Source of the DNA: Planctomycetaceae bacterium
GTDB lineage: Bacteria > Planctomycetota > Planctomycetia > Planctomycetales > Planctomycetaceae
NCBI GenBank assembly: GCA_015485495.1
Contig: WFTL01000091.1
Span: 1-64,000, forward strand
Direction: 5' to 3'
DNA length: 64,000 nt
Below are positions 1-64,000 of this stretch, in pieces. The notes below the pieces were generated by a model. That model was not told where the DNA came from. It was given only the letters and a program-made list of their open reading frames with translations, and did not search any database. Position 1 is the stretch's first letter; each line of letters opens with the position of its first letter. The translations under genes and the position numbers were made by a program.

Positions 1-111
1 CAGGATGCGGACTTCGATGCGGTGCTGGAAGCGTTCGGAAATGCCGAACGCACCGAAGCCGGTTTCGAAATCGCTCGTTACGGAACCTGCCGCTTCGTGC
101 CGGCCACGTGA
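1..111 (+). CDS. C-terminal fragment of an unidentified protein (cut by window edge)
   Basis: Frame 1 is open from the first base and ends at TGA 109-111, giving 36 residues that end in RYGTCRFVPAT. Composition and codon use are like those of the neighbouring genes, so it is probably the real 3' end of a plus-strand gene that starts outside the window. It converges on the HDOD gene, 80 bp away. Too little is visible to name a family. Confidence 0.5.
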   Translation, partial: QDADFDAVLEAFGNAERTEAGFEIARYGTCRFVPAT

Positions 112-191
112 CCGATTCGCTCAGGACACGACCGTCGGGAACCGTCCCCTGGGCACTGCAGTGAAGTGCTGCGGAGGCTCACCAGGCCCCA

Positions 192-1031
192 TCACTCATA
201 GGCACTGAACGTCTGTTCAAACAGTTCACAGCCCGTCGCGAACACGGTTTCACCGGCATGGACATCCATCCCGACGGCCTGCAGGGACCGTTCCAGCAGG
301 GCCTGTTCCGGATCATCTTCCGCCAGGTCACGGTCTTCGAACCGCCAGGCCAGATGATTGGCGATGACCAGGCCGTGCGTCAAAGCATCCGCATCGGGCG
401 GCGGATCGTGATGATGCTGCACGGCCTTCACCAGAGATTCTGACAGGTCCCAGTGCTGCGCCACGACGGCGGACACTTCGGCATGGTGGACCCCCAGAAC
501 CTGAAACTCTCGTTTCACCGGACTCGGTTCATCACGAACGGCATCCAGAAGCCTGGCCTGCTCGGGATCAAGATGATCAGCCAGCACGAGTTTTCCGATG
601 TCGTGCAGCAGCGCAGCCGTCAGAAGCTGGTCTCCAAACGTCCCTCGACCGATGTTCGTCAGCGCCGTGGCGAAAGACGTCACCGCGACGGTGTGGCGCC
701 AGTAGGAATCTTCGTCCAGTCCGAACGGTGTCAGATCGACTCCCTGCACCGGACGCATGCACGATGCGGAAGCCAGCGCCATCACGGTGCCGCTGCCAAG
801 CCGGACAATGGCCGTCTGCAGAGAATCGGTCGGCGCATATCCGAAAGCCGACGCATTGGCGACCTGCAGCAGACGTCCACCCAGCGTCGAATCGAGCCGC
901 ACCGCATCGATGATGTCGTCCATCCGAAAGTCACTGGAACGAAACAGTTCCGTCAGCCTCTGAACCGTCCTCGAAAGAGGCGGCAGTTCGTGAATCGAAC
1001 GAAGGATCTCATCGTGATGCGACTGATGCAT
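192..1031 (-). CDS. HDOD domain protein
   Basis: This 279-residue protein is a single HDOD (HD-related output) domain. The N-terminal 70 residues have the helical start typical of the family (LPPLSRTVQRLTEL, then LLQVANASAFG), and the core carries an HD-like LLHDIGKL motif at about residues 141-148 plus further histidines near 113, 180 and 205. HDOD proteins are signalling or output domains, often linked to cyclic-di-GMP or motility control, generally without proven phosphodiesterase activity. There is no receiver, GGDEF or EAL domain here, so partner and signal are unknown. The family call is firm; the role is not. A second HDOD gene lies at 38.6 kb. Confidence 0.88.
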   Translation of the reverse strand: MHQSHHDEILRSIHELPPLSRTVQRLTELFRSSDFRMDDIIDAVRLDSTLGGRLLQVANASAFGYAPTDSLQTAIVRLGSGTVMALASASCMRPVQGVDLTPFGLDEDSYWRHTVAVTSFATALTNIGRGTFGDQLLTAALLHDIGKLVLADHLDPEQARLLDAVRDEPSPVKREFQVLGVHHAEVSAVVAQHWDLSESLVKAVQHHHDPPPDADALTHGLVIANHLAWRFEDRDLAEDDPEQALLERSLQAVGMDVHAGETVFATGCELFEQTFSAYE

Positions 1032-1251
1032 CGAAAGCTCGGCCCTGATCGGATGGAAATCACTGACCGGACGCTGTCGTGTCCTGCAGGTGTTCCTTTT
1101 CGATCGACAGGACGCAAACCGATTCTCAGGAGCGATCCGTCAGGTTGTCTCCACAGACCGGAAATACCTCATGGGGATTTCCCCGCTCCTGTTCTGATGG
1201 GCGCGCGGCATGCAGATTCCTGCACATCCTGTCCGTGCTGTCCGATGCGCA

Positions 1252-1941
1252 TCACGGCGTACCGCATCCGTCGCACGGAGCCGACAGCATCAGGTCGGCA
1301 AAGCAGAATCCCTCGCGGTCCACTCGTTCGCCCGTTCTGACCGGCAGCGGATGCCGGAACATGGGGCCGTCCACGACACAGGTGTGGAACTCTCCGTTCT
1401 CCCCGCACCAGTCAACGGTTTCCGGCAGAGCTTCCAGCAGATCCCGATCGAACGTCCGTCCGGCGAACGCAGGAGACAGTTTCTGAGGATCCACACACGT
1501 CAGCACAGCCTTCAGACCGCCCCCGGCCATTTCCCGTGCCAGCCGATTCGTCGGTTCTCCCCAGAGTGGAAACAGCGGTGACACGCCGCTTCCTTTCAGA
1601 AGCCGAACGCGATAATCGCGGATGTCTTCCAGGAACAGATCCCCAAACGCCAGGTGCGTCACGCCCTGTTCCCGGGCGGAAGCCACGACGCGCTTCATCC
1701 GGTCCTCGTAAACCTCGTTGGAGCAGGGCCAGGGCAGAGGAACCACGTGCAGCGGCAGACCGACGGCTTTCGCCTGAGCCTCCAGAATACTCCATCGCGT
1801 CCCATGCATCGCCACCCGCTGGTGCGTTGTATTGACAGTCGTCAGCAGACCGGTGACTGAAGTGTGCGGCTCCTGCAGCAGCCGGTGCAGCATCCAGGCA
1901 CTGTCCTTTCCGGAACTCCAGGACACCCAGACCTGTTGCAT
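1252..1941 (-). CDS. DUF71/COG2102 PP-loop ATPase, probable cobalamin-salvage branch
   Basis: The 229-residue protein begins MQQVWVSWSSGKDSAW, where SSGKDS is the PP-loop that binds ATP in adenine-nucleotide alpha-hydrolase-type ligases. Other family marks are EVYEDRM, GDLFLEDIRDYR and GENGEFHTCVVDGP. The eukaryotic and archaeal members are diphthine-ammonia ligases. Bacteria lack diphthamide, and a bacterial sub-branch has been linked by comparative genomics to B12 salvage. That fits the context, since the upstream gene is a BtuF-like cobalamin-binding protein and the two overlap in a TGATG junction (TGA 1943-1941, ATG 1941-1939), suggesting translational coupling. A longer in-frame ORF runs upstream but overlaps the BtuF-like gene; the coupled ATG is the better start. 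The substrate is inferred only. Confidence 0.85.
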   Translation of the reverse strand: MQQVWVSWSSGKDSAWMLHRLLQEPHTSVTGLLTTVNTTHQRVAMHGTRWSILEAQAKAVGLPLHVVPLPWPCSNEVYEDRMKRVVASAREQGVTHLAFGDLFLEDIRDYRVRLLKGSGVSPLFPLWGEPTNRLAREMAGGGLKAVLTCVDPQKLSPAFAGRTFDRDLLEALPETVDWCGENGEFHTCVVDGPMFRHPLPVRTGERVDREGFCFADLMLSAPCDGCGTP

Positions 1942-2891
1942 CACACTGACAGCCCCGAACCGCCTGTCCATATGTTCCGCTGATCCACCGGCCACGGGCC
2001 CGGCAGCCCGGACGGCAGCGGATGCCGATCCGGATGAACAGCGTGGGCCAGGATCTCCAGACTGTCGACCAGTCGCGGCCCGGGACGGCTGAAGTAACAG
2101 GATCCATCCACGACGCACACCCGACCGTTTCGCACGGCCGGCAGATCCGGCCATCCGCTGACCGACTGCAGCCGCGGCAGATCCTGCCGCGTTCGCTTCA
2201 CATCGAACCCGCAGCAGGCCACGACCACCACTTCCGGTCGCCACGCGACGATTTCCGACCAGGCAAGCCGGCGCGACGGCTGACCATCCCGACTGAATCC
2301 TTCCGTTCCTCCGGCCAGACGGACCAGCTCCGGATTCCAGTGTCCGCCGGAAAACGGCGGGTGCACCCATTCGAGCAGCAGAGTTCGGGGCCGTTCTTCA
2401 ATAGCGGCCGTTCGTTCAGCCACTCTCCGAACCCGCTCGGAAAGCTGCCTGATCGCCCGGTCCGCAGCCGATTCCGTCCCCGTAATCTGAGCCAGCTGTT
2501 TCAGGGCATCGAACAGTTCAGACAGTGTCTGCGGCTGCAGATTGAGAATCTCCGCCGACCCCGGCATTGAACAGACGGCGTCACGAACGTCGATTTCCGA
2601 CACCGCACACACGCTGCACAGTGTCTGGGTCACGATGAGATCCGGCCGGAGCGATCGCAGAAGCGATGTGTCCAGACTGTACAGCGATCCGCTGCTCGTG
2701 AGCTGATCCCGGACCATCCGATCGATCTGTTCACTGGGCAGGTCGGCAGGCAGGCGGGTGCGCGTGACATGAGGGAGCCTTCGCACGGACTCGGGAAAGT
2801 CGCATTCATGCGTGACACCCACGAGCTGCTCTTCGAGGCCCAGGCAGCAGATCATTTCTGTGGCTGCAGGCAGCAGCGACACGATTCTCAT
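1941..2891 (-). CDS. BtuF-like cobalamin-binding protein (periplasmic-binding-protein fold)
   Basis: This 316-residue protein has the class III periplasmic-binding fold of BtuF/FhuD. It starts MRIVSLLPAATEMICCLGL, followed by THECDFP, a DLIVTQTLC motif for the first lobe and a VDGSCYFSRPGPRLVDSLEIL motif near the C-terminus. It starts right at the first strand of the fold with no signal peptide, like many planctomycete and actinobacterial cytosolic-looking homologues. It may therefore not be a classical ABC-importer partner, and no BtuCD genes are in the window. It is co-directional with the DUF6580 gene (6 bp gap) and overlaps the DUF71 ATPase, forming a probable B12 uptake or salvage operon. 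Confidence 0.85.
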   Translation of the reverse strand: MRIVSLLPAATEMICCLGLEEQLVGVTHECDFPESVRRLPHVTRTRLPADLPSEQIDRMVRDQLTSSGSLYSLDTSLLRSLRPDLIVTQTLCSVCAVSEIDVRDAVCSMPGSAEILNLQPQTLSELFDALKQLAQITGTESAADRAIRQLSERVRRVAERTAAIEERPRTLLLEWVHPPFSGGHWNPELVRLAGGTEGFSRDGQPSRRLAWSEIVAWRPEVVVVACCGFDVKRTRQDLPRLQSVSGWPDLPAVRNGRVCVVDGSCYFSRPGPRLVDSLEILAHAVHPDRHPLPSGLPGPWPVDQRNIWTGGSGLSV

Positions 2892-2897
2892 CAGACA

Positions 2898-3449
2898 TCA
2901 CCCGGCCGCCGCAGCCAGGCCGGATTCACGCACTGCCGGCCAGCTTCGTTCCAGAACAGCCAGCCCGCCGAACAGCACGAACGAATAGAGGGCGTCTCCG
3001 ATGAGCGTGTTGTGGAAAAACGGAATGGCCGCCGTATAACAGGCCGCCAGTCCTTCCCAGGTCTTCGGGTAAAAGGAACCCAGCGCCCAGACCCCGAAGT
3101 TCGTCACGACGAAAAAAATGACCGATCCGGCCAGTGTCGCCGCGGTGACGGAAACAACCTGCCGCCGTCCCCTCAAAAGAAACCCCACGCCCACCACCAG
3201 CGTGAAACTGAAATAGACGACCGGCAGCAAAGAATGAAACCCCTGTCGCAGGTCTCCGCGCAGCAGACCGATCGCCAGGTCGCTGAGCAGCATGGCCGCC
3301 AGGGGCACCAGAAACGCCGTGCGTCGGCGAACGAAACAGGCCCCTCCGAACAGTGCCAAAGCTCCCACAGGCGAAATGTTGGGCGGATGCGGAAGCAGCC
3401 GGGAAGCTGCGGCCACCAGAACCATCACCACCAGAACTGTGGAACGCAT
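2898..3449 (-). CDS. DUF6580-type integral membrane protein, putative cobalamin-related transporter
   Basis: The 183-residue protein starts MRSTVLVVMVLVAAASRLLP, followed by PHPPNISPVGALALFGGA, the conserved opening of the DUF6580 family. It has about five hydrophobic segments (near residues 3-20, 27-45, 60-80, 85-105 and 150-170). Size and topology recall the S component of ECF transporters. It is first of the confident genes in a minus-strand string with the BtuF-like protein and the DUF71 ATPase, so a role in cobalamin or precursor uptake is a reasonable inference. The start at 3449 has a G-rich stretch nine bases upstream; an in-frame ATG at 3482 (12 more residues) overlaps the stop of a small upstream ORF and cannot be excluded. 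Confidence 0.75.
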   Translation of the reverse strand: MRSTVLVVMVLVAAASRLLPHPPNISPVGALALFGGACFVRRRTAFLVPLAAMLLSDLAIGLLRGDLRQGFHSLLPVVYFSFTLVVGVGFLLRGRRQVVSVTAATLAGSVIFFVVTNFGVWALGSFYPKTWEGLAACYTAAIPFFHNTLIGDALYSFVLFGGLAVLERSWPAVRESGLAAAAG

Positions 3450-3481
3450 TTTCAGAATCCCCCTACTTCCTTCTTTGTGCA

Positions 3482-3640
3482 TCACACCCTTTGTACGCCA
3501 CAGCAGGTGTTCTGATCATCACACCCGGAGTCTTCCAGACAGCCGTCTCGCCGAAACAACCGCATGCCGTCGACCCGGATGTCCTTCAAACGGCCATTGT
3601 CATCGGATTCCATCAGCACGGACTGGCACCATTCCGCCAT
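3482..3640 (-). CDS. Possible small Cys-rich ORF upstream of the cobalamin string
   Basis: An open frame runs from about 3850 to TGA 3484-3482; its first ATG is at 3640, giving 52 residues rich in Cys near the end (GC, SGC, CDDQNTCC). The residues upstream of the ATG in the same frame also hold many cysteines, so a longer version with a non-ATG start is possible. The stop overlaps the alternative ATG of the DUF6580 gene in a TGATG junction, the same arrangement as the next gene pair. A TATACT box lies about 60 bp upstream of the ATG (complement of 3700-3705). No ribosome-binding site is obvious. It may be a Cys-rich small protein or simply a leader. Confidence 0.3.
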   Translation of the reverse strand: MAEWCQSVLMESDDNGRLKDIRVDGMRLFRRDGCLEDSGCDDQNTCCGVQRV

Positions 3641-4049
3641 CCGTCTGTCGGAATGGGCAGCAGCCGCCTGAAGACCTGCCTGGCCAGGCGGCGCCGCACA
3701 GTATAGCAGACAGGACTTCCCGTGGGATGCTGCCTCCCGGAATTCCCGACAGCCGCACGTTCCGGCAGCACAGCCCCCAGGCCGACAGCTTCCGGACGGG
3801 CACCACGATGGAATCTCCTGCGACGGGCTTTGTAAACGTCTTCCGTCCTGTCACACTCCTGTGCTGTCATACTGTTGCACGGTCACACCGAATCGCACGA
3901 ACACGGAACCGGGACGGATTCTGCCGGCCGGCCCGGAATCTGTTCCGGCTTCCCCGGCCGATACCGGACGCCTGGTGTATCCTGCGTTCGGGATTTCGCG
4001 ACATGTTTCCGCGTGTTTTCCGTTCTGCCCCGCTGATACCGCCCCCACA
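3641..4049. other. Divergent intergenic region with an inverted repeat
   Basis: This stretch separates the minus-strand cobalamin string from the plus-strand ABC exporter genes and should hold both promoters. It contains an 8-bp perfect inverted repeat, GCCGCCTG at 3663-3670 with CAGGCGGC at 3685-3692, and inside it the 12-bp palindrome GCCTGGCCAGGC. A TATACT hexamer on the minus strand (3705-3700) is the best -10 candidate. The plus-strand sequence CTGAAGACCTGCC resembles part of the B12 box of cobalamin riboswitches, but it is on the wrong strand for the B12 genes and the other conserved elements were not found. No convincing gene was found in the rest. Confidence 0.4.
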
Positions 4050-5009
4050 ATGACCGCCATTTCCGTCTCTGGACTCAGAAAAACCTATCCGGGACGGCCG
4101 CCGGTGGAAGCCGTACGGGGCATCGACCTGACGGTTCGACGGGGCGAATGCTTTGGCGTGCTGGGTCCGAACGGAGCCGGAAAGACCACGACGATCGAAA
4201 TTCTGGAAGGGCTGCTGTCTCCCACAGCCGGCCGCGTGGAAGTGTTCGGCATGTCCTGGGACACGCAGGCCGACGAGATTCGGCAGGTCATCGGGATTTC
4301 CCTGCAGGAAACCCGTCTGGCGGAAAAGCTGTCTGTTCTGGAAACCGTCACTCTGTTCCGCAGCTTCTACCGCAACGGGCTGGAACCGCATGAAGCCATT
4401 CGGCGGGTTGGCCTGGAAGACAAGACGGATGCCTGGATCCGGGATCTGTCCGGAGGCCAGAAGCAGCGTGTGGCGGTGGCCACCGCACTGATCGGCCGTC
4501 CGCAGCTTCTGTTTCTGGACGAACCCACGACCGGTCTGGATCCGGCGTCACGGCGGGATCTGTGGGGAATTCTGACGGACTTCCGCAGCTCCGGCGGCAC
4601 GATTCTGCTGACGACTCATTACATGGACGAAGCAGAACGCCTGTGTGATCGTGTGGCCATCATCGACCAGGGACGTATTCTGGCTCTGGATTCCCCGCGA
4701 CAGCTCATTCGGGCCCTGCAGGCAGACCACGTGATCGAACTGCAGGTTCGGCCGGAGGGCTCCGATCTGTCGTTTCTGACTGACCTGGAATCGGTGGAAC
4801 AGGTGCGCGATGACGGGGAGGCGGTCTGCCTGTCCGTGGCCGAACCCCACATTGCCATTCCCCGGATTCTGGAACAACTGGCCTCCCGCGGCCTGAAACT
4901 CACCGGTCTGACAACGCGTCAGGCCAGTCTGGAAGACGTCTTCGTGCAGCTCACCGGCCGCCATCTGAATGACCGGCTTCCGGATCGACCGCCGGACTCC
5001 GGCGGCTGA
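4050..5009 (+). CDS. ABC-2 type transporter, ATP-binding subunit
   Basis: This 319-residue cytosolic ATPase has Walker A GPNGAGKTT at residues 39-47, a Q-loop near SLQETRL, the signature LSGGQKQRVAVA, Walker B LLFLDEPTTGLDP and an H-loop at LLTTHYMDEAERL. The DrrA/CcmA-type C-terminal domain follows, ending with a region typical of drug or polysaccharide exporters (TRQASLEDVFVQLTGRHL). Start: ATG 4050 gives MTAISVSGLRKTYPG, the normal beginning; the open frame extends further upstream without homology-like sequence. The permease gene follows on the same strand, so the pair forms one exporter of unknown substrate. Confidence 0.93.
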   Translation: MTAISVSGLRKTYPGRPPVEAVRGIDLTVRRGECFGVLGPNGAGKTTTIEILEGLLSPTAGRVEVFGMSWDTQADEIRQVIGISLQETRLAEKLSVLETVTLFRSFYRNGLEPHEAIRRVGLEDKTDAWIRDLSGGQKQRVAVATALIGRPQLLFLDEPTTGLDPASRRDLWGILTDFRSSGGTILLTTHYMDEAERLCDRVAIIDQGRILALDSPRQLIRALQADHVIELQVRPEGSDLSFLTDLESVEQVRDDGEAVCLSVAEPHIAIPRILEQLASRGLKLTGLTTRQASLEDVFVQLTGRHLNDRLPDRPPDSGG

Positions 5010-5071
5010 ACGTCGGTCATTTCGCTTCCTGTGTGGCCTGTCCGTCTCCGCTGAAATCGGAAATTCCCATC

Positions 5072-6109
5072 GTGTCTCCGTTCCGTCAGCTTCTGATGTC
5101 CCGTATCCGGCTGTTCCTCCGAGAGCCGGCCGCCGTGTTCTGGGTCTACGCATTTCCGCTGGTGATGGTTTTCTCTCTGGGCACCGCATTCCGCAGTCAG
5201 CCGGTGGAACGCGTTCTGGTCGATGTGGTCAGAAATTCTCATGCGGCCGAAGCCGCTCAGGCACTGGCGGAAAGCCGTCTGTTCCGGGTCACTATAACCG
5301 ATCTGCCGGAAGCGCAGCGGCGTCTGCGCATCGGCCGCACGGAGCTGATTGTGGAAAAGCCGCACGCAGACCCGGCCTCCGTGCGGTACACGTTCGATCC
5401 GACGCGTCCTGGCAGTCTGGTGGCTCGCAACGCCGCGGACGACATTCTGCAGCGTGCGGCAGGACGGCGGGATGTTCTGGCCGTGACCGACATTCGGTCG
5501 ATTCAGCCGGGCGGTCGTTACATCGATTTCCTGATTCCCGGACTGATCGGCATGGGCCTGATGGGCGGCGGCATGTGGGGCGTTGGTTTCGCCACGGTCG
5601 ACCTGCGGATTCGAAAACTGCTGCGCCGTCTTCTGGCCACACCCATGAAACGATCTCACTTTCTGGGAGCCATGATTATCAGCCGGATGCTGTTCACGAT
5701 CCCGGAAGTTTTCATCATTGTTCTGATTTCCAGGTGGTTTTTCTCTGTTCAGGTGCAGGGGGATCTGTCGGCTCTTTTCGTCGTGATTCTGGGCGGAGCC
5801 ATTCAGTTTTCGGGCATCGGACTGCTGGTCGCCAGCCGGGCCACGACCCTGGAAACCGTGTCCGGCCTGATGAATGCCGTCATGATCCCCATGTGGATCG
5901 CATCCGGAATTTTCTTTTCTCCGGACCGCTTCCCCGACTACCTGCAGCCGGCCATCGCCTGTCTGCCTCTGACACCGCTGATCGCCACGCTCCGTCAGGT
6001 CATGCTGGAAGGGGCCGGACTGGCCGACATCACCATCGGTCTGGGGACCATTTTCACCTGGGGAATCGTCACGTTTCTGCTGGCCCTGAAGCTGTTTCGC
6101 TGGCAATAG
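5072..6109 (+). CDS. ABC-2 type transporter, permease subunit
   Basis: The protein (345 residues from GTG 5072) has one N-terminal membrane segment (VFWVYAFPLVMVFSLG), a soluble extracytoplasmic domain of about 120 residues and then five hydrophobic segments from residue 155 onwards, the layout of the ABC-2 family. The RFPDYLQP and LPLTPLIATLRQVML stretches near the end are typical. GTG 5072 (reading MSPFRQLLMSRI) is chosen because family members start close to this point; GTG 5033 is an in-frame alternative adding 13 residues. It lies 62 bp after the ATPase gene and is its evident partner. Substrate unknown. Confidence 0.9.
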   Translation: MSPFRQLLMSRIRLFLREPAAVFWVYAFPLVMVFSLGTAFRSQPVERVLVDVVRNSHAAEAAQALAESRLFRVTITDLPEAQRRLRIGRTELIVEKPHADPASVRYTFDPTRPGSLVARNAADDILQRAAGRRDVLAVTDIRSIQPGGRYIDFLIPGLIGMGLMGGGMWGVGFATVDLRIRKLLRRLLATPMKRSHFLGAMIISRMLFTIPEVFIIVLISRWFFSVQVQGDLSALFVVILGGAIQFSGIGLLVASRATTLETVSGLMNAVMIPMWIASGIFFSPDRFPDYLQPAIACLPLTPLIATLRQVMLEGAGLADITIGLGTIFTWGIVTFLLALKLFRWQ

Positions 6110-6184
6110 GGTTCTCCGGCCGGTCCCCGATTGACACCCGAACGACCAGCACAATAATCAGTTCGGAATCGTGCGTGTTTCAGA

Positions 6185-7027
6185 GTGGAGTGCAGGTTGT
6201 CGCGGCTGAAGAAAGAAATACCGCTGTATCTGAGCGAAGAGGACCGCCAGGGGCTGCGGGCGGCCGGTCGTTTCAATGCTCAGCTCATGGACTTTCTGCG
6301 TCCGCACGTCGTCGCGGGCGTCACTCCCCTGGAACTCGACCGTCTGGCGTGGACCTACACGACCGACCACGGCCACACACCGGCCTGCCTGGGGTACAAG
6401 GGGTATCCCAACACCATCTGCACGAGCGTCAACGACGTGGTGTGCCATGGCATCCCCAATGATGTCCCCCTGAAGGAAGGGGACATCATCAATGTCGACC
6501 TGACCACCATCGTGAACGGATGGTACGGCGATCAGTCGGAAACGTTTCTTATCGGAGAAACGTCGGACGAGGCGCGGCGGCTTGTGCAGACGACGTTCGA
6601 AGCGCTGTATCGAGGCATCCGGGCATGCCGGCCGAACTGTACGGTGCGCGCCATCGGTCAGGCCATTCAGACTTTCGCCCGGGCGGCCGGTTACGGAGTC
6701 GTCCGGGAGTATCAGGGGCACGGGATCGGACGTGCATTCCACCAGGAACCGGGCATTCCGCATTTTCCCGACATGGCTTCCGGCCGTCATATTCTGAAGC
6801 CCGGCACCTGTTTCACGATCGAACCCATGCTGAATGCGGGCCGCTGGCGGACACGGGTGGACAGCAGGGACAACTGGACCGTCCGAACCATGGACGGATC
6901 CCTGTCCGCTCAGTTCGAACACACCATCCTGATGACCGAAGACGGACCCGAAATCCTGACTCTGACACAGGACGGTCCCCAGGAAGGCGACACGGTGTGT
7001 GCTTCGGTCGCAGCCGCCCGAAGCTGA
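6185..7027 (+). CDS. map: Type I methionine aminopeptidase
   Basis: The enzyme removes the initiator methionine from nascent proteins and is a two-metal hydrolase. All ligands are visible: the substrate-binding His in VCHGIPND, the metal-binding Asp in DIINVDL and WYGDQS, His in [16 protein letters not shown], Glu in CFTIEPM and Glu in [11 protein letters not shown]. At 280 residues from GTG 6185 it is a little longer than the E. coli enzyme and has no zinc-finger extension. TTG 6197 would be an alternative start. It is followed, 16 bp later, by an aminotransferase; the link is probably only positional. Confidence 0.95.
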
Positions 7028-7043
7028 CGGACAGAACCACCCC

Positions 7044-8327
7044 ATGACGCAGTCGCCGCAACTGAGCCTGTTTGCCCGGCGTGCGGCCGGTCAGGCCATC
7101 GGGGATCTGATGAAAGTCGGCGTCGAGCATCCGGACTGCCTGTCGCTGGCCGCCGGTTTCGTCGATGAATCCGGCCTGCCGGCTGACCTGATTCGCAGCA
7201 GCGTCTGCCGCATTCTGAACGGACCGGACCGCCAGGCTGTTCTGCAGTACGGAACAACTCCCGGAACGGCTGCCGTCCGGTCCGTGTTTCTGCGGCATCT
7301 GGCGCGTCTGGAAGACAATCCGGACGTCGACCGTCTGTCTCCCGACCGGATTGTTCTGACCACCGGGTCGCAGCAGCTGCTGTGCCTGCTGACACAGGCC
7401 CTGTTCGAACCAGGCGACATCTGTCTGGTCGCCGCTCCCACCTATTTCGTGTATCTGGGTGTTCTGGAAGCCGTCGGTGCCCGAGTGATTCCGGTTCCCA
7501 CGGACGAAGACGGACTGCATCCCGACGGTCTGGAACAGACGCTGCAGCGGCTGGACGCCCAAGGCGATCTGCCGCGTGTGCGGCTGGTCTATGCCGTCAG
7601 TTATTACGACAACCCGGCCGGTGTGAGCATTGCGGCGAACCGACGGGAACAGATCGTCCGCATCGTGTGCCGCTGGGCGGACCGCTGCCCGGTGCGTCTG
7701 CTGGAAGACGCGGCCTACCGGGAACTGCACTACGACGGCCCGGAACTGAACAGTCTCTGGTCGTACGATGAATCCGGACAGAACGTCATTCTCACTCAGA
7801 CATTTTCCAAATCGTTTTCTCCCGGACTGCGTGTCGGGTTCAGCGTGCTTCCCGACGACCTGGTTCGACCGGTCTGCGATCTGAAGGCGAACGAAGACTT
7901 CGGTTCACCACGGTTCAGTCAGGCCATCATGGCGGACGTTCTGGAGCAGGGCAGCGCCTACGCCGACCATGTGCAACAGATCCGAAACCGGTACCGCATC
8001 CGCCGCGACGCCATGCTGGCGGCGGCTGATGAGTATTTTTCGTCGATGGACGGCGTGTCGTGGCGGAAACCGGACGGAGGTCTGTATGTGTGGATGACGC
8101 TGCCCGAATCTGTGCAGACCGGATTCGACAGTCCGCTGTTCACACATGCTGTGGAAGCGTGCCGTGTCATCTATGTGCCGGGTGAACTGTGTTACCCGTC
8201 CACCTGGAATGAGCGCCCGGCAAACCGGATGCGGCTGAGCTTCGGAGTGCTGCCGCCGGAACAGATCCGCGAAGGGATGCGGCGCCTGGCGCAGGCGGTG
8301 CGCGACATTCTGGAGCAGTCCGCATGA
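7044..8327 (+). CDS. PLP-dependent aminotransferase, fold type I (2-aminoadipate/aromatic type)
   Basis: The 427-residue protein is a class I/II aminotransferase. It has LSLAAGFVDESGLP near the N-terminus, the TTGSQQLLCLLTQAL segment before the cofactor site, YDNPAGVSIAANRR (the substrate-pocket Asn-Pro), and the Schiff-base lysine in TQTFSKSFSPGLRVGF at about residue 257. It most resembles the LysN/2-aminoadipate transaminase group rather than aspartate aminotransferase, but the amino donor cannot be read from sequence. The ATG start 7044 gives MTQSPQLSLFARRA. It overlaps the EpmA-type gene by four bases (ATGA at 8324-8327), so the two are probably translated from one message. Confidence 0.88.
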   Translation: MTQSPQLSLFARRAAGQAIGDLMKVGVEHPDCLSLAAGFVDESGLPADLIRSSVCRILNGPDRQAVLQYGTTPGTAAVRSVFLRHLARLEDNPDVDRLSPDRIVLTTGSQQLLCLLTQALFEPGDICLVAAPTYFVYLGVLEAVGARVIPVPTDEDGLHPDGLEQTLQRLDAQGDLPRVRLVYAVSYYDNPAGVSIAANRREQIVRIVCRWADRCPVRLLEDAAYRELHYDGPELNSLWSYDESGQNVILTQTFSKSFSPGLRVGFSVLPDDLVRPVCDLKANEDFGSPRFSQAIMADVLEQGSAYADHVQQIRNRYRIRRDAMLAAADEYFSSMDGVSWRKPDGGLYVWMTLPESVQTGFDSPLFTHAVEACRVIYVPGELCYPSTWNERPANRMRLSFGVLPPEQIREGMRRLAQAVRDILEQSA

Positions 8328-9298
8328 CTGCCGATGCCGTCACGTGGCAGCCGACCTGTTCCGTCGCCATGCTTCGCCGGCGGGCGGAACTGTTCCAGGC
8401 GGTCCGAACCTTCTTTTCGGAACGCGGCTACCTGGAAGTGGACACGCCCGTTCTGTCGCGCGACATCGTGATCGATGCCCATCTGCACCCCATCGACGCT
8501 GTGGTCAACGGCAGCCGTCTGTTTCTCCAGACGTCTCCGGAAGCTGCCATGAAACGGCTTCTGGCCGCCGGCAGCGGCAGCATTTTTCAGATCACACGAG
8601 CATTTCGGAACGAAGAAATCGGCCCGCTGCACGAACCGGAATTCGCCATGCTCGAATGGTACGGGGTGAACAGCACGTGGGAAGACCAGATGACGCTCAC
8701 CGAACAGCTCGTCCGGCACACCGGACAGGTTCTGGGAACGTCCGTCCCCGGTCCGTTCCTCAGAACAGGCTGGCGGGAAGCCTTCACCCGCTGCCTGGGC
8801 GCCTGTCCTCTGACGGCATCGGTTTCCGAACTGCAGAAACAGGTGCGTCGACATGCCCACCTGGCCGAAATGCCGGATGACCGCGACGATCTGCTCAACG
8901 CACTGCTGGCGTCTGTGGTGGAACCGCAACTGGGAAGGGAACGGCCGGAATTCCTGTATGATTATCCGGTTTCCCAGGCCGCCCTGGCGGCCGCGTCGGC
9001 GGACGATTCGCGTCTGTGTCGGCGTTTCGAGCTGTATCTGGGAGGCGTGGAAATCTGCAATGGCTACCAGGAACTGACCGACCCCGACGAATTTCAGCGT
9101 CGTGAACACCTCCAGTCGGAACGGCGGCGGCGATCGGGGTCCCGGGAACTGCCAGGCGCCCCCCGGCTGCATGCGGCCCTTGCATCCGGGCTGCCGGAAT
9201 GTTCGGGCGTCGCCCTGGGCCTGGACCGCCTGCTGCTGCTGCTGACCGGACAGTCGTGTCTGGCGGAAGTGATCCCCTTCGCCGAAGGATCGGCCTGA
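8324..9298 (+). CDS. epmA: EF-P beta-lysylation ligase (GenX/EpmA-type class II lysyl-tRNA-synthetase paralogue)
   Basis: This 324-residue protein matches the length of E. coli EpmA (325) and consists only of the class II catalytic core; the N-terminal anticodon-binding domain of real lysyl-tRNA synthetases is missing. Motif 2 is seen in FRNEEIGPLHEPEFAMLEWY and motif 3 in GVALGLDRLLLLLTG. EpmA attaches (R)-beta-lysine to a conserved lysine of elongation factor P, relieving stalling at proline runs. Neither EF-P (efp) nor the lysine 2,3-aminomutase EpmB is in the window, so the modification substrate cannot be confirmed here. The start codon overlaps the stop of the aminotransferase gene. Confidence 0.9.
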   Translation: MTADAVTWQPTCSVAMLRRRAELFQAVRTFFSERGYLEVDTPVLSRDIVIDAHLHPIDAVVNGSRLFLQTSPEAAMKRLLAAGSGSIFQITRAFRNEEIGPLHEPEFAMLEWYGVNSTWEDQMTLTEQLVRHTGQVLGTSVPGPFLRTGWREAFTRCLGACPLTASVSELQKQVRRHAHLAEMPDDRDDLLNALLASVVEPQLGRERPEFLYDYPVSQAALAAASADDSRLCRRFELYLGGVEICNGYQELTDPDEFQRREHLQSERRRRSGSRELPGAPRLHAALASGLPECSGVALGLDRLLLLLTGQSCLAEVIPFAEGSA

Positions 9299-9474
9299 TC
9301 GCGGCAGTCGCCGCCGGGACAGAGAAACGGAACCTGTCGGAACGGGTTTCCCTGAAAAACCCTGATCCGGGCCGGAAAACATCGCGTTCAGGACTCTGGC
9401 ACGTCCGGCCGCGGCACGCTACGCTGCGGTTCGCTGCGATTTTCTCCGCCACCGTTCAACAGGACTTTCTTGTC

Positions 9475-10215
9475 ATGGCAGATGAACCCACCGTCGATCC
9501 GCAGTCCGATGCACCATCCGACCAGGGCACCGACCACGGTCCGGAACCCATTTTTCTGGTGAGCTATCCGAAAATCGTATTCCTGTATCCGACGGTGATC
9601 GCCGCGATTTTCGGCGCGGTCTATATGATCGCCCGCGGCAATGATGTCATGGCCGATTACGCGGTTCTGCCGGCCCGAATTTTTCTCATTGTTCTGATGA
9701 TGAATCTGGTCGTGGTGAGTTTCGACTTTCCGCGAACCACATCCCTGACCTGGTTTTTCGCTCTGCTGGCTGCCTGTGTCGGCCTGTGGACACTGTTCCA
9801 TATGAATGACAACCTGCTGCCGATCGTGTCCGAACAGCTTCGAAAAATCACACCGCGGGCCAATGCCGCCTTCTATCTGATCTACGCTCTGTCCATTCTG
9901 TTTCTGTATGTCTGCGTGATTGTCAGCCGCCGCTTCGATTACTGGGAAGTCCGTCCCAATGAACTGCTGCATCACCACGGGTTTTTGAGCGACCTGGAAC
10001 GCTTTTCGGCTCCGCATCTGCGGATCGACAAGGAAATCAATGACGTGTTCGAATATCTGCTGCTGCGGTCCGGACGTCTCATTCTGCATCCCAGCCAGGA
10101 ACGCCGCGCGATCGTGCTGGAGAACGTGATGTTCATCAATCAGAAGGAAGACCGGATCACCCGAATGCTGGGTGCCCTGCAGGTCAGAATCCGTCCCGAT
10201 CAGCCCCCGTCCTGA
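9475..10215 (+). CDS. Membrane protein with four hydrophobic segments and a PH-like C-terminal domain
   Basis: The 246-residue protein has an acidic N-terminus of about 30 residues, then four hydrophobic segments (near residues 38-55, 62-80, 85-100 and 135-152), followed by a soluble C-terminal domain of about 95 residues. That domain starts RRFDYWEVRPNELLHHHGFLSDLERF, which is reminiscent of bacterial PH-like (bPH2) membrane proteins. The ATG at 9475 gives MADEPTVDPQSDAP; a longer open frame upstream is in the 3' neighbourhood of epmA and unlikely to be translated. No function is recognised. Planctomycete genomes often carry such proteins of unknown role. Confidence 0.7.
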   Translation: MADEPTVDPQSDAPSDQGTDHGPEPIFLVSYPKIVFLYPTVIAAIFGAVYMIARGNDVMADYAVLPARIFLIVLMMNLVVVSFDFPRTTSLTWFFALLAACVGLWTLFHMNDNLLPIVSEQLRKITPRANAAFYLIYALSILFLYVCVIVSRRFDYWEVRPNELLHHHGFLSDLERFSAPHLRIDKEINDVFEYLLLRSGRLILHPSQERRAIVLENVMFINQKEDRITRMLGALQVRIRPDQPPS

Positions 10216-10422
10216 TACCCGGACATCTGCCGGAACCGCTTCACGGAAACCGTCTTCCCGCCTGCGGGCATCTTCGGCCGCCGGCCGGGATTGCTGGAAC
10301 CGGTCACAGGAATCTGCTACCGTTCTTCGCTTCGATTTGCCGGGGATGGCATTGCTGCGGCGTGCTGAGTGCAGCCTTTTTCCCGTGAACATCCGGAATC
10401 TGTCCGACGGAGACGTGATCTG

Positions 10423-10866
10423 ATGGCCAAGAGCCGACTGAGCAAGCGACGAGAAGCCGAAGCCGCGGAGGCCCTGGAAGCGGGCAAGTCTGCCGGAAAG
10501 AAGAAAAAGGCCACGAAGAAAACAGCCAAAAAGAAGGCCACCCGCAAAAAGAAAACAACCACATCCCGCAGCCGACGGGCCAAAGATGTGCCGCCCCGGC
10601 GCCGTCTGGTCTGGGTGGTGTACAGCAGCACAATGCGGGAAGAAGGACGCTTCCTGTACCACGAACGGGATCAGGCCGAAGAAAAGCTGAAACAGCTTCT
10701 GGCAAAGGGGAAGCGGCGCTACTTCATCCAGCCGATCAAGGAACCGCTCGATTCCGAAGGAAATCCGATCGGGGCCGAACCGGTCTCCGAAGGGAAATCC
10801 GCCACACAGCCGAACGAAGACGAGAAGGCCGCAGAAGAAGGCAGCGACCAGAAAGCGGATGCCTGA
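10423..10866 (+). CDS. Small Lys-rich, histone-H1-like protein
   Basis: Residues 1-60 of this 147-residue protein are extremely basic, with KKKKATKKTAKKKATRKKK at about 33-52, a pattern like the tails of bacterial histone-H1-like DNA-binding proteins. A short conserved-looking core follows (RRRLVWVVYSSTMREEGRFL, then YHERDQAEEKLKQLLAKGK), and the C-terminus is acidic and probably disordered. ATG 10423 follows CGTGATCTG and is preferred over the upstream in-frame ATG at 10369. The core is not a known DNA-binding fold to me; it could be a small module that binds protein or nucleic acid while the tail contacts DNA or RNA. The topA gene at 27-29.7 kb carries a very similar tail. Confidence 0.75.
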   Translation: MAKSRLSKRREAEAAEALEAGKSAGKKKKATKKTAKKKATRKKKTTTSRSRRAKDVPPRRRLVWVVYSSTMREEGRFLYHERDQAEEKLKQLLAKGKRRYFIQPIKEPLDSEGNPIGAEPVSEGKSATQPNEDEKAAEEGSDQKADA

Positions 10867-10942
10867 ATCCGTCCGTCCCACGGCGTCCTTCTCCTGCGTT
10901 GTTTCGCGTCCTGTTCCGGTTCTGTTCTGACAGTCAGCCCGA

Positions 10943-11686
10943 ATGATGCCTCCGCGACTGCTCGTTTCGGTCCGTTCCGCGGCTGAAGCTCTGATGGCCG
11001 TCGACGGAGGGGCCGACATCATCGACGTCAAGGAACCGAACAACGGTTCTCTGGGACGGGCTCCTCTGCCCCGCATCACCGACGTCGTTCGAACTGTCGC
11101 CCGCCGGAATCCGGCCATCCTGCTTTCTGCAGCCATGGGAGAAGCCGCGGACATCTGCGAGCCGGCAGCAGCACCACATGAGCCGTCAGGCGTACCGGAC
11201 GCACAGCCCCATTTCCTGAAACTCGGCCTGGCCGGCCTGGCCGGGTGCGACTGGCAGAAACGGTGGCAGCATGCCCGCCGTGTTCTGGATGCGCTGTTTC
11301 CGGCAGCCCGGTGGGTCGCCGTCGCATATGCCGACCATCAGCGGGCTCAGTCCCCTGATCCTCATCAGGTTGCGGAAGCCGCTGTCGGGCTGCAGCTTCC
11401 GGTTCTGCTTCTGGACACGTTCAGCAAAGACGGCACAACTCTGATGGACTGGCTGCCGGAATCCCGGCTGGCCGATCTGCGCGATGTCACACGGCAGGCG
11501 GGGATGCTGCTGGCCCTGGCCGGCCGCATTTCCCTTCCTCAGCTTCCCGACCTGGCCTGTCTGGAACCGGACATCGTGGCCGTCCGCGGAGCCGCGTGCG
11601 CCGACGGTCAGCGGACCGGAGCGATCAGCCGGACACGGGTTCGTGAGCTGAAACGGGAACTTTCACGGCGGCTTCCGGCCCCATGA
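10943..11686 (+). CDS. mfnB: (5-formylfuran-3-yl)methyl phosphate synthase (MfnB family)
   Basis: The 247-residue TIM-barrel protein matches MfnB (formerly DUF556). It has GGADIIDVKEPNNGSLGRAP at residues 22-41, where the Lys of DVKEP corresponds to the active-site lysine of the archaeal enzyme, then LKLGLAGLAGCDWQKRW and VLLLDTFSKDGTTLMDWLP. MfnB condenses two glyceraldehyde 3-phosphate molecules into the furan precursor of methanofuran. In methylotrophic bacteria and planctomycetes the family accompanies the tetrahydromethanopterin-linked C1 oxidation pathway. No other gene of that pathway lies in the window, so the pathway role is by family knowledge. ATG 10943 is followed at once by a second ATG. 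Confidence 0.9.
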   Translation: MMPPRLLVSVRSAAEALMAVDGGADIIDVKEPNNGSLGRAPLPRITDVVRTVARRNPAILLSAAMGEAADICEPAAAPHEPSGVPDAQPHFLKLGLAGLAGCDWQKRWQHARRVLDALFPAARWVAVAYADHQRAQSPDPHQVAEAAVGLQLPVLLLDTFSKDGTTLMDWLPESRLADLRDVTRQAGMLLALAGRISLPQLPDLACLEPDIVAVRGAACADGQRTGAISRTRVRELKRELSRRLPAP

Positions 11687-12149
11687 ACACCGCTGCGAAC
11701 GGAACTGCAGACCGAGACTCGCCAGGACATGCTCCGCGGCCCGTCGAATTTCCCCACGTCCGCACGATGGCACCGTCTGAACCGGTTCGAACGGATGAAA
11801 CGGTGGTGCGCCCCGTTGTGCGGTCTTCACGAAGCAGTTGTCGGGCAGAAACAACGGGAAAAATACGGTTCCCGGTCCGACCGTGAACGGGACGAGCGTG
11901 ACCGAACGGCTTTCGACCGGAGAGCTGCGGATTCCGTTTGCTCTCGCGAAACCCTGACCTAGGTTTCGACATGGCCAGGATGCCACAGCGACCGACAGCG
12001 GTCGCCGGCGGTGCATCGTTCTGGTGCATTCGCCCGCAGGAGATTCCCTGGTGGGTCCACTCCGCAGCCGCGGGGTTTTTCTCAGCGGAAACTGTTTCCG
12101 CTTCAACGTTGAATGCCCGTTTCGGGCAGGTTTTCAGAGGGGTTCTGAA
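11687..12149. other. Intergenic region before the Flp pilin gene
   Basis: About 460 bp without a convincing gene. Several open frames exist on both strands but none has a good start or recognisable protein. The stretch contains a 7-bp perfect inverted repeat (CGAAACC at 11947-11953, GGTTTCG at 11962-11968) and a 6-bp one (CGACCG/CGGTCG near 11990-12005), so the pilin message may have a structured leader. A Shine-Dalgarno-like AGAGGGG sits eight bases before the pilin ATG. Confidence 0.4.
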
Positions 12150-12323
12150 ATGAGCAGGTTTGCAAACAGCATCAAGAAATTCCTGGTTTCCGAAGATGGT
12201 CCGACGGCCGTCGAGTACGCCGTCATGCTGGCTCTGATCATCGTGGTCTGCCTGGCTGCCATCTCCACCGTCGGCAGCAGCGCCAATGACAAGTTCACGG
12301 AAATCGGCAACTACCTGACGTAA
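12150..12323 (+). CDS. flp: Flp/TadA-type IVb pilin subunit
   Basis: The 57-residue prepilin begins MSRFANSIKKFLVSEDGPTA. The predicted prepilin-peptidase cleavage follows the Gly before PTAVEYAVMLALI, leaving a mature N-terminus with Glu at +5 and Tyr at +6, as in Flp pilins. The hydrophobic segment runs to about residue 45. Flp pilins form the fibre of tight-adherence (Tad) pili at the cell surface. No tad assembly genes (CpaB, CpaC, TadA) are nearby, so this looks like an orphan copy. ATG 12150 has AGAGGGG upstream. A likely terminator follows about 90 bp after the stop. Confidence 0.92.
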   Translation: MSRFANSIKKFLVSEDGPTAVEYAVMLALIIVVCLAAISTVGSSANDKFTEIGNYLT

Positions 12324-12415
12324 TCTGTCAGCCGGATCGATGCCGGCCGACACAGCGGACCACGGTCCGCACTGTCGACTGCCTCCAGGCAGCGTGTGAA
12401 CAGCCAAAGAGACGA

Positions 12416-12447
12416 GGGTCGGGATGACTGCATCCCGGCCCTTTGTT
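12416..12447 (+). terminator. Rho-independent-like terminator after flp
   Basis: A 10-bp stem (12416-12425 with 12432-12441, one G-T pair) and a six-base loop GACTGC are followed by TTTGTT. It lies between the flp gene and the convergent endonuclease-like gene, the expected place for a transcript end. The opposite strand has no T-run, so it appears directional. Confidence 0.6.
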
Positions 12448-12522
12448 CGTTCAGAACCGAATGGATCTGTCCGCGGAGAACGACGCGGATGTCCGCTGCA
12501 GCGAACTGCCTGAAGCAGTCCG

Positions 12523-13383
12523 TCAGTGCCGCGACAGAACCGCCGTGACCGGACAGTGATCGGACGGCCAGCGTTCCTCGCGATGCGTTCGCACAATGTC
12601 CGCCGCATGCACATCGAAATGACGGGTCACCAGAATCCAGTCGATCCGGGGGCCGTCGATGTGACCGCGGAATCCATTGAAGGTTCCTTCGGGGCCTTCC
12701 GGTTCCGGATGAACGACCCGCCAGGTATCGCGAAAAATGCCGGATTCTGTCAGCACCTGCCAGGGTTCTGAACCTTCGCCGCAGTTGAAATCGCCCGTCA
12801 GAATGATGGGCGCCCCGCTCAGTCCCGACGCTCGTTCCACGAGAAGATGAGCGGATTCCAGGCGGGCCTTCCGTCCGCGATGGTCGAAATGCGTGTTGGC
12901 GAAGACGAAGTCATCCTTCGCACCGCTGCGGTCGCGCAGAATGACCCAGGTGGTGATGCGGGGCAGGGAAGAATCCCAGCTTCTGGAATACGGTTCATCG
13001 GGCGTTTCGCTCAGCCAGAACTGCCCGGAATCCACGACTTCGAACCGATCCGTCCGCACGAAAATCGTGCATTGCTCACCGTCGGCCGACGCATCCCGCG
13101 ACCAGCCGATCCGGGTGTAGCCCGGCAGGTGTTCTGCGATCCAGTCGGCCTGGAAGGGGACGGTTTCCTGAGTCCCCAGCAGATCCGGATCGAAATCCCG
13201 AATCGTGTCCACCACCAGATCGCGCCGATGCGGCCAGGAATTCTCACCGTCGTCCGCCGTTCCATAGCGGATATTGAAACTCATCACCCGCAGCCGCACC
13301 GGATCGGCCGCCCGGCTTTCCGCCGCAGTCAGAAAGACCACGCATGCCGCGGCAGCGATTCTTAAAAGACTGTCCATCACCAT
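12523..13383 (-). CDS. Secreted endonuclease/exonuclease/phosphatase family protein
   Basis: The 286-residue protein carries a signal peptide (MDSLLRIAAAACVVFLTAAE, then SRA before the cleavage point) and one metal-dependent phosphoesterase domain. Family motifs are RVMSFNIRYGTADDGENSW (Asn), LLGTQET (Glu metal ligand), FANTHFDHRG (His/Asp), ILTGDFNCGEGSEPW (catalytic GDFN) and the final WPSDHCPV (SDH). The domain fits the secreted planctomycete and Bacteroidetes group with NIRYGT motifs, which may hydrolyse sugar phosphates, lipids or nucleic acids outside the cytoplasm; substrate unknown. ATG 13383 lies four bases after AGGGAG; GTG 13380 and ATG 13377 are near alternatives. Confidence 0.88.
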   Translation of the reverse strand: MVMDSLLRIAAAACVVFLTAAESRAADPVRLRVMSFNIRYGTADDGENSWPHRRDLVVDTIRDFDPDLLGTQETVPFQADWIAEHLPGYTRIGWSRDASADGEQCTIFVRTDRFEVVDSGQFWLSETPDEPYSRSWDSSLPRITTWVILRDRSGAKDDFVFANTHFDHRGRKARLESAHLLVERASGLSGAPIILTGDFNCGEGSEPWQVLTESGIFRDTWRVVHPEPEGPEGTFNGFRGHIDGPRIDWILVTRHFDVHAADIVRTHREERWPSDHCPVTAVLSRH

Positions 13384-13437
13384 CGGTCTCCCTGTCAGTT
13401 TCGACCGCCCGGACATCATCGCCAGTTCCCGGATTCG

Positions 13438-14454
13438 TCAGGCCGGTGACCCGGCCTGCAGGTGAACGATGCGTACATGACCGTCGTGATGAGCCACAGC
13501 GACGCGCAGCCCGTCCGGATGCAGGTCCATATCCCGGGACTGTCCGGGAAGTTTCAGCCGGTGAAAATCGTCCTTCTGTTCAGAATTCCAGAACAGAAGC
13601 ATGCCGGCCGACCCCGACGTGACGCCCATCAGCGATCCATCGGCCAGCCATTTGAGGTTCCAGATCACACCACGGTCGACCGCACTGCTGGTATGTTCCA
13701 CCGTGACGTCCTGTGAATCCCAGTCGAATACGAGAACCAGCGGCCTGTTCACACCGGCAAATGGATTCGGTGCCTCGAACAGACCTCCGGCTGCCAGAGC
13801 CTTCCCGTCCGGCCGAACTGCCAGAGCCCGCACGCCGCCGTAATCGACGCGCTGTCCGGCGTGATACGTGTGGAGCTTTTTCGCGTCGAACGTACGGACT
13901 TCCTGTCGGCCGGCCACATCCCACTGGCGAATGGTTCCTTTGAGGTCGCCGGTCAGCAGCCACTGTCCGCCGGGGTGAAAATGAACCGAATAGACATGCG
14001 AATCATGTCCGGACAGTTCCGCCTGCAGCGTGCCGGATTCCGCATCCCACAGCCGCACCATCCTGTCGTTGCCACCGCTGGCGATGAGCTGACCGTCGGG
14101 ACTGACGTCCATGGACCGGACCCAGCCTTTGTGAGCGGTCACGTGGCGAACGATGGAAGCTTCTTCGGCATCGGCGTTCCACCACGTCAGCCGACCATCC
14201 GTCGATCCGGCAGCCAGCCAGCGTCCCTGCCCGCAGACAGCCAGACAGTAACCCCAGCCCCGGAAGCCTCCGGAAAAAACCGTGCGGCTGCCATCTTCCA
14301 GGCGGAAACGGCAGACGACCGTGTCTTCAGAAACCGTGAACACCCTGGTTCCGTCCGGATCGAAACGCACCCCGTTGAGCGGCCGATCGTGTTTCCAGTC
14401 GGAAACGACATGGGCCTGTCTGGGATCGGGCACAACAGCCGATGACAGCATCAT
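13438..14454 (-). CDS. WD40-repeat protein
   Basis: This 338-residue protein is made of about seven WD40 repeats and probably folds into a single beta-propeller. Clear repeat signatures are VTAHKGWVRSMDVSPDGQLI followed by ASGGNDRMVRLWD, LSGHDSHVYSVHFHPGGQWL followed by LTGDLKGTIRQWD, and VRALAVRPDGKALAAGG. There is no signal peptide and no fused kinase or sigma-factor domain, so it is likely a cytosolic scaffold. ATG 14454 (or 14451) follows GGAGAGCG. It is 54 bp upstream of the endonuclease-like gene on the same strand, and WD40 proteins are numerous in planctomycetes, so no specific role is inferred. Confidence 0.88.
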   Translation of the reverse strand: MMLSSAVVPDPRQAHVVSDWKHDRPLNGVRFDPDGTRVFTVSEDTVVCRFRLEDGSRTVFSGGFRGWGYCLAVCGQGRWLAAGSTDGRLTWWNADAEEASIVRHVTAHKGWVRSMDVSPDGQLIASGGNDRMVRLWDAESGTLQAELSGHDSHVYSVHFHPGGQWLLTGDLKGTIRQWDVAGRQEVRTFDAKKLHTYHAGQRVDYGGVRALAVRPDGKALAAGGLFEAPNPFAGVNRPLVLVFDWDSQDVTVEHTSSAVDRGVIWNLKWLADGSLMGVTSGSAGMLLFWNSEQKDDFHRLKLPGQSRDMDLHPDGLRVAVAHHDGHVRIVHLQAGSPA

Positions 14455-14556
14455 CGCTCTCTCCGAAACCGGAAAAGGAACATCGCGGACACCCACCCTG
14501 ATGATAACAGGTCCCGTGCCCGAAAGAGACGGTTTCCTGAGCGGCCAGGATGGATT

Positions 14557-15786
14557 TCAGCTCACAGCACGGGCGAACCGGTCGATGGCGGCTTCCACGT
14601 TGTCACGGCTGTTGAAGGCACTCAGACGAAAATACCCTTCTCCGGATGCTCCGAAACCGCTGCCGGGAGTCCCCACCAGATGCCCGCGGGACAGCAGCAG
14701 ATCGAAGAACTCCCAGCTGTTCAGACCGTCCGGTGTTTTCAGCCACACGTACGGCGCGTTTTCTCCGCCGTACACGGTCATTCCCAGCTTTCGAAGCCCG
14801 TCGCACAGCAGGCGCGCGTTTTCCAGATAGAAGTTCACCAGAGCCTGTGTCTGCTGGCGCCCGGCATCCGTGTAGACGGCAGCCGCTCCTTTCTGCACCA
14901 CGTAGGACACGCCGTTGAATTTGGTGCTCTGCCGCCTCAGCCACATCTGATGCAAAGACACGTCCTCTGTCCCCGCACGCACCGTCAGATCGCGAGGCAC
15001 CACGGTGAATGCACAGCGTGTTCCCGTGAATCCCGCATTCTTGCTGAAACTGCGGAACTCGATGGCCGTGCTGCGGGCGCCATCCAGTTCGAAAATCGAT
15101 CGGGGAATCGCGTCGTCGGTGATGAATGCTTCGTAGGCGGCATCGAAAAGAATGAGAGCACCGGTGTCGCGGGCATAATCCACCCACTTCTGCAGTGCCT
15201 CCCGCGACGCCACCGCTCCGGTGGGATTGTTCGGGTAGCACAGATAGATCAGATCGACCGGTTCGTTCGGCAGTTCCGGAACGAAATCATTCTCTTCGGT
15301 GACCGGAAGATACAGCAGCCCGTCGTAGCGTCCCGATGCCGTCGCCGGACCGGTGTGACCGGCCATCACATTGGTATCGACGTACACCGGATACACCGGA
15401 TCGGTGATGGCGATGCGGTTGCCCGGGCCGAAAATGTCGAGAATGTTGCCGGTATCGCACTTGGCACCGTCGGAAATGAACACTTCATCGGCAGAAACAT
15501 CGATTCCCCGGGCCTGATAATCCTGAGCGGCCACGGGATCCCGGAGGAACGCATAGCCCTGTTCGGGACCGTATCCGTGAAAGGTGTCGCGGCGAGCCAT
15601 GTCATCCACGGCCGCATGCATCGCTTCCACGACGGCCGGCGGCAGCGGTTCGGTGACGTCTCCGATTCCCAGACGGATCACGTCCGCGTCCGGATGAGCT
15701 TCTGAAAACTCGGCAACCCGGCGGGCGATTTCGGGAAACAGGTATCCGGCCTGAAGCTTCAGAAAATGCTCGTTGATCTGAACCAT
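14557..15786 (-). CDS. dapL: LL-diaminopimelate aminotransferase
   Basis: The 409-residue enzyme converts tetrahydrodipicolinate directly to LL-diaminopimelate in lysine and peptidoglycan precursor synthesis, bypassing the acyl-blocked DapD/C/E steps. Family marks are the start [61 protein letters not shown] and the PLP-lysine motif [15 protein letters not shown]. Length agrees with plant and chlamydial DapL (about 410). DapL is characteristic of the Planctomycetes-Chlamydiae lineages among others. The gene is divergent from the class II DAHP synthase gene, separated by 274 bp that must hold both promoters. Confidence 0.96.
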
Positions 15787-16060
15787 GATTCCGGGGCGAT
15801 TCGGGAGTGAAGAACGGGAAAGAAGCAGCAGAAAGCCGGCTGAACCGGCAGGCCGTGTGGTGCCGCCGGCCGTACGGCAGCAGCCGGCCCGTCCGACGGG
15901 AAGCGGATGTATAGCAGTCCTGCGGCCCGATGTCAGGGAAGGAGATCAGAATCCCCGAAGCCGGTGTCCGCATCCGAACGGCTCTGAGAATCCCGGGGTC
16001 TCTGAGGAAATCCCGCGGTCCACGGGTGCAAACATGCGGCCGGCCCGAAACAATCCGCCC

Positions 16061-17395
16061 ATGAATTCCGACTGGTCTCCCGATTCCTGGCAGTCCAGGC
16101 TCGCTCAGCAGCAGCCGGTCTACGACGACCCGGCCGCTGTGCGGGCGGCTCTGGAAAAACTGGCACAGCTTCCTCCGCTGGTCACAGCCTGGGAAGTCGA
16201 TCGTCTGCGCCGACAGCTTGCGGACGCGGCCGCCGGCAATGCGTTTGTTCTGCAGGGCGGCGACTGTTCAGAAAGCTTTGCCGACTGCAATGCGGTTTCC
16301 ATTCTGAGGAAACTCAAGGTGCTCATTCAGATGAGCCTGGTACTCATCTGCCAGTCGCATCGCAAAGTCATTCGCATCGGACGGATTGCCGGTCAGTATG
16401 CGAAGCCGCGCTCTGCCGGCACGGAAACCCGCGGCGGAGTGGAACTGCCCAGCTACCGGGGCGACATCGTCAACCGCAGCGGCTTCACCGAAGACGACCG
16501 CCGCCCCGATCCGGAACTCATGCTGCGGGCCTACGAACGTGCGGCTCTGACAATCAACTACATTCGCGCTTTGAGCGAAGGGGGGTTCGCCGACCTGCAC
16601 CATCCGGAAAACTGGGATCTGGAATTTGTTCGCAACACGCCGGGATCCCGGAAATACCAGCAGCTTCTGGATTCGCTCAGCGATTCGATCCGCTTCATGG
16701 AAATCGTTTCAGGATCGGAACTGGAACAGCTCACCCGCGTCGATTTCTTCACTTCCCATGAAGGTCTGCACCTGCTGTTCGAGCAGGCCGTCACGCGGAC
16801 GGACCAGCGGCAGCGCGGCTACTACAATCTGTCCACTCATCTGCCCTGGATCGGCGACCGCACCCGCAGCATCGATGGTGCGCATGTGGAATATTTCCGG
16901 GGCATCCGCAATCCCATCGGCGTCAAAGTGGGACCGTCGGTTGCCGCCGATGAACTTCTGGATCTCATTCGTGTCCTCAATCCGGACAACGAGCCCGGAC
17001 GGCTGACCATCATCCATCGGTTCGGAGCGGACCGCATCAGTGCTCATCTGCCGCAGCTTGCCGACACCGTGCGTCGATCCGGACAGAACGTGCTGTGGAG
17101 CTGCGATCCGATGCACGGCAACACCCGATCGACGCACACCGGCGTCAAGACCCGGTCGTTCGACGACATCACCATGGAAATCATCACCGCATTTCGAATT
17201 CATCGGGAAGCCGGGACGCGGCTGAGCGGCATTCACCTGGAACTGACCGGGGAAGACGTGACCGAATGCCTGGGAGGACCGGCAAATCTGACCGAAACAG
17301 ACCTGCAGCGCGATTACCGCAGCCAGGTCGACCCCAGACTGAATTACGAACAGGCGATGGAGATCGCCTTTCTCATCGCCGAACAGATGAAGTAG
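16061..17395 (+). CDS. aroF: Class II 3-deoxy-7-phosphoheptulonate synthase (DAHP synthase)
   Basis: The enzyme joins phosphoenolpyruvate and erythrose 4-phosphate in the first step of the shikimate pathway. The 444-residue sequence has the class II (plant/AroA-II) motifs: WSPDSWQSRLAQQQPVY at the start, FVLQGGDCSESFADC, RIGRIAGQYAKPRS, NYIRALSEGGFADLHHPENW, FFTSHEGLHLLFEQAVTR and LWSCDPMHGNTRST. ATG 16061 gives the typical start; ATG 16034 would add nine residues. It heads a plus-strand string with hisB and metG. Gene naming differs among organisms (aroA-II, aroG, aroF), so the symbol is only a guide. Confidence 0.93.
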   Translation: MNSDWSPDSWQSRLAQQQPVYDDPAAVRAALEKLAQLPPLVTAWEVDRLRRQLADAAAGNAFVLQGGDCSESFADCNAVSILRKLKVLIQMSLVLICQSHRKVIRIGRIAGQYAKPRSAGTETRGGVELPSYRGDIVNRSGFTEDDRRPDPELMLRAYERAALTINYIRALSEGGFADLHHPENWDLEFVRNTPGSRKYQQLLDSLSDSIRFMEIVSGSELEQLTRVDFFTSHEGLHLLFEQAVTRTDQRQRGYYNLSTHLPWIGDRTRSIDGAHVEYFRGIRNPIGVKVGPSVAADELLDLIRVLNPDNEPGRLTIIHRFGADRISAHLPQLADTVRRSGQNVLWSCDPMHGNTRSTHTGVKTRSFDDITMEIITAFRIHREAGTRLSGIHLELTGEDVTECLGGPANLTETDLQRDYRSQVDPRLNYEQAMEIAFLIAEQMK

Positions 17396-17449
17396 GGTGA
17401 ACCACGTTTTTTTGCAGCAGCCGCCCCGTGCCCCCCAGGAATTCCGCTC

Positions 17450-18061
17450 ATGTCCCGCAGTGCGCCTCTGTCCCGCAGTGCCGAAGTCAGCCGTCAGACG
17501 GAAGAAACCCGCATCCGCCTGTCTCTGAATCTGGACGGCAGCGGCTCATCCCGGATCGAAACGGGCATCGGATTTCTGGACCACATGCTGACGCTTCTGT
17601 CCCGCCACGGACTGTTCGACCTGACGGTGGACGCCGAAGGCGATCTGCACGTCGATCACCACCACACGGTGGAAGACGTGGGCATCTGTCTGGGACAGGC
17701 TCTGGCCGACGCTCTGGGCGACAAGGCGGGAATCCTGCGGTACGGCGACATCACGCTGCCCATGGAAGAAACGCTTCTGACGTCGGCTCTGGATCTGAGC
17801 GGCCGCTTTGCCTTCGTATTCCGCGTATCCTTTCCCACGGAAAAGATCGGCGATTTCGATACGCAGCTTGTCCAGGAATTCTGGAACGCCGTGGCATCCC
17901 GGGCCCGCATGAACCTGCACCTCATTCTGCACCACGGATCGAACAGCCACCACATCGCGGAAGCCTGCTTCAAGGCCACAGCCCGGGCTTTGAGGCAGGC
18001 GGTCGCCGTCGATCCCCGCCAGCCGGGAATCCCGTCTTCCAAAGGAACACTGACCGAATGA
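17450..18061 (+). CDS. hisB: Imidazoleglycerol-phosphate dehydratase
   Basis: A monofunctional IGPD of 203 residues, without the phosphatase domain fused in enterobacterial HisB. It performs the sixth step of histidine synthesis. The two repeated half-domains and manganese ligands are seen in [32 protein letters not shown] and [20 protein letters not shown], and it ends with the usual [13 protein letters not shown] lies ten bases before ATG 17450. It sits 54 bp behind the DAHP synthase gene and 55 bp ahead of metG. No other his gene is in the window, so the histidine genes are scattered here. Confidence 0.96.
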
Positions 18062-18116
18062 CCGGACCGGCTGAGTCTGTATCCGTCCTCGTTTTCATCC
18101 GTCGGCACAGCACCAC

Positions 18117-20186
18117 ATGACTGAACGCAGAATCCTTGTGACCTCGGCGCTGCCCTATGCCAACGGACACATTCACATCGGGCATCTTGTGGAATACATC
18201 CAGACGGACATCTGGGTGCGGTTTCAGAAGCTGCGCGGTCACCAGGTCGTCTACGTCTGTGCCGATGACACGCACGGCACGGCCATCATGCTGCGGGCCC
18301 GGCGGGAAGGACGCCCCGAAGAAGAGCTGATCGCCGACATGCAGCAGGCCCATGAACGCGATTTCTCCGCTTTCGACATCGAGTTCGACAATTACGGCAG
18401 CACGCACAGCGAAGAAAACCGAAACATCTGCACACGCATGTGGGGAGCCATTCGTCAGGCCGGCCTCGTGCGGGAAAAGACGGTTGAACAGCTCTTCGAT
18501 CCGGAAGCGGGGACGTTCCTGGCGGACCGCTTCGTACGCGGCACCTGTCCGCGCTGCGGTGCCGAAGACCAGCCCGGTGACAACTGCAGTGTCTGCGGGG
18601 CCGCCTACACGCCGGCGGATCTGATCGACCCGGTGAGCACCCTGTCCGGATCGACGCCGGAAATCCGATCCGCCCCCCATCTGTTCATCGAACTGGAACA
18701 GCTTCACGAGTTCCTCGAAGACTGGACGCAGAACGGCCGGCACCTGCAGCCGGAAGTGGCCCGCTATCTGAAAGGCCATTTCCTGAACGCTCCGCTGAGG
18801 GACTGGGACGTGTCCCGGCCCGCTCCGTATTTCGGGTTCGAAATCCCCGACAGCCCCGGCAATTACTGGTACGTCTGGTTCGACGCGCCCATCGGTTACA
18901 TGGCGTCCACACAGCAGTGGTGTCAGCGCCGGGGAGAACGATTCGACGACTGGTGGGGACCGGATTCCGACGCGGAAATCCACCATTTCATCGGCAAGGA
19001 CATCACGTATTTCCACACGCTGTTCTGGCCGGGCATGCTGAAAACGGCCGGCTGCAACCTGCCGGAAAAAGTGCATATCCACGGTTTTCTGACGGTCGGC
19101 GGCGAGAAAATGTCCAAGTCCCGAGGGACGTTCATTCTGGCATCGACCTGGCTGCGCCACCTGCCGGCTCAGACACTGCGCTATTACTACGCCACCCGCC
19201 TGGGAAGCGGACTGGATGACATCGATCTGAACCCCCAGGAACTCGTTTCCCGGGTCAATTCCGACCTGGTCAACAAGATCGTGAATCTGGCCTCACGGAC
19301 CGCCCGGTTCGTGCAGTCGCAGTGCCTTTCAGAACAGTACCCCCAGAACGATGACGGGCTGTTCGAACATGCGGCCCGCCAGGCCGATCGCCTCGCGGAA
19401 CTTTACGAACAGGGAAGCTTCGCTGCTGCGATTCGGGAAATCGTGCTGCTGGCCGATCGGGCCAACCGGTTCGTCGAAGAACGGGCTCCGTGGGAACTGA
19501 AACGCGACCCGAAACGGCAGGACGAACTGCGCGATGTGTGCACGGTCGCTCTGAACCTGTTCCGCCAGCTCGTTGTCTATCTGAAACCGGTCCTGCCGAA
19601 ACTGGCTGCACAGACCGAAGAACTTCTCAACACCCCCATCCGTCACTGGGACGACGTCCGGACCCCGCTGTCCGGAACTCCTGTCAGCCCGTTCCAGCAC
19701 CTCATGAAACGCATTGATGAAAAACAGGTGGAAGCCATGATTGAAGACAGCAAAGACCAGGACGCCCCGGAACAGCCGCAGGAATCGAGTCCGGACTTCC
19801 ATCCGGCCGATTCGTGGAAAGATCCGGGAGACGCTCTGGCCGCTGAACCGATCGCGGACGAATGCACGATTGACGATTTCATGAAAGTCGACCTGCGGGT
19901 GGCCAGGATTATCGAAGCACGCCATGTGGACGGTGCCGACCGTCTCCTGCAGCTCACCCTGTCTCTGGGAGGCGGCGAAACGCGGAACGTGTTCGCCGGC
20001 ATCAAGGCCGCCTATGACCCGGAATCGCTCGTTGGCCGCCAGGTCGTCTGCGTGGCCAACCTGAAACCTCGCAAAATGAAATTCGGAGTCAGCGAAGGCA
20101 TGGTGTGTGCCAGCGGCCCCGGCGGAAAAGACGTGTTTCTGATCAGCCCCGATTCCGGAGCGCAGCCCGGACAGCGCGTTCACTGA
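18117..20186 (+). CDS. metG: Methionyl-tRNA synthetase
   Basis: The 689-residue class I synthetase charges tRNA-Met. It has the HIGH-type signature [16 protein letters not shown] at residues 14-29, a zinc-binding knuckle (CPRCG then CSVCG near 143-161), [26 protein letters not shown] and the KMSKS loop [12 protein letters not shown] at about 329-340. Residues 585-689 form the tRNA-binding (EMAP-II/Arc1-like) domain, [20 protein letters not shown] onward. An acidic linker of about 45 residues (550-585) precedes it. Length compares with 677 in E. coli. It is the last gene of the aroF-hisB-metG string. Confidence 0.97.
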
Positions 20187-20412
20187 CCGACAGCCCCGGA
20201 AGCACCGACGCGCCGTCGGCAGAACGCGGAGGGGAATCCTCCATCACCCGACGCACCTGGCATCCGGTGCAGCCGGGCCGCCTGGGGGGGATGGTCTGAA
20301 CCGGTCTGTACGCTCTGGAGCGAATTCTCTACATTTTTGAGGTTCCGTCTGGGTGGAACAATCCATCAAACAGGCGGTCTGTCGATCTCACGGAACAACG
20401 GAGTGCGCCGGC

Positions 20413-21192
20413 ATGGGAAATCCACGGACCGGATGGCAGAAGCTGTTCGACTACCACATCGTCAAGAACGCCGTGAATCGCTATCTGACCGGCCAGGTCG
20501 GCGGTGATCAGCGGCCGGTCTTCATTGACGACATCGCGTCGGTCTCCCCGGAACTGAATGATCTGGCGAATCACTTCGAAACGATTCGCCGGGAGTTCGA
20601 CGCGATAGTCACCGATGGAACGGAACTGCCGGCGTATCACGATGTGGATCCCGGAGAAATCGAGATTTCCGGCAGCGACGGGACGGACAGGAAGTGGGGC
20701 GTGTTCCTGCTGCATCTGCTGGGACATGAACCGGCCGCCAACTGCCGGCGCTGCCCGGAAACCTGTCGACTGCTGTCCCGTATTCCGGGACTCATTCAGG
20801 CCTTCTTTTCCGTCCTGGATCCCGGCAAGAGTGTTCCGGAACACTGTGGCCCGTACGTGGGGTATCTGAGATATCACCTGGCTCTGAAAGTTCCAGACGA
20901 CAATCCGCCGTCCATCCGCGTTCGCGATCAGACGTACACCTGGCGGGAAGGCGAAGGGGTCCTGTTCGACGATTCCTGGCCGCACGAAGTCATCAATCAC
21001 AGTCGGCAGCCGCGGGCGGTGCTGATTGTCGACGTCCGACGGCCGATGACCGGCGTTCCCCACCTGGTGAACCGTTTCATGATTGATGTCCTGGCCCGCT
21101 GCACTTATGGCCGCAAAGTGGCTCGACGCGCAGAACGTTTCGTCGCCGATCCCGGCCGGCCGACAGAATCCCCGCAGCGCCGCGCCGCCTGA
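20413..21192 (+). CDS. Aspartyl/asparaginyl beta-hydroxylase-like 2OG-Fe(II) oxygenase
   Basis: The 259-residue protein is of the AspH/LpxO type. The catalytic half shows HCGPYVGYLRYHLALKVP (first iron His and the conserved YHL), RVRDQTYTWREGEGVLFDDS and WPHEVINHSRQPRAVLIVDVRRP (second iron His, then the Arg that binds 2-oxoglutarate). Family members hydroxylate Asp/Asn in proteins, or fatty acyl chains of lipid A in the LpxO branch; which applies here is unknown. ATG 20413 is used; a GTG at 20353 would add 20 residues. No signal or membrane segment is seen. A Cys cluster CRRCPETC near residue 115 is unusual for the family. Confidence 0.85.
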   Translation: MGNPRTGWQKLFDYHIVKNAVNRYLTGQVGGDQRPVFIDDIASVSPELNDLANHFETIRREFDAIVTDGTELPAYHDVDPGEIEISGSDGTDRKWGVFLLHLLGHEPAANCRRCPETCRLLSRIPGLIQAFFSVLDPGKSVPEHCGPYVGYLRYHLALKVPDDNPPSIRVRDQTYTWREGEGVLFDDSWPHEVINHSRQPRAVLIVDVRRPMTGVPHLVNRFMIDVLARCTYGRKVARRAERFVADPGRPTESPQRRAA

Positions 21193-21480
21193 TGCGTGCG
21201 TTCATCCGGTCCGAGTCCGGACCGGCCTCGGAGGTCCGAATTTCATCACCGGCCATGCAGCAGGCGGCAGGAGATGTCGCGACGGACGTTTTTCGGAAAA
21301 ATCACCTCCGCCGCCCGGTGGATCTGAAACAGTCCGGTTTCTACAGTGACCGATCACGGGCTTTCCGTCCCGTCGGCGGCATCGGACACCTGGCGAGGCG
21401 GCCGATATCTCGTCGACAGGCATCCGGCCGGATGTTCCGTGACAGATCTGTTCGTATGGATTTCCAGTGAGGCCTCGGTT

Positions 21481-21921
21481 TTGAAAACGCCGCGCAGCTG
21501 CGGGTTCCTGATTGTCACCGGCGATCCGGTGGATTCCTTCCTGCTTCTGAAACACGCCGATCGGTGGGATCTGCCCAAAGGCCATGTGGATCCGGGAGAA
21601 ACCGATCTGCAGGCCGCTCTGCGGGAACTGGAGGAAGAAACCGGATTCGTGCCGGAAGAGATACTCGTCGACCCCGATTTCTGCTACGAACAGCGGTACC
21701 TGGTATCGGGACACCGGTATGATCTCGGATCCGGCGATGTGGAAAAAACGCTTCGAATTTTTCTGGGCCGAATCAGCGAGCGGCTGACGCCGCATCTCAC
21801 AGAACACATCGGCTACCGCTGGTTCCCCTGGAATCCGCCGCACGCCATTCAGGAATGGACCATCGATCCTCTGCTGGCCCATCTGGAAGCACACCTGCAG
21901 TCGAAGGAACATCGCCCGTGA
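21481..21921 (+). CDS. Nudix hydrolase (Ap4A/diadenosine-polyphosphate type)
   Basis: The Nudix box is complete: GHVDPGETDLQAALRELEEE followed by TGF, with the REx2EE metal-binding core. The preceding FLLLKHADRWDLPKGH is typical of bis(5'-nucleosyl)-tetraphosphatases. From TTG 21481 (MKTPRSCGFLIV) the protein has 146 residues and begins at the first beta-strand; AGTGAGG lies eight bases upstream. GTG 21439 is an alternative adding 14 residues. The stop overlaps the mazG start (GTGA at 21918-21921), so two nucleotide-pool housekeeping enzymes are translationally linked. Confidence 0.88.
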   Translation: MKTPRSCGFLIVTGDPVDSFLLLKHADRWDLPKGHVDPGETDLQAALRELEEETGFVPEEILVDPDFCYEQRYLVSGHRYDLGSGDVEKTLRIFLGRISERLTPHLTEHIGYRWFPWNPPHAIQEWTIDPLLAHLEAHLQSKEHRP

Positions 21922-22871
21922 ACGACACGCCGTCCGAATTCGGCTGTCCTCCCGACTTCGAACGTCTGCTTCCGGAATTCCGGCGTCTCTGCGAGATCAT
22001 CGCCCGACTGCGGGGGCCGGACGGCTGTCCCTGGGATCGCCGCCAGACTCTGCAGTCCATCCGGCCGTACACTCTGGAAGAAACGTACGAACTTCTGGAA
22101 GCCATTGCGGCCGACGACAACGCGGCCATCCAGGAAGAACTGGGGGACGTGCTGCTGCAGGTGGTTCTGGACGCTCAGATCGCCGCGGATGAAAAACGTT
22201 TCGATTTGACGGACGTCGTCCGGCAGATTGCCGACAAGATGATCCGCCGTCATCCGCACGTGTTCGGCACTCAGACCGCTCAGACAGTCGACGATGTCCG
22301 TCAACACTGGCGGACGGCCAGGGCCGCGGAAAAACCGGAACGCCGTTCTGAACTGGACGGCATTCCCGCCGCGCTGCCTCAGCTGGCCCGCGCCGCCCGC
22401 ATCACGGCTCGTGCCGCTGCAGTGGGATACGATTTTCCCGATCGCCGCATGCTGTTCGATAAGCTTCAGGAAGAACTTTCTGAACTGGCCGCGGAACTGT
22501 TCGACGACGGACAGATTCCCGATGTGCCGGCCGGTGTGGACGGGAATCGGATTCCTGACGAACCCATCCAGGATCCTCAGCAGCGAAACCGCGTCCAGAG
22601 TGAACTGGGCGATGTCCTGTTCGTCCTGGCCAACATCGCCCGCCGCTGGGGAATCAGTCCGGAAGAAGCCCTGCGAGAAAGCAACGCCAAGTTCATTCGG
22701 CGTTTTCAGGCCATCGAAAAAACGCTCGCACAGGCCGGCCGGTCACTGGAAGACGCCGATCTGGCCGAAATGGAAGCGGCCTACCAGGCCGCCAAGAAGC
22801 GGGAAACCTGTTCTGCCGATCCGGCCGAATCCGGTTCCGCGTCCCGGACTGCATTCAAAACAGATTCCTGA
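21918..22871 (+). CDS. mazG: Nucleoside triphosphate pyrophosphohydrolase MazG
   Basis: This protein carries two MazG domains in tandem. The first shows RLRGPDGCPWDRRQTLQSI, YTLEETYELLEAI and EELGDVLLQVV (the EExxE and ExxD metal sites); the second shows FDKLQEELSELAAEL and SELGDVLFVLANIARRWG. At 317 residues it exceeds E. coli MazG (263), mainly through an insertion inside the second domain near residues 204-231 (GQIPDVPAGVDGNRIPDEP) and a 35-residue tail. MazG hydrolyses NTPs and dNTPs to monophosphates. GTG 21918 overlaps the Nudix stop. Its last 17 bp overlap the 3' end of the convergent kinase gene. Confidence 0.94.
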   Translation: MNDTPSEFGCPPDFERLLPEFRRLCEIIARLRGPDGCPWDRRQTLQSIRPYTLEETYELLEAIAADDNAAIQEELGDVLLQVVLDAQIAADEKRFDLTDVVRQIADKMIRRHPHVFGTQTAQTVDDVRQHWRTARAAEKPERRSELDGIPAALPQLARAARITARAAAVGYDFPDRRMLFDKLQEELSELAAELFDDGQIPDVPAGVDGNRIPDEPIQDPQQRNRVQSELGDVLFVLANIARRWGISPEEALRESNAKFIRRFQAIEKTLAQAGRSLEDADLAEMEAAYQAAKKRETCSADPAESGSASRTAFKTDS

Positions 22872-23946
22872 CCAGGACGCCTCCGCCGATCCCCGCAAGA
22901 AACCACAGCAGGGACGCACCGGACAGCAGCCGGCCTCGGCGCCAGCGGAGAATCCGTTCCCACAGAGACGGTTCGTAAACGGTCACCGGGCGTCCCAGCA
23001 GATACGCCCGCAGCTCCTCCACGAATTCGCTCATCGTCTGGTACCGCTCGTCCGGATCCTTCTGCAGGGCTTTGACGCAGATCGCGTTCAGTTCCGGACT
23101 GACCGGCCCGCGCCGCGCGTGATCTCGCGGAGCGCGAACAGGGTCTTCCAGGATCTTCCGTTTGATCTCCCGGAAATTTCGTCCCGACATGTAGCTTTCG
23201 CCGGTGAGGATTTCGAACAGGATGATCCCCATGTTGTAGATGTCGGTGCGATGGTCCACATCGCCGGTTTCCCGTGCCTGTTCGGGAGACATGTAAAACG
23301 GTGTGCCCTGGACATCGCCGCGTCCGGTCAGGCGCCCGGGAACGTTCCGGCGTCCTTCGCGGGCGAGCTGTTCCACGACATCCTCACTGTCTTCCATGTC
23401 CCGCACTTTGGCCAGCCCCCAGTCCAGCAGCATGATGTCTCCGAAATCCCCGACCATGATGTTGGCCGGTTTCAGATCGCGATGGACAACGCCGCGCTGG
23501 TGAGCGAACGCCAGGCACTGGCCGATGTGAATGAGCACGTTCAGCAGGGATTCCAGAGGGAATTCTTCTTCGAGATCGGAGCGGCCTTCGGCCAGTCCGT
23601 CGAGAATCTCACACAGATCCCGGCCGGACAGTTTCTTCATGGTGAAGTAGGCGTTGCCGTCGGAATCGCGGCTGAGTTCATAGACGGGCACGGTCGCCGG
23701 GTGAGAAATGAGTGCAGTGACCCGTGCTTCCCGCAGAAATCGCTTGCGGTACACTTCCAGGTTCTGAAGCTGCGGCAGCAGCGTTTTCATCACGACCGTG
23801 CGGCCCAGATTCTCGTCCCGGCAGGTCCGCAGAACGGCTTCTCCGCCCTGAGTCAGGGGTTTGAAATCCCTGTACCGCATGTAGCCGTTTCGGACATGAC
23901 GGCTCAGCTCGGCATCCGTCTCCTGCAGCGTAATCTGGTCAGTCAC
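22855..23946 (-). CDS. Membrane-anchored serine/threonine protein kinase
   Basis: The 363-residue protein is a Hanks-type kinase. It has a VMK lysine (residue 54), a helix-C glutamate in FLREARVTAL, the catalytic loop HRDLKPANIMV, a DWGLAK variant of the DFG motif, GTPFYMSPEQA and DIYNMGIILFEILTGE. The glycine loop is degenerate (TQGGEAVLRT). One C-terminal hydrophobic segment (LLWFLAGIGGGVLV) anchors it, with no extracytoplasmic sensor domain. DWG in place of DFG is common in planctomycete Pkn kinases and does not itself imply inactivity. Substrates are unknown. It is last in the topA-dipeptidase-serS string. Confidence 0.92.
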   Translation of the reverse strand: MTDQITLQETDAELSRHVRNGYMRYRDFKPLTQGGEAVLRTCRDENLGRTVVMKTLLPQLQNLEVYRKRFLREARVTALISHPATVPVYELSRDSDGNAYFTMKKLSGRDLCEILDGLAEGRSDLEEEFPLESLLNVLIHIGQCLAFAHQRGVVHRDLKPANIMVGDFGDIMLLDWGLAKVRDMEDSEDVVEQLAREGRRNVPGRLTGRGDVQGTPFYMSPEQARETGDVDHRTDIYNMGIILFEILTGESYMSGRNFREIKRKILEDPVRAPRDHARRGPVSPELNAICVKALQKDPDERYQTMSEFVEELRAYLLGRPVTVYEPSLWERILRWRRGRLLSGASLLWFLAGIGGGVLVRNLF

Positions 23947-24089
23947 ATCCCGGTTCCCGTTTCACGCACTGGATCTGCCGGGTGCAGCGTAGGCTGTGCG
24001 GCGACGGCTGTACAGACCGGACGGCTGCCGCATCCGGACTCCGGACAGCCGGACCGGCGCCCGTCGATCTTCCTTCCGGCCGATTCCGT

Positions 24090-25382
24090 TCAGTCCGGTT
24101 TTCCGACCGCTTCGATGATTTCGCGGCCGACCCACGGCTGCAGAACATCCGGCACCCGAATGCTGCCGTCCGGCTGCTGGTGGTTTTCCAGAATCGCAAT
24201 GATCGCCCGGGCGCAGGACACAGCCGTTCCGTTCAGTGTATGGACGAACTGCGTGCCTTTGCGTTCCGCCGACCGACAGCGAATGTTCAGACGCCGGGCC
24301 TGGTAGTCGGTGCAGTTCGACGCCGACGTGACCTCCCCCCAGGCGCCCCCGTCGCCGCGCCCCGGCATCCACGCTTCCAGATCGAACTTCCGATAGGCCG
24401 GAGCCCCCAGATCTCCGGCAGCCGTGTCGATGAGTCGATAGGGGATCTGCAGAGCCTGAAAGATGTCTTCTTCGATCCGAACGATCTCCTCATGCATGGC
24501 ACAGGAAACCTCCAGGTCCGGTTCGGTGAATGCGAACATTTCCACCTTCGTGAACTGATGCACCCGGTAAATGCCTCGTGTGGCCCGCCCGTGGGCTCCG
24601 GCTTCCGTTCGAAAGCAGTGAGACACTCCGGCCCAGCGCAGAGGAAGTTCCGTCCGATCCAGAACCTGACCGGCCAGAGCTCCCCCCAGAGTGATCTCCG
24701 CGGTGGCCACCAGACTCAGGTCCGTGTCGGCCACTGAATAGATCTGGGTTTCGTCGCCGCGGGGACTGAAACCAATCCCCTTCAGAATGCTGTCTCGGGC
24801 CAGATCCGGAGTGGAAAACAGGGTGAACCCTTCGTTCCTCAGCTTCTGCAGGGCGAACTGAACCAGCGCCGCTTCCAGCAGGACGGCATCGTTTTTGAGG
24901 TAATAGAAACCATGCCCGGCGACGCGGGATCCGGCTTCCAGATCGATCAGATCACAGCATGCGGCCAGTTCCACATGATCGCGCACCGCGAAATCGAAGG
25001 CGGCTGGCTGCCCGACCGTGCGCAGTTCCACGGCATCGTCTTCGCCCCCGGCCGGAACATCCGGATGCGTCAGATTGGGAATCTGAGCCTGCAGATGCTG
25101 CAGCCGCGCTTCGACATCCTTCAGCCGCTGTTCCTGTTCGCCGATCTGTTCCCGCAGTCGGCGCCCCTGTTCGATCAGGGCCGGACGATCTTCTGCTGCC
25201 GCCTTCGGGATCTGCCCGGAAACCTCCTTCTGCTCATGGCGCAGAGCGTCGGTCTGAGAAATCAGCGTGCTGCGTTCGGCGCGCAGCGTCAGCAGAGCAT
25301 CCACATCGACTTCTGCGCCGCGCATCCGGCAGTTTTCCCGAATCGCGTCCGGATGGTCACAGATGTACTGAAGATCCAGCAT
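24090..25382 (-). CDS. serS: Seryl-tRNA synthetase
   Basis: The 430-residue class II synthetase starts MLDLQYICDHPDAIRENCRM, with the N-terminal coiled-coil arm that holds tRNA-Ser at about residues 27-105 (two long charged helices). The catalytic domain shows motif 2 (SHCFRTEAGAHGRATRGIYR), VHQFTKVEMFAFTEP and motif 3 in NGTAVSCARAIIAILENHQ. Length is the same as in E. coli (430). ATG 25382 is chosen over an upstream in-frame extension that lacks family similarity. It precedes the kinase gene by about 140 bp and follows the M20 peptidase on the same strand. Confidence 0.97.
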   Translation of the reverse strand: MLDLQYICDHPDAIRENCRMRGAEVDVDALLTLRAERSTLISQTDALRHEQKEVSGQIPKAAAEDRPALIEQGRRLREQIGEQEQRLKDVEARLQHLQAQIPNLTHPDVPAGGEDDAVELRTVGQPAAFDFAVRDHVELAACCDLIDLEAGSRVAGHGFYYLKNDAVLLEAALVQFALQKLRNEGFTLFSTPDLARDSILKGIGFSPRGDETQIYSVADTDLSLVATAEITLGGALAGQVLDRTELPLRWAGVSHCFRTEAGAHGRATRGIYRVHQFTKVEMFAFTEPDLEVSCAMHEEIVRIEEDIFQALQIPYRLIDTAAGDLGAPAYRKFDLEAWMPGRGDGGAWGEVTSASNCTDYQARRLNIRCRSAERKGTQFVHTLNGTAVSCARAIIAILENHQQPDGSIRVPDVLQPWVGREIIEAVGKPD

Positions 25383-25486
25383 GACTGTTTTTCGAAAGAA
25401 GGACTGAAAACACTTCCGGCGGCCGCGTTTCCGGATGGTTTCGGCAGAATCCCGTTGCCGTTCCGTCAGCCTCCGCCCGCGTTCGC

Positions 25487-26869
25487 TCAGGACGCCGAAT
25501 CGGCCGTCAGGCGGAGCCTTTCCCACAGCAGGGCACTGGCTGTCGTGCCGCGGTGAAAATCGACCACGTGCAGGTGTTCATCGGGGCTGTGAAGATTGTC
25601 CGAATTGCGGCCCCAGCCGAGCAGCAATGTATCGACATCCAGAATCTGCCTGAAGCTCATGACCACCGGAATCGACCCGCCTTCGCGAATGAACACAGGA
25701 GGCGTCCCGAAAGCTTCCTCAACGGCCCGACAGGCCGCCGTCACCCAGGGTCCGGTCGGGTCCAGGACGAACGCCGGACAGCCGTGGTATCGTGTGAATG
25801 TCAGTGTCAGTCCGGGCGGGCACCGATCCTTCAGAAACTGTTCGAGCGCATCGAGAATCCGATCCGGCTGCTGCCCGGGAACCAGACGACAGGTGATCTT
25901 GGCCCGGGCCCACGCAGGAATGATCGTCTTGGGACCTTCCCCTGTGTATCCGCTGACCATGCCATTGATGTCGCATGTGGGGCGAATCCACCGCCGTTCC
26001 AGAGTCGACCAGCCGGCTTCCCCCCACACGTCCTGGCACCCGGTTTCCTTCAGGAATTCCGCTTCGGAAAACGGCAGTTCGGCGAACGCCGCACGTTCTG
26101 CATCGGAGACCGGAAGAACATCGTCGTAAAAGCCGGGAATCCGGACGCGGCCGTCGGCGTCCAGCAGACCGCCGCACAGACGCGCCAGAGCAGTCGCGGG
26201 ATTGGCGATGCTGCCGCCGTAGATTCCGCTGTGCAGATCCTGCGACGGGCCCCGCAGATGCACTTCCGCCGCCACAATTCCTCTCAGACCATACGTGATG
26301 GCCGGAATCCCGTCGCCGTACTGGCTCGTATCACTGATCACCGCAACATCCGCCTGCAGCCGGTCGCGGTGCTCTTCCAGAAACCGATCCAGATGATCGC
26401 TGCCGACTTCTTCTTCGCCTTCCACCAGAAACCGCACATTGACGGGCAGTTTTCCGGCCACCGTCATCCACGCCTGAAGCGACCGCAGGTGCGTGTACAG
26501 CTGACCTTTGTCATCGGTCGCTCCGCGGGCATAAATCTTTTCATCGCGGATCACCGGATCGAACGGAGCGCTGGTCCATTCATCCAGCGGATCGGGCGGC
26601 TGAACATCGTAATGCCCGTAGATGAGAACGGTGGGAAGCTGAGGATCTTCGCAGCGTTCTCCCAGGACGATCGGATGTCCCGGCGTGGGAACGATCTCCG
26701 TCGTCAGACCGGCCCGCTGCATCGATTCCGCCACGAACCGGGCACACCGCTGCATGTCCGCACGAAACGCCGAATCAGCACTGACGGAAGGAATGCGCAG
26801 AAAATCGAACAGATCTGCCAGAGCGTCTTCCTGGGTGTCGTTCAGGTGCCGCACCACATCGGCACTCAT
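25487..26869 (-). CDS. M20 family dipeptidase (zinc metallopeptidase)
   Basis: This 460-residue protein is a di-zinc M20/M28-like exopeptidase. Metal ligands appear in IYGHYDVQPPDPLDEW (His, Asp), GATDDKGQ (bridging Asp), VEGEEEVGSDHL (catalytic and metal Glu), ISDTSQYGDG, and the last His near LHVVDFHRGTTA. The dimerisation domain follows ITYGLRGIVAAEVHLRGPSQ and DLHSGIYGG. It belongs with the carnosinase-like dipeptidases (M20A/F) and probably cleaves small cytosolic dipeptides. ATG 26869 is chosen because the upstream open frame runs into the Lys-rich tail of topA in a different frame. It is 68 bp downstream of topA. Confidence 0.93.
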   Translation of the reverse strand: MSADVVRHLNDTQEDALADLFDFLRIPSVSADSAFRADMQRCARFVAESMQRAGLTTEIVPTPGHPIVLGERCEDPQLPTVLIYGHYDVQPPDPLDEWTSAPFDPVIRDEKIYARGATDDKGQLYTHLRSLQAWMTVAGKLPVNVRFLVEGEEEVGSDHLDRFLEEHRDRLQADVAVISDTSQYGDGIPAITYGLRGIVAAEVHLRGPSQDLHSGIYGGSIANPATALARLCGGLLDADGRVRIPGFYDDVLPVSDAERAAFAELPFSEAEFLKETGCQDVWGEAGWSTLERRWIRPTCDINGMVSGYTGEGPKTIIPAWARAKITCRLVPGQQPDRILDALEQFLKDRCPPGLTLTFTRYHGCPAFVLDPTGPWVTAACRAVEEAFGTPPVFIREGGSIPVVMSFRQILDVDTLLLGWGRNSDNLHSPDEHLHVVDFHRGTTASALLWERLRLTADSAS

Positions 26870-26937
26870 ACTGCTGTCGCCATTCACGGGCGCATTCCCT
26901 CTGTTCCCCGGACCGTGGCAATACCCGCTTCCGCGGA

Positions 26938-29697
26938 TCAGGCCCCGTCCGACTCGCCGGCGGACCCCGTCTTCGCAGATGCTGTTTTCTGAGCCTTCTT
27001 TCGGGTGACCGTTTTCTTCTTCGCTGTTTTCTTTTTCGCGGTCGTTTTCTTCGCGGCTGATTTCCTGGCCGCCGTTTTTTTGCGGGCCGTTTTCTTTTTG
27101 GCGGCCGCCTTTTTCTTTCTGTTTTTCGAACCGCCGCGGGCGGCTTTTTCTTCCAGCCACTGAAGGGCCTGTTCAAGCGTCACTTCAGCAACATCGTATT
27201 CCTTCGGAATGGTGGCGTTGATTTTGTTGTGTTTCACGTACGGGCCGTAGCGGCCGTCGAAAATCGCCACAGCCTGTCCGTCGTCCGGATGCGGTCCCAG
27301 TTCGCGAATCGGAGTGGGGGCGGCCCGTTTTTTCGTGTTCTTCAGCATGTGCACAGCCACATCCAGCGGCACATCCAGCACGTTCCAGGAACGCCCTTCG
27401 TGTTCCACCAGATGGGTGCGGCGATCGAAGCCGGCATACACGCGGTCGTGCAGCACATACGGGCCGAAGCGGCCGATGCCCGCGTTGACGACCTTTCCCG
27501 TGACCGGATGGTGTCCAATGCGCCGCGGCAGGGCCAGCAGAGCGACGGCCGTTTCCAGATCGAGGTTCTCCGGATCGAAACACTTCGGAATGCTGCAGCG
27601 TTTCGGCTTCGGGTTGTCGTCCGTGACGTCTCCAAGCTGCAGATACGGTCCGAACGGACCATTCAGCACGTAGATCGGAAGCCCTTCTTCCGGATGCATG
27701 CCCAGAGCGGTCGGGCCCTTCTGTTTCTCTTCGATCAGGCGATCAGCCAGTTCGTTCGTCAGATCGGCCGGAGCGATCGAATCGGGAATCGATGCGGTCA
27801 GCTTTTCGTCTCCGACCGGCTTCTCGAAATACGGACCGTACCGTCCGACCCGGATGTCCGCATCGATGCCATCCAGCCGCAGTGTGCAGGCTTCGCGCGG
27901 ATCGATGTCGGCTTCTTTCTGCCGCACCTGTTCATCGATGCCCTGTTCGCCGCAGTAAAATTCCTGCAGGTAGGGAAGCCGTTCCGCCGTTCCCGCGGCG
28001 ATGTCATCCAGCGTCTGCTCCATGCTGGCCGTGAAGCCGAGATCCACAAGGCGGGGGAAATGGTTCTCCAGGAGCCGCGTGACGGCCAGTCCTTTGAATG
28101 TGGGCACAAGCTGTTTTCCGCTGGACCGCACATAATCGCGGGACTGAATCGTGCTGATGATGCTGGCATAGGTGGAAGGACGACCGATGCCTTCCTGCTC
28201 CAGACGCCGCACCAGGGAGGCTTCCGTGTAACGGGCCGGCGGTTTCGTTTCGTGACTGACCGCCTCGATGTCTTCGCACTGCACCGTCTGCTGTTCCTGA
28301 AGGGGAGGCAGCGGGGCATCCCGATCTTCCATGGCCGCTTCCGGATCATCGGATCCTTCCACGTACGCGCGGAAGAAACCGGGGAATTCCACCGTCCGTC
28401 CGCTGGCCCGGAATTCCGCATCACCGACGCGAATGGTGACCGTATCGAACCGCAGCCGGGCCTCGGCCATCTGAGTGGCCATGGTGCGTTTCCAGATGAG
28501 TTCGTAGAGGCGGGCTTCCGGCCCGGCCAGGCCAATCTGTTCGGCCGTTTTCATTTCCGTCCCGGCGGGCCGAATCGCTTCGTGAGCTTCCTGGGCTCCT
28601 TTCGTTTTCGTCGTAAACTGCCTCACCGACGCACTCAGGAACCGGTGACCATACAGATCATCGATCCGTCCGCGAACCGCTTCCACGGCTTCCCCGCTGA
28701 GGCTGACACTGTCGGTCCGCATGTACGTGATGTGCCCGGCTTCGTACAGGCGCTGAGCGACCGCCATGGCATCCCGGGCGCCCATTCCGAGCTTTCGGTT
28801 GGCTTCCTGCTGCAGGGTGCTGGTGGTGAACGGCGGGGAGGGACGCCGCGTCTGTTGTTTCTGTTCAACCCGCTCCACGGTCCACGGCTGCCGGCGGATC
28901 CTGGCTTCCAGCTCCCGGGCGGCTTTTTCTTCCAGCAGCACAACATCCGCATCGTCCCGGATGCGGCCCGTGTTTTCGTCGAAATCCTTTCCGGTGGCGA
29001 TGCGCCGCCCGCCGACTGTCAGCAGGACGGCTTCGAACGACTCGCGTTTTTCGGTACTCAACGCGGCCTTCAGATCCCAGTAGGTTCCGCTGCGGAACCG
29101 CAGTCGTTCCAGTTCCCGTTCCACCAGCAGCCGCACGGCCACACTCTGCACGCGCCCGGCCGAAAGGCCTCGTGCAATTTTCTTCCACAGAAGCGGGCTC
29201 AGCGTGTATCCGTACAGACGATCGACAACGCGACGTGTTTCCTGAGCGGCGACCAGGTTTTCATCCAGGTCACGGGTACTGGCCAGAGCTTCTGTGATGG
29301 CTTTTTTCGTGATTTCCGAAAACACCATCCGCCGCACGGGCACCTTGGGTTTCAGAAGCTGCACCAGATGCCAGCCGATGCTTTCTCCCTCCCGGTCTTC
29401 GTCTGTCGCGATGATCAGTTCGTCGACCGATTTGAGCAGTTCTCGCAGCTCCCGGACCACCTTTTTCTTTTCCGGTGCCACGACGTACAGGGGATCGAAG
29501 TCGTTTTCGACATTGACACCCAGAGTCGCCCAGGACTCCTTTTTGACGGAGGCGGGAACTTCAGCGGCCTTCGCAGGCAGATCTCTCACATGCCCGACAC
29601 TGGCACGCACGATGTAGTCACTGCCCAGAAAACCCTGAATTTTCTTCGCCTTCGCAGGGGACTCGACGATGACGAGTGCCTTCTTGCGTCCAGCCAT
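26938..29697 (-). CDS. topA: DNA topoisomerase I with Lys-rich tail
   Basis: The 919-residue type IA topoisomerase relaxes negative supercoils. The Toprim domain is at the start (KALVIVESPAKAKKIQGFLG; ATDEDREGESIGWHL), and the active-site tyrosine lies in ITYMRTDSVSLS at about residue 315. The C-terminal zinc ribbons of E. coli TopA are replaced by four short topoisomerase C-terminal repeats (GRYGPYFEK, GPFGPYLQL, GRFGPYVLH, GRYGPYVKH). The last 70 residues are almost only Lys, Ala, Thr and Arg, an H1-like tail that in actinobacterial enzymes aids processivity. ATG 29697 gives MAGRKKALVIVESP. Divergent from the SurA-like gene. Confidence 0.97.
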   Translation of the reverse strand: MAGRKKALVIVESPAKAKKIQGFLGSDYIVRASVGHVRDLPAKAAEVPASVKKESWATLGVNVENDFDPLYVVAPEKKKVVRELRELLKSVDELIIATDEDREGESIGWHLVQLLKPKVPVRRMVFSEITKKAITEALASTRDLDENLVAAQETRRVVDRLYGYTLSPLLWKKIARGLSAGRVQSVAVRLLVERELERLRFRSGTYWDLKAALSTEKRESFEAVLLTVGGRRIATGKDFDENTGRIRDDADVVLLEEKAARELEARIRRQPWTVERVEQKQQTRRPSPPFTTSTLQQEANRKLGMGARDAMAVAQRLYEAGHITYMRTDSVSLSGEAVEAVRGRIDDLYGHRFLSASVRQFTTKTKGAQEAHEAIRPAGTEMKTAEQIGLAGPEARLYELIWKRTMATQMAEARLRFDTVTIRVGDAEFRASGRTVEFPGFFRAYVEGSDDPEAAMEDRDAPLPPLQEQQTVQCEDIEAVSHETKPPARYTEASLVRRLEQEGIGRPSTYASIISTIQSRDYVRSSGKQLVPTFKGLAVTRLLENHFPRLVDLGFTASMEQTLDDIAAGTAERLPYLQEFYCGEQGIDEQVRQKEADIDPREACTLRLDGIDADIRVGRYGPYFEKPVGDEKLTASIPDSIAPADLTNELADRLIEEKQKGPTALGMHPEEGLPIYVLNGPFGPYLQLGDVTDDNPKPKRCSIPKCFDPENLDLETAVALLALPRRIGHHPVTGKVVNAGIGRFGPYVLHDRVYAGFDRRTHLVEHEGRSWNVLDVPLDVAVHMLKNTKKRAAPTPIRELGPHPDDGQAVAIFDGRYGPYVKHNKINATIPKEYDVAEVTLEQALQWLEEKAARGGSKNRKKKAAAKKKTARKKTAARKSAAKKTTAKKKTAKKKTVTRKKAQKTASAKTGSAGESDGA

Positions 29698-29807
29698 GCG
29701 TACTTCTGCCAGTGAGAAAAATGCCGCATCGGATCCGGAATCGGGAACCGGTTCCTGCCGCGACAGTGCTGTGTGCGGCCCGACGTAACCTGAGTATTGT
29801 ATTGACC

Positions 29808-29835
29808 TTGCCTGACCGCGCCGGCCGGCTAGAAT
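29808..29835 (+). promoter_or_regulatory. Candidate sigma70-type promoter for the SurA-like gene
   Basis: TTGCCT (29808-29813), a 16-bp spacer and TAGAAT (29830-29835) match the -35/-10 consensus at four and five of six positions. It lies in the topA/SurA-like divergent region, about 155 bp before ATG 29993. Visual assignment only. Confidence 0.4.
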
Positions 29836-29992
29836 CCGCTGCTTCGCTGCCCGAATCGGCCGGTGGCCGCCATTCGAAGCAGCAGTTCGTATCCGGCGTT
29901 CGGCAGGTGACATATGGCATCGTTCCCTGACCTGTCAACCCACACTGAGAATTCCGCGCCCGTCCGACCACTGCCTTTCTGAGCCTCACACT

Positions 29993-32752
29993 ATGGCATC
30001 ACCGTTCAAGTTCTTCCGAAAAAACCAGGCCGGCATGATGGCCGTCCTGATCATTCTGGCGATGCTCGTGTTCACGCTGGATGCCCTGTTCACGGCATCC
30101 GGCACGAACTTCTGGCTTCTGGGACTGCTGCTGGGCGGCATCATCTTCGGCATCGCCGGAATCAGCAGCGGACAATGGCTTCAGTGGGGAATCGGGGGAG
30201 CCATCCTGGGGGTTCTGCTGGGACTCATCCTGCCGGCCTTCACCGGACCACCGCCTGTTCTGGCCGCCAAATTCGGTGTCATCGAGCGCAGCGACGTGGA
30301 CGACATGCTGCAGCGGCGCAGCATTGCCAACACGTTTCTTTATCGGGCCACCGAAGAAGCCTTCGGCGCCGGAACCGCTCAGTATTTCGCCCGGTTCGGG
30401 CAGCTACCGCAGTTCGGTTTCGGACACAGCGATATCGAGGACGTCCTGTTTACCCGGCTGCTGGTTCAGGAAGCCGCTGAACTCGGACTGGTCGTGTCCG
30501 ATGAAATGGTCAGTGATTTCATCAATCAGGCGACCGGCGACAAACTGTCCCGCGAAGGCTTCATCCGGGCCCGACAGACGCTCCAGTATCAGGGCAAAAG
30601 CGTCACACCGGATACTCTGTTCGATATCTTCAGATACGAAATCGCCGCGCAGATGGCCTGGCGGGCCGTGACTCCCGTCGGCAGCCTGTCACCGCCGCCG
30701 CCGGAAGTGCAGTGGGCCTGGTTTCAGCGTCTGCACGTGCGGCAGTCCATTGAGGTGGCCGAACTGGACGTCGATGCATTCCTCGACCAGGCCCCGGAAC
30801 CGTCCGAAGCGGAAATCGAAGAACTGTTCGCCGCCGCCCGCGACAGATTCCCCGGACAGGATGAACCCGGCAGCCCGGGTTTTCGCCTGCCGGGCCGGGC
30901 CCGCATCGCCTGGCTGGAAATCGATTTCGATTCGGTCGCTTCCACCGTACCGCCCGTCACGGATGAAGACGTGGAAGCGTTCTACCAGGAAAACCGGGAC
31001 ACGCCGCGGTTTCGAAAAGTCGTCCTTCCGGATTCGGAATCCCCCGAAACAGGCAGCGAACAGAACGAACCGGACGATCAGACGGATGCCGCATCATCTG
31101 CCGATATGCCGGCTGCAGCAGACACCACGGCTCCGAACACATCTTCAGAAAGCGGTGCATCGTCACCGGAAGACGCGGCCGCCGGCACATCCGAAAAGGG
31201 TTCGACGGACACGGCACCGCAGCCGTCGGATGAACCGCCCGGCGACAGCGACACACCGGTTCTGACGATCCCGTCCGAAGATTCCGCGCCTCCTTCGCCG
31301 CAGCCATCAGAAAATCCGTCTCCGGAAGGAGCCTCCGAATCCGGTTCCGAAGAAACCGGCGGTCAGTTTTCGCTTGCGGACGACCCATCCGACGAAGCAT
31401 CAGACGCATCGTCGGACCAGCCGGCCGATTCCCCGGCATCGGCCGACGGTACAGCGGGTGATGCGGCCGCAGACGATCCTCCGCCCCTTGTCATCCCTCA
31501 GCTTTCAGATACTGACGCATCCGGGAACTCATCGGAATCGGAAGAAGCAGACGTTCAGTATGAATATGTCGAACTGACCGATGACCTGCGTGAACAGATT
31601 CGTGAAGAACTGCACACGCAGCGTGTTCGGGACGCCATCGACGCGAAGATGGACGAAGCCATCCGTTTCCTGCAGTCCATCGCGTCCGAACGCAACCGCA
31701 CACGCGCGCGGATCGTGCGGGAGAATCCCGGGCTTTACAGTGACAGTGAAGCGGGCGCTCTGAATCTGCGCCGCGAACTGGCTCAGAAAACAGACGACTA
31801 TCTGCAGCAGATGAAAGCCTGGGCCGACGAACACGGCCTGAATTTTGCGGTGACGCCGGGGCTGGTCACCTTCCAGGAATTTTCTGATGCGGACGATTAT
31901 CCGCTGGGACAGGCCACGGACCCGAATGCATCGCCGTTCGAATCCGATCCCGGCAGCAGCACGGCCGCCTTCGAACTGTTTTCCACGATTTCCGACGATG
32001 TGACATCGAACGATTCGTCTCTGTTCATGCCGCGCCGTTCCGTCCGGCATCCGGCTGCCGATGACGGAACGGAAACGCACTATGCCTGGTGGGCCGTGGA
32101 AATCTCCGAATCGCACGTCCCGTCGCTCGACGAACCGGGAGTCCGCGATTCCGTGATTCTCGCCCTGAAGCGGATGCGGGCCCGTGAGCTGGCTGAAGCC
32201 CGTGCTGAGGAGCTGGCGGAAACCGTCCGTCAGGCTCTGACCGGCGAGGAACCATCCGGCATGGCCGCCGTGCTGGAAAACGTCACGATCACCGGCCAGG
32301 ACGATTCCGCCGCTCTGACTGTGCGGCAGTCCCTGTCGTTTTCGTGGATGCGGACCAGCCAGACGCCAGGCACCAGCTTCATGCAGCGTCCCCGCGCCGA
32401 ACTGTCGCCCATTCGTTTTTCCGACGGAGTGACGATTCTGGAGAAGGTGGGGCATGAATTCATGAAAACGATTTTCGAAGACATGAATGATGAAGACGTG
32501 GCCGCCGTCCCCAATGCCGACCGTTCGGCGTGGTTCGTCGTTCACGTGACCAATCGTTTCCCCACGCCCGACGTCGGCATGGAGGCACTCATGGAACGAT
32601 TCGCCCGTGACGGACGCAACGGTTTCGCGCAGTCTCCCGTGATGCAGCAGATGAGCAGCGAAGTCATCGGCGGGCCGCTGGTCGAATGGAAACGAGCCCT
32701 GTGGCACAAATACGATATCGACCCGGATGTGGTGCTCAGCAGTCTCCGCTGA
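29993..32752 (+). CDS. SurA/PpiD-like membrane-anchored folding factor with a long acidic linker
   Basis: The 919-residue protein starts with basic MASPFKFFRKNQAGMM and three hydrophobic segments (about residues 15-33, 40-57 and 66-83). The following 250 residues match the SurA N-terminal helical domain pattern (VIERSDVDDMLQRRSIAN, then LVQEAAELGLVVSDEMVSDF, FIRARQTLQYQGKS and FDIFRYEIAAQM). Residues 345-522 are a low-complexity Ser/Glu/Asp/Pro/Ala linker, and a helical region and a second folded part follow (YEYVELTDDLREQIREELHT). No clear parvulin catalytic core is visible, so it is better called a PpiD/SurA-like chaperone than a proven prolyl isomerase. Planctomycetes have such proteins with one N-terminal membrane segment; three is unusual. 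Confidence 0.8.
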   Translation: MASPFKFFRKNQAGMMAVLIILAMLVFTLDALFTASGTNFWLLGLLLGGIIFGIAGISSGQWLQWGIGGAILGVLLGLILPAFTGPPPVLAAKFGVIERSDVDDMLQRRSIANTFLYRATEEAFGAGTAQYFARFGQLPQFGFGHSDIEDVLFTRLLVQEAAELGLVVSDEMVSDFINQATGDKLSREGFIRARQTLQYQGKSVTPDTLFDIFRYEIAAQMAWRAVTPVGSLSPPPPEVQWAWFQRLHVRQSIEVAELDVDAFLDQAPEPSEAEIEELFAAARDRFPGQDEPGSPGFRLPGRARIAWLEIDFDSVASTVPPVTDEDVEAFYQENRDTPRFRKVVLPDSESPETGSEQNEPDDQTDAASSADMPAAADTTAPNTSSESGASSPEDAAAGTSEKGSTDTAPQPSDEPPGDSDTPVLTIPSEDSAPPSPQPSENPSPEGASESGSEETGGQFSLADDPSDEASDASSDQPADSPASADGTAGDAAADDPPPLVIPQLSDTDASGNSSESEEADVQYEYVELTDDLREQIREELHTQRVRDAIDAKMDEAIRFLQSIASERNRTRARIVRENPGLYSDSEAGALNLRRELAQKTDDYLQQMKAWADEHGLNFAVTPGLVTFQEFSDADDYPLGQATDPNASPFESDPGSSTAAFELFSTISDDVTSNDSSLFMPRRSVRHPAADDGTETHYAWWAVEISESHVPSLDEPGVRDSVILALKRMRARELAEARAEELAETVRQALTGEEPSGMAAVLENVTITGQDDSAALTVRQSLSFSWMRTSQTPGTSFMQRPRAELSPIRFSDGVTILEKVGHEFMKTIFEDMNDEDVAAVPNADRSAWFVVHVTNRFPTPDVGMEALMERFARDGRNGFAQSPVMQQMSSEVIGGPLVEWKRALWHKYDIDPDVVLSSLR

Positions 32753-32776
32753 TTCCCGGCACCAGTGCCCGTTCCG

Positions 32777-33802
32777 TCAGCCGTCGCGGCCGCTGTCTGC
32801 GGCCGCGACGGTGTCCGCATCGTCGTCCAGCAGAACCCGGAATTCCCTGAGCACCGTGTCGACGGCCGCATCGAGCGGCCCGTCCAGCGTGACACCGGAC
32901 GCCAGCCGGTGACCGCCGCCTCCCAGACGTTCGGCCACTGCGGCGACGTTGTGCTGCGGTCGGCAGCGCAGGCTGAACTTCACCTGCTGAGTGGGCAGTT
33001 CCACCGCGATGAACGCCGTTTCCGCACCGGCGATCGTCAGGCACTGATTGACCAGTCCTTCGGTGTCGGCCAGAACAGCGCCGGTTTCCTTCAGGTCGTC
33101 CTGACGGACCTGAATCCAGGCCAGTCGTTCTCCGCAGTCGGTCCGCAGTCCCTGCAGCGCCCGACCTGCCAGATGCACGCGCGCCACGGATTTCTGTTCG
33201 TGAATCCGGCGGTACAGTTCGTCGGGGCAGGCTCCGCATTCCATCAGATACGCTGCCGCGCGCATGGTGGAAGCCGTGGTCGACGGAAAACGAAACCAGC
33301 CTGTGTCGGTGGCAATCGCCACATAGAGCCAGCCTGCCGCATCCGGCGGCAGAGCGACGTCCAGTTCCCGGGACAGTTCACAGATCAGTTCTGCCGTGGC
33401 CGCTGCGTTCTGATCACGAAACTCCAGAGCATTCAGATCGTCGGAACTCACATGATGATCGATCACGACCCGCACACCGTCTGCATCCCGAACCACGGCC
33501 GCCATGTCGCCGAGCTGCTGCCAGACTCCCGTATCCACAACGATCCGGACATCCACCGGTGGAACTGCGTCCCGACGAATGTCCTCACCAAGGCGCAGAA
33601 CACGGCCATCGGAGTTCATGAACCGCAGGTTGGCCGGAGGCGCCGTGGCATTGATCATCGTGACCTGTTTGCCCAGCGATTCCAGAATCGCTGCCAGCCC
33701 CCGCTGCGATCCGAGAGCGTCTCCATCCGGACGCACATGCGTCGTGATCAGAAATGATTCGTATTCATCCAGAATGTCGCGGAACGGATCCCAGTTCACC
33801 AC
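32777..33802 (-). CDS. nrnA: DHH/DHHA1 phosphoesterase, NrnA-type oligoribonuclease/pAp phosphatase
   Basis: The protein has the DHH domain motifs THVRPDGDALGSQRGL (motif I), VVDTG (motif II), VIDHHVSSDD (DHH motif III) and ATDTGWFRFPS (motif IV). The DHHA1 domain ends with RCRPQHNVAAVAERLGGGGH and RLASG, the nanoRNA-binding loop. NrnA proteins degrade 2-5 nt RNA and dephosphorylate 3'-phosphoadenosine 5'-phosphate. GTG 33802 (VVNWDPFRDIL) is the preferred start since family members begin there; the open frame continues to GTG 33844. The 3' end contains a 13-bp perfect inverted repeat shared with the convergent gene junction. Confidence 0.92.
   Translation of the reverse strand: MVNWDPFRDILDEYESFLITTHVRPDGDALGSQRGLAAILESLGKQVTMINATAPPANLRFMNSDGRVLRLGEDIRRDAVPPVDVRIVVDTGVWQQLGDMAAVVRDADGVRVVIDHHVSSDDLNALEFRDQNAAATAELICELSRELDVALPPDAAGWLYVAIATDTGWFRFPSTTASTMRAAAYLMECGACPDELYRRIHEQKSVARVHLAGRALQGLRTDCGERLAWIQVRQDDLKETGAVLADTEGLVNQCLTIAGAETAFIAVELPTQQVKFSLRCRPQHNVAAVAERLGGGGHRLASGVTLDGPLDAAVDTVLREFRVLLDDDADTVAAADSGRDG
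32781..32811. terminator. Strong 13-bp inverted repeat at a convergent gene junction
   Basis: CCGTCGCGGCCGC (32781-32793) and its exact reverse complement (32799-32811) enclose the loop TGTCT. It starts 29 bp after the stop of the SurA-like gene and lies inside the last codons of nrnA. No T-run follows on either strand, so it may end transcription as a stable hairpin or protect 3' ends rather than act as a classical intrinsic terminator. Confidence 0.5.
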
Positions 33803-33931
33803 AGACACGAACAAAACTTTCGTCGGAAACAGCAGAACAGCCACAGCGGCGGAAGGCCGACAGGATGACGGCCCGATGCGCCGAAGACAATTGTCAGCTC
33901 CCGGGAAATCGCCATCCGCCCCCTGGGGACA

Positions 33932-34648
33932 TCAGGCCTCCGCAGCCGACAGATAAAGAATGCGTCCGCACTGCCGACAGGTGACGAACTCTCCCACCTT
34001 GATCCGCACGCAGTCCTGAGCAATCACTTTGGTGTTGCAGGCCATGCAGAATGCATCCTGCACTTCCGACAGCGCCTGCGCTTTCATCGCATCGCGCAGA
34101 CGCCGATACACGGTTCGCGCATCTCCGGCAGGAACCGCCTGTTCTGCTTCACGGATTTCCGTTTCCAGCCGTTCGATCTCGCTGCGAATCTCCGGTTCCC
34201 GGGACCGCACATCCGCTTCGATCTCGCGGCACCGATTCGTCTGTTCGCGAACCTCGTCTTCGGCCGCCTGCAGTTTCGATTCTGCTTCATCCACGCTGGT
34301 CAGCAGCTGCAGAATTTCGTCTTCCAGCTTTTCGCAGGCCGCCTTTTCCGATGCGATCTGCGACTGGATGATGTCGTATTCCCGATTGGAAGCGGCTTCA
34401 TTCAGCCGGCTGCGGAGTTTCAGAATGTCGGCTTCCCGGGATTTCAGACTGAGGGACCTGTCATCGGCGGCCGCGCGCAGTTCCCGGATCTCCTTCTTTC
34501 CCGCATCCACGATTTCCTGAGCAGCCGCGACCTTCTTTTCCGCAGCCGCGATTCGCCGGGGCCCGTGTGCGAGCAGAGTTTCGGCATCGTCGAGCTGCTT
34601 CAGCAGTTCGTGCAGATGCTGCAGTGCCTGAGAAGTGTCCACCGCCAT
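33932..34648 (-). CDS. Coiled-coil protein with C-terminal C4 zinc ribbon (CT398-like)
   Basis: Residues 10-175 of this 238-residue protein are a long antiparallel coiled coil rich in Glu, Ala, Lys and Arg (KKVAAAQEIVDAGKKEIREL, and SEIERLETEIREAEQAV), followed by a zinc ribbon with CMACN and CRQCG pairs (CxxC...CxxC). This layout matches the C4-type zinc-ribbon family including chlamydial CT398, which may bind RNA-polymerase sigma-54 or export components. GGAGGG lies nine bases upstream of ATG 34648. It precedes nrnA on the same strand by about 130 bp. Function is inferred only from the fold. Confidence 0.88.
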   Translation of the reverse strand: MAVDTSQALQHLHELLKQLDDAETLLAHGPRRIAAAEKKVAAAQEIVDAGKKEIRELRAAADDRSLSLKSREADILKLRSRLNEAASNREYDIIQSQIASEKAACEKLEDEILQLLTSVDEAESKLQAAEDEVREQTNRCREIEADVRSREPEIRSEIERLETEIREAEQAVPAGDARTVYRRLRDAMKAQALSEVQDAFCMACNTKVIAQDCVRIKVGEFVTCRQCGRILYLSAAEA

Positions 34649-34984
34649 ATCCCGCATCCCTCCGCGCGAAGTCCTAATGGTGCCCTGTCTGAATCGCGAC
34701 AGGTCGATGGTAACGTGACAGGCAGCCGTTCTCCACGCAGCGCGGGCATCCTGTCGGGAAACGGTCCCACACCGAATGCCCGACCGCCCGCACCGCAGAC
34801 ATTCTGCAGCACGCCCTTTCGACCGACAGTGGTTGGAACCGGCCGATCGGCCCCGGCGCGGAATTCCGGCGTTCGAGAACGGTTTTGATGCCTCGGTGAG
34901 GCCGGCATCCGGCAATCGGACCACAATGTCCGCAGTCAAATGGAAACCAGGCGGTTCGTGCGTTATGGTCTGTCGACCCTGAAA

Positions 34985-35010
34985 CCCCGGCCGCTTCCTG
35001 GTGGCCGGGG
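34985..35010 (+). promoter_or_regulatory. GC-rich hairpin in the pyruvate carboxylase leader
   Basis: CCCCGGCC (34985-34992) and GGCCGGGG (35003-35010) form a perfect 8-bp stem with a 10-base loop, followed on the plus strand by TCGTTTTC. It lies 75 bp before the pyc start, and the upstream genes point away, so it is either a leader attenuator-like element of pyc or insulation between the divergent units. No termination is proven by the sequence. Confidence 0.5.
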
Positions 35011-35020
35011 TCGTTTTCGG

Positions 35021-35074
35021 CTGTCCCCGACACTCACACTGTCCCCGACACTCACACTGTCCCCGACACTCACA
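35021..35074 (+). repeat. Three perfect copies of an 18-bp tandem repeat
   Basis: The unit CTGTCCCCGACACTCACA occurs at 35021-35038, 35039-35056 and 35057-35074 without a mismatch, ending 11 bp before the ATG of pyruvate carboxylase. The repeats therefore occupy the place of the ribosome-binding site, and no purine-rich site is present between them and the start. The perfect identity indicates recent duplication or strand slippage. Confidence 0.95.
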
Positions 35075-35085
35075 CTCTGTCTTCC

Positions 35086-38000
35086 ATGAAACCCATCAAA
35101 AAGCTGCTTGTTGCCAACCGCTCTGAAATCGCGATCCGCGTATTCCGCAGTGCTTCGGAGCTGGGAATCCGCACGGCCGCCATCTATACGCATGAAGACC
35201 GGTACGCCCTGCACCGGTTCAAAGCGGATGAAGCATGGAAAATCGGCACTCAGGGAGAACCGATCCGCGCCTACCTGGACATCGATGCCATCGTCGAGCT
35301 GGCACGGGCCATTCAGGCCGACGCCATCCATCCCGGTTACGGCTTCCTGTCGGAACGGGCGGATTTCGCGGCCGCCTGTGAAGCGGCCGGCATCACATTC
35401 ATCGGCCCGTCGGTGTCCAGCCTGAAGGCTCTGGGAGACAAGACATCGGCACGGTCGATCGCCATCCGCACGGGCGTTCCCGTGCTGGGCGGGACCGAAG
35501 GCGTCGTCGAACAGGTGGACGAAGCGCGTCAGCAGGCCGACCGTGTCGGATTTCCCGTGATGATCAAGGCGGCCAAAGGAGGCGGCGGACGCGGGATGCG
35601 CGTCGTGCAGTCGGCAGAAGACTTCGACCAGGCGTTCCACAGTGCCCGCAGTGAAGCTCAGACGGCCTTCGGCTGTCCGGACGTCTTCATCGAAAAGTTC
35701 ATCAGCCGGGCCCGGCATATTGAGGTTCAGCTTCTGGGCGATCAGCACGGCAGCCTGATTCATCTGTGTGAACGCGACTGTTCCGTGCAGCGGCGCCACC
35801 AGAAGGTGGTGGAAATCGCGCCGGCTCCGAATCTGTCCGATACACTGCGTCAGCAGATTCTCGACGCGGCTGTGGCCATCGGGCGCGCAGCGAATTACTC
35901 CTGTGCCGGCACAGTGGAATTTCTCGTCGATGCCGACGACGAAACCTTCTACTTCATCGAAGTGAATCCCCGCATTCAGGTGGAACACACCGTCACCGAA
36001 GAAGTGACGGGCATCGACGTGGTCAAGTCTCAGATTCTGATCTGTCAGGGGCACCGTCTTTCCGATCCCGAAATCAGCCTTCCGGACCAGAACAGCGTGC
36101 AGGTCACGGGAGCCGCTCTGCAGTGCCGCGTTACCACGGAAGATCCGGCCAACAGCTTCATGCCCGACTACGGGCGCGTCACTCATTATCGTTCGGCCAG
36201 CGGAATGGGCATCCGGCTGGACGCGGGCAGTGCCTTTTCCGGAGCGGTGGTCAATCCGTTCTATGATTCGCTGCTGACCAAGGTCACCGCCCGGGGCCGG
36301 TCGTTTCCGGATGCCATCGCCCGTATGGACCGGGCTCTGAAGGAATTTCGAATCCGCGGCGTGAAAACCAACATCCCCTTCCTGCTGAAGGTGATGGAAC
36401 ATGACACGTTCATTTCCGGATCCTGCACAACCCGATTCATCGACCAGACTCCCGAACTGTTCGATTTTCATCCCCGTCAGGACCGGGCCACGAAGCTGCT
36501 GACCTACCTGGGAGAAACCATCGTCAACGGCAACGATCTGGTGCGGGACCGTCCCGTGGCCCGGCGGCGGGAACCGGCACCGGTGCCGGAGGTCAGTCAT
36601 GCCGATCCGGTTCCTGCCGGCACACGCGACCGCCTTCAGGAACTGGGTCCCGAAAAGTTCGCCCGGTGGATTCGCGAACAGGACCGCCTGCTGCTGACCG
36701 ACACGACATTCCGCGATGCCCATCAGTCTCTGCTGGCCACGCGGATGCGCACGTACGATCTGCTGCAGATCTGCGATGTTTACGCCCGAACGTGCAGCGG
36801 CCTGTTCAGTCTGGAAATGTGGGGCGGCGCCACATTCGACACGAGCATGCGTTTTCTGAAGGAATGTCCCTGGCAGCGTCTGGCTGACATCCGCGAACGC
36901 ATCCCCAACATTCTCACACAGATGCTGCTGCGGGCATCCAATGCCGTGGGCTACAGGAATTATCCGGACAACGTCGTGACCGCCTTCGTGAAGGAAGCGG
37001 CCGACACCGGCATGGACGTGTTTCGCGTCTTCGATGCCCTCAACTGGATCCCCAACATGCAGGTGGCCATGGACGCCGTTCTGGAAACGGGCATGGTCTG
37101 CGAAGCGGCCATCTGTTACAGCGGCGACATCACCAACCCGAAGCGAACGAAATACAGCCTGTCGTACTACGTCGATCTGGCGAAACAGCTGGAAAAGATG
37201 GGCGCTCACATTCTGGCCATCAAGGACATGGCCGGACTGTGCAAACCGGACGCCGCGGCCCTGCTGATTCGCACGCTGAAACAGGAAGTCGGGATTCCGA
37301 TTCATTTTCACACGCACGATACAGCCGGCATTCAGGCGGCTGCTATTCTGGAAGGCTGCCGCGCCGGCCTGGACATCGCCGATGCGGCGATGGCCCCGAT
37401 GTCCGGCGGGACGTCTCAGCCGAATCTCAACACCGTGACGGAAATGCTGCGTTTCAGCGACCGCCGCACGGAACTGGATTCCGACAGTCTGGATGCCGTG
37501 GCCGAATACTGGCGGGCTGCCCGCGAATTCTACACACCCTTCGAAAGCCAGGTGCTTCCGGCGACTGCCGATCTGTACCGCCATGAAATGCCGGGCGGCC
37601 AGTACACCAATCTGTTCCAGCAGGCCCGGGCGCTCGGCCTGGCCGACCGCTGGGCAGAAATCTGCCGCGTGTATGCCGGAGTCAACGAACTGTTTGGCGA
37701 CATCGTCAAAGTGACCCCCACCAGCAAGGCCGTGGGAGACATGGCTCTGTTCATGGTGGCCAACGATCTGACGAACGAAGACGTGCTCAACCCGGACCGC
37801 GACATCGCTTTTCCGGCCAGCGTCATCGATCTGATCAGCGGAGGCATGGGGCAGCCTCCGGGAGGATTCCCGGAGAAAGTCCGTCAGCGTGTGCTTCTGG
37901 GACAGAAAGAATTCACCGGACGCCCGGGAGAATCCCTGCCCCCGGCCGATTTTTCCGCTGCCCGGCAAACCGTCCGAGACCTGGTCGGCCGGGAGCCCGC

Positions 38001-38532
38001 TCAGCGGGAAATCATCAGCTGGCTGCTGTACGAACGGGTGTTCGAAGACTTCGCCCGTGATCAGCAGCGGTACGGCGATCTGAGCCGCCTTCCCACGCCC
38101 GGCTTTTTCTACGGACTGGAACCCGGGGAGGAAATCTCCGTCGATATCGAACCGGGCAAAACACTCATCATCCGATTCCTCACCGTCGGCAACGCTCACG
38201 CCGACGGCACCCGCACGGTGTTTTTCGAACTGAACGGTCAGCCGCGCGAAGTCACCGTCCGAGACCGGCATCTGGAATCCGATTCCCCCCAGGCCGTCCA
38301 GGCCGACCCGAACAACCCCGGACACGTGGGCGCCACAATGCCGGGCATGATCGTCACGGTGGCTGTCCGCCCGGGCGATACGGTGAAACCGGGACAGAAA
38401 CTGCTGTCCATGGAAGCGATGAAAATGGAAACCGTCATCAATTCCGAAGTGTCGGGCACGGTCAGCGAAGTCCTCGTCAAAGCCGGCAGTCAGGTGGAAA
38501 CCGGTGACCTGCTGGTGGCCATCGACTGCTGA
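35086..38532 (+). CDS. pyc: Pyruvate carboxylase (single-chain)
   Basis: The 1148-residue biotin enzyme makes oxaloacetate from pyruvate, bicarbonate and ATP, feeding the citric acid cycle and gluconeogenesis. Domains in order are biotin carboxylase 1-450 (LLVANRSEIAIRVFRSA, MIKAAKGGGGRGMR, FIEVNPRIQVEHTVTEEVTG), carboxyltransferase about 545-815 (LTDTTFRDAHQSLLATRMRT, AIKDMAGLCKPDAA), the PC-specific tetramerisation part, and the biotin carboxyl carrier domain with the biotinylated lysine in MEAMKMET at residue 1113. Length is typical. It stands alone, divergent from the coiled-coil zinc-ribbon gene, with a hairpin and 18-bp repeats in the leader. Confidence 0.98.
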   Translation: MKPIKKLLVANRSEIAIRVFRSASELGIRTAAIYTHEDRYALHRFKADEAWKIGTQGEPIRAYLDIDAIVELARAIQADAIHPGYGFLSERADFAAACEAAGITFIGPSVSSLKALGDKTSARSIAIRTGVPVLGGTEGVVEQVDEARQQADRVGFPVMIKAAKGGGGRGMRVVQSAEDFDQAFHSARSEAQTAFGCPDVFIEKFISRARHIEVQLLGDQHGSLIHLCERDCSVQRRHQKVVEIAPAPNLSDTLRQQILDAAVAIGRAANYSCAGTVEFLVDADDETFYFIEVNPRIQVEHTVTEEVTGIDVVKSQILICQGHRLSDPEISLPDQNSVQVTGAALQCRVTTEDPANSFMPDYGRVTHYRSASGMGIRLDAGSAFSGAVVNPFYDSLLTKVTARGRSFPDAIARMDRALKEFRIRGVKTNIPFLLKVMEHDTFISGSCTTRFIDQTPELFDFHPRQDRATKLLTYLGETIVNGNDLVRDRPVARRREPAPVPEVSHADPVPAGTRDRLQELGPEKFARWIREQDRLLLTDTTFRDAHQSLLATRMRTYDLLQICDVYARTCSGLFSLEMWGGATFDTSMRFLKECPWQRLADIRERIPNILTQMLLRASNAVGYRNYPDNVVTAFVKEAADTGMDVFRVFDALNWIPNMQVAMDAVLETGMVCEAAICYSGDITNPKRTKYSLSYYVDLAKQLEKMGAHILAIKDMAGLCKPDAAALLIRTLKQEVGIPIHFHTHDTAGIQAAAILEGCRAGLDIADAAMAPMSGGTSQPNLNTVTEMLRFSDRRTELDSDSLDAVAEYWRAAREFYTPFESQVLPATADLYRHEMPGGQYTNLFQQARALGLADRWAEICRVYAGVNELFGDIVKVTPTSKAVGDMALFMVANDLTNEDVLNPDRDIAFPASVIDLISGGMGQPPGGFPEKVRQRVLLGQKEFTGRPGESLPPADFSAARQTVRDLVGREPAQREIISWLLYERVFEDFARDQQRYGDLSRLPTPGFFYGLEPGEEISVDIEPGKTLIIRFLTVGNAHADGTRTVFFELNGQPREVTVRDRHLESDSPQAVQADPNNPGHVGATMPGMIVTVAVRPGDTVKPGQKLLSMEAMKMETVINSEVSGTVSEVLVKAGSQVETGDLLVAIDC

Positions 38533-38559
38533 CGTGAACGACATCCGCCGGCAGTGGTG

Positions 38560-39537
38560 TCAGGATTCGTGTTCCATGCACCGTCGCTCTTCTTCCACCA
38601 GGTTCTGCAGGTGGTGAGGAATCTCATAGTTTTCCGCCTGCTGCATCTGTTCCGCATCCACCTGACGGCACAGTTCATCCAGACAGATCGCCGCGCATCG
38701 GGCATCAACGCGAATCAGTTCCCGAATGCCCCGGGTGCTCGGCATGAGCTGATCGGGCAGCAGTGCCGCGCACGTCACGGGAAACAGGCTGAAGAATTCC
38801 ATTTCCGGACGCTGCAGGGTGGCCTGCAGTTCGTGGTGATAAAACAGGGCACACAGAAGGTCATCCGGAAACCGCCACGACGCCGCCACGCAGGCGCCCG
38901 CTCCGGCGTGATCCCAGCCGAACACCTCCCGCTCCCAGTCGCACAGATCGCGGCCTTCCCGGGCTTCTGTTTCCAGATAAACGATATATTCCGCATCGAA
39001 GCGGTCTGTCAGAACCGGCAGCAGAAAATCCTGCAGCAGGCCTCCCATGAAACACAGTCCCGTGTCCAGGTTCAGACACGCCGCGACAGCCCGGGCGAAC
39101 AGCCCGCGCTGCAGGGACGCATTCCAGAAATGCCGTGCGTTCAGCAGCCGGGACTGCTGAGAACGGGTCGCGGCCTTCACACCGGCTGCCATCAGATACG
39201 TCCGGGCCGTGTTGATTCCCAGATGCGACAGCGCCTGCCGCACGCTGCCAACGGGGCTGGACAGTCCCACGGCAGCGGAATTCACGTATCTGAGCAGCTC
39301 ACAGGTGAGTCCCGGATCTTTTTCCACAATCTGAGCCAGACGCCCGTAATCAAAGTCCGGACTGGATGATTCGTCCATAAATTCCGTCACGGCCTGGGGC
39401 AGGGCGGGGACTTCAATCTCATCCGGAATCTCCGCCGATCTGATGGTTTCCAGAGCCGATCGACGCAGCTCCTCCCACTGCAGCTCCGGCTGCGATGCGG
39501 AATCTCCGGCAGGGACTTCTGTGGCGGCTGATGACAT
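38560..39537 (-). CDS. HDOD domain protein
   Basis: This 325-residue protein has an HDOD core from about residue 35 to 235. The family start is present (IPDEIEVPALPQAVTEFMDE, then IVEKDPGLTCELLRYVNSAA), while the HD position is degenerate (GLLQDFLLPVLTD in place of LLHDIG), which argues against metal-dependent hydrolysis. The C-terminal 90 residues are not recognisable. It shares fold with the HDOD protein at the left end of the window but little motif detail, so the two are not recent duplicates. It converges on pyc with 27 bp between stops and is divergent from the cytochrome gene. Confidence 0.85.
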   Translation of the reverse strand: MSSAATEVPAGDSASQPELQWEELRRSALETIRSAEIPDEIEVPALPQAVTEFMDESSSPDFDYGRLAQIVEKDPGLTCELLRYVNSAAVGLSSPVGSVRQALSHLGINTARTYLMAAGVKAATRSQQSRLLNARHFWNASLQRGLFARAVAACLNLDTGLCFMGGLLQDFLLPVLTDRFDAEYIVYLETEAREGRDLCDWEREVFGWDHAGAGACVAASWRFPDDLLCALFYHHELQATLQRPEMEFFSLFPVTCAALLPDQLMPSTRGIRELIRVDARCAAICLDELCRQVDAEQMQQAENYEIPHHLQNLVEEERRCMEHES

Positions 39538-39868
39538 TCCCGGCTGTTCCTGTTCTGTTCCGGAGGTGCTGACCTGCAGGCGACAGATTCCGGACCGGCT
39601 GCCGTTCGCCCATTACAGACCGGCCGGAATCCTCTGCACATATCGAACATTCGGCGGCCGTCTTGCCGCCGCACAGGCCGCCTCGCGGGAGATGAGGATC
39701 CCGGGGAACCGGCATCGCGGAGCCGGGGCATCATGTGGCCTGTGCCGGCCGGACTGTTCCTGTGGGTTTTTCCGTCCGGACCGGTTCTGTCCCTGTACTC
39801 CGATCGGCCGCATCCACAAGAATGAGCGTCATTCTGCACCGCTGTTCGCATTCCGGAACTGTTTCTGC
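39538..39868. other. Divergent intergenic region (HDOD / PVC cytochrome)
   Basis: About 330 bp between two divergently read genes. Open frames extend into it from both sides but lack acceptable starts or similarity. It should contain two promoters; no hexamer pair close to consensus was seen. Nothing else was recognised. Confidence 0.3.
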
Positions 39869-42800
39869 ATGTCGGTCCATCCACGAATCACGACCATTGT
39901 TTCTCTGATCACGCTTCTTCTGCTGCCTGCAGCCCAGGCGTCCACAGTGGACCTCAACGGGCACCGCTTCACCCTGCCGGACGGATTCCAGGTCGAACTG
40001 GCTGCCGCAGCTCCCCTGGTGGAACGGCCGGTGAGTGCCGATTTCGATGAACGCGGCCGACTGTATGTGACGGATTCCAACGGACTGAATACGGCTCTGA
40101 CTGAACAACTGAAGAATCCCACCTCCCGGATTCGACGACTGACCGACAGCAACGGCGACGGCATCTTCGACAGCAGCACCGTCTTCGTGGACGGCATTGT
40201 GTTCCCGGAAGGTGCCCTGTGGTTCGAAGGATCGCTGTATGTCGCTGCACCGCCGCAGATCTGGAAGTTCACGGATACGGACGACGATGGCACCGCCGAT
40301 GTCCGCGAAGTCTGGTTCGACGGAAAAACCATCACGCACTGCGGAAATGATCTGCACGGCCCGTTCCTCGGACCGGACGGCTGGATCTACTGGTGCAAGG
40401 GAGCGTTTGCAGAACAGACCTACGAACGCCCCGGACGTCCTCCGCTGGTCACAAAGGCGTCTCACATTTTTCGCCGCCGTCCGGAGGGCGGCCCCATTGA
40501 AGCCGTCATGACCGGCGGAATGGACAATCCGGTGGAACTGGCGTTCACCCCATCCGGTGAACGCATTTTCACCACCACATTTCTTGTCCACCCGCACCAG
40601 GGACTGCGGGACGGGCTGCTGCACGCGGTGTACGGAGGCGTCTACGGAAAGAACCATTCTGTCCTGGACGGACATCCCCGTACGGGCGACCTGATGCCTG
40701 TGATGACCCACATGGGCGTGGCGGCTCCCAGCGGCCTGACGATTCTTCGCTCCGGACAGCTCCAGGACGGCTGGCAGGGAGACCTGCTGTCCACATCGTT
40801 CAATATGCACAAAGTCGTCCGTCATGAACTGATTCCTGACGGCGCCACATTCCGAACATCCGATCACCCGCTGCTGATCAGCGACAGTCTCGATTTTCAT
40901 CCCACCGATGTTCTGGAAGACGCCGACGGCAGTGTCCTGGTCGTGGACACCGGCGGCTGGTTTCGGCTCTGCTGCCCGACGTCTCAACTGGAAAAGCCGG
41001 ATGTGCTCGGCGGCATTTATCGCATTTCCCGATCGCAGCCGCGTCCGCCGGCCGATCCCCGCGGACTTCAGATCGACTGGAACGGACTCAGCGAAGCTGC
41101 TCTGACCGACCTGCTGGCCGATCCGCGCTTCACCGTCCGTGAACGGGCGGCTCGAACGGCAGCCCGACGGGGCGACCGCATGACGGCCGCCCTGCAGCGG
41201 GTGCTGGACACGTCCACCAGTGCCGTCCACCGTCGGGCGGCCGTCTGGACCGCCGCCCGCATCGGACCGCCGGCCGGAACCGTGATCCGGACTGGCCTGC
41301 AGGATGCCGACGACTCCGTCGTCCAGGCCGCCCTGCACGCGGTCAGTGTCCTGCGGTACCGGAAAGCGGCTCCGGCCGTGCGGACCATTCTGCAGAAACA
41401 CACCCATCCGGCCGTGGTGCGTGCAGCCGCGGAAGCTCTGGGCCGGATCGGTACAGGCAGCGATGTCGGCGTTCTGCTGGAAGGTCTGATTCCTCGCAGT
41501 GATCGGCCTGTTGATCGCGTGCTGGAACATTCGCTGATCTATGCGGTGATCGAAATCGGAGATCCGCTGCCGCTGAAGGCTCTGCTGAACCACCCGTCCG
41601 ATGTGGTGCGTCGCGGTGCCCTGATCGCTCTGGACCAGCAGGAAGGCGGAAGCCGCCTGGAACCTGACGACATCCGTGCGCTGCTGCTTTCCGATCATCG
41701 CCTGATGAACGACACCGCATGGTGGATTGCCGAACAGCATCCGGAATGGGGCGACGTGGTGGTCGGAGCGTTCGACGCTGTGATCCGGCAGCATTCATCG
41801 CACCCAGACGAAAGACGTCTCCTGAAAAGCCGGCTGCAGCGGTTCTCCACGGCTGCTCCGGTCCGAAAACTCATCGCCCATCATCTTCTCGACGATGGAA
41901 CAGAACCGTCTGTCCGGCAGATTCTCCTGGAAGTCGTAGCTGATGCCCCTGGCCGGACACTTCCGGACGAGTGGAGAAAGCCGCTTGCACAGCACCTGAC
42001 CGGTCCACCGGCCCGGATCCGCACCGCGCTGCGGGCCCTGCGTCGGTGCACTCCGGATGACGCAATCATCCGTCGTCTGCAGGAACTGGTCGACGATCCA
42101 TCCGGACGATTCGCAGAAGCCCCTGATATTCGCCTGCAGGCCATGCTTCTGCTGCCGGCCGATCTGCGTCCACTGAATGATGACCGGACGTTCGAATTCG
42201 TCTGTCGGCAGCTTCATCTGGACCGGCCGCTGTCGCAGCGCGCCCTGGCCGTGGATATTCTGACAGCCACTCCGCTGTCATCCCGACAGCTTGCGCGGCT
42301 GTCGCAGCATCTGCCGTCCACCGGAATCATGGAACTGCGTCCGCTGCTCGGACGGTTTTCGAAATCCTCCGAACCGGAAGTGGGCCGTGCCCTGGTCAGG
42401 GCACTGCTGAAAGCACCGTCTGCGGCCGCTCTGTTTCCGGATCAGCTGACGCAGACACTTGCCCCGTTCGGAGAAGACGTTCTGCAGCAGGCCCGGCCGC
42501 TTCTGAAGCGCATCGAAGAAGAAAACCGCAGCAAAGTGCAGCGTGTCGAAACGATTCTCGCTCTGCTGCCGCAGGCCGATGTGCGGCGAGGCCAGAAGGT
42601 CTTTCAGAGCGCCGAGGCGTCCTGCATCGCCTGCCACCGCCGCGGTTATCTGGGCGGACACATCGGACCGGATCTGAGTCGCATTGGTCGGGCTCGCAGT
42701 GCCCGCGATCTTCTGGAATCCATTCTGTTTCCCAGTCTCACGTTTGTTCGCAATTTCGAACCGACCACGATCGTGATGACAGACGGACGCGTCTTCAACG

Positions 42801-42988
42801 GCGTGATCCGGTCGGAAACCGACACGGAAATCGTCCTCCAGCTCGATGCGAAAAAGTCGGTCACTCTGTCGGTATCCGACATCGAAGAACGGCTGGCCGG
42901 AACCACGTCGATCATGCCGGCCGGGCTGGACAAACAGCTCAGCCCCGGTCAGCTTGCCGATCTGGTCCGATATCTTCTGGAGGACTGA
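39869..42988 (+). CDS. PVC-type cytochrome: beta-propeller, HEAT repeats and C-terminal heme domain
   Basis: The 1039-residue secreted protein has a signal peptide (ITTIVSLITLLLLPAAQAS), an N-terminal propeller-like dehydrogenase domain of about 370 residues (DGFQVELAAAAPLVERPVSA; SNGDGIFDSSTVF; DLHGPFLGPDGWIYWC; CPTSQLEKPDVLGGIYRISR), a central HEAT/Arm-repeat region (about 385-850; EALGRIGTGSDVGVLLEG) and a c-type heme domain with CIACH at about residue 913, followed by GGHIGPDLSRIG. Such proteins are a hallmark of Planctomycetes and Verrucomicrobia. Electron donors and substrates are uncharacterised; a role in periplasmic sugar oxidation is often proposed. It is first in a string with the 2OG oxygenase and nth. 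Confidence 0.95.
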   Translation: MSVHPRITTIVSLITLLLLPAAQASTVDLNGHRFTLPDGFQVELAAAAPLVERPVSADFDERGRLYVTDSNGLNTALTEQLKNPTSRIRRLTDSNGDGIFDSSTVFVDGIVFPEGALWFEGSLYVAAPPQIWKFTDTDDDGTADVREVWFDGKTITHCGNDLHGPFLGPDGWIYWCKGAFAEQTYERPGRPPLVTKASHIFRRRPEGGPIEAVMTGGMDNPVELAFTPSGERIFTTTFLVHPHQGLRDGLLHAVYGGVYGKNHSVLDGHPRTGDLMPVMTHMGVAAPSGLTILRSGQLQDGWQGDLLSTSFNMHKVVRHELIPDGATFRTSDHPLLISDSLDFHPTDVLEDADGSVLVVDTGGWFRLCCPTSQLEKPDVLGGIYRISRSQPRPPADPRGLQIDWNGLSEAALTDLLADPRFTVRERAARTAARRGDRMTAALQRVLDTSTSAVHRRAAVWTAARIGPPAGTVIRTGLQDADDSVVQAALHAVSVLRYRKAAPAVRTILQKHTHPAVVRAAAEALGRIGTGSDVGVLLEGLIPRSDRPVDRVLEHSLIYAVIEIGDPLPLKALLNHPSDVVRRGALIALDQQEGGSRLEPDDIRALLLSDHRLMNDTAWWIAEQHPEWGDVVVGAFDAVIRQHSSHPDERRLLKSRLQRFSTAAPVRKLIAHHLLDDGTEPSVRQILLEVVADAPGRTLPDEWRKPLAQHLTGPPARIRTALRALRRCTPDDAIIRRLQELVDDPSGRFAEAPDIRLQAMLLLPADLRPLNDDRTFEFVCRQLHLDRPLSQRALAVDILTATPLSSRQLARLSQHLPSTGIMELRPLLGRFSKSSEPEVGRALVRALLKAPSAAALFPDQLTQTLAPFGEDVLQQARPLLKRIEEENRSKVQRVETILALLPQADVRRGQKVFQSAEASCIACHRRGYLGGHIGPDLSRIGRARSARDLLESILFPSLTFVRNFEPTTIVMTDGRVFNGVIRSETDTEIVLQLDAKKSVTLSVSDIEERLAGTTSIMPAGLDKQLSPGQLADLVRYLLED

Positions 42989-43017
42989 ACTCTCGATTCG
43001 ACTTCTGCGTGCCCCGT

Positions 43018-44031
43018 ATGACGGCCATTCCCATCATCGACGTGAGCCCCTTCCTGACCGCGGCCGAAGCGAACAGACCGACCGCGGCTCAGCAGCAGAC
43101 GGCCGCGCAGATCGATGCCGCCTGCCGGAATGAGGGATTCTTCTACATCACCGGCCACGGCATTCCTGAGGAACTGCAGCAGCGACTGGAAGAACGGGCC
43201 CGTCACTTCTTTTCCCTTCCTCTGGAACAGAAAATGGAAATCCGGATGGAACGGGGAGGCCGGGCCTGGCGCGGATACTTTCCGCTGGGACAGGAACTGA
43301 CATCCGGCCGCCCGGATCAGAAGGAAGGACTTTATTTCGGCGACGAACTGCCGGACACGCATCCACGTGTCCGCAGCCGCACACCGCTTCACGGCCGCAA
43401 TCTGTTCCCGAACATTCCTGGGTTTCGGGAAACCGTTCTGGAATGGCTGGCCCGCATGACAGAACTGGGGCACGTGCTGATGCGCGCGATGAGTGTGAGT
43501 CTGGGGCTGCCGCCGTCCCGTCTGCGGGAACATTGCACGAACAATCCTCTTGTTCTTTTCCGCATTTTTCATTACCCGCCGCTGACGGCCGATGCCGACG
43601 TCCGGAATGAATGGAGCGTAGGTGAACACACGGATTACGGTCTGCTGACCATTCTGAAACAGGACCACACGGGCGGACTGCAGATCCGCACCCGGTCCGG
43701 ATGGATCGATGCCCCGGTGATCGACAACACGTTCGTATGCAACCTGGGCGACATGCTGGAACGCATGACGGGCGGACTGTGGACATCCACGCCGCACCGT
43801 GTGCGGAATGTTTCCGGACGCAGCCGGCTGTCGTTCCCCTTCTTTTTCGATCCCGACTGGGATGTTCAGGTCCGTCCGATTCGGCTGTCGCCTGGCCGGC
43901 AGCCCGATGACACCGATCGCTGGGACGGAGCCAGTGTGCACGACTGGACCGGCACCTACGGGGACTATATTCTGCAGAAAGTCGCCCGCGTGTTCCCGGA
44001 ACTGCAGCGGCGTACTTCGAAACCGACGTGA
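43018..44031 (+). CDS. Isopenicillin-N-synthase-like 2OG-Fe(II) oxygenase
   Basis: The 337-residue protein is of the non-heme iron oxygenase family that includes isopenicillin N synthase and plant dioxygenases. It starts [10 protein letters not shown], followed by [15 protein letters not shown], and has the iron triad HxD in [13 protein letters not shown] and His in [20 protein letters not shown], where RLS supplies the 2-oxoglutarate-binding Arg. WRGYFPLG and [10 protein letters not shown] are family marks. The substrate cannot be read. ATG 43018 is preferred over GTG 43009. The endonuclease III gene follows after 19 bp, but functional linkage is doubtful. Confidence 0.9.
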
Positions 44032-44050
44032 CTGTCTGGAAGGATGTTTC

Positions 44051-44740
44051 GTGGCCAGGAAGGCGTCTTCTTCATGCGATTCGCTTCTGGCAGAACGACG
44101 GGCCCGCGTGCGAAAAGTCGTGCGGCGGCTGCGGAAGGAGTTTCCCGAAGCCCGATGCGCTCTGCATCACGAATCGGCCTTTCAGCTTCTTGTGGCCACG
44201 ATCCTGTCGGCTCAGTGTACCGATGAACGCGTCAACCGGACGACGCCGGAACTGTTTCGACGCTGGCCGGATGCGGACGCTCTGGCCCGTGCCTCTCAGC
44301 AGGCCGTCGAACGCGTCATCCGACCGCTCGGTTTTTTCCGCAGCAAAGCGAAGAATATCCGCCTGATGGCCAGGCAGCTTGTGCAGCGTCACGGCGGCGA
44401 CGTTCCCGATACAATGGAAGAACTGGTCGCGCTGCCGGGCGTCGGACGCAAAACGGCCAGCGTCGTGCTGGGCACCTGGTTCGGGATTCCTTCCGGAATC
44501 GTCGTGGACACGCACGTGCGCCGGATCAGCCGCCTTCTGGGCCTGACTGAATCCACCAGGCCGGACGTCATCGAACGGGACCTCATGGCCATTCTGCCGA
44601 AACGCGAATGGATCGAATTTTCGCACCGCCTCATTCTGCATGGGCGGAAAACGTGCATTGCCCGCCGGCCAAAGTGCCCGGAATGTGTTCTCCTGTCCGT
44701 CTGCCCGCGCGTGGGTCTGGAAGCGCCACCAGCTTCCTGA
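44051..44740 (+). CDS. nth: Endonuclease III (DNA glycosylase/AP lyase)
   Basis: The 229-residue enzyme removes oxidised pyrimidines in base-excision repair. It shows the helix-hairpin-helix [13 protein letters not shown] with the catalytic lysine, the catalytic Asp in [15 protein letters not shown], and the [4Fe-4S] ligands in [17 protein letters not shown] (C-x6-C-x2-C-x5-C). GTG 44051 follows AAGGA six bases upstream, a good site; the upstream frame extends into the oxygenase gene. Length is near that of E. coli Nth (211). Confidence 0.95.
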
Positions 44741-44894
44741 ACACTGTCCGGCCCCGCGATCGAAAACCGCATCCGCCGGCCGTTCACGGTCCGTCTTGCC
44801 GCAGCCCCGTCCGGACCGGTAAAGTGGCTTCGGTCAGACGGTGTCCGTCGGATGAAAACGTGAACCAGGTACGGCCGGATCCTGAAGAAGCCCT

Positions 44895-46556
44895 ATGAAA
44901 CCGCCGGAAAGCTGTCGAAACCGGCTGTCGGTTCCCATCATTGTTCTGCTGTCGCTGGCCGGCTTATTTCCGGTTCATGCGGCCGACCGTTCCGTGCAGC
45001 TGCGGCGAGCCCGTCAGCTTGCGGAACGCCGGCAGGCTCTGCTGGATGATTTCGCGGCCGATGCCGAACAACTGGCCCGGAAGTACGCCGGACAGGCGCC
45101 TCACGCTGCGGATGAAATTCGAAACATCGCGGCCGCCCTGATGACCGCCTCCGACGGCCCGGCCCCGTCCGTGCCGCCGGCTGTCGTCACACCGCCGCTG
45201 CCGCCGGATCTGCCGCCCGTCGAACGCCATTGGCGGGAACAGATGCGTCATCTGAGAGACGAATGCGCTGCCGACCTGTATCGCCTGGCCCGGTCGGCTC
45301 TTCGAGCGGACCTGTATTCTCTCGCGTTTTCTCTGATCGGCGATGTGCTCCGCATGAATCCCGATCATGAACTGGCGCGCCGCATCAAGGGGTTCCGCCG
45401 GTTTGAGGATCCTGAGCGGCGCGACGATCCATCCTACGCGGGAGAATGGGTGTCCGCCTTCGAAGCTCAGATGCGCGGCGGCCGGGAACCCCATGTGCTG
45501 CATGAACAGTTCGGATGGATTCCGAAAAAGGATGTCGCTCGCTGGGAACAGGGCCTTCGCCCGTGGAAACGCACCTGGGTGTCTGCCGAGAAGGAGGCTC
45601 TGCTGCGGCGCGATTTTCGCAACGCGTGGGAAATCCGCAGCGAACACTTTCTGGTACGCACCAATGTGAGCCGTGAGGCCGGCGTCGAGGTGTCGTCCCG
45701 CCTGGAAGCTTTTTACGACTGGCTGACCGGCAGTTTTCCCGCCTTTTTCGAAAGCCCCGCGGCCCTGCGGCAGCGATTCGAAAAGGCCCACGTGCGCCGG
45801 AGATCCGGGCCCCGAAGCGAACCCATGAAGGTGATGTATTTCGCCACCCGGGAAGAATACGAACGAAGAACACGCGGCTACGTGCCGCCAGGCATCGAAA
45901 CCTATGGCCTGTACTGGCAGCCGGATTCGACAGCCTACTTTTTCTACAACCCGGACGATCCGGACATGGATACGATCTGCCACGAAGCCACTCACCAGAT
46001 TCTGGATCTGCACACCAGACGGGCCCGCGTCACAGCCGCCCGGGCTCTGGCGCGCCAAAGACGGCGCCCCTCCGAAGAATGGATTCTCGGCAGACAGTCC
46101 GAATTCTGGATCATCGAAGGACTCGCCTGCTATCTGGAATCGTTCCGGATCGTCGACGGCCAGGTGACCGTCGGCGATCCGACCCATGTGCGGATCGAAG
46201 CGGCGCGGGTACGTCTTCTGAGAGATCAGTTCTACGTCCCGCTGGAAACGTTTTGCCGACTTGGAAAAGACGCTTTCCAGCAGCATCCGCAGCGATCCCG
46301 CCTGTATTCCCAGGCATCCGGCGTCACGCATTTTCTCATGCACTACGATCAGGGACGCTACCGAGATGCCCTGGTCACTCTGCTGTCATCCGTCTATCAG
46401 CCGGATGCCCGTCGGCCTCTGCACCAGCCGTCTCTGGCCGAAATCACGGGGGTATCGTTCGCGGAACTGGATCGCCAGTATCGGGAACACATTCTGCACC
46501 TGGAAACTCTGGCTGCCGCCTCCGCCGAAAAGGCATTCGCGCCGGCTGACAGATGA
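44895..46556 (+). CDS. Secreted DUF1570/peptidase-MA-like putative zinc metallopeptidase
   Basis: The 553-residue protein has a signal peptide (LSVPIIVLLSLAGLFPVHA), a helical region of about 190 residues with possible TPR-like helices, and a C-terminal metallopeptidase-like domain. That domain has HExxH in DTICHEATHQILDLH at about residue 362 and a third ligand candidate in FWIIEGLACYLES at about 410. FLVRTNVSREAGVEVSSRLE and VMYFATREEYERRTRG are typical of DUF1570, a family expanded in planctomycetes. Substrates and cellular role are unknown; periplasmic or surface location is inferred from the signal peptide. Not obviously in an operon. Confidence 0.85.
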   Translation: MKPPESCRNRLSVPIIVLLSLAGLFPVHAADRSVQLRRARQLAERRQALLDDFAADAEQLARKYAGQAPHAADEIRNIAAALMTASDGPAPSVPPAVVTPPLPPDLPPVERHWREQMRHLRDECAADLYRLARSALRADLYSLAFSLIGDVLRMNPDHELARRIKGFRRFEDPERRDDPSYAGEWVSAFEAQMRGGREPHVLHEQFGWIPKKDVARWEQGLRPWKRTWVSAEKEALLRRDFRNAWEIRSEHFLVRTNVSREAGVEVSSRLEAFYDWLTGSFPAFFESPAALRQRFEKAHVRRRSGPRSEPMKVMYFATREEYERRTRGYVPPGIETYGLYWQPDSTAYFFYNPDDPDMDTICHEATHQILDLHTRRARVTAARALARQRRRPSEEWILGRQSEFWIIEGLACYLESFRIVDGQVTVGDPTHVRIEAARVRLLRDQFYVPLETFCRLGKDAFQQHPQRSRLYSQASGVTHFLMHYDQGRYRDALVTLLSSVYQPDARRPLHQPSLAEITGVSFAELDRQYREHILHLETLAAASAEKAFAPADR

Positions 46557-46587
46557 CAGGGCCATTCGCAACCGCCGCTGCCATCGG

Positions 46588-48057
46588 CTACCTGCGGTCC
46601 GATCCCGCGCCGGTTCCCAGGCGGGACGACTGTTCCAGTTCCGCCGTCCACTGCGTCACGGCCGTTTCCATCCGCCGGCGATCGGCCGCATCGGGCTGTG
46701 TTTCGATCAGAGCCTGCTGCAGGATGCGCACCGCCTGGCGCGTCCGACCGCTGTCGTGATGTGTGAGGGCCCACTGCATACGAACCGTCGGAAGCTGCGG
46801 CACATGCTGCATGGCATGGTGCCACAGAGTGAAGGAATTCTGCCAGACGGGAAGGTGACGCCAGGTGGCGAGCAGAGCCGCCACCGTCAGACTCAGACCC
46901 ACCGCCCACCGCACCGCGCCGCTGAAGATCCGCAGCGACGGCAGCCGTTCGACTCGATCAGCACTCCCCGCATACTGCACCATGGACACCGCTGCTGCAA
47001 AGAACGGAATGCATGGCAGGTACAGGTAGCGATCGTTCATCAGGGTGGTGATGCGGAAGAAGTTCAGCACGGGGAAAAGCAGCAGAAAAAATGTGCTGAC
47101 CGACCAGATCAGCAGCCTGCAGCGCCGGCCGTACATCCACAGCAGACCGGCCACCGCTGTCCAGGCCAGGGCGGCGGCCAGCACCGAGGTGCCGATTCCG
47201 GACACCGGCGGGTCGTAAAGGACACACAGTTCGCGCGGCCACACCAGCATCCCGATGTAGCGCCACAAAATGACCAGATCCACCGCCACGATTTCCGGCA
47301 GGCTCAGATCCAGGTGTCCCCGCAGGCCTCCCAGAACGGTGTGCTGAGCGGCCATGGTTTTCAGCAGCAGCAGCAGGCTCATCAGCCCCGGAATCACCTG
47401 TCGAACAATGGCGTCCCGCCACGAATGCCGTGCCACGATCACGTCGTACAGAAGGACGATCGGCGGAACGACAACCGCCAGAGCCTTGGACAGCAGAGCC
47501 GCTCCCAGCAGCAGCAGGTACCGCAGATCACTGTCCGTATCGGCATCCGGCCGCAGCCGCACCCAAAGAGCGGCCAGAATGAATGTGCCGGACAGCAGCC
47601 CCTTGCGCGAAGAAATCCAGGCCACGGATTCGATCTGCACCGGATGCACTAGGAACAGAGCAGCCGTCAGCCACGCTGTTCCTGATGAACCGACAAGCTG
47701 CCGGACCAGCAGGAAAACAAGAATCCCATTGACCACATGCAGCAGGACATTCGTGGCGTGATAGCCGCTCGGCTGCATGCCCCACAACGTGTGATCGATC
47801 AACAGAGTCGTGATGGTCAGCGGAGCATAATTGCGGGTGACCGTTTCCGTGAGGATTCCGTAGAGTGTCGAAGGAGACCAGTCGCGGATCAGGTCGTTGT
47901 GCCACACATAAGCAGGGTCATCCCAGTTGACGAAATCGAATCCCACAGTGGGCCAGAAGGCCAGCAGGCCCAGGGCGATCAGAGATCCGTGAATCAGCCA
48001 GGAAGGCGGTCCGGAAGAAGGGGAATCCGGCACCGTGTTGTTTCCCGAAATCGACAT
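46588..48057 (-). CDS. TMTC/PMT-like polytopic membrane glycosyltransferase-type protein
   Basis: The 489-residue protein has about ten membrane segments and features of the GT-C superfamily relatives of eukaryotic TMTC (O-mannosyltransferase) proteins: FVNWDDPAYVWHNDLIRDWS in the first luminal loop with the acidic pair typical of GT-C catalytic sites, NYAPLTITTLLIDHTLWGMQ, VHPVQIESVAWISSRKGLLS and LNFFRITTLMNDRYLYLPCI. Only one TPR-like helix pair follows (about 425-480), whereas typical family members carry many. It likely acts in the inner membrane, with a lipid-linked sugar donor by analogy. Substrate unknown. Next to a lipoprotein gene on the same strand. Confidence 0.8.
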   Translation of the reverse strand: MSISGNNTVPDSPSSGPPSWLIHGSLIALGLLAFWPTVGFDFVNWDDPAYVWHNDLIRDWSPSTLYGILTETVTRNYAPLTITTLLIDHTLWGMQPSGYHATNVLLHVVNGILVFLLVRQLVGSSGTAWLTAALFLVHPVQIESVAWISSRKGLLSGTFILAALWVRLRPDADTDSDLRYLLLLGAALLSKALAVVVPPIVLLYDVIVARHSWRDAIVRQVIPGLMSLLLLLKTMAAQHTVLGGLRGHLDLSLPEIVAVDLVILWRYIGMLVWPRELCVLYDPPVSGIGTSVLAAALAWTAVAGLLWMYGRRCRLLIWSVSTFFLLLFPVLNFFRITTLMNDRYLYLPCIPFFAAAVSMVQYAGSADRVERLPSLRIFSGAVRWAVGLSLTVAALLATWRHLPVWQNSFTLWHHAMQHVPQLPTVRMQWALTHHDSGRTRQAVRILQQALIETQPDAADRRRMETAVTQWTAELEQSSRLGTGAGSDRR

Positions 48058-48231
48058 CCGGTCCGGCCCCCTGTGGCAGGAAACATGCAGCGAGCTTCTC
48101 CGGAAAACATGGCACGCCCGCCGGGTGCTTTCTGAGGAATTCGGGTCACCGCACGGGATTCGCCCCGTTACAACCGCCCCATCCGGCAGAATGCTCGACC
48201 GGCCGCTGCCGGACCGGCGATTTCGGTCCGG

Positions 48232-50196
48232 TCAGTCGGCCGATTCGCCGGCCGCAGAAGTCGGCTTCGGCTCCGAATCAGACGGCTCAGCCGGCTGCTG
48301 CGAATCGCCATCGCTGCCGCCATCTGCATCGTCCGGCAGACCGCTGGTCGGTTCTCCGGCCCCATCGCCTGCTTCTGCGGGGGTGTCCGCATCAGCAGGA
48401 CTCTCAGCGTTCGCCTCTGCCTCCGAATCGGACAGCAGACGGCGAATCCGCTTCAGCAGCGCCTGCACATGGGCCCGGTCCGGATTGGCTTCCGCATCCG
48501 CCTGCGTCAGGATTCGAACGGCGTCTTCGGTTCGCCCCTGCATCAGCAGTGCGCGGGCCTGATTGAGAAAGGACGGATAGAACCAGCGACCATCAGGATA
48601 CTGACGACGGTAACTCTGCAGACTCGTGATGGCCGTTCCCGGCTGCCGGCGGTCGATCTGACACAGGGCCGTCCAGTACAGAGCGTCTCCCGTGGCCTGT
48701 CGATTCACATTCTGAATGGCTTCAGGAATCGGAATCGACCGAATTCCACTGGGATCGATGGTGGTCGGCACGCGCATCTGAATCGCATCGTCCATGCAGG
48801 CCGTGCGCACCCGCTGCAGTCTCTGAATGACCGATCGATCGCTGCGTCCCTGGATCTGTTCCAGACGCACGGCCAGAAGCCGGCCGGACGGACGACCGAA
48901 CAGTTTGTTCATGTCTCCGGACGCCCGCAGTTCCTCCATCCGCTGGTATTCCATCTGCCAGCGCTGAGTCCACAGCGCGTCTCGCTGCTGAGCGGACAGG
49001 TCGGGGCGGCTGAGCAGTTCCTGGAAATCCGCATCGAGCTGAAGCGGTTCCCGTTCGAACGGAGCTTCGAAATGTTTCATCAGAGCCGTGTAGGTACGCC
49101 GTTCTGATTCCTGAGCGGCCGTGAACCGATTGATCTGTTCATCCGGCCACGACCACCAGTGCATGCGCGACGCATCGAGCAGACCGGACGATGCGGCCGT
49201 CACACGTTCGATGAGCGGTCGGATGGGCGATGTCCCGCCCGCGATCTCTTCATAGAGGACCGCCGCAGAACTGGCGGGAAGCTGTCCCTGCAGAACCAGC
49301 ATTCTGGGACACACCGCTGATGTTTCCGCAATGATGGCCGCATGGACGTTCTGCCAGCCGGACCGGTTCCGGATCCAGTCGGCCCCCGCGGTATCATCCG
49401 GAAACACGGTCTGGTCACCATCGACCGCCACAGGCATCCAGGACCGCGGATCAAACAGCAGCATCCGGTCATCCAGACACACCGCCAGCATGGCCGTGGC
49501 TGCCGGATCGGCCTGTTCATCGGGCGACAGCAGCACAACATCCCTCTGCAGTTGCCTCAGCAGAACAGCAAACACCCAGACACGCGCCTCCAGCGGCCCC
49601 CGCCCGCTCAGCAGAAAATCCAGATATCCCCGCGGCACATCGGCCTCTTCCGGCATCTGCAGACTCAGAGAAGCTCCCACCCATTCGAACAGGCGGATGA
49701 TCCGCACCGCCTCCGAATCCGCACCATTCTCTTCCGCCCGCGATGTCACCGCCTGGGCCAGACGAGCGGAAATCAGGGCGTCGCGGACCCAGGCCACATC
49801 ACGAGCGGTGAATCGAGGCGACGTGATGGCCCGCCGCGCCGACGCATCGAAGAAGGCCAGGTTCTGTTCACTGACAGTCAGCCCCGCCACCTCATCAGCC
49901 GCACATTCCACGAGCCAGGCGTTCAACGCCCCCACGTTCCCGTCCAGATTCGTAATGGCGGCCAGGGAATCCGGCGGCAGCCGGCTGATGGCCGCTTCCA
50001 GCCGCGCCCGGCACGCGTCTCGATCGATTCCACCAGAAGGCACCGTGTCCGCGGAACTCCGGGCCGGCGGAGCCGCCGCATCGCGGCAGCCGACCGCGGT
50101 GAATACGAGCAGCATGGCAGACAGGACGGCACCCCGCACGGGAGCCCGCAGCGGCCGGACGACTCGTCTGAAAACGGCAGTTTGCATCAAAAGCAT
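48232..50196 (-). CDS. Large lipoprotein, transglutaminase-like central region uncertain
   Basis: The 654-residue protein has an N-terminal lipobox (LSAMLLVFTAVGC, Cys at about residue 37), so it is probably anchored to a membrane facing the periplasm. The middle part (SEAVRIIRLFEWVGASLSLQ; GRGPLEARVWVFAVLLRQLQ; MLAVCLDDRMLLFDPRSWMP) has the rhythm of a transglutaminase-like domain but the Cys-His-Asp triad is not clear. The region near 530-620 is tetratricopeptide-like (ALYWTALCQIDRRQPGTAIT), and the last 60 residues are acidic and low-complexity. Start 50196 is chosen for the distance to the lipobox; 50187 is an alternative. Confidence 0.7.
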   Translation of the reverse strand: MLLMQTAVFRRVVRPLRAPVRGAVLSAMLLVFTAVGCRDAAAPPARSSADTVPSGGIDRDACRARLEAAISRLPPDSLAAITNLDGNVGALNAWLVECAADEVAGLTVSEQNLAFFDASARRAITSPRFTARDVAWVRDALISARLAQAVTSRAEENGADSEAVRIIRLFEWVGASLSLQMPEEADVPRGYLDFLLSGRGPLEARVWVFAVLLRQLQRDVVLLSPDEQADPAATAMLAVCLDDRMLLFDPRSWMPVAVDGDQTVFPDDTAGADWIRNRSGWQNVHAAIIAETSAVCPRMLVLQGQLPASSAAVLYEEIAGGTSPIRPLIERVTAASSGLLDASRMHWWSWPDEQINRFTAAQESERRTYTALMKHFEAPFEREPLQLDADFQELLSRPDLSAQQRDALWTQRWQMEYQRMEELRASGDMNKLFGRPSGRLLAVRLEQIQGRSDRSVIQRLQRVRTACMDDAIQMRVPTTIDPSGIRSIPIPEAIQNVNRQATGDALYWTALCQIDRRQPGTAITSLQSYRRQYPDGRWFYPSFLNQARALLMQGRTEDAVRILTQADAEANPDRAHVQALLKRIRRLLSDSEAEANAESPADADTPAEAGDGAGEPTSGLPDDADGGSDGDSQQPAEPSDSEPKPTSAAGESAD

Positions 50197-50288
50197 GGAA
50201 AACGTGTCCTGAGTTGTCACCGAAAGATCCGTGTGGCCGGATGACCTCAGCGGCCGCACCGGCCGGACGCGGCATGACCAGTCGCTTT

Positions 50289-51131
50289 CTAAAGGGTTCC
50301 GTTGAGATCCAGCACTGTCTGACGCAGAACGTCGAGCTGCCGGATGAGGTCGGCTACCTGATCCAGCGGCACCATGTTCGGACCATCGCTTTTCGCCCGG
50401 TCCGGCTGCGGATGCGTTTCCAGAAACACCATGTCGGCTCCGGCGGCCACCGCTGCACGGGCCAGAGGGACGATCATGTCGCGCTGGCCTCCGGTCGTGC
50501 TTCCTCCAGGAAGCTGAACACTGTGCGTCGCATCGAACACCACGGGGACTCCGAAACTTTTCATGATGGGAATGCAGCGAAAATCATTCACCAGCCGGCC
50601 GTAACCGAACGTGGTTCCGCGTTCGGTCAGCAGAACCTGCTGCAGCCCCTGTTCCTCACACTTGCGTACGGCATGAACCGTGTCTTCGGGGGCGACAAAC
50701 TGCGGTTTCTTGATATTCACGCAGATGTTTCGCCGGACGGCCGCCGCAGCGGCCGCAGTGAGCAGGTCGGTCTGTCGAGCCAGAAAGGCGGGAATCTGAA
50801 GAACGGCACACACTTCGGCACAGGGGTCCGCCTGAGCGGGTTCATGGATGTCCGTGGTGACGGGCAGATCGAATTCCGCGGCGATCTGCTGCAGCATCTC
50901 AAGCCCCTGTTCCAGACCCGGACCGCGAAAACTGTGCACACTGGTGCGATTCGCCTTATCGAAACTGGCCTTGAAGACGAACAGCCGGCCCGTTTCATCG
51001 CGCAGACGGGCGATTTCGGCCCCCACGGTTCTCAGCAGATTCATGTCTTCCATGACACAGGGCCCCGCAATGAAACCCAGCGGCTGCCCGGTCCCCACGC
51101 CCGTCCCGGCAATGCTGACAGAATTGTTCAT
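50289..51131 (-). CDS. kdsA: 3-deoxy-8-phosphooctulonate synthase (KDO-8-P synthase)
   Basis: The 280-residue enzyme joins phosphoenolpyruvate and arabinose 5-phosphate for lipopolysaccharide core synthesis. Diagnostic motifs are [85 protein letters not shown] and [12 protein letters not shown]. The Asn in NIKKPQ indicates the metal-independent type, like E. coli KdsA (284 residues). GAGGAG lies seven bases before ATG 51131. Presence of kdsA implies an LPS-like outer membrane, as reported for planctomycetes. It follows yjbQ on the same strand. Confidence 0.97.
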
Positions 51132-51358
51132 CCCCGATCTCCTCAAACAGCCTCCGCCATCTGCTCCCGCCCGGAGTCTCCCCGGTGCGCCCGCAGGCAG
51201 ACACTGTCTCAGAAAATCCTGTTTTCCGCGAGTTGTCTCCGCCGTCGTCAGGACATTCCGCGGCAGCAGTGTCTGCCGGAATTCTGCCCGCCGGCCCTGC
51301 CGGGGCAGGCCGGGGCAGGCCGCCGGTCACGGCCGCCGGTCTTCAGACAGGCCGATCT

Positions 51359-51817
51359 TCAGACGATCAGTGTGCCCTCCGACAGATGCGTCTGTCCGGA
51401 TGCCTGCCCCTGCAGCGTCAGAACAAGTCGACGCGGGCCTCCGTGATTCCGATGTTCACACAGGCAGATTCCCTGCCAGGTTCCCAGCAAAAGGCGTCCC
51501 TGACGGACAGGGATCGTCAACGACGAATCGGTCAGAGCGGCTTTCACATGAGCGGGCATGTCGTCCGGTCCCTCACACGTGTGCCGCCATGGTCCGCGTT
51601 CGGGGACCAGTCGATTCAAAGCTGTCTGCAGATCGTGCATCACGTCCGGATCGGCATTTTCATTGATGGTCAGTGATGCCGAGGTGTGCTGAATGAACAC
51701 ATGCAGCAATCCGATTTCCACCTGGGCGATTTCCGGAACAGCCGCCAGAACGTGGTGTGTGATGAGATGACATCCACGGGAACACGCCGGCAGTTCCACC
51801 GTCTGCTGAATCCACAT
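51359..51817 (-). CDS. yjbQ: YjbQ/COG0432 family protein (secondary thiamine-phosphate synthase)
   Basis: The 152-residue protein matches the UPF0047/YjbQ family: QIGLLHVFIQHTSASLTINE-like (here EIGLLHVFIQHTSASLTINE), NADPDVMHDLQTALNRLVPE, and HVKAALTDSSLTIPVRQGRL followed by LLGTWQGICLCEHRNHGG. The His residues and the SLTIP loop are the conserved pocket. Some members show weak thiamine-phosphate synthase activity and others are unassigned, so the name describes the family, not a proven role. ATG 51817 has a purine-rich GGAG site; the open frame extends upstream without homology. Confidence 0.93.
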   Translation of the reverse strand: MWIQQTVELPACSRGCHLITHHVLAAVPEIAQVEIGLLHVFIQHTSASLTINENADPDVMHDLQTALNRLVPERGPWRHTCEGPDDMPAHVKAALTDSSLTIPVRQGRLLLGTWQGICLCEHRNHGGPRRLVLTLQGQASGQTHLSEGTLIV

Positions 51818-52038
51818 TGCTCCGCCAGACTCCCGCTGCTCCGCTTCCGAATTCCGCCCGCCGTTCTGCGACGAACGTGCGTCCGTGGTCTCCTCCGACT
51901 CCAATGCCGTCCCGTCCGCTCCGGATCCGGGGAATCCTGCCGCATCGGACCGGATCATCTCAACGCTGCAGACGTTGTCAAACCGGACCAGGCTGCTTCT
52001 GAGATGATGCCGGCGTCCATACAGTGTGCCTGGCCGCA

Positions 52039-53148
52039 TCAGTCCTGTCCGCCGTCGGCCGCTGTTCGCGCGTCTGCCAGGCTGGCCGCTTTTTGAACGA
52101 ACAGAGAAGCGACTTCCTCGGAAGTGATGGCCAGTCCGGTGATCTGATCGCGAACGCGCCGGGTCAGACTGATGCCGAGCACGCGGCCGTTGCGACCGAT
52201 CAAAGGTGCCCCGTTCAGGTCATCGGGAGCAGCAACAGTGTGCTCGACCCAGATCCCGGCGTATCCGAACAGACCTCGCACCTGAGCCAGTTCCGATGCC
52301 GAACGGAGGGCCAGAACATTTCCTTCCTTCAGGACCGGTTCCCCGGCATTTCCAATCCCCAGAACAGCGATTTCCGAACCGGCATCGACCGGCGAAAGTC
52401 TGAGTGACACGGGAGAGACGCCGACAGGAATCTGTCCGGCATCGATTCTGAGCAGAACGATTTCGCGGCGTGAATCCTCCGCCACAACACTCGCCGACGT
52501 CATCGAATCTGCTTCGACAAACCGAATCCGAACGTCATCGGCTCCTTCGACCACGCGAAAACTCGTCGCGATGATTCCCGCCCCATGCAGCAGGAACCCG
52601 CTGCCGGACTTCACGACCGATCCGTTCCGGACGGCCTGAACCCGAACAATGCAGGGCTCCAGCCGCTCCTTCACATCCTCCCAGGATGTCACCGGCGGAT
52701 CCAGAGGGGCCGTATTCAGCAGCAGTTTCGGGTGCCGTCCGGAGACATCGGTGGTGGAGCCGGCTGCGGTGGAACTGTCTGGCGCAGGAGAATCCCTGTC
52801 CAAATCGGGCCGCTCGGAGAGCTGTTCGCCGGACGCAGTCTGTTCTGCGGATGCAGCCGCATCGTTCCGTCCGGACAGCAGCAGGCTGCCGGTCAGAATG
52901 GCCGTCAGTCCGGCTGCGAATCCGGTGATGAACCAGACAACCGCCCAGAAACGCTGCTGCCGCGCCCGAACGGTTTTCTCCTGAAAGGACCGGCGGGCTG
53001 CAGATGGCCGTGACGAACGCCGCGCGGTCCTGGAAGCTCCCACGAGAACCGGATCTCCGCAGGACGGACAGCAGATTCGCCGTCCGAGGAGTTCGGCATC
53101 CACATCGAATGCATATTCGCATGAACTGCAGTGAGCCGTAATGGCCAT
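52039..53148 (-). CDS. Zinc-ribbon, membrane-anchored trypsin-fold protein lacking the catalytic triad
   Basis: The 369-residue protein starts with an MJ0042-type zinc ribbon (CSSCEYAFDVD...CCPSCGDP, residues 7-33), then a basic stretch, one membrane segment (VVWFITGFAAGLTAILTG, about 68-88), a low-complexity linker and a DegP/HtrA-like trypsin domain from about residue 155. The expected His motif TNxHVV reads ATSFRVVEGA, the Asp position reads REIVLLRID, and the GNSGG serine site reads DDLNGAPLIG, so His, Asp and Ser all appear replaced. GAPLIGRNGRVLGISLT and LAITSEEVASLF confirm the fold. It is thus probably a pseudoprotease acting as a binding or scaffold domain outside the cytoplasm. Confidence 0.82.
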   Translation of the reverse strand: MAITAHCSSCEYAFDVDAELLGRRICCPSCGDPVLVGASRTARRSSRPSAARRSFQEKTVRARQQRFWAVVWFITGFAAGLTAILTGSLLLSGRNDAAASAEQTASGEQLSERPDLDRDSPAPDSSTAAGSTTDVSGRHPKLLLNTAPLDPPVTSWEDVKERLEPCIVRVQAVRNGSVVKSGSGFLLHGAGIIATSFRVVEGADDVRIRFVEADSMTSASVVAEDSRREIVLLRIDAGQIPVGVSPVSLRLSPVDAGSEIAVLGIGNAGEPVLKEGNVLALRSASELAQVRGLFGYAGIWVEHTVAAPDDLNGAPLIGRNGRVLGISLTRRVRDQITGLAITSEEVASLFVQKAASLADARTAADGGQD

Positions 53149-53862
53149 CACTCAATCCTATCCATGCACTCCCCCGAACGAGCCCTGTCCGGATCCGGGC
53201 TGAAACTCCGGACAGCCGCTTTCCGGTCTGTCGGCCGCAGTCCGTCGGCTGCCCGTCGCCATCAGCCTACCGAAATCTGACCGCAATGTCCTGCGAAAGC
53301 CGCTTCCGGCGTGTGGACGCGTGAGCGAGCCCCTCAGCATGGACGAACGGACTGCACACCGACCGTGCCGTCTGGTCTGCAGTCTTCATCAGCGGCCCGC
53401 CGGAAGCGGTCGGCATATCGGCATCGGAAACGTTCGAAGCACCGCAGACGACAGATCGCCTGCAATCGTCCCGATCGGAAAAGCCGGTGAGATGGTCGGA
53501 AACAGGGATTTCGTCGAGTTTGACGCTGGTGCTGTCCGAGATTCGAAGAAGGGCGGCTCTCTCGTTTCGGACCGCCTCCCGGCAGCTTCGACTGCGGGAG
53601 ACGGCCGTCGCCAGAAGCACCATCTGCGGGTCCGGGATCGGAATCCCGGCGGGTTGACGCAAACCGATGGCGGGCCTGAACAAAGGGCTTGCATCCCACG
53701 TTTCCCCAACTAAGAATCTGATGCGAATCCCGTGATTTCGGCGCCGGATGGCCGATATCCAGACTGTCGCGTTCACAGGGACGGAACGGCGACAGGACAT
53801 CGTCATTCGACAGCGAACGGAATCTGCCGCTCGATCCGGCTGAATTCTCCGGAGTGCTTTCC
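53149..53862. other. Divergent 714-bp intergenic region, possible unrecognised ORF
   Basis: The longest gap with no confident gene. It lies between the pseudoprotease (minus) and the HTH/DSD-repeat protein (plus), so both promoters should be here. Two open frames cover it in opposite directions: a minus frame 53806-53267 (179 residues from ATG) and a plus frame 53321-53713 (130 residues). Both have ordinary codon use and neither resembles a known family. The upstream part has several short GC inverted repeats (for example around GTCCGGATCC near 53188). Coding or regulatory status is undecided. Confidence 0.35.
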
Positions 53863-56052
53863 ATGGCCAACAAGTATCTGACGCTGGAAGAAGCCGCTGA
53901 ACGGCTGGGGATGTCCCCGGAAGAACTCGACGAGCATCGTCAGAAAGGCGAGATCCGCGGTCTGGCCAACCGCGGGAGCTGGAATTTCCGCGAAGATCAC
54001 GTGGAAGAATTTCGGCGCCGCCTGGAAACGGATTCGTCGCCCGACATTCCGATCGCAGACGTTTCCCAGGGACAGCAGTCCGTGGCCGATCTTCTGGGAG
54101 AAACAGACAGCGACAGCGACGTGCAGTTGTTCGCCGACTCATCCGTCTTCGAAGATGACGACGACGACGATCTGACGGATTCCGACAGTGACGTGCGGCT
54201 GGCCGGCGATTCGGACCTCATTCTGGATCCTGAAGAAGGCGAGGCCAGCGTTCTCGATTTTTCCGTTCCGGACGAAATGTCGGCTTCCGACAGCGATGTA
54301 CAGCTCGTGGGAACAGATTCCGACAGCGACGTGCAGCTCATGACGGGCGATGCCGATGTGGCCACGGATGCCGACATCGATCTGGCGTCCGTGCCGCCGG
54401 GAGCATCCATCGATTCGGCAGCAGATACCGGTGCCGCATCAGATGAAGACATTGTTCTGGATTCCGGTCTGTTCGAAAGCGCTCTGGTCGAGGAACCTTC
54501 CGGTACTCAGAAAGAACAGGAAGACGATTCCGACAGCGATGTGATTCTCGCGTCCGGTGCCGACTCGGACATTCTGCTTCCGGCAGCGGATTCCGACAGC
54601 GACGTACAGATTGTTCCCGGAGACGAAACGGACAGCGACAGCGACATTGTCCTGGCAGATTCCGACAGCGACGTCCAGGTGGCTGCGGCCGAACAGGGAG
54701 ACACGTCCAGCGACATCGTGCTGAGCGAATCGGACAGCGATGTCCGACTGGACGGCGACCCGACCGGCGGCCACACAGACAGCGACATTCTGATTTCTGC
54801 AGAAGACAGCGAAATCAAGCTGACCACGCCGCCTCCCGGCAGCATCGCCCCCGGCGACACCGATGAAGACAGCGATATCGTCCTGTCGGATTCCGACAGC
54901 GACATTCGCCTCTCCGGCGACAGCGATTCGCTCGATTCCGACAGCGATGTCAACCTGATCGACCTGCCCGGTGTCGATGACGACACCGAAGGTGAAGTTC
55001 CTTTGATGACCGACGGTGACCGAACGGAAGAAGATCTGCGTCTGATCGACAGCGACATCGATGGCGGACTGAGCAGCGGCGATGGCGATGATGCATCCGC
55101 CACCATTGAACTGCCCGAGGACAGCGACCTGAAAGTCCTCAGTTCAGAAGAAGATGACAGCGGAATCACCATCACCACGCCGGATGATGTCGACAGCGGC
55201 ATCAGCCTGGAAATCGATGACAGCGGCATTTCTCTGGAAGCAGACGACAGCGGCATCAGCCTGGAAGGCGTGGACAGCGGCTTCGCCGACGACAGCGGAA
55301 TCGCTCTGGAATCTGCAGACAGCGGCATCAGTCTGGATGTCGGAGACAGCGGGATTGCTCTGGAAACCGGTGACAGCGGAATCAGCCTGGATGCCGGAGA
55401 CAGCGGGATCGCTCTGGAAACCGGTGACAGCGGAATCGCCCTGTCAGCGGACGACGACAGCGGGATTGTCTTCGAAGGCAACATGGGAAAGACGGTCGCC
55501 ATCGACTCGGTTGAAGCCGCCGGTGTCGATACGTCGGCCGAAACCGTCCAGATGGATGTCGATCCCGGCCTCATCGAACCGGGAATCGCCACCGGGGAAT
55601 TCGATCTGGGACTGCTGGAAAGCGACGATGACGACGAAGGGACGGACACCAGCGTCCTGATGTTCGATGACGACGAGGATGAAGGCGCGGTCGAGACCGC
55701 CGACGACATCCTCGATGACGATGACTACTCCGATTCCGACGCCGACTTCGATGATGACTTCGCCGACGACTTCGATGACGACCTGGACGTGTTCGAAGCT
55801 GAGGAAGAAGAAGAGGCTGAAGTGGCCGGCGGAAAGAGCACCATCGGTCTGGTCGCTCCTTCCGGTCAGTTCGTCCAGGCACCAGAAGCCCCCTGGGGAA
55901 CGGGAGTCACCATCGGCGTGATCATCGGATCGCTGTTTTCCGCCGTCGGCGCGTTCGCCGGCTTTGAACTGGTGCGAACCATGTGGATGTGGTTTCAGCC
56001 GGGAGCGGAACCGTCCGGATTCCTGCAGATGATCGGCGATCTGTTCGTCTGA
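53863..56052 (+). CDS. Helix-turn-helix protein with DSD and DSGI repeats and C-terminal membrane segment
   Basis: The 729-residue protein begins with an excisionase/MerR-like winged helix-turn-helix (NKYLTLEEAAERLGMSPEEL at 3-22, ending near residue 54). Residues 80-365 are a very acidic stretch of repeated DSDSDVQL/DSDIVL units; residues 430-537 hold twelve DSGI(S/A)L(E/D) units, in part with a regular nine-residue period; another acidic run (DFDDDFADDFDDDL) follows, and a membrane segment at about 682-706 (TGVTIGVIIGSLFSAVGAFA) closes the protein. GGAG precedes ATG 53863. Related planctomycete proteins with the same HTH and SDSDV pattern are known only as hypothetical. DNA-binding and membrane tethering are inferred. 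Confidence 0.8.
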   Translation: MANKYLTLEEAAERLGMSPEELDEHRQKGEIRGLANRGSWNFREDHVEEFRRRLETDSSPDIPIADVSQGQQSVADLLGETDSDSDVQLFADSSVFEDDDDDDLTDSDSDVRLAGDSDLILDPEEGEASVLDFSVPDEMSASDSDVQLVGTDSDSDVQLMTGDADVATDADIDLASVPPGASIDSAADTGAASDEDIVLDSGLFESALVEEPSGTQKEQEDDSDSDVILASGADSDILLPAADSDSDVQIVPGDETDSDSDIVLADSDSDVQVAAAEQGDTSSDIVLSESDSDVRLDGDPTGGHTDSDILISAEDSEIKLTTPPPGSIAPGDTDEDSDIVLSDSDSDIRLSGDSDSLDSDSDVNLIDLPGVDDDTEGEVPLMTDGDRTEEDLRLIDSDIDGGLSSGDGDDASATIELPEDSDLKVLSSEEDDSGITITTPDDVDSGISLEIDDSGISLEADDSGISLEGVDSGFADDSGIALESADSGISLDVGDSGIALETGDSGISLDAGDSGIALETGDSGIALSADDDSGIVFEGNMGKTVAIDSVEAAGVDTSAETVQMDVDPGLIEPGIATGEFDLGLLESDDDDEGTDTSVLMFDDDEDEGAVETADDILDDDDYSDSDADFDDDFADDFDDDLDVFEAEEEEEAEVAGGKSTIGLVAPSGQFVQAPEAPWGTGVTIGVIIGSLFSAVGAFAGFELVRTMWMWFQPGAEPSGFLQMIGDLFV
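54103..54963 (+). repeat. Protein-coding DSDSD repeat array
   Basis: Within the HTH protein, motifs of the form (T/A)DSDSDVQL and DSDI(V/R)L recur about 15 times, each encoded by related but not identical GACAGCGAC-type codons. Imperfect identity shows an old, selected repeat rather than recent slippage. Confidence 0.85.
55156..55473 (+). repeat. Protein-coding DSGI(S/A)L tandem array
   Basis: Twelve copies of DSGI(S/A)L(E/D), mostly spaced 8-9 residues (24-27 bp), such as DSGIALETG and DSGISLDAG. Copies near 55340-55435 are close to identical at DNA level, so expansion here is more recent than in the DSDSD array. Confidence 0.9.
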
Positions 56053-56212
56053 CGGTCGTCTGCGCCTGATATCCGCCCGGTCCGGCACCGCTCATCACGG
56101 CCCTGCACAGCGGCTGCCACGAATTTCCTTTCGTCTGCGCCACCGGGAAGCCGGCCTTTGGTCCGCGGTCGATCGGCTACCCCTGTTCCGGTTCGTTTTC
56201 ACCTGCGCGCCG

Positions 56213-56240
56213 TAGACGTCCGTGCAGCTTCAGCGATAAT
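56213..56240 (+). promoter_or_regulatory. Candidate promoter for the DUF2294 gene
   Basis: TAGACG (56213-56218), 16 bp spacer, GATAAT (56235-56240). Four and five of six bases match the sigma70 consensus. The remainder of the 56053-56378 gap shows no gene and would form a leader of about 130 bases. Confidence 0.35.
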
Positions 56241-56378
56241 GGTCTCGAATTTGCGCCGGCTGTTCCGCCCGTCTTTCTGGATTCTCTGCGTCCCTGCCGC
56301 TGTCGGCTCCCCGTCAGCCGTTCGACCGCAGATCTCGGTCGGACAGATCTGCCGAAGAAGTGCCCTGGAAAACTGCCC

Positions 56379-56774
56379 ATGAAACGCCGAAACCAGCTGG
56401 AAGCGGAAATCAGTCAGGCAGTCATCCGTTTCGAAAAGGAATTCATGGGCCGGGGACCTCTGGAAACCCGCACGTGGATTCTCGGCGACATCGTGCTCGT
56501 GCGGCTGAAAAAGGTCCTCACTCCCGCCGAAGTCCGACTGGCAGAATCCGCTGATACACAGCGAGGCCGCTACCTGGTCAAACAGACACGGCAGGAACTC
56601 ATCGAACAGGGCCGTCCCATGCTCAATGCCATCATTCATGATCTGCTGGGCGTGGAATGTGTGAGTCTGCATACGGACATCAGCACCCGAACCGGCGAAC
56701 GCATCATCGTGTTCACTCTCGAACGCACGCCCGACTGCCTGCCGGATCTGCCGGAAGGCGCCCGGTCCGGCTGA
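56379..56774 (+). CDS. DUF2294/MpsC-like small protein
   Basis: The 131-residue protein has the features of Pfam DUF2294, now named after MpsC: GRGPLETRTWILGDIVLVRL (conserved GRGP...R), KKVLTPAEVRLAE, GRYLVKQTRQELIEQGRPML and LLGVECVSLHTDISTRTGER. In Staphylococcus MpsC belongs to a Na+-translocating, membrane-potential-generating system, whereas many bacteria carry DUF2294 alone, as here: no mpsA/B-like proton-antiporter genes are in the window. It is soluble, with no membrane segment. A promoter-like pair lies 140 bp upstream. Its own function in planctomycetes is not known. Confidence 0.85.
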   Translation: MKRRNQLEAEISQAVIRFEKEFMGRGPLETRTWILGDIVLVRLKKVLTPAEVRLAESADTQRGRYLVKQTRQELIEQGRPMLNAIIHDLLGVECVSLHTDISTRTGERIIVFTLERTPDCLPDLPEGARSG

Positions 56775-56791
56775 CTGATCCGCAGCGCACA

Positions 56792-56820
56792 TTGACTTCC
56801 GGTCAGATGCCCCTTAGCAT
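56792..56820 (+). promoter_or_regulatory. Sigma70-like promoter of the candidate small RNA
   Basis: TTGACT (56792-56797), a 17-bp spacer and TAGCAT (56815-56820) match the consensus at five and four of six positions with optimal spacing. It starts 18 bp after the DUF2294 stop codon, in a place where no gene start follows for more than 250 bp. A start near 56827 is predicted. Confidence 0.55.
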
Positions 56821-56826
56821 CGTGCC

Positions 56827-56983
56827 GATAGAACTGATTGAGCAGGCTGCGCGGAATGTTCCGACTGGGGAACCGTCTGCCGGCACGCTCTTCATTCTTT
56901 TCCGTCAGTGTTGCGCGAGACAGCGGGCTTGCGCAGACAGACCGGCCGACCACGTCATCCGTGGCAGACCGGTCTTTTTTTTT
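56827..56983 (+). ncRNA. Candidate independent small RNA of about 157 nt
   Basis: The stretch runs from the predicted start of the TTGACT/TAGCAT promoter to the end of a strong terminator. Internal structure is visible: GTTCC/GGAAC hairpin (56858-56862 with 56869-56873), a TGCGC/GCGCA hairpin (56912-56916 with 56931-56935), a pyrimidine-rich open stretch between them (CTCTTCATTCTTTTCC at about 56888-56903) and the terminal two-part stem. No ORF with a ribosome site is seen inside. It does not match SRP RNA, tmRNA or RNase P in any feature I know; 6S-like identity cannot be tested without folding. Confidence 0.5.
56940..56983 (+). terminator. Strong Rho-independent terminator
   Basis: GACCGG (56940-56945) pairs with CCGGTC (56969-56974) and CCACG (56950-56954) with CGTGG (56960-56964), separated by a small internal loop, with loop TCATC; nine consecutive T follow (56975-56983). 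This is the clearest intrinsic terminator in the window. Confidence 0.8.
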
Positions 56984-57074
56984 GCACACCGTTGTTCCAT
57001 CCGGTCTGTCCGGCCACTCGGCTCCGACAGCCCGAGTTCCCTCCCCGGCCTCTGCCATCAGGAAAACTGCAGTC

Positions 57075-57314
57075 ATGTCACAGATCAGCAGATTCTGGCG
57101 TCGGCATTCCGGCAGCGGCGCTGCATCCTGTGAACCGTCCGTCAGGGAACCGGCAGACCGGCTGATTCCGCCGACTGTTCCGATTCGGGCACCTCAGGAT
57201 CGGACTGCGGAATTGTCCGATCCCCCACACCCCCGGGACTACGAAGCCCATCTGGCGCATGTGACGCCCCCGATCCGCTGGTGCGGAAGCCTGGCGGACA
57301 TCCATCTCGCGTAG
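57075..57314 (+). CDS. Possible small hypothetical protein
   Basis: ATG 57075 opens a frame of 79 residues (MSQISRFWRRHSGSG... to ...WCGSLADIHLA), preceded by AGGAAAA eleven bases upstream. It is basic at the start and Pro-rich in the middle, with no membrane segment or known motif. It lies after a strong terminator and before the type I secretion operon, so it would need its own promoter. Could be a real planctomycete small protein or an accidental frame in the 770-bp gap. Confidence 0.4.
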   Translation: MSQISRFWRRHSGSGAASCEPSVREPADRLIPPTVPIRAPQDRTAELSDPPHPRDYEAHLAHVTPPIRWCGSLADIHLA

Positions 57315-57448
57315 CTCCACTGCCGGCCCAGCATTGAAACGCTCCATCTGCGCCCCACGTTCCCGGAAACGGCCCCATGGATGAACGGTCGACGATTCTG
57401 TCATGCTCCGGTCCGCCTGTGTCGAAGATAACGATTACGGGAGGTAGT

Positions 57449-57544
57449 GTGGCACGTTCGGACACCGGTCTGCCCACAGCAGGTATCCGTATCCCGGCAG
57501 GGCACCTCCTGACCCGATGCACCGTTCCGCGGCGGACAGAATGA
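57449..57544 (+). CDS. Possible 31-residue leader ORF before the TolC gene
   Basis: GGGAGGT (57439-57445) is the best Shine-Dalgarno sequence in the gap; four bases after its GGAGG core is GTG 57449, opening a 31-codon frame ending TGA 57542-57544, four bases before the TolC ATG (57549). TolC itself has no good site of its own, so coupling from this leader is conceivable. Spacing is shorter than ideal. No similarity is visible in the peptide. Confidence 0.25.
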   Translation: MARSDTGLPTAGIRIPAGHLLTRCTVPRRTE

Positions 57545-57548
57545 AACC

Positions 57549-59489
57549 ATGCAGGTTCTTCATGCCCTGAACACAGCGATCGTGTGTCTGCTGCTGAGCG
57601 GATGTGCTGTTTCGTCAGATGTCCTGTCAGCGGTCTCCCGAACCAGTTCGACTTCCGGACTCCCTCCCGCTTCTCCGCAGCCCCTTTCCTCAGCGGACAC
57701 CACACAGCGGCACAATCTGCCGGAGCGGGATTCAGCGGGACCTGACCGCCCGTCTGCGGCTCCGGAATCCGTATCGAAGCCGCCCGAAACGTCCGACCAT
57801 GCCGGAACGGCAGCTTCCGGAACGGCGCAGATGTCCGACATGTTCCGGACGTCAGGCGATGACCATCGCAGCCGGTCTTCGTCTCCTCCCGACAAAGAGA
57901 CGTCGGTTGTTCCTGCTGTCCGGAGATCGGACGATCAGAATGCGTCCGGCGTCCCGAATGAGCCGGATGTCCAGAACGGCCGGATTCGCCTGTCGTCTTC
58001 TGACACGCGTTCAGCGGAACCTTCCCGCGGTGAATTTCAGGATGCGGAAGAGGCATCTGTGGAGTCCGTCGAACCGATTCGGACGGACGAGCTGGTTTCC
58101 GGATTTCTGCCGTCTGACCGGACCGAGACAGCACCGCCTCTGGAACTGCAGGACGTGATCGATTCGGTTTACTCCTCATACCCTCTGCTGACAGCCGCAC
58201 TCCTGTCCCGCACGATCGCCGACGGAGAACGCCTGTCGGCCAGCGGGGCCTTCGATCTGAAACTCAAGGGCGGCGGAACCGGGGCGCCGCTGGGATACTA
58301 CAGGACGTACCGCTTTGGTGCCGGCGCCAGCCAGCCGCTGTTTTCGGGAGGCGAAATTTTCGGCGGATACAAGATCGGCCGCGGGAATTTCCAGCCGTGG
58401 TTCGGAGAACGCAACACCAACGACGGCGGGGAATTCAGCACCGGGGTTTCTCTCCCACTGGCCCGGAATCGGCGGATCGATCAGCGGCGGGCGGAACTGA
58501 TGAAAACGAACTGGGGGCGCCGTGCTGTCGAACCCGACATTCAGCGTCAGGTGATCGAATTCGTCAGAGAATCCACCTATGCGTACTGGCAGTGGGTCGC
58601 CGCCGGCCGGAACTACCAGATTGCCCGTTCCCTCCTGGACATCGCCGAACAGCGGAACGCCGCACTCAGGCGACGCGCGGAACTCGGCGACATCGCTCCG
58701 ATCGACGTGACAGACAATGAACGGCTCATCGTATCCCGCCGATCGGCACTCATCGATGCCCGCCGGAAACTTCAGCAGGCGGCCGTCAAACTGTCTTTGT
58801 TTCTGAGAACACCGGATGGAGAACCCGTCATTCCCTCAGAAGACCGGCTTCCGGAATCATTTCCACCTGCGGAACCGGTCGATCCGGACCGGCTGGACGC
58901 CGACATCCAGATCGCTCTGGCCGGACGTCCTGAACTGACGCTGCTGGAAATGCAGCGACGAAAACTGCACGTCGATCTGTCTCAGGCACGCAATGAATAT
59001 CTGCCGCAGGTGGATGCCATTCTGTTCGCATCCAAAGATGTGGGTGGAGCCACCAGCCCCAAACGGGACAAAACCCCGTTCGAACTGGAAGCCTCTGTTC
59101 AGGTGAGCGTCCCTTTCCAGCGCCGCAAAGCCCTCGGAAAAATCCGTTCTCTGGAAGGGAAGCTGTCTCAGATCTCTGCAAAGGTCGGACTGACAGAAGA
59201 CAAAATTGCCACGGAAGTCCAGGTCGTCCAGGCAGCTCTGGACGCATCGTTCCGTCGGATTGTTCAGGCGGAACAGAGTCTGGAGCTGGCCCGCACGATG
59301 GAACAGGCAGAACGCCGAAAATTCGAACTCGGGCAAAGCAACCTGCTTCTGGTCAATCTGCGGGAAAAGGCCGCAGCCGATGCCGCGAAAACTCTGCTCC
59401 AGGCCATGCTGGATTATCACCTGGCTCAGGCAGACTACCGCGCCGTCATGGCTCTGGATGTCGGTCCTCAGGGAGTCACTCGGTCATGA
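57549..59489 (+). CDS. TolC-family outer-membrane lipoprotein of a type I secretion system
   Basis: The 646-residue protein has a lipobox (AIVCLLLSGC, Cys 19), then an unusual disordered Ser/Pro/Glu-rich stretch of about 175 residues before the TolC repeats. The two TolC halves run from about residue 200 (LELQDVIDSVYSSYPLLTAA) and about 430, with helical hairpins such as FVRESTYAYWQWVAAGRNYQ, ARRKLQQAAVKLSLFLRTP and MEQAERRKFELGQSNLLLVN. It should form the outer-membrane exit duct. Its stop overlaps the ABC gene by four bases (ATGA at 59486-59489), which makes a TolC-ABC-HlyD operon clear. Confidence 0.92.
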   Translation: MQVLHALNTAIVCLLLSGCAVSSDVLSAVSRTSSTSGLPPASPQPLSSADTTQRHNLPERDSAGPDRPSAAPESVSKPPETSDHAGTAASGTAQMSDMFRTSGDDHRSRSSSPPDKETSVVPAVRRSDDQNASGVPNEPDVQNGRIRLSSSDTRSAEPSRGEFQDAEEASVESVEPIRTDELVSGFLPSDRTETAPPLELQDVIDSVYSSYPLLTAALLSRTIADGERLSASGAFDLKLKGGGTGAPLGYYRTYRFGAGASQPLFSGGEIFGGYKIGRGNFQPWFGERNTNDGGEFSTGVSLPLARNRRIDQRRAELMKTNWGRRAVEPDIQRQVIEFVRESTYAYWQWVAAGRNYQIARSLLDIAEQRNAALRRRAELGDIAPIDVTDNERLIVSRRSALIDARRKLQQAAVKLSLFLRTPDGEPVIPSEDRLPESFPPAEPVDPDRLDADIQIALAGRPELTLLEMQRRKLHVDLSQARNEYLPQVDAILFASKDVGGATSPKRDKTPFELEASVQVSVPFQRRKALGKIRSLEGKLSQISAKVGLTEDKIATEVQVVQAALDASFRRIVQAEQSLELARTMEQAERRKFELGQSNLLLVNLREKAAADAAKTLLQAMLDYHLAQADYRAVMALDVGPQGVTRS

Positions 59490-61642
59490 GCGAACCGGTA
59501 AGCGATGATCAGCAGCTTGTGGACCTGCTGGAATGGCTGGCTGCCGAATGCGATGTGGCGTTCGATCGCGTCGTCGCCCGGCGGGCCATTCAGGAAGCCC
59601 GGCAGGGCTGGCCCGGCAGCGAGGAAGAGCAGTGGTGGAAATGGCTCATCGAAGCCGGCGACAGCATGGGACTGCGTGTTCGTGTCGTGGAACTCACGTT
59701 TCAGCAGGCGCTGGAAACCGTGCGGGAAAAGACGCTGGCAGTACGCCTGCCGCACGCACTGTCCCCCTGGCTGCTCATTCACCGGCAGCGGCGACGACGG
59801 TTTCACATCGTGACTGCCGACAACAGCCCGGAAGGCCGCTGGGTCACAGCTTCCCGTCTTTCGGCTCTGATGAATCATCCCCCCGCCGGCGAACGGCTCA
59901 CCTGGGTGGTTGTCGAGCCGGCCGTCACCTGCCATTCGATGCCGGCGCCCGGCGGCACCGCGGAAACGCCTCCTGCCCGTCCCCTGGACCGACTGACCGG
60001 ACTCCTCAAAGCCGAACGATCGGACATCTGGATCGTTCTCGTGTTCGCGCTGTTCGTCGGCCTGCTGGGCCTCACCACGCCGCTGGCCATTGAGGTGCTT
60101 GTTTCGACGGTGGCCTTCGGCCGGACTCTGCAGCCGATCATCGTGCTGTCTGTCATTCTGTTCGCTTTTCTGGCATTTTCGGCTCTGGTGCAGGCCGTGG
60201 AAAAGTACGTGGTCGAACTGATTCAGCAGCGACTGTTCGTCCGCATCGCGGCCGATCTCGCCTGGCGGCTGCCACGCGTGCACCGCGCCGCTCTGGATCA
60301 TCAGTACGGCCCGGAACTGGCCAACCGCTTCTTCGATGTGGTGACCGTCCAGAAGGTCGTGGCCACGCTGCTGATCGATGCGCTGGATCTGATCATTGTC
60401 ACCGTGGCCGGGATGGTCGTGCTGGCCCTGTTCCACCCGCTGCTGCTGGGACTGGAGCTGATCCTGATGGCTCTGATTCTGTTCGCCCTGTTCGTTCTTG
60501 GACGGGGCGGTGTGGACAGCAGCATCACTGAATCGAAGTACAAGTACGCCATGGCCGCGTGGCTGGAAAACGTCATTCGTTCTCAGCGTGCCGTAAAACT
60601 GGAAGGCGGATACGAATATGCCGTGGAACATGCCGATCAGATCGCACGGCGCTATCTGACGGCCCGTCAGACCCACTTTCGTGTGCTGTTCCGGCAGATC
60701 CTGTTCAACCTGACTCTGTACGCCATCGGCAGTGCCGTGCTGTTCGGTGTCGGCGGGATTCTGGTTGTACGAGGCCAGTTATCGCTGGGACAGCTCGTGG
60801 GAGCGGAACTGATCGTGTCCATCGTTCTGGGTTCCGCGATCAAAATGAGCAAACATCTGGAAGGTTTCTACGACCTGATGGCCTCTGTCGACAAACTCGG
60901 CACGCTGTTCGACCTGCCTCTGGAACGTCAGGACGGTCTGCTGTCCGTGCCGGGAACGGGACCGCTGGAGATTCGGCTGCGCGATGTGGGTTTCCGATAC
61001 TCCGTTGGGCCGCCGGTTCTCAGCGGTTTCAGCCTGACCGTGCCGCCCGGCCAGGTTCTGGGAATCCACGCCCCACCGGGCGCCGGAAAAACAACTCTGG
61101 CCGAACTGCTGTTTGGCCTCAGGCGGGCCACGTCAGGAAACATCGAATTCAACGGAATCGACGCCGACGATCTCCGGCCGGACGTGCTGCGGCACCATGT
61201 GGCTCTCGCCGCCCATCCCGTGGAAATCCTCGACGGAACCGTTTCCGAAAACGTGCATCTGGATCGCGTGGAAGTCAATTCCACCGTGGTCCATGAATCC
61301 CTGCAGCAGGTCGGTCTTCTGGAAACCGTGTTTCTGCTGCCGGATGGCCTGGAAACCCCGCTGACCGCCGACGGAACGCCCCTGTCTGAAACACAGCAGC
61401 GACGCCTTGTTCTGGCCCGCGCTCTGGCCGGGCGGCCCCGTCTGCTGATCATCGACAGTCTCCTGGATTCCTTTTCGGACGATGACGGCCTGGATCTGCT
61501 GCGCAGTCTGACAGAGCCGGACAACGGCTGCACCATCATTCTGTTCAGCGGACGACAGCGCCTGCTGAGTGCCTGCGACCGAACCCTGCAGCTCAACCGC
61601 ACTGCAGATTCCTCCCCGACTGCAGAACAGGAGAATCCCTGA
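59486..61642 (+). CDS. Type I secretion ABC transporter with a degenerate ATPase domain
   Basis: The 718-residue protein has an N-terminal C39-like domain (about 1-150, without the catalytic Cys), six membrane segments (about 180-455, IWIVLVFALFVGLLGL onward) and an ABC ATPase domain (495-705). The P-loop APPGAGKTT (529-537) keeps Lys535, and Walker B LLIID keeps Asp657. However, the catalytic Glu is Ser658, the Q-loop Gln is His577 (AAHPVEILDGT), the signature LSGGQ is LSETQ (633-637) and the H-loop His is Gly689 (LFSGRQ). Thus ATP may bind but hydrolysis is doubtful. It lies between TolC and HlyD genes, overlapping both. Confidence 0.93.
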   Translation: MSEPVSDDQQLVDLLEWLAAECDVAFDRVVARRAIQEARQGWPGSEEEQWWKWLIEAGDSMGLRVRVVELTFQQALETVREKTLAVRLPHALSPWLLIHRQRRRRFHIVTADNSPEGRWVTASRLSALMNHPPAGERLTWVVVEPAVTCHSMPAPGGTAETPPARPLDRLTGLLKAERSDIWIVLVFALFVGLLGLTTPLAIEVLVSTVAFGRTLQPIIVLSVILFAFLAFSALVQAVEKYVVELIQQRLFVRIAADLAWRLPRVHRAALDHQYGPELANRFFDVVTVQKVVATLLIDALDLIIVTVAGMVVLALFHPLLLGLELILMALILFALFVLGRGGVDSSITESKYKYAMAAWLENVIRSQRAVKLEGGYEYAVEHADQIARRYLTARQTHFRVLFRQILFNLTLYAIGSAVLFGVGGILVVRGQLSLGQLVGAELIVSIVLGSAIKMSKHLEGFYDLMASVDKLGTLFDLPLERQDGLLSVPGTGPLEIRLRDVGFRYSVGPPVLSGFSLTVPPGQVLGIHAPPGAGKTTLAELLFGLRRATSGNIEFNGIDADDLRPDVLRHHVALAAHPVEILDGTVSENVHLDRVEVNSTVVHESLQQVGLLETVFLLPDGLETPLTADGTPLSETQQRRLVLARALAGRPRLLIIDSLLDSFSDDDGLDLLRSLTEPDNGCTIILFSGRQRLLSACDRTLQLNRTADSSPTAEQENP

Positions 61643-63003
61643 TGGACCGGCATGCCCCGGCACCGCCTGTTCCCAGGCGGCTTGCTGACACCGATCTGAC
61701 ACCGTCGCTGAGGCTGGCCAGGTCGTCGCGCTGGGCGCGTCATCTGGCCCGCTGGATGGTTCTGCTGCTGATCAGCATCGTCGTGTTCACAGCCTTTGCT
61801 CCATGGCAGCAGTTCGTTCAGGGAAACGGACAGGTCGTTGCCTTCAACCCGCTGCACCGCGAACAGACCGTTCAGGCTCCTGTGTCCGGCCGCGTGACCC
61901 GCTGGATTCCGGGAATTCGCGAAGGCATGCGTGTGGAAAAGGGACAGACGATCGTGGAAATCCGCGACATGGATCCGAATCTGCTGGAACGGCTGGAACA
62001 GCAGGTCGACGCAACACGGCGGGAGATGGAGTATCTGCAGAAAATGTCGGCCACCTATGAATCGCAGGTGGAGGAATTCCGCCAGGTACGGGATCAGATG
62101 GTGGCCGCGGCGGACCAGTACATCCTCATGGCGAAAGAAAAACGGAAGGCCGAACAGCAGAAACTGCAGGCGGCCCAGGCGGCTCTCGTCCAGATCGAAA
62201 CGGATTACAAACGGCAGAAACAACTGGCTGAAGAAGGCATCGCGTCGACTCTGAAACTGCAGATCGCTGACCGAAAATTCCAGGAAGCGACCGCCAAAGT
62301 GAAGCAGGCCCGGGCCGCAGTGGCCGCGGCGGACAGTGCCGTCGAAGCGAAGATTCGGGAACGAGAAGCCAAAGCGCGGGAAGGCCAGACGAAAATCGAT
62401 TCCGCCACGGCGAAGCTGCGCAGGGCGCAGAGCGATGTTGCGAAAACGGAAAAACTCCTGCTCGATCTGAATGTCAAACTGTCCCGCCAGCAAAGTCAGG
62501 TGGTCACCGCTCCCTGGGACGGATTCGTGTTTCGCCTGAACACGTTCCAGCAGGGAGCCATCGTCAAGAAAGGGGACGCTCTGTTCACCATCGTCCCCGA
62601 CACTCCGGATCGGGCTGTGGAACTGTGGCTGGACGGCAACGATGCGTCCTGGGTCACCACGGGCCGCCATGTCCGGCTGCAGTTCGAAGGCTGGCCCGGC
62701 ATTCAGCTCGCCGGCTGGCCGTCTCTTGCCATCAACACCTTCGGCGGAAAGGTCTCCGTCATCGATTCCACCGACAACGGAAAAGGGCAGTTTCGCATTC
62801 TGGTCTGCCCCGATCCGAACGACATTCCCTGGCCTTCGGATCGATTCCTCAGACAGGGGGTGCAGGCGCGGGGACTGGTGATGCTGGAACGCGTCCCTCT
62901 GTGGTTCGAAATCTGGCGCCAGCTCAACGGCTTCCCGCCCGTGGTCGACGTGGACATGCCGAAGAAGAAAAGCAAAGGTGGTCTGCTGAAGAAACTGAAA
63001 TAG
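61642..63003 (+). CDS. HlyD-family periplasmic adaptor (membrane fusion protein)
   Basis: The 453-residue protein has one N-terminal membrane segment (about 38-55, WMVLLLISIVVFTAFA), a lipoyl/barrel-sandwich half motif (GNGQVVAFNPLHREQTVQAP and SGRVTRWIPG), a long alpha-hairpin coiled coil (about 115-290, rich in Glu, Lys, Ala), the second half (VVTAPWDGFVFRLNTFQQGA followed by IVKKGDALFTIV) and a C-terminal Lys tail. It should link the inner-membrane ABC protein to the TolC duct. ATG 61642 shares its A with the ABC stop (TGATG), and AGGAG lies eight bases upstream. No RTX or other secretion substrate is encoded next to it. Confidence 0.94.
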   Translation: MDRHAPAPPVPRRLADTDLTPSLRLARSSRWARHLARWMVLLLISIVVFTAFAPWQQFVQGNGQVVAFNPLHREQTVQAPVSGRVTRWIPGIREGMRVEKGQTIVEIRDMDPNLLERLEQQVDATRREMEYLQKMSATYESQVEEFRQVRDQMVAAADQYILMAKEKRKAEQQKLQAAQAALVQIETDYKRQKQLAEEGIASTLKLQIADRKFQEATAKVKQARAAVAAADSAVEAKIREREAKAREGQTKIDSATAKLRRAQSDVAKTEKLLLDLNVKLSRQQSQVVTAPWDGFVFRLNTFQQGAIVKKGDALFTIVPDTPDRAVELWLDGNDASWVTTGRHVRLQFEGWPGIQLAGWPSLAINTFGGKVSVIDSTDNGKGQFRILVCPDPNDIPWPSDRFLRQGVQARGLVMLERVPLWFEIWRQLNGFPPVVDVDMPKKKSKGGLLKKLK

Positions 63004-63215
63004 GTCGATGCCGGTCATCCGGCTGCTGGTCCGGTCCGGTTGACGTGTGACCGGCGTTCCGCGCCGACTGGGTGGGATACCCCCATTTCCTGTACCTGGC
63101 GTTCTGAGAGTGCGGGCTGGGTAAGGGATTCCGCAGTCTGCCGGCGGAGTGAGGGCGTTGCCCGAACGGAGCCGGCCTGCACGCTGTCGTTCACCGTGGG
63201 CATACAAAAAACCGC

Positions 63216-63584
63216 GTGCGGCAGCTTCGACAGGATGCGACGTTTCCCGAACGGCTGCTCTGGAGTCATCTTCACAGTCGCCGACTCTGCGGTCTGAAGT
63301 TTCGCCGACCGCATCCCGTCGGCCATTTCATCGTCGACTTCTGCTCTCATGGGCATCATCTGGCCGTGGAACGCGATGGTCGCAGCCGCACCGACCAGGA
63401 TACACAGGATGCGGTCCGCAGCGCGTGGCTGGAAAAGCAGGGCGTTCGCGTGCTGCGTTTTCACCATGATGATGTGCCGGAAGATGTCGAATCGGTGCTC
63501 ACCGCTATTGCGAAGGCAGCGGGAATCGATGTGTTGGCTGCCGATACGCAGCGCCCCGGGGAGGGACGAACTACCTCAGCGTGA
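63216..63584 (+). CDS. DUF559 domain protein (endonuclease-like fold)
   Basis: The 122-residue protein from GTG 63216 matches DUF559 (Vsr-related, PD-(D/E)XK-like): LRQDATFPERLLWSHL, LCGLKFRRPHPVGHFIVDF (catalytic Asp region), HLAVERDGRSR (Glu) and WLEKQGVRVLRFHHDDVPED. The frame is open upstream to about 63153 and part of the usual start (GHTKNRVR-like) lies before GTG, so the true start may be a rare codon further up. The stretch between VERDG and the tail is shorter than usual. DUF559 proteins are often linked to mobile or restriction-type regions; function unproven. Confidence 0.8.
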   Translation: MRQLRQDATFPERLLWSHLHSRRLCGLKFRRPHPVGHFIVDFCSHGHHLAVERDGRSRTDQDTQDAVRSAWLEKQGVRVLRFHHDDVPEDVESVLTAIAKAAGIDVLAADTQRPGEGRTTSA

Positions 63585-63700
63585 CCTGAAGCCGGACCAG
63601 ACACTGCCGGTCCAGATTGCCGGTTCCCGCCGTATGCGCACCGCAAACTGCATGTTGCGTGGGTGTGCAGGCTGATGGCTTTTCCATTCGAGGAGAAGCT

Positions 63701-64000
63701 GTGAGTCGCACGGATTCGGCCCGGCAGTGGACGGAACGGATCGCACAGCAGAAGTTGTTCGGGCTGTCGACTGATGCGAGCCTGCGCCGTTGCCGCCTCG
63801 GCGTTTCGCTCCCGGTTCCGGCCTGCCGGCTTCCCGCTCACGGCCAGGAATCACAGCGGAAGGGCGCAAGCTCTCCGGTGAGAACATTCACCCACGCACC
63901 GGCCGGCCGGCTCGCGCCGTGCCGCTTCCATGCGCTCTCATCGAAAGCCCTGACGCCCGCCTGCCGATCGTTGAAGCAGCGCGGCCTGCAGCCGATCGAC
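63701..64000 (+). pseudogene. Possible IS66-type TnpA-like fragment, cut by window edge
   Basis: GTG 63701, with AGGAG five bases upstream, opens a frame to the window end. The first 25 residues (VSRTDSARQWTERIAQQKLF) resemble the start of IS66-type transposition accessory proteins (MSRT.SAR.WxERI), but the expected helix-turn-helix that follows (GLS..AFCR..GVS..SFY.WR) is only partly recognisable and later residues look out of frame. It may be a decayed insertion element or an unrelated gene. No terminal inverted repeats were recognised. Confidence 0.3.

Follow-up and report, generated by a model that had tools for sequence, protein, structure and literature searches.

A structured RNA with its own promoter and terminator beside planctomycete mpsC genes, best read as a leader attenuator of inorganic-carbon genes

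Results

Anatomy of the locus

The analyzed window, 64,000 nucleotides of a contig from a Planctomycetaceae bacterium, contains a compact unit of promoter, hairpins and terminator, which lies between an mpsC gene and a short open reading frame (ORF) followed by export genes. The features are as follows.

56379–56774, forward strand: MpsC (DUF2294) gene, 131 aa, Pfam PF10057 with 122.7 bits; the upstream neighbor, which tracks the element across genomes
56792–56797, forward strand: −35 hexamer TTGACT, from the sequence and its comparative placement
56815–56820, forward strand: −10 hexamer TAGCAT after a 17-nt spacer, from the sequence and the promoter placement in homologous leaders
56840–56890, forward strand: hairpin P1, GAGC...GCTC with internal loops; the P1 region folds with z −2.1 in the window
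about 56890–56906, forward strand: pyrimidine-rich linker between P1 and P2, from the sequence
56911–56937, forward strand: hairpin P2, 9 bp, with bulged A56935 and loop ACAGCGGG (56920–56927), from covariation and a P2-only held-out model
56940–56974, forward strand: terminator stem-loop P3, GACCGG...CCGGTC, from the fold and covariation
56975–56983, forward strand: run of nine T, the terminator tail, from the sequence
56903–56980, forward strand: covariance-model match to P2 and P3, 60.5 bits with R1 (window in training) and 40.8 bits with R2 (window held out)
57075–57314, forward strand: 79-aa ORF, 91 nt past the T run, with AGGA 5′ of the ATG and the end ...PIRWCGSLADIHLA before the stop; shared C-terminal motif D..DIYLA
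57549–59489, forward strand: TolC-like outer membrane efflux protein (Pfam PF02321)
59486–61642, forward strand: ABC exporter of the type I secretion/bacteriocin-export type (Pfam; NCBIfam matches all below the curated cut-offs)
61642–63003, forward strand: HlyD-type membrane fusion protein (Pfam PF13437)

The promoter TTGACT-N17-TAGCAT, the two internal hairpins with the pyrimidine-rich stretch and the terminator stem with its nine T all lie where the initial annotation had placed them, and its name for the upstream gene, DUF2294, is the right one (Pfam MpsC). Its statement that the unit holds no credible ORF was upheld, and no conserved leader peptide was found among 18 leaders either. The folding energy of the 157-nt unit is −67 kcal/mol (z −3.55), beating 200 of 200 shuffles. 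Promoter-like sites occur three times in 17 kb versus 2.5 expected, so that the window promoter by itself does not exceed chance. Of 20 homologous leaders, 13 have their best sigma70-like match ending 65–80 nt 5′ of the modelled RNA start. Evidently, it is the comparative data, namely the promoter at a conserved distance and the match of a held-out model, which make the unit convincing.

The 79-aa ORF has no NCBIfam match. Its end (ADIHLA) belongs to a C-terminal motif, D..DIYLA, which is common to several short ORFs and one carbonic-anhydrase-like protein (window, L003, L021, L022, L065 and L066). The ORFs at the same place end with ...PIRCLGDPRDIYLA in L022, ...DPRDTYLA in L021 and ...GDPTDIYLA in L003, the carbonic-anhydrase-like protein of L066 carries the C-terminus ...SYDPCDIYLA, and in genome G467 the ORF that precedes the second leader likewise terminates in IYLA. 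This end is possibly a conserved tail or degron-like, and the 79-aa ORF might be a remnant of the carbonic-anhydrase-like protein or a short partner for it.

An outer membrane efflux/ABC/HlyD system, the ABC component with an N-terminal region like that of NHLP-bacteriocin exporters, or parts of such a system, adjoin the MpsC-leader locus in the window (57549–63003) and in L064, L068, L069 and L022, on either side of mpsC. By inspection, export genes of a similar kind were found upstream of mpsC in G019, G541 and G542. The protein encoded directly upstream of mpsC in the window (53854–56052, 732 aa) has an HTH_17 domain at its N-terminus, numerous DSDSDV/DSGI repeats and a hydrophobic C-terminal end, possibly a membrane anchor.

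A homologous RNA family

By sequence comparison the window unit is one copy of a homologous RNA family absent from Rfam. The close MpsC homologues of other genomes (59–77% identity) are followed by the same layout downstream of the gene, and alignment of these loci, as suggested in the initial annotation, unveiled compensatory changes in P2 and P3. The core of the family is the 9-bp P2 hairpin abutting a terminator with a GCCGG stem. A single purine bulges out near the base of P2, the loop of 8–10 nt has A as first and G as last nucleotide (all manually aligned members), and the spacing between P2 and the terminator stem is 2–4 nt in nearly all of these members. A P1-like hairpin is frequent among the relatives and variable in sequence (mean z −1.4 for 20 leaders), and its homology as a single structure is not demonstrable.

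For P2 and the terminator base, a structure-blind MAFFT alignment gives two-sided changes in 10 of 15 pairs with 95% of the cells paired, a value which drops to 38–53% when the partner is slid. Cells with two-sided changes number 28 in this alignment versus 9.0 ± 2.5 in shuffles. Leaving out the window and taking in the whole terminator gave two-sided changes in 15 of 23 pairs (33 cells versus 11.9 ± 2.5 shuffled); as the shuffle control leaves relatedness in place, the covariation figures are strong but not exact. Furthermore, R2 recognizes the window with E 8.3e-9 in 202 kb, and for the P2-only held-out model the window site is the best match in 64 kb (18.3 bits, E 0.019).

The novelty of the element in Rfam stands: Rfam 15 gave 0 matches at the gathering threshold in the window, and when the element and 29 related loci were scanned permissively, just two matches came up, each of them scoring far below threshold. 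The window unit gave no blastn match in any of 59 related genomes, among them two from its own genus; the locus shows that a hunch drawn from sequence only can point to a homologous RNA family even where blastn offers no support. Among the papers searched, none combined riboswitch and DUF2294, and no title dealt with riboswitches or leader RNAs of bicarbonate transporters and carbonic anhydrases.

Distribution among genomes

All R1 matches of at least 40 bits in 170 genomes of the family sit in MpsC neighborhoods, except for a single one at G005:C40 (58.2 bits), which lies 45 nt ahead of dabB-dabA in an unlinked region with no MpsC nearby. R2 gave this copy, which was in no training set, 65.3 bits, and the model of P2 alone gave it 39.9 bits (E 1.3e-7). 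For the close MpsC type a match of at least 22 bits was found in the MpsC neighborhood in 17 of 17 genomes, where matches of 22–32 bits rest mainly on position, since other terminators also reach such scores. The strong form of the element was found solely in genomes with the close MpsC type; distant MpsC homologues (at most 50% identity) gave weak model scores, with no element nearby. DabA is present in 128 and Sbt_1 (SbtA) in 62 of the 170 genomes, and the element therefore follows the MpsC type rather than these transporters as a whole. The two other genomes of the window's genus have neither MpsC nor the element. The window genome's own dabA (C89) has no model match, and sbtA was not found in this genome.

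Several sites were rejected as members. Matches of about 28–32 bits at unrelated places (G511, G013, G425, G487, G031 and other genomes) resemble ordinary terminators or chance, and reverse-strand model matches at MpsC loci are terminator palindromes. The deltaproteobacterial MpsC loci L023 and L024 gave no match with the covariance model; both show, 3′ of MpsC and before a P-type ATPase, a strong promoter, a hairpin and a terminator in the layout of the element. Tandem leader elements were observed between mpsC and carbon-uptake genes in L057, L058, L059, L063 and L065, the second leader having a related P2 hairpin and a different 5′ part.

Genes downstream of the element

The genes following the element in the relatives are mostly of one theme. 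DabB-DabA lie downstream in G196, G481, G472 and at the unlinked G005 locus, a carbonic-anhydrase-like protein together with an isocitrate-dehydrogenase-like protein and SbtA in G005 and G467, and in G019 a carbonic-anhydrase-like protein and SbtA are joined by a LysR regulator. A SulP transporter follows together with a universal stress protein in G502 and G494 and with a carbonic-anhydrase-like protein in G459, and bestrophin accompanies carbonic anhydrase or universal stress protein in G059 and G480. DabA, Sbt_1, Sulfate_transp, Pro_CA and Bestrophin_2 are supported by Pfam, while the names LysR and isocitrate dehydrogenase are our own reading of the sequences. In G178, a genome of a different family, the element precedes a carbonic-anhydrase-like gene; in G466 the gene that follows has no relation to carbon uptake. 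The element also occurs upstream of mpsC itself (G165) or of an ORF-mpsC pair (G502, G494).

The distance from the terminator to the ATG is 16–97 nt in 12 loci, about 45 nt at the unlinked dabB locus and 16–29 nt in five loci (16–18 nt before the universal stress protein genes, 28 nt in L021 and 29 nt before the carbonic anhydrase of L005). At 16–29 nt there is no space for a second promoter and, therefore, transcription of the gene must pass the terminator. With the order promoter-hairpin-terminator-ORF, the element is placed in the 5′ leader between promoter and start codon, as attenuators and riboswitches are.

Discussion

Conditional termination and its alternatives

The element is real, homologous and uncatalogued, and its best explanation is a leader attenuator which acts in cis on inorganic-carbon genes. 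We assign a probability of about 0.62 to the reading that the unit is a cis-acting 5′ leader, which would control the following genes via conditional transcription termination. The homology, the covariation of P2 and P3, the placement of promoter and terminator and the gene context come from the comparison of sequences across genomes. A cis arrangement is favored because the element stands directly 5′ of genes of mostly one theme, and also at the unlinked dabB locus without MpsC. In G493, G502 and G494, which belong to one genus, the element has no such promoter and lies between two genes, a placement which suits the control of readthrough. The genes downstream of the window copy include no known carbon transporter, which counts against the model, as do the window genome's dabA with no model match, the unrelated gene in G466, the variable P1 and the missing element in the two other genomes of the genus.

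According to this model, the sigma70-type promoter would give an RNA of ~155 nt consisting of the variable P1, the conserved P2 and the strong intrinsic terminator, and by default RNA polymerase would halt at the T run. A signal, probably sensed via P2 with its bulged purine and A...G loop, perhaps via P1, would prevent termination, and the operon would be transcribed. We infer that termination is regulated, that sensing or binding takes place at P2 and that the signal is tied to inorganic carbon or to MpsC. The operons thus controlled would mostly serve the uptake and handling of inorganic carbon (bicarbonate/CO2) and sometimes comprise mpsC itself; the window copy would drive the 79-aa ORF and possibly also the type I export system behind it. 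Regarding a switch between two folds, the 5′ arm of the terminator can, once its 3′ arm is omitted, pair with the segment 5′ of P2. The mean duplex energy is −6.1 versus −5.0 ± 0.6 kcal/mol in shuffles (8/300 shuffles, 48/300 partner swaps), slightly exceeding the shuffles (~3%) but not the partner swaps between loci, and a mutually exclusive antiterminator is thus weakly supported.

The initial annotation had proposed a candidate new small RNA, which holds for an uncatalogued structured RNA with promoter and terminator. It is not favored for a free-standing, trans-acting sRNA as the main role, as the element lies repeatedly directly 5′ of protein genes and has the unlinked dabB copy. Such an sRNA of ~155 nt, which would base-pair with mRNAs of carbon metabolism or bind a protein and would merely adjoin the operon, is in our view rather unlikely. 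Its own promoter at a conserved distance, the strong terminator and the stable fold would suit it, and an attenuator would yield short terminated transcripts anyway. Nevertheless, the position before varied, mostly functionally related genes and the terminators so close to start codons that no further promoter fits speak against an sRNA in trans, and a conserved unpaired seed region is absent, conservation being located in the P2 stem and the loop ends.

We regard as unlikely, too, that the site is an ordinary gene boundary, where the terminator ends mpsC transcription and the promoter is fortuitous or feeds the next gene by fixed, unregulated leaky readthrough. The chance-level score of the window promoter and the position of the terminator 3′ of mpsC in most loci agree with such a boundary, but the promoter lies 5′ of the terminator at a conserved distance, the element also occurs without mpsC and before mpsC, and P2, superfluous to a plain terminator, is conserved with compensatory changes. 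A ribosome-mediated attenuator with a leader peptide would likewise place a leader with a terminator before the operon; this is highly improbable, for no consistent short ORF preceded by a Shine-Dalgarno sequence overlaps the 18 leaders. That the signals were assembled by chance in one genome, as the missing blastn similarity in 59 relatives might suggest, has practically no weight: it is refuted by the E value of the held-out match (8.3e-9) together with the covariation.

MpsC and the possible signal

Within the leader-attenuator reading, the nature of the signal leads to a more specific proposal, which we consider doubtful: the leader might sense inorganic carbon, be it bicarbonate/CO2 itself or an ion or pH signal linked to it. 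It might do so directly, as a riboswitch of a new class, or through MpsC, which would then be an antitermination protein that binds RNA and regulates the genes for carbon uptake as well as mpsC in some species. MpsC is a natural candidate for the trans factor because it co-occurs with the element and sometimes carries the leader itself. The structure of MpsC was predicted with confidence (pLDDT 91), and the predicted fold showed no significant match to solved structures; weak matches to a uL23-like fold (TM about 0.3) were not used. Residues R25, R42, K68, R71, R79, H98 and D100 are invariant except where gapped in an alignment of 31 sequences (A4).

S. aureus transports bicarbonate through MpsAB; its mpsA responds to CO2 and goes down at 5% CO2, mpsAB and mpsC are separated by a weak terminator, and deletion of mpsC caused no growth phenotype (PMC6689103). 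Outside the staphylococci mpsC has been reported not to be collocated with mpsAB (PMC6689103); contrary to this report, MpsC adjoins dabBA in three planctomycetes.

Comparison with known systems

The element resembles transcription-attenuating riboswitches in being a 5′ leader of transport genes with its own promoter upstream and an intrinsic terminator right behind the structured domain. It differs from them in matching no known aptamer family (no significant Rfam match), in its low sequence conservation outside P2 and the terminator and in its weakly supported antiterminator. Li+ and Na+ riboswitches are structured leaders upstream of cation transporters, and the element shares with them the position of a structured leader upstream of ion transporters; the Rfam scan, however, covered the catalogued riboswitch families and found nothing significant in the window or the 29 related loci. 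With BglG/LicT-type RAT and other protein-dependent antitermination leaders it shares a short bulged hairpin directly 5′ of the terminator, a plausible protein-binding site. In contrast to the RAT systems, no BglG/LicT-type protein was noticed among the neighboring ORFs scanned, which were part of the neighbors, and the co-travelling MpsC has no known RNA-binding role. The MpsAB(C)/DAB operons, such as mpsABC of S. aureus and the ybcC region of B. subtilis, likewise have a gene of the MpsC family beside transporter genes of the DabB/DabA type, but the staphylococcal terminator lies before mpsC and no such leader RNA has been described there.

If the leader-attenuator reading is true, bacterial bicarbonate uptake would be under RNA-level control common to transporters of the Dab, SbtA and SulP types and present in at least two planctomycete families, and the MpsC family would gain a testable role. 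A bicarbonate-sensing or MpsC-dependent mechanism, if shown, would lift the element beyond ordinary leader attenuators.
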